Below are positions 1-12,267 of a DNA stretch of 12,267 nucleotides, piece after piece. The stretch comes from Chthoniobacterales bacterium. GTDB taxonomy: Bacteria > Verrucomicrobiota > Verrucomicrobiia > Chthoniobacterales > UBA10450. The notes under the pieces were generated by a model that searched no databases, had not been told where the DNA came from, and saw only the letters and a list, made by a program, of their open reading frames with translations. Made by a program: the position numbers and the translations under genes. The stretch spans positions 1 through 12,267 of the forward strand of contig JACCZQ010000068.1 in the NCBI GenBank assembly GCA_013695905.1, in the 5' to 3' direction. How positions within the stretch are numbered: position 1 is the first letter of the stretch; each line of letters starts with the position of its first letter.

Positions 1-1720
<1,720 letters not shown>

Positions 1721-1772
1721 CCTACGAGGCCACATCGCCCCGACGGAGACGAATCCCCACTAGTGCCTCTTC

Positions 1773-2276
1773 TCAGGCAGCGAGCGCGTAGCGGCGGAAG
1801 AAGCCGTTCAGCTCCTCCACTTCGCCGGCGGCATCATCTGGCTCGTTGAGCGCTTCGAGCCTCGGCCGTTCGGCCTCGATGAAGCGCCTGAGCGCTTCTA
1901 CCGGCGGCGCGACGGCCATCTCGTCGCCGGCTTGCTTGCGCGCGACGAGTTCAGCGAGCGCGGCGCGCACGTCGGCTTCGTCGAGCACGCTCTCCACGAG
2001 TTGCGCGAAGAGCATCGGCACCTGGCCGAGCTGGCGCTCGATCCAGCGGCACGCGAGCAGCGGACGGAAAACGTAGAGATACTTCTTCAGACTCACTTCG
2101 TCGCGAACCCGCAGGTAGTCGCGCCAGTTGCCGTAGGCCATGTGCAGGTAGTGCGCGAAGCAGCGCCGCAGCGAGTAGAACTGCACCGCCAGCGCGCCGA
2201 ACTCCGACGCGAAGAGGGGATCAGCGCGATAGACGAGCGGCGACTTAAGCTCTCTGCATTCCTTGATAACCGATGC
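1773..2276 (-). pseudogene. COG3541/RlaP-like nucleotidyltransferase, C-terminal half only
   Basis: The minus strand encodes SPLVYRADPLF, then CFAHYLHMAYGNWRDYL, then LKKYLYVFRPLLACRWIE. These blocks are typical of the C-terminal helical half of COG3541 predicted nucleotidyltransferases (RlaP family, normally about 250-270 residues). The frame stays open to a TAA at 2277-2279 on the minus strand. Recognisable similarity starts near 2246, and the residues before it (ASVIKECRE) do not look like the family. The N-terminal nucleotidyltransferase core (the GSRAWGF-like motif and catalytic acids) is missing, and I do not find it elsewhere in the window. A GTG at 2186 could start a 137-residue product, but it would begin in the middle of the fold. 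The break lies beside the upstream region of the divergently transcribed J-domain gene. I read it as a remnant cut by a rearrangement. Confidence 0.75.
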
Positions 2277-2392
2277 TTATAGTCAGCATTTCTTCGAAGC
2301 GCGATCCTGAGGGTGCCCCGATCGACGGCGGTCGGCTATTCATCCGGACGCTTGAACCTTTCGTCAGCGGCACGACTGCATACAGTTGCCCG

Positions 2393-3481
2393 ATGGTGGG
2401 CGAGCAGAGCGTTAGCGAAAGGGAGGCGAGGGAGCGCTGGACCGGTGTGTTGGTGTTGATCGATCAGAGCCCGATGCGCGCGGGGGCCGGTGCTGATTGC
2501 TCCGCGGCGATGGGGCGGCTGGAGGTGGCGCGCTCCGCCTGGCATCGCTTCGAGCGGGAGGATAAGCCGGGCTTTGTCCGCTGGCGGGCGCGGGAGTTCG
2601 GGCCGCTACTCAGCGAACTGCGCGATGTGGAGGTGCAGATCCGCGACCACGAGACGCTGGTGCATGAGGTGGAGATGGAGATGCGGCGCGGGTTCTATGA
2701 TGCGCACAGCGCTTATCAGCGGGTGCTGTTTCGCCGAGAAAATCCGGCGGCGGCCGGGGAGGAGCCGAAGCCGCGCCGTCGCGAGGAAGCAGGTGCGGAA
2801 CGGAAGCTGAGCGAGTTTGAGCAGGAGGCGCTGTTTCAGGATTGGGTGCAGAAATTCATGGGCACTAATCCGGACAAGCTCGATGACGAGGCGTACTCGA
2901 CCACGTTCGAGGCTTTCAAGACGCACATGTTCCGCAGTGCTCCACCGGAAATGCCGCGAACGCAGAATTTCCGGAAGGCGGAAGTGGAGCGACGCGCGCG
3001 TGACGAAGAAGAGGATTGGCCGACGGAGGATTCGGTCGATGCGCGGGTGAAGGAGCTTTATCGATTGCTGGTGCGGCGGCTGCATCCGGATCTGCGCGCC
3101 GATGGAAACGTGGCGGTATCGGCGCTCTGGCATGAGGTGCAGGAGGCGTATGCGGCGACCGATATCGCGCAGCTGGAGATCCTGCTGGCGCTCAGCGATA
3201 TCAAATCGGAGCGGTTCAGCGAGCAGACAAGCGTCTCACAAATGCGTGCGCTGCTCGGGGAACTGGAGCGGGCCCTGTTCGCATTGGAAGACAGTCTGCG
3301 GCAGGCGCGGAATGACGACGCCTGGGATTTTGCACGATCAGGTGCAGGTGGCGGCCTCCGGCGGCGGGTCGAGTGCGAGCTGCAGCAGAATCTCCGAATG
3401 CGTTCAGGTCGGCTGCAGCTGCTGCGCCAAACGATCGACGAATGGTCGCGGCCGCAGCAGCTAAGATCGGTGACACGATAA
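2393..3481 (+). CDS. J-domain-containing protein (DnaJ-like co-chaperone domain, coiled-coil N-terminal part)
   Basis: The 362-residue product from ATG 2393 has a charged, helix-rich N-terminal region (WHRFEREDKPGFVRWRAREFG, then EVQIRDHETLVHEVEMEM at about residues 80-97). A low-complexity Arg/Glu linker follows near 120-140. A compact J-domain-like segment comes next, VKELYRLLVRRLHPDL, with the HPD signature at residues 231-233 and the helix LWHEVQEAYAATDIAQLEILLAL after it. HPD is the motif by which J-domain proteins stimulate the Hsp70 (DnaK) ATPase. There is no zinc-finger or substrate-binding DnaJ region, so this is a J-domain-only type whose target is unknown. The frame is open back to ATG 2273, but the extra 40 residues look non-coding. 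I prefer 2393, although no clear Shine-Dalgarno supports either start. Its upstream region faces the truncated nucleotidyltransferase. Confidence 0.72.
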   Translation: MVGEQSVSEREARERWTGVLVLIDQSPMRAGAGADCSAAMGRLEVARSAWHRFEREDKPGFVRWRAREFGPLLSELRDVEVQIRDHETLVHEVEMEMRRGFYDAHSAYQRVLFRRENPAAAGEEPKPRRREEAGAERKLSEFEQEALFQDWVQKFMGTNPDKLDDEAYSTTFEAFKTHMFRSAPPEMPRTQNFRKAEVERRARDEEEDWPTEDSVDARVKELYRLLVRRLHPDLRADGNVAVSALWHEVQEAYAATDIAQLEILLALSDIKSERFSEQTSVSQMRALLGELERALFALEDSLRQARNDDAWDFARSGAGGGLRRRVECELQQNLRMRSGRLQLLRQTIDEWSRPQQLRSVTR

Positions 3482-3519
3482 ACATTTGGCTCGTGTTCGG
3501 CCGCTGCGGTTCGGTAAAA

Positions 3520-3533
3520 AGGGACGTTTCCCT
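3520..3533. promoter_or_regulatory. small palindrome in the preA leader
   Basis: AGGGA-CGTT-TCCCT forms a 5-bp stem with a 4-base loop, 16 bases upstream of the preA ATG and 38 bases after the J-domain stop codon. It is too short to be a convincing terminator and is not followed by a T-run. It could be an operator half or chance. I see no confident -35/-10 pair in the 68-base gap. Confidence 0.2.
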
Positions 3534-3549
3534 AACAGACAAAACTACC

Positions 3550-4680
3550 ATGCCCACTCTAGCTACTACCGTTGATGGCCTGAAACTTCCCAACCCCTTC
3601 GTGATCGGCTCCGGCCCTCCGGGAACGAACATGAACGTCATCAACAAGGCGTTCAAAGAAGGCTGGGGCGCGGTGATTGCAAAGACCGTTAGCCTCGATG
3701 CGAGCAAGGTGGTGAACGTCACCCCGCGCTACGCGAAGCTCTACGCGAACGACGGGAAGGAAGTGATCGGCTGGGAAAACATCGAGCTGATCAGCGACCG
3801 CAAGTTTTCGATTTGGATCGAAGAGTTCAAGAAGATCAAAGACGCGTATCCGGAGGGAATTCTCATCGCCTCGATCATGGAGGAGTTCTCGAAGGATGCG
3901 TGGGTGGAAATTGTCGAGCGCTGTCAGGATGCGGGCGTCGATGCGTTCGAGTGTAATTTCTCCTGCCCGCATGGATTGCCGGAGCGAAAGATGGGCGCGG
4001 CGATGGGCCAGGTGCCGGAGATTCTCGAAGAAGTCTGCGGCTGGGTGATGAGCGCGGCGAAGAAGCCGGTCTGGGCGAAGATGACGCCAAACGTGACGCG
4101 TATCCAGGACCCGAGCCGCGCCTCATTGCGCGCCGGCTGTCAGGGATTGGCCGCGATCAACACGATCCGCAGTGTGATGGGCGTGAATCTCGACACGCTC
4201 CGGCCGGAGCCGACGGTGGAGGGTTACACCACGCCCGGCGGTTACTCGTGCCGCGCGGTGAAACCGATCGCGCTCCGCATGGTGATGGAGATCGCGACGA
4301 TGATCCGCTCGGAATTCCCGGGACGTTCGCTCTCCGGCATCGGCGGCGTGGAGACTGGTCGCGACGCGGCGGAGTTCATCCTCCTCGGTTCCGACACGGT
4401 GCAGGTCTGCACCGGCGTGATGAAATTCGGCTACGCGCACGTGAGACAGATGTGCGACGAGCTGCTCCAGTTCATGGAGAAGCACAACTTCGAGACGCTC
4501 TCCGATTTTAAAGGGAAGAGTCTCGATTACTTCACCACGCACGCGGAACTGGTGCGGATGCAAACCAAGCGGAAAGCCTCGCAAGCTGCGGCCGCCGAAG
4601 AGAAGAAGGTGGTGAAAGCGGACGATCAGTGGAGCGGGGATGAGTTTGTGAAGCAGTCGAATGATCTGGCGAGGAATTGA
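3550..4680 (+). CDS. preA: PreA-type dihydropyrimidine dehydrogenase catalytic subunit, no ferredoxin tail
   Basis: The product belongs to the FMN-dependent dihydroorotate/dihydropyrimidine dehydrogenase TIM-barrel family. It would catalyse the first step of reductive pyrimidine degradation (uracil or thymine to the 5,6-dihydro form) in the cytoplasm. Visible blocks are LPNPFVIGSGPPGTN (13-27), WGAVIAKT (39-46), NFSCPHGLPERKMGAAMGQ (136-154), AKMTPN (176-181), GGYSCRAVKPIALR (230-243) and LSGIGGVE (261-268). ATG 3550 is chosen because residues from MPTLATTVDG onward match the usual N-terminus. The open frame further upstream overlaps the J-domain gene. The product is 376 residues, shorter than E. 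coli PreA (about 411), and has no CxxCxxC cluster. It ends WSGDEFVKQSNDLARN. A Met sits where mammalian enzymes have the active-site Cys of LACGQ. Electrons must come from a PreT-like partner that is not in this window. No Shine-Dalgarno is evident. Confidence 0.88.
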   Translation: MPTLATTVDGLKLPNPFVIGSGPPGTNMNVINKAFKEGWGAVIAKTVSLDASKVVNVTPRYAKLYANDGKEVIGWENIELISDRKFSIWIEEFKKIKDAYPEGILIASIMEEFSKDAWVEIVERCQDAGVDAFECNFSCPHGLPERKMGAAMGQVPEILEEVCGWVMSAAKKPVWAKMTPNVTRIQDPSRASLRAGCQGLAAINTIRSVMGVNLDTLRPEPTVEGYTTPGGYSCRAVKPIALRMVMEIATMIRSEFPGRSLSGIGGVETGRDAAEFILLGSDTVQVCTGVMKFGYAHVRQMCDELLQFMEKHNFETLSDFKGKSLDYFTTHAELVRMQTKRKASQAAAAEEKKVVKADDQWSGDEFVKQSNDLARN

Positions 4681-4693
4681 AATCCAAGGCTAT

Positions 4694-4757
4694 CAAATCC
4701 CAAGCTCCAAATCCCAAATCCCAAGGAAGTTCCAAATCCCAAGTTCCAAAGGCGGCG
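4694..4757 (+). repeat. heptamer array R1 (CAAATCC / CAAGTTC units)
   Basis: The array reads as seven-base units: CAAATCC, CAAGCTC, CAAATCC, CAAATCC, an 11-base CAAGGAAGTTC, then CAAATCC, CAAGTTC, and CAAAGGCGG running into the GC-rich linker. It begins 14 bases after the preA stop. Units abut directly with no spacers, unlike a CRISPR. All frames stay mostly open through it, which creates spurious peptides rich in PNPKSQ or WDLGFG. Confidence 0.85.
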
Positions 4758-4812
4758 GTCCGCGCGAACGGCCGGGCGAGCTATTCGGAGGCTGGTACTG
4801 CGGCGTGGCGTT
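4746..4812 (+). repeat. linker repeat L1 (direct copy of 5278-5344)
   Basis: This 67-base segment recurs at 5278-5344 with 61 of 67 identities by hand alignment and no gaps. It includes an identical 29-base stretch covering GAGCTATTCGGAGGCTGG. It follows the heptamer array in both copies, so array plus linker travel as one unit. In one frame both copies read RASYSEAGTAAW, weakly reminiscent of the GANYCEA core of the adjacent gene. Its function is unknown. Confidence 0.85.
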
Positions 4813-4840
4813 TGCAGGAGGTGCCGGAGGAGGGAGGGGA

Positions 4841-4882
4841 ATCCCAAATCCCAAGTTCCAAATCCCAAGCCCCAAGCGGCGC
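4841..4882 (+). repeat. heptamer array R2, immediately 5' of the four-helix-bundle gene
   Basis: The units are CAAATCC, CAAGTTC, CAAATCC, CAAGCCC and CAAGCGGCG. As in R1 and R3 the array closes on a GGCG-rich end. It runs into the likely start of the four-helix-bundle gene, so it forms that gene's leader. Confidence 0.8.
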
Positions 4883-4883
4883 A

Positions 4884-5234
4884 TTGTCTAGTTCGGAGCG
4901 GCCTTTTGAGCTGGAGGAGCGCACCGCTCAGTTCGGTGAAGCTGTCGTTCGGTTCTCGAAAAAGATTCCGCGCAATCCGACGAACAACCGGTTGATCGAT
5001 CAGTTGGTCGGCTGCGGCACGAGCGTGGGTGCAAATTATTGCGAGGCTGACGAGCGTGTTTCGAAGAAGGATTTCCGCAACACGATCGGCCGGTGTGTCA
5101 AGGAAGCGAAGGAGACGAAGTTCTTCCTCCGAATGATCGCCGCATCGGAGCCGACCCTCGCGACAGAAGCGCGGAAGCTATTCCAGGAAGCGCGAGAGCT
5201 GCACCTGATCTTTGCCAGCATTTACCGGAAATGA
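4884..5234 (+). CDS. four-helix-bundle protein (23S rRNA intervening-sequence / S23 family)
   Basis: The product, about 116 residues from TTG 4884, is an all-helical protein. It has FELEERTAQFGEAVVRF (helix 1), NNRLIDQLVGCGTSVGANYCEA (helix 2 with the family's GTSVGANYxEA core), KKDFRNTIGRCVKEAKETKFFLRM (helix 3) and LATEARKLFQEARELHLIFASIY (helix 4). This is the S23/TIGR02436-type family, named for ORFs inside 23S rRNA intervening sequences and structurally related to Avd, the accessory protein of diversity-generating retroelements. A molecular role is not established for most members. They tend to form basic oligomers and may bind nucleic acid. The start is uncertain. The frame is open back to TTG 4677 through the repeats, but homology begins near PFELEERT (about 4902), and there is no Shine-Dalgarno. 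Repeat arrays R2 and R3 abut both ends, and R3 starts at the stop codon. Confidence 0.82.
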   Translation: MSSSERPFELEERTAQFGEAVVRFSKKIPRNPTNNRLIDQLVGCGTSVGANYCEADERVSKKDFRNTIGRCVKEAKETKFFLRMIAASEPTLATEARKLFQEARELHLIFASIYRK

Positions 5235-5289
5235 AGTTCCAAGCCCCAAATCCCAAGGAAGTCCCAAGTCCCAAGCTCCAAAAGCGGCG
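5234..5289 (+). repeat. heptamer array R3
   Basis: After the four-helix-bundle stop (TGA 5232-5234) the sequence is GAAGTTC, CAAGCCC, CAAATCC, CAAGGAAGTCC, CAAGTCC, CAAGCTC and CAAAAGCGGCG. It has the same 11-base irregular unit (one base different) as R1 and the same orientation as R1 and R2. Confidence 0.85.
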
Positions 5290-5344
5290 GTCGGTGCAAA
5301 CGGACGGGCGAGCTATTCGGAGGCTGGTACTGCAGCGTGGCGTT
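5278..5344 (+). repeat. linker repeat L2 (direct copy of 4746-4812)
   Basis: This is the second copy of the 67-base linker, with six substitutions against L1. It joins directly to codon FFLRMI of the truncated four-helix-bundle copy. That junction removes about the first two thirds of the gene. Confidence 0.85.
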
Positions 5345-5456
5345 CTTCCTCCGCATGATCGCCGCATCTGAACCAGCGCTCGCGCCAGCAGCGCGGAAAT
5401 TATTTCAAGAAGCGAAAAAACTGCATCTGATCTTCGCGAGCATTTACCGGAAATGA
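5343..5456 (+). pseudogene. second four-helix-bundle copy, C-terminal 37 codons only
   Basis: The frame FFLRMIAASEPALAPAARKL...HLIFASIYRK-stop aligns without gaps to the last 37 codons of the complete gene (5121-5234). Thirty-two of 37 residues are identical, and both copies are 114 bases including TGA. By hand count there are 19 nucleotide differences. Eleven of the 16 altered codons are synonymous, so the copy diverged under coding constraint before it lost its 5' part. It therefore derives from another functional paralogue and not from a recent local duplication. No usable start lies nearby, so I do not expect a product. Confidence 0.85.
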
Positions 5457-5473
5457 GCTGCGCCCACCAAGGG

Positions 5474-5500
5474 TTTCGCCAGCATCTGCCGCAAATGAAC
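5474..5500 (+). repeat. third, very short remnant of the four-helix-bundle 3' end
   Basis: TTTCGCCAGCATCTGCCGC followed by AAATGAA matches the gene's final codons (CTTTGCCAGCATTTACCGG then AAATGAA, 5211-5237) at about 21 of 27 positions. It lies 17 bases after the second copy. With so few bases it could be chance, but its place in the series favours a decayed copy. Confidence 0.45.
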
Positions 5501-5502
5501 CA

Positions 5503-5570
5503 CGAGCGGCGTCTTGGGATTTGGAGCTTGGAACTTCCTTGGGATTTGGAACCTGGGATTTGGGATTTTC
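5503..5570 (-). repeat. heptamer array R4, inverted relative to R1-R3
   Basis: Read on the minus strand the units are AAAATCC, CAAATCC, CAGGTTC, CAAATCC, CAAGGAAGTTC, CAAGCTC, CAAATCC, and CAAGACGCCGC. It has the same 11-base irregular unit as R1. Positions 5528-5548 are the exact reverse complement of 4715-4735 (21 bases). The array ends 12 bases before the mmsA ribosome-binding site, so it is part of the mmsA leader and could pair with R1 in a read-through transcript. Confidence 0.85.
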
Positions 5571-5582
5571 AGCGCCGCGATT

Positions 5583-5588
5583 AAGGAG
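5583..5588 (+). promoter_or_regulatory. Shine-Dalgarno site of mmsA
   Basis: AAGGAG lies 10 bases before ATG 5599. It is the clearest ribosome-binding site in the window and fixes the mmsA start. The open frame upstream of it is only repeat sequence. Confidence 0.75.
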
Positions 5589-5598
5589 AGATCAAAAT

Positions 5599-7134
5599 AT
5601 GTCCGCCACCCTACCTACCGAACACATCACCCGCGGCACCAACGGCTCAGCGGCGCTGGAACCTTGTCCCGTGTTCATCGGCGGCGAATGGCAGGAGATC
5701 GACGGCGGGCCGGGTTTTCCCGTGCACAATCCGTCAACCGGCGAAGTCATCGCTGAAGCTCCGGCCTGCAGCGCGGAGCACGTAAACGCCGCCGTCGAAG
5801 CCGCCGCCGCTGCTTACCCCGGCTGGTGGGAAACGCCGCCGGTCGAGCGGGCGCGGGTGTTCTTCCGGTTCAAGATGTTGCTCGAAGAGAACTTCGAGGA
5901 GCTGGTGCGCTGCAACACACGCGAGCACGGCAAGACGCTCATCGAATCGCGCGGCGACGTGCGGCGCGGCATCGAGATGGTGGAGTTCGCCTGCGGAATT
6001 CCGTCGCTGCTCATGGGCGAGACGATCGAGAACATCGCGCGCGGGATTGATTGCGAAGCGATTCGGCAGCCGCTCGGGGTCTGTGTCGGCATTACGCCGT
6101 TCAACTTCCCCGCGATGGTGCCGCTCTGGATGTATCCGGTGGCGATCGTCTGCGGGAACACGTTCGTGCTCAAGCCGAGCGAGAAGGTGCCGCTCACCGC
6201 GATCAAAATCGCGCGGCTGCTGGAGCAGGCGGGGCTGCCGAAGGGTGTGTTCAACATCGTGCACGGCGGCCGCGAGTGTGTGGACGCGCTGCTCACGCAC
6301 CCAAAAGTGCGCGCGATCTCCTTTGTCGGCTCCACGCCGATCGCGAAATACATCTACGAAACCGGCACCAGCCGGAACAAGCGGGTGCAGGCGAACGGCG
6401 GCGCGAAGAACTTTGTTTTCCTCATGCCGGATGCGGATGTGGAGAACTCCACCCGCGGCGTGGTGGAGGGGGCATTTGGTTGCGCGGGCGAACGCTGCAT
6501 GGCGAGTTCGACGGCTGTGGTCATTGGCGCCGCGGCGACAGAAGTGTTGCCGGCGCTCGTCAACGCCGCGCGCGCGATCAAAGTCGGACCGACGGATCGC
6601 GATGAGCAGCCGAACATGGGCCCGGTGATCACGCGGCAGCATCGCGATCGCGTGATGGAGCTGATCGGCGCCGGCGAAAAGGAAGGCGCGAAGGTGCTTG
6701 CCGACGGTCGCGGCGCGGTGAAGACCGGCGACGGGTTTTTCCTCGGCGCGACGATTCTCGATGAAGTTCGCAGCGGCATGACTGTCGCGAACGAGGAGAT
6801 CTTCGGCCCGGTGCTAAACGTGATGCGGATGGAGGATCTCGATTCCGCGATCGAGATGGTGAACGGCTCTCCGTTCGGCAACGGTGCCTCGATTTTCACC
6901 CGCTCGGGGAAAGCCGCACGTGAGTTCAAGCACCGCATCAAGGCGGGCATGGTCGGCATCAACATTGGCGTGCCCGCGTCGATGGCGTGGTTCCCATTCA
7001 ACGGCTGGGACGATTCGTTCTTTGGCGACCTGCACATGCAAGGGCGCGAGGGTGTGCAGTTTTTCACGCAGCTGAAAGTGACGACGAGTCGCTGGTTCAG
7101 CTACGGCGAAGGCAGCATCTGGGCGGAGAAGTAG
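5599..7134 (+). CDS. mmsA: CoA-acylating (methyl)malonate-semialdehyde dehydrogenase
   Basis: This is a 511-residue aldehyde dehydrogenase of the MmsA/IolA type. It oxidises malonate semialdehyde to acetyl-CoA, or methylmalonate semialdehyde to propionyl-CoA, with NAD+, CoA and loss of CO2. Visible features are the N-terminal VFIGGEWQE (25-33), PFNFP (167-171), LKPSEKVPLT (191-200) for NAD binding, FVGST (242-246), NGGAKN (266-271), the nucleophile Cys300 in GERCMASS, and EEIFGPVLNV. The general-base Glu of ordinary ALDHs is replaced by Asn in NGGAKN, as is characteristic of the CoA-dependent MMSDH branch. Length is normal for the family. Next to preA, hydA and the aminotransferase it would finish uracil and thymine catabolism. 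Valine or inositol breakdown are alternative roles for the same enzyme, but no genes of those pathways are visible here. Confidence 0.93.
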   Translation: MSATLPTEHITRGTNGSAALEPCPVFIGGEWQEIDGGPGFPVHNPSTGEVIAEAPACSAEHVNAAVEAAAAAYPGWWETPPVERARVFFRFKMLLEENFEELVRCNTREHGKTLIESRGDVRRGIEMVEFACGIPSLLMGETIENIARGIDCEAIRQPLGVCVGITPFNFPAMVPLWMYPVAIVCGNTFVLKPSEKVPLTAIKIARLLEQAGLPKGVFNIVHGGRECVDALLTHPKVRAISFVGSTPIAKYIYETGTSRNKRVQANGGAKNFVFLMPDADVENSTRGVVEGAFGCAGERCMASSTAVVIGAAATEVLPALVNAARAIKVGPTDRDEQPNMGPVITRQHRDRVMELIGAGEKEGAKVLADGRGAVKTGDGFFLGATILDEVRSGMTVANEEIFGPVLNVMRMEDLDSAIEMVNGSPFGNGASIFTRSGKAAREFKHRIKAGMVGINIGVPASMAWFPFNGWDDSFFGDLHMQGREGVQFFTQLKVTTSRWFSYGEGSIWAEK

Positions 7135-7176
7135 CTCCTTACTTGATTGCCTTACCTGAATGTCCTACTATCTGAC

Positions 7177-7440
7177 ATGGCTCTTGCAACGATCACAAGC
7201 AAAGGCCAGATCACGATCCCGGTGGAAATCCGCACGCGTCTAAGACTTAAACCGGGGCAGGTGCTCGAATTCGATGAAGACGCTGCATTTTTGAAGGCCC
7301 ATCGCGTGATCGACGAAGCGGCAGCACGCGAGGTGATTGGTTGTGCCAAGGAAGCGCTGGCGGGGAAAACCACGGAGGAATGGATCGAGTGGCTCCGAGG
7401 GCCGGTCGAGTTGCCACCCGATGTCGCTCGCAATCGATAG
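7177..7440 (+). CDS. vapB: AbrB/MazE-type antitoxin (VapB-like)
   Basis: This 87-residue protein opens with LATITSKGQITIPVEIRTRLRLKPGQVLEFDED (from about residue 3), a swapped-hairpin AbrB/SpoVT DNA-binding domain. The C-terminal part (KEALAGKTTEEWIEWLRGP) would wrap around and neutralise the toxin. It starts at ATG 7177. The frame continues 30 bases upstream, but homology begins at MALATITSKGQ. The next gene starts 20 bases before this stop, a tight overlap typical of toxin-antitoxin pairs and suggesting translational coupling. Such antitoxins usually autoregulate their own promoter, which would have to lie in the 42-base gap after mmsA or upstream. The pair interrupts the pyrimidine gene order between mmsA and hydA. 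Confidence 0.85.
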   Translation: MALATITSKGQITIPVEIRTRLRLKPGQVLEFDEDAAFLKAHRVIDEAAAREVIGCAKEALAGKTTEEWIEWLRGPVELPPDVARNR

Positions 7441-7828
7441 CTCAGGGCTGATCGCGCTCTTCAAGGGCGAGGCAGATAGCGAGCGGTGGTTCAATCTTAT
7501 CCTTTCGCATGCGCGCAGAGAGCAATTGCTCGTTTGCGACGTGGTTTTTGCAGAGGTTGCTCCCTTCATGCCGGATTCAGACACCTTCCTGTCGCGGCTC
7601 GATGGCCTGGGTATTCGCTATGATTCCATCGCCCCGCGTAGTGCGTTCGTGGCGGGCGAGATGTACTCGCGGTATCGCCGCTCCGGTGGCCCGCGGAGTA
7701 GCCTTGTACCGGATTTTCTGATCGGCGCGCACGCGCTCCATCAGGCAGATGGTTTGCTGACCGCGGATCGCGGATACTTACGACATTATTTCAGCGATCT
7801 TCGGACCTTCCAGCCGACCGCGCTTTAG
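7421..7828 (+). CDS. vapC: VapC-like PIN-domain toxin ribonuclease
   Basis: This 135-residue PIN-domain protein starts at ATG 7421, inside the end of the antitoxin gene. The putative metal-binding acids are Asp6 (AIDSSGLIALF), Glu45 (VVFAEVAPF), Asp98 (VPDFLIGAHA) and Asp116 (LLTADRGYLRHYF), which matches the PIN arrangement of four acidic residues. Family members are Mg2+-dependent endoribonucleases that cleave tRNA or rRNA when free of antitoxin. The target cannot be read from sequence. The stop is two bases before the hydA ATG, so hydA translation may be coupled to that of the toxin. That is unusual for a catabolic gene. Confidence 0.85.
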   Translation: MSLAIDSSGLIALFKGEADSERWFNLILSHARREQLLVCDVVFAEVAPFMPDSDTFLSRLDGLGIRYDSIAPRSAFVAGEMYSRYRRSGGPRSSLVPDFLIGAHALHQADGLLTADRGYLRHYFSDLRTFQPTAL

Positions 7829-7830
7829 CA

Positions 7831-9210
7831 ATGAGTCTGCTGATCAAAGGCGGCGAAATCGTGACTGCGGGTGAGCAGTACGTGGCCGACATCTATTGCG
7901 AGGACGAGACGATCACTCGGATCGATCGCAACATCGAGGCGCAGGCCGATGAGGTGATCGATGCCTCCGGGAAGTATGTGTTCCCGGGATTCATCGATCC
8001 GCACGTGCACATTTATCTGCCGTTCATGGGGACGGCGGCGAAGGATAATCACGAGACCGCGAGCCGCGCGGCGCTGGTCGGCGGCACCACGACGTTCATT
8101 GAGATGATCTGCCCCGGGCGCGGTGATCGCCCGCTGGAGGCGTTCGAGTTGTGGCTCGGGAAGGCGCGCGGGAACAGTGCCTGCGACTTCACGTTTCACA
8201 TGGGCGTGACGCGATACGACGAGGAGGCGGAGCGCGATTTCATCGAGATCGTGAAGCGGGGGCTGAGCAGCTTCAAGGTGTTCCTCGCTTACAAGGGGGC
8301 GTTCGGGGTTACGGACGAGGAGCTTTACAAGACGCTGGAACTCGCGAAGCGGCTCGGGGTGATCACGACGGCGCATTGTGAGAATGCGGACCTCGTGCTG
8401 GAGCTGCAGAAGAAGCTGCTCGCGGAGGGGAAGACGGGGCCGGAGTATCACTATTGGAGCCGGCCGCCGATCGTGGAAGCGGAGGGTGTGCACCACCTGA
8501 TGACGTTCGCGGAAATGACGGGTGCGCACGTTTACACCGTCCACACCAGCTGCGAGGAAGCGGTGCGGCAGGCGCTGCTCGGCGCGCAGCGGGGGGTGAA
8601 TGTCTGGATTGAAACACTGATCCAATATCTGCTGCTCGATCGCACTGACGCAGAGAAGCCGAACTTCGAAGGGGCGAAGAATGTGATGTCGCCGCCGCTG
8701 CGCGATAAGGAGAACCAGCCGTTCCTCTGGAATGGTTTGCGGCAGGGTTTGATCGCGACGCTGGCGACGGATCACGCGCCGTTTGATTTCGAGACGCAGA
8801 AGCGAATGGGCGAGGGTGATTTCACGCGCATTCCGAACGGGATTCCGTCGCTGGAGAATCGGGTGGATCTTTACTTCACGCATGGCGTGAAACGCGGTCG
8901 CATCGACCTGCAGCAGTTCATCGCCACGGCGAGCACGAACGCGGCGAAGATCTTCGGGTTATTCCCGCGGAAAGGAGCGATCCAGCTCGGGAGCGATGCG
9001 GACTTGGTGGTGTACGATCCTGAGTATCGCGGCACGATCTCGGCGAAGACGCATTGCATGAACCTCGATTACAATTCCTTCGAAGGGATGGAGGTCGAGG
9101 GACGGGCTCATGTCGTCACCGTGCGTGGGAAGGTCGCGGCGCGGGAGGGGCAGTTCACGGGCGAGTTCGGTCGCGGGCGCTTCCTGCAGCGCGAGCCGAA
9201 TCATTTTTAG
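7831..9210 (+). CDS. hydA: dihydropyrimidinase / D-hydantoinase
   Basis: This is a 459-residue cyclic amidohydrolase, normal length for dihydropyrimidinases. It hydrolyses 5,6-dihydrouracil or dihydrothymine to N-carbamoyl-beta-alanine or its methyl analogue, and often also hydantoins. All binuclear-metal ligands are in place: His58 and His60 (DPHVH), the carboxylated Lys149 (LSSFKVFLAYK), His182 (TTAHCENADL), His238 (YTVHTSCEE) and Asp314 (LATDHAPFDF). The C-terminal small beta domain includes IQLGSDADLVVYDP and the usual NSFEGMEVEGR segment. The ATG follows the VapC stop by two bases with no clear Shine-Dalgarno. The stop codon lies inside the left arm of a large inverted repeat. It works between PreA and a carbamoylase that is not in this window. 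Confidence 0.93.
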   Translation: MSLLIKGGEIVTAGEQYVADIYCEDETITRIDRNIEAQADEVIDASGKYVFPGFIDPHVHIYLPFMGTAAKDNHETASRAALVGGTTTFIEMICPGRGDRPLEAFELWLGKARGNSACDFTFHMGVTRYDEEAERDFIEIVKRGLSSFKVFLAYKGAFGVTDEELYKTLELAKRLGVITTAHCENADLVLELQKKLLAEGKTGPEYHYWSRPPIVEAEGVHHLMTFAEMTGAHVYTVHTSCEEAVRQALLGAQRGVNVWIETLIQYLLLDRTDAEKPNFEGAKNVMSPPLRDKENQPFLWNGLRQGLIATLATDHAPFDFETQKRMGEGDFTRIPNGIPSLENRVDLYFTHGVKRGRIDLQQFIATASTNAAKIFGLFPRKGAIQLGSDADLVVYDPEYRGTISAKTHCMNLDYNSFEGMEVEGRAHVVTVRGKVAAREGQFTGEFGRGRFLQREPNHF

Positions 9211-9294
9211 CCACGGATTGACACGGATGAAACACGGATAAGAGGTAGGCCGATTCTCCTGATCCGTGTTTCATCCGTGTTCATCCGTGGCTAA
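9207..9294. terminator. large hairpin after hydA (REP-like CCACGGAT inverted repeat)
   Basis: The arms 9207-9239 and 9262-9294 (33 bases each) are complementary except at two positions, around a 22-base loop. Each arm carries the tandem motif ACGGAT (CCACGGAT, ACACGGATGA, AACACGGAT). The outer TTAG/CTAA pair means the hydA stop codon TAG (9208-9210) is part of the stem. No T-run follows, so it is not a standard intrinsic terminator. It may act as a 3' mRNA-stabilising or attenuating structure between hydA and the permease. As I recall, CCACGGAT/ATCCGTG-type repeats are dispersed in many genomes of this kind, so a REP-like mobile repeat is equally possible. Confidence 0.7.
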
Positions 9295-9321
9295 GAGAAC
9301 CCTCCACCGGTGCGCGTGCCG

Positions 9322-10791
9322 ATGAGCGACCAGAGAGAAGCGCTTCCAGCGAACGGCCTGACGAACGAAGACCTCGCGCCGATTCCGGAGTCGGCGCGGA
9401 CCTGGTCGATGTGGAACATCGCCGCGCTCTGGGTGGGGATGAGTGTCTGCATCCCCACTTACATGCTGGCTTCAAGTCTGATCAGCGGCGGCATGAACTG
9501 GTGGCAGGCGGTCCTGACCGTCTTTCTCGGCAATTTGATCGTGCTGATCCCGATGGTGCTGAATGCCCACGCCGGGACGAAGTACGGCATCAGCTTTCCG
9601 GTCTTCGCCCGCGCCTCGTTCGGCGTGCTCGGCGCAAATGTCCCGGCGATTCTCCGCGCGATTGTGGCTTGTGGCTGGTTTGGAATTCAAACGTGGATCG
9701 GCGGTTGGGCGATCTATAAACTCGCGCTCGTGGCGTGGCCAGGACTCGGCGCGACGCCGTTGCTCGGCTTTCTCGGGATCAACGCGGCGCAGCTGGTTTG
9801 CTTCCTCGTTTTCTGGGCGCTGAACGTCTGGATCTTCTGGCGTGGGATGGAGACGATCCGGCACGTGGAAGATTGGGGCGCGCCGCTCCTGCTGCTCATC
9901 GGCGTGGCGCTGCTCGTCTGGGCCTACAACAAAGCTGGTGGCTTCGGACCGATGCTGACGCAACCGTCGCGCTTCGAAACCGCGGGTGAATTCTGGCGTT
10001 TCTTCGTTCCCGGTCTGACCGGCATGGTGGGCTTCTGGGCGACACTCTCGCTCAACATCCCGGACTTCAGCCGTCACGCGAAAAGCCAGAAGGATCAGAT
10101 GATCGGCCAGGCGCTGGGGCTGAATACCACGATGCCGTTCTATGCGTTCATCGGCGTGGCGGTGACGAGCGCCACCGTCGTGATTTTCGGGGAGACAATA
10201 TGGGACCCGATCGAGCTGATGTCGCGGTTCGACAGCGTCGGTTTGATGCTCGTGTCGATGTTCGCGCTGACGCTGGCAACGCTCACTACGAATCTCGCGG
10301 CGAACGTCGTGGCGCCGGCGATCTCCTTCTCGAATCTCGCGCCGCGACACATCAGCCGGGGCGCGGGTGGTGTGATTACGGGGATCATCGGGATTCTGAT
10401 GATGCCTTGGAAACTCGTCGCCGATCCTACCGGTTACATCTTCACCTGGCTGATCGGGTACTCCGCGCTGCTGGGGCCGATCGGCGGCATTCTGATTTGC
10501 GACTACTTCCTCATCCGACGCACGCAGCTGAACGCGCACGATCTCTACGAACGTCACGGCGAATACACCTACAGCGGCGGCTTCAATCTGATCGCGCTCC
10601 TCGCCCTGCTGCTCGGAATTCTACCGAGCGTGCCGGGATTCCTCGGCACCATCGGCGCGCTCGATTCTGCTGCGGTCGGTTCATTCCTCATGAGCCTTTA
10701 CAGTTACGCGTGGTTCATTGGCTTCGGAGTCGCACTTGCTGTCTATTGGATCGGGATGCGAGTCACTCGCGTCAGAACGCGCGATTCATGA
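9322..10791 (+). CDS. NCS1-family nucleobase/hydantoin permease
   Basis: This 489-residue integral membrane protein with about 12 hydrophobic segments belongs to the nucleobase:cation symporter-1 family (Mhp1, PucI, CodB, FurE relatives). The N-terminus has NEDLAPIPESARTW, a family signature ahead of TM1. In GWFGIQTWIGG (about 118-128), Trp119 and Gln123 have the same spacing as substrate-contacting Trp117 and Gln121 of Mhp1. GFWATLSLNIPDFSR provides the second Trp (239), equivalent to Mhp1 Trp220. TTNLAANVVAPA (322-333) resembles the TM8 binding-site segment. By context the cargo is uracil, thymine, a dihydropyrimidine or a hydantoin, imported with Na+ or H+. Sequence alone does not choose between them. 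ATG 9322 is preferred over GTG 9310, and neither has a clear Shine-Dalgarno. The gene sits 111 bases after hydA beyond the hairpin. Confidence 0.88.
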   Translation: MSDQREALPANGLTNEDLAPIPESARTWSMWNIAALWVGMSVCIPTYMLASSLISGGMNWWQAVLTVFLGNLIVLIPMVLNAHAGTKYGISFPVFARASFGVLGANVPAILRAIVACGWFGIQTWIGGWAIYKLALVAWPGLGATPLLGFLGINAAQLVCFLVFWALNVWIFWRGMETIRHVEDWGAPLLLLIGVALLVWAYNKAGGFGPMLTQPSRFETAGEFWRFFVPGLTGMVGFWATLSLNIPDFSRHAKSQKDQMIGQALGLNTTMPFYAFIGVAVTSATVVIFGETIWDPIELMSRFDSVGLMLVSMFALTLATLTTNLAANVVAPAISFSNLAPRHISRGAGGVITGIIGILMMPWKLVADPTGYIFTWLIGYSALLGPIGGILICDYFLIRRTQLNAHDLYERHGEYTYSGGFNLIALLALLLGILPSVPGFLGTIGALDSAAVGSFLMSLYSYAWFIGFGVALAVYWIGMRVTRVRTRDS

Positions 10792-10834
10792 CGCGGACCT
10801 TGTCGGCGCCCGCCGTTGGTGCAATGATGCCTCT

Positions 10835-11095
10835 ATGAGAACGACATTGAGCATCAATGATGCGTTGCTCGCGGAAGTGCGGAGACGCGCCGGGAAATCC
10901 GGGCGAGCTGTCCGCGAGGTTCTCGAAGAGACAATCGCACGTGGTCTGGCTGCGACGGAGAAGCGACCAGGCGCAGCGCGAGTTCGGATTCGGCCACGGG
11001 CTTTGGGGTTGAAGGCTGTTTACCGCCAGATGAGCCTGAACCAGCTGTATGACCAGCTTGAAGCGGAAGGGACCGCGGCGAAACGTCCGCGCTGA
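10835..11095 (+). CDS. antitoxin of a VapBC-type module (ribbon-helix-helix-like)
   Basis: This 86-residue protein starts MRTTLSINDALLAEVRRRAGKSGRAVREVLEETIARGL, a strand followed by two helices as in ribbon-helix-helix antitoxin N-termini. The C-terminal tail (ALGLKAVYRQMSLNQLYDQLEAEG) would bind the toxin. ATG 10835 is chosen because the RHH fold starts there and it clears the permease stop by 43 bases. The frame runs upstream into the permease gene without sense. The toxin gene follows with a two-base gap. It is unrelated in fold to the AbrB-type antitoxin at 7177, so the two modules in this locus were acquired independently. Confidence 0.78.
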   Translation: MRTTLSINDALLAEVRRRAGKSGRAVREVLEETIARGLAATEKRPGAARVRIRPRALGLKAVYRQMSLNQLYDQLEAEGTAAKRPR

Positions 11096-11097
11096 GC

Positions 11098-11550
11098 ATG
11101 ATCGTGCCGGACGCTAATCTCCTGATCTACGCCTACGACACGTCGGTGCCTTCGCACAAGGCGGCGCGTCAATGGTGGGAGAAGTGCCTCTCCGGTGATG
11201 AACCGGTCGGTCTTCCCTGGGTGGTGGTGCTTGCCTTCGTGCGCCTCACGACGCATCCGGTGCTGATGGAGCAGCCGTTCACCATCGAGGAGGCGCAGAG
11301 CGCCGTGGATGGGTGGCTGGCGCGGAGCCATGTGCAGCTGCTGCACCCTCGCACCAGCACGCTCAATCGGTTCTTCTCGCTGCTGCGCGCCGCGGGCTTG
11401 GGCGGAAATTTATCCACCGATGCCTTGATCGCCGCTCATGCTGAGGAATACGGCGCCGTCGTGCATTCCACCGACCGGGACTTCGATCGCTTTCCGCCCG
11501 TTCGTTGGCTCAACCCGATCGAGCGTAAGCCGCGAGCAAGCGTCCATTGA
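11098..11550 (+). CDS. vapC: VapC-like PIN-domain toxin ribonuclease (second module)
   Basis: This is a 150-residue PIN-domain protein with Asp5 (MIVPDANLLIYAYD), the segment VVLAFVRLTTHP, Asp108 (LSTDALIAAHAEEYG) and Asp126/Asp128 (VHSTDRDFDRF). The position that is often Glu in PIN motif II (ExxR) appears as Ala/Phe in LAFVRL. The mycobacterial VapC subgroup with SFLRLATN-like sequences shows the same pattern, so I do not take this as inactivation. It has little similarity to the first VapC beyond the fold. The expected activity is RNA cleavage held in check by the preceding antitoxin. The 59-base gap to the aminotransferase shows no convincing promoter. Confidence 0.85.
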   Translation: MIVPDANLLIYAYDTSVPSHKAARQWWEKCLSGDEPVGLPWVVVLAFVRLTTHPVLMEQPFTIEEAQSAVDGWLARSHVQLLHPRTSTLNRFFSLLRAAGLGGNLSTDALIAAHAEEYGAVVHSTDRDFDRFPPVRWLNPIERKPRASVH

Positions 11551-11609
11551 ACGGGTCGACGTTCCTGCTACCGCTGATAAGCTGAGGCTACTGTATTCTG
11601 CTTTTTAAC

Positions 11610-12267
11610 ATGTCGACACCTGAACTACCCCCCTTCGATCATCAACCGCAGAAATACTCCGGCCCGTCCGCCGAGGAGGTGCTCGCCACGCGGAAACAAT
11701 TCCTGAATCCCGGCATCTTCCTCTACTACAAGAAGCCGATCATGTTCGTGGAGGGGAAGATGCAATACCTCTGGGACGATCAGGGCCGGCGGTATCTCGA
11801 TGCCCTCGGCGGGATCGTCACGATCAGCGTCGGCCATTGCCATCCTGATGTGGTCGAGGCGGCGCGGAAACAGAACGAGCTGCTGCAGCACTCCACGACG
11901 ATCTATTTGCACCCAAATGTCGGCGCGTATGCGGAGAAGCTCGCCTCGAAGATGCCGGGTGATCTGAAGGTCTGTTACTTCGTGAATTCAGGGTCGGAAG
12001 CGAACGACCTCGCGATGTTGATGGCCCGCGCCTACACCGGCAATTACGACATGCTCGCGCTACGCAATGCGTATCATGGCGGCAACTCCTCGGGCATGGG
12101 TCTCACCGCCCACAGCACCTGGAAGTTCAATGTCCCACAAAGCTTCGGCGTTCATCATGCGATCACGCCCGATCCGTATCGCGGCGCGTGGGGACGCGAC
12201 GACGCCGATGCCGGCCGGAAGTACGCGGCTGATGTGAAGAGCGTCATCGATTACACAACGTCGGGAC
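11610..12267 (+). CDS. class III aminotransferase, AGXT2/beta-alanine type, 3' end outside the window
   Basis: The first 219 codons are visible from ATG 11610. They contain the fold-type I N-terminal segment [33 protein letters not shown] (53-85), [21 protein letters not shown] (124-144), which binds the PLP phosphate, and [15 protein letters not shown] (151-165) with the ring-stacking aromatic residue. The catalytic Lys lies beyond the window. The closest family by eye is alanine-glyoxylate aminotransferase 2-like. Its mammalian member also transaminates beta-aminoisobutyrate. In this neighbourhood the likely reaction is beta-alanine or 3-aminoisobutyrate to malonate or methylmalonate semialdehyde, which feeds MmsA. 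Ornithine or GABA transaminase activity is less likely from the context. No clear Shine-Dalgarno precedes the start. Confidence 0.88.

Follow-up and report, generated by a model that had tools for sequence, protein, structure and literature searches.

Heptamer word arrays around an S23-type four-helix-bundle gene: a candidate small insertion element between preA and mmsA in a Chthoniobacterales bacterium

In the REP/RAYT system, a clade of RAYT (REP-associated tyrosine transposase) genes is tied to a dispersed hairpin word that also occurs as gene-less copies. MITEs are short gene-less inverted-repeat copies found in many places, and Avd, known from diversity-generating retroelements, is a pentamer. 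The S23-coding intervening sequences of 23S rRNA genes have been termed selfish elements, and their mobility has been proposed (PMC4990558). As for heptanucleotide words, GGGAATC of Xanthomonas is intergenic and often arranged in inverted pairs (70 cases in Xcc and 75 in Xac; PMC4692102) and is described by Rehm et al. as generally without association to mobile elements (PMC4692102); few inverted pairs are reported for the Nostoc word GGGGA(T/C)T. For TAACTGA, MacGregor raised the idea that a repeat-binding protein might be the mobile element (PMC4679880). By word search, ‘S23’ and ‘four helix’ are absent from the main texts of PMC4679880 and PMC4692102, and the open-access literature that we searched held no link between S23 genes and word arrays.

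Our analysis of the window (the whole 12,267-nt stretch, from contig JACCZQ010000068.1) showed that the gap between preA (3373..4680, + strand, identified by PF and TIGR profile matches) and mmsA (5521..7134, + strand) is occupied by an S23-type four-helix-bundle gene set between inverted arrays of seven-letter words. The ORF (4677..5234, +, TTG start; conserved domain 4884-5231) scores above the cut-offs of both PF05635 (43 bits against 33.8) and TIGR02436 (60.4 bits against 24), in agreement with the first-pass annotation, which had seen a complete S23-like gene here. The outer left arm (4694..4750, +) consists of four heptamers, an 11-nt unit (AAGGAAGTTCC, 4723-4733) and two further heptamers, and the outer right arm (5513..5568, -) is inverted, with two heptamers, one 11-nt unit and four heptamers; the outer arrays form a 55-nt inverted pair that is 80% complementary (4695-4749 and 5514-5568). 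The listed TTG start of mmsA lies inside this right arm, and the true start, read by eye, is probably the ATG at 5599. Two more same-direction arrays were found at 4840..4876 (+), directly 5’ of the conserved S23 domain, and at 5226..5282 (+), so that the three same-direction arrays and one inverted array counted earlier are all present. The heptamers CAAATCC and CAAGTTC named as the units are real, but the vocabulary is wider, being of the CAARYYC type and including CAAGCTC, CAAGCCC and CAAGTCC, with the 11-nt unit in each outer arm in addition. When the stretch 4690-5572 was compared with 500 dinucleotide shuffles, its lag-7 run score (16.0) and the score of the inverted match between its two ends (33.0) were each reached by 0/500, the shuffles staying at or below 11.5 for both.

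The gap also holds the decayed remains of a second copy. Part of the left arm with the first linker (4702..4812, +) recurs as arm plus linker at 5234..5344 (+) to form a 111-nt direct repeat, D3, with 89% identity; the array at 5226..5282 is the left arm of this second copy, and the two 67-base linkers (4746-4812 and 5278-5344) are identical at 61 of 67 bases, just as had been noted. A C-terminal S23 copy at 5342..5456 (+), also described before, makes up a second repeat, D2 (83% identical to 5120-5234), and was found by protein comparison as well (5337-5453, 82% identity to the S23 protein). D3 and D2 abut, which indicates that the second copy consists of arm, linker and gene end with the middle deleted. 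The earlier reading of array, linker and gene as a module that duplicates and decays is supported. A tiny third C-terminal remnant (FASICRK-stop, about 5475..5498, +), recognised by eye, is too short for testing. In the relative P0002 the order is linker, array, gene, as around the 4840..4876 array, and in most of 14 aligned relatives an array-like N-terminal tail is in frame (by eye). As for the inner same-direction arrays, they probably belong to tandem copies that have been partly deleted rather than being functional parts in their own right. The gap contains no transposase, as stated from the start, and profile scans of nine window ORFs revealed neither a Y1 tyrosine transposase nor a reverse transcriptase domain.

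The element had been treated as a local curiosity, a view that we have to give up, as the arrangement is widespread across many bacterial phyla. E ≤ 0.001 was reached by 7510 of 7700 candidate proteins; PF05635 matches occur in 59 of 61 genomes of the family, and eight times in the window’s own genome. We compared the left and right flank of each gene for an inverted match, counting a score of 17 or more as a pass, and 47/115 family S23 genes with full flanks passed, compared with 3.1% of 2847 mismatched pairs and 2/61 other ORFs; 68/115 fell below the threshold, several of them with a left array only. The lag-7 test was passed by 31/115 left and 23/115 right flanks and, on the left as on the right, by 0/345 shuffles; in the S23 flanks of the family, scores at lags 6 and 8 are raised as well. 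A multi-phylum scan, limited to the best 80 of 522 confirmed stretches from named genomes (spanning Verrucomicrobiota, Planctomycetota, Bacteroidota, Pseudomonadota, Acidobacteriota, Clostridia and others), gave 44/73 passes versus 47/1438 controls, with the S23 genes of four family genomes present in both sets. Loci with less than 200 nt of flank were excluded and three rows were dropped (L008, truncated; L091, a run of N; the L004 plus-strand match, an antisense artefact), all exclusions together bringing the family set from 121 to 115 and the multi-phylum set from 80 to 73. Thirteen of 29 loci from named genomes passed against 5/812, a set that overlaps with the 73 and does not count as independent replication. 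Among 30 loci from the family of G061, 15 passed against 93/870 mismatched pairs, this control being raised because many loci share site and word. Plasmids carry such elements too: six of eight loci examined, out of 26 plasmid matches, had an arm score of 17 or more, and long arrays were found at a plasmid nrdB-nrdA spacer, where S23 is antisense. On two cyanobacterial plasmids (L233, L235), S23 elements with long arrays lie between cas6 and cas4. A phage origin was considered and set aside, since the one S23 protein compared by tblastn with 50,697 phage records found no match there.

The words are 6–9 nt long and their sequence differs between elements (for example GTGACNN at L028 and GGGGCTAG at L171), which rules out one universal word; a period of eight is frequent in flavobacterial elements. 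Nor does CAARYYC stand beside every S23 gene: among the stretches fetched from the window’s own genome, only the window’s S23 of the eight has it, and L001 in the same genome has inverted GTTACAA-type arrays (by eye). At the same time, word and protein are associated. Own arms matched each other better than they matched arms of related elements at other sites in 308/353 non-independent pairs taken without an arm-score filter; an earlier version restricted to elements with arm score of at least 15 gave 185/203, the filter favouring the result. With four duplicates removed from an earlier version of the comparison, arms were alike in 52.9% of 344 pairs of close proteins at different sites (relative score 0.6–0.8) and in 0.5–1.3% of different-site pairs with a relative score below 0.35. 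The reversed-sequence control for the close pairs gave 24.1%, meaning that part of the signal is base composition. Conversely, the word found in a given spacer can change from one species to another, as in the probable guaB-guaA spacers L202, L217 and L231 (gene names by eye). None of 97 related-element pairs matched over more than 100 nt beyond the arms, and right-side matches mostly ended well within the arm, a test that is partly circular in that ‘different sites’ were picked for their lack of similar flanks.

The same spacers are occupied differently in related genomes, with site classes assigned by eye at all three polymorphic sites. Insertion polymorphism at preA-mmsA, which the first-pass annotation had proposed looking for, was found among 11 genomes (three further 44% paralogues were set aside): three have the S23 element (window, L139, L147), three are empty (L138, L144, L146), and five have gene-less hairpins, three of them GTGAC arrays (L140, L141, L143) and two of other kinds (L142, L145). 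At the mmsA-hydantoinase spacer, again in 11 genomes, S23 is present in three (L247-L249), gene-less word arrays in five (L240, L241, L242, L246 and the degenerate L245) and a different palindrome in one (L243), and one spacer is near-empty (L244). At the third site, followed in all eight genomes of the G033 genus, the element is present in G033, the spacer is short in G026 (12 nt), G052 (20 nt) and G049 (31 nt), and the remaining four have other hairpins. A second dispersed palindrome type, with TGTCATCCCGAGC or TGTCAT-like ends, occurs in the same kind of spacer as the word-array elements; loci of this type are L013 (about 1310-1445), L145, L243, L301, L302 and L305. The window’s own mmsA-hydantoinase spacer carries a MazE-type antitoxin-like ORF (7177-7440, PF04014) and a PIN ORF (7421-7828, PF01850); in ten relatives this spacer holds nothing or is taken up by S23 elements or hairpins. 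Elsewhere in the window we noted a match to the C-terminal part of RlaP, of the RNA repair pathway DNA polymerase beta family (1773-2186, - strand; PF10127, E 4.2e-30), and a VapC-type PIN ribonuclease gene (11098-11550; TIGR00028).

Gene-less copies have multiplied in one species, G033, in a burst of copy number. Its genome gave 107 pattern matches to the CCAA-type array and at least 40 places matching a 135-nt gene-less copy (query site included), most of which hold both arms in about 115–150 nt, too short for the gene. In its sister species the same search at E ≤ 1e-10 gave at least three places in G039 and none in six genomes among the 40 candidates scored in each genome, and the CCAA-type pattern was found six times in G026, four times in G039, twice in G049 and not at all in the other four. 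We read 20 stretches, of which L298 has a different word on the right. The layout shared by the gene-less copies is four heptamers, a AGAGAAGCTCC-like 11-nt unit and more heptamers, resembling the window’s outer left arm, and their vocabulary is small (AAGCTCC 79, AAGCACC 40 and AAATTCC 10 of 143 units). The window’s own genome has a related gene-less copy, L025. No target duplication was seen by eye at the G033 copies, and between empty sites the spacer varies by several bases. Gene-less copies outnumber gene-bearing ones in G033, and their helper could be the S23-bearing copies or perhaps another enzyme in trans, so that the term non-autonomous used in the first-pass annotation may or may not apply. 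Selection for exact pairing, examined in the gene-less copies, found no support, as paired units match in 29/71 cases (0.408 versus 0.411 shuffled); this test used both arms from 18 of 23 loci, two of the 18 being other than gene-less G033 stretches, with the arms of two adjacent copies mixed in the L241 row and the vocabulary limited by the search pattern.

Genomes that have the matching S23 clade tend to be richer in arrays of its word, though not in every case. The first-pass annotation had suggested checking whether arrays occur independently of S23 genes; they do not. The three of 61 genomes with an S23 at least 78% identical to the window’s have 14, 107 and 9 CCAA array matches, compared with a median of 0 and a maximum of 9 in the other 58 (p = 8.6e-4, kinship ignored), the arrays of the S23 loci themselves being included in these counts. 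Seventeen genomes with a more distant window-type S23 (55–67% identity) have only 0–6 CCAA arrays; these relatives and the reversed-sequence control slightly weaken the case for a mobile element. For the GTGAC word, the eight genomes with the matching clade have 23, 50, 10, 44, 7, 6, 6 and 0 arrays and the other 53 a median of two (p = 1.9e-3, kinship ignored); the exceptions are G026 and G049, with 43 and 21 GTGAC arrays and no clade member at E ≤ 1e-28, and G015, with the clade and no array. A lost gene, another clade or another driver are options for the 43 arrays of G026. Among 99 genomes from the family of a Lysobacterales MAG, presumably Xanthomonadaceae, 30 have GGGAATC arrays, and PF05635 is present in 25 of these 30 versus 19 of the 69 array-free ones (p = 4.4e-7, kinship ignored), with 5/30 array genomes having no PF05635. 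A GGGAATC unit lies within 200 nt of 6/30 S23 loci in this presumed Xanthomonadaceae sample, and at least two tandem units of a looser GGGAWT-like type were found at 13/30, many of the 30 loci being in one spacer (by eye accB-accC) and hence non-independent.

We favour, with moderate confidence, the reading that the preA-mmsA gap holds a small insertion element in which an S23 gene lies between inverted word arrays and S23 aids the spread. Most elements of this kind sit in operon spacers and point the same way as the genes around them. Read-through transcripts would express S23 there, and the arms would pair into a hairpin that carries the gene in its loop, much like the S23-coding rRNA intervening sequences. 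The S23 protein, an oligomer by homology, would most likely recognise the word of its own element, perhaps with one unit per subunit, on hairpin RNA or single-stranded DNA; such recognition may help the element and its two-arm gene-less copies to spread or persist, with movement presumably passing through an RNA or single-stranded DNA intermediate and being driven by S23 rather than by another enzyme. The predicted fold (pLDDT 93.5) matches best the structures 2rld and 2gsc, then Avd among other bundles, and 2rld has five chains. Where arms were detected (129 left and 99 right of 206), they have a median of 4.3 units, which is compatible with one unit per subunit of a pentamer and is not proof of it. 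The median pI of S23 is 8.03, mildly basic only. This counts against the favoured reading, as do the G033 copies, at which no target duplication was seen, the chance-level unit pairing in gene-less copies, the 68/115 family genes below the arm threshold and the exceptions to co-occurrence.

Some of these properties would also suit a cellular role, in which the arrays are hairpins for operon RNA processing or translation coupling, S23 is an autoregulatory binder and inheritance is mainly vertical. S23 is in sense with both neighbours at 132 of 172 loci and antisense to both at 9/172 (counted where a longest-ORF rule gave each neighbour 150 aa or more, at most four duplicated loci included), and a number of S23 genes have a stop codon that shares 4 nt with the start of the following gene. 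In MFE folds the first and last 80 nt pair in all seven stretches folded, with no shuffle control. The protein is under purifying selection (median dN/dS 0.11 over 53 unsaturated family pairs, 0.13 for 23 different-site pairs), which like the sense bias also counts in favour of the insertion element. In vitro, the rRNA element of Coxiella is cleaved by RNase III (PMC4990558). We nevertheless think such a role unlikely, because the same gaps are empty or hold other words in relatives, one species has many dispersed copies, and the annotated neighbour genes vary widely.

The prevalence of gene-less copies in G033, as judged by length, and the other hairpin families found in the same gaps would suit arms that serve as ends for an unrelated transposase or other enzyme acting in trans, with S23 as a passenger or stabilising cargo, and to our knowledge S23 proteins have no catalytic site. 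Words track the S23 protein clade and clade-bearing genomes are richer in arrays, however. We rate this explanation slightly below the cellular one. Polymerase slippage has been put forward, in work that PMC4679880 and PMC4692102 cite, as the origin of abundant heptanucleotide repeats, and some of the arrays, as at L194 and L233, are of great length and purity. That slippage made the arrays at random in spacers, with the S23 link indirect, seems very improbable to us, as slippage alone yields neither matched pairs in inverted orientation nor the unit layout that the G033 copies have in common, and arm matching at S23 genes exceeds that at other ORFs.

Beyond the favoured reading of this one gap, the occurrence of gene-bearing and gene-less arrays across groups suggests a little-noticed kind of mobile element. 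A broader proposal, tentative and in our judgement somewhat short of an even chance, is that S23 proteins confer specificity on a class of mobile elements found throughout bacteria, with private heptamer arrays as their ends. Protein and word would evolve together in this class, gene-less copies would be mobilised in trans, the S23-coding rRNA intervening sequence would be one special case, and much of the surplus of heptanucleotide repeats in bacterial genomes, long without an explanation, would stem from it. Two old puzzles would then meet, namely the function of S23 or ‘four helix bundle’ proteins and the favouring of seven as the unit of spacer repeats, and S23 elements might be where the enigmatic seven-letter repeats of bacterial genomes come from. 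Should this link be real, a predicted nucleic-acid target is written on both sides of the gene for many S23 proteins, which gives many natural protein–word pairs and opens direct tests of binding specificity, of the way the elements move and of how STRR-, GGGAATC- and perhaps TAACTGA-like repeats arose. The S23-coding rRNA intervening sequences would then also find their place inside a much larger class.

Compared with the known systems, the window element shares with the heptanucleotide repeats (GGGAATC, Nostoc GGGGA(T/C)T, Beggiatoaceae TAACTGA, cyanobacterial STRR) the 7-nt unit and the intergenic position. Its likeness to Avd is one of fold, which alone shows little, since unrelated bundles such as designed bundles and copper-storage proteins score as high, and we dropped function from fold for that reason. 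Diversity-generating retroelements have a reverse transcriptase and template/variable repeats; no reverse transcriptase domain came up in the nine window ORFs scanned. Terminal inverted repeats and many gene-less copies (in G033, with L025 in the window’s own genome) recall MITEs, whereas no target duplication, a MITE feature, was seen by eye at the G033 copies, and we know of no parent transposase for window-type elements. With REP/RAYT the element has in common the pairing of a gene clade with a particular word and the presence of gene-less copies, while its gene is an S23 rather than a Y1 transposase and its repeats are heptamer arrays. The S23-coding 23S rRNA intervening sequences likewise have an S23-family ORF between stem-forming inverted repeats, and a sister element with inverted heptamer arrays (L237, Azospirillum lipoferum AZO_p2) sits inside a 23S rRNA gene; the window element, on the other hand, lies between the protein genes preA and mmsA, and window-type arms are tandem word arrays with dispersed gene-less copies of related arms. 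Judged by location, the window element falls outside the rRNA intervening sequences, and the gene it carries is no RAYT, yet its way of working seems to resemble both.
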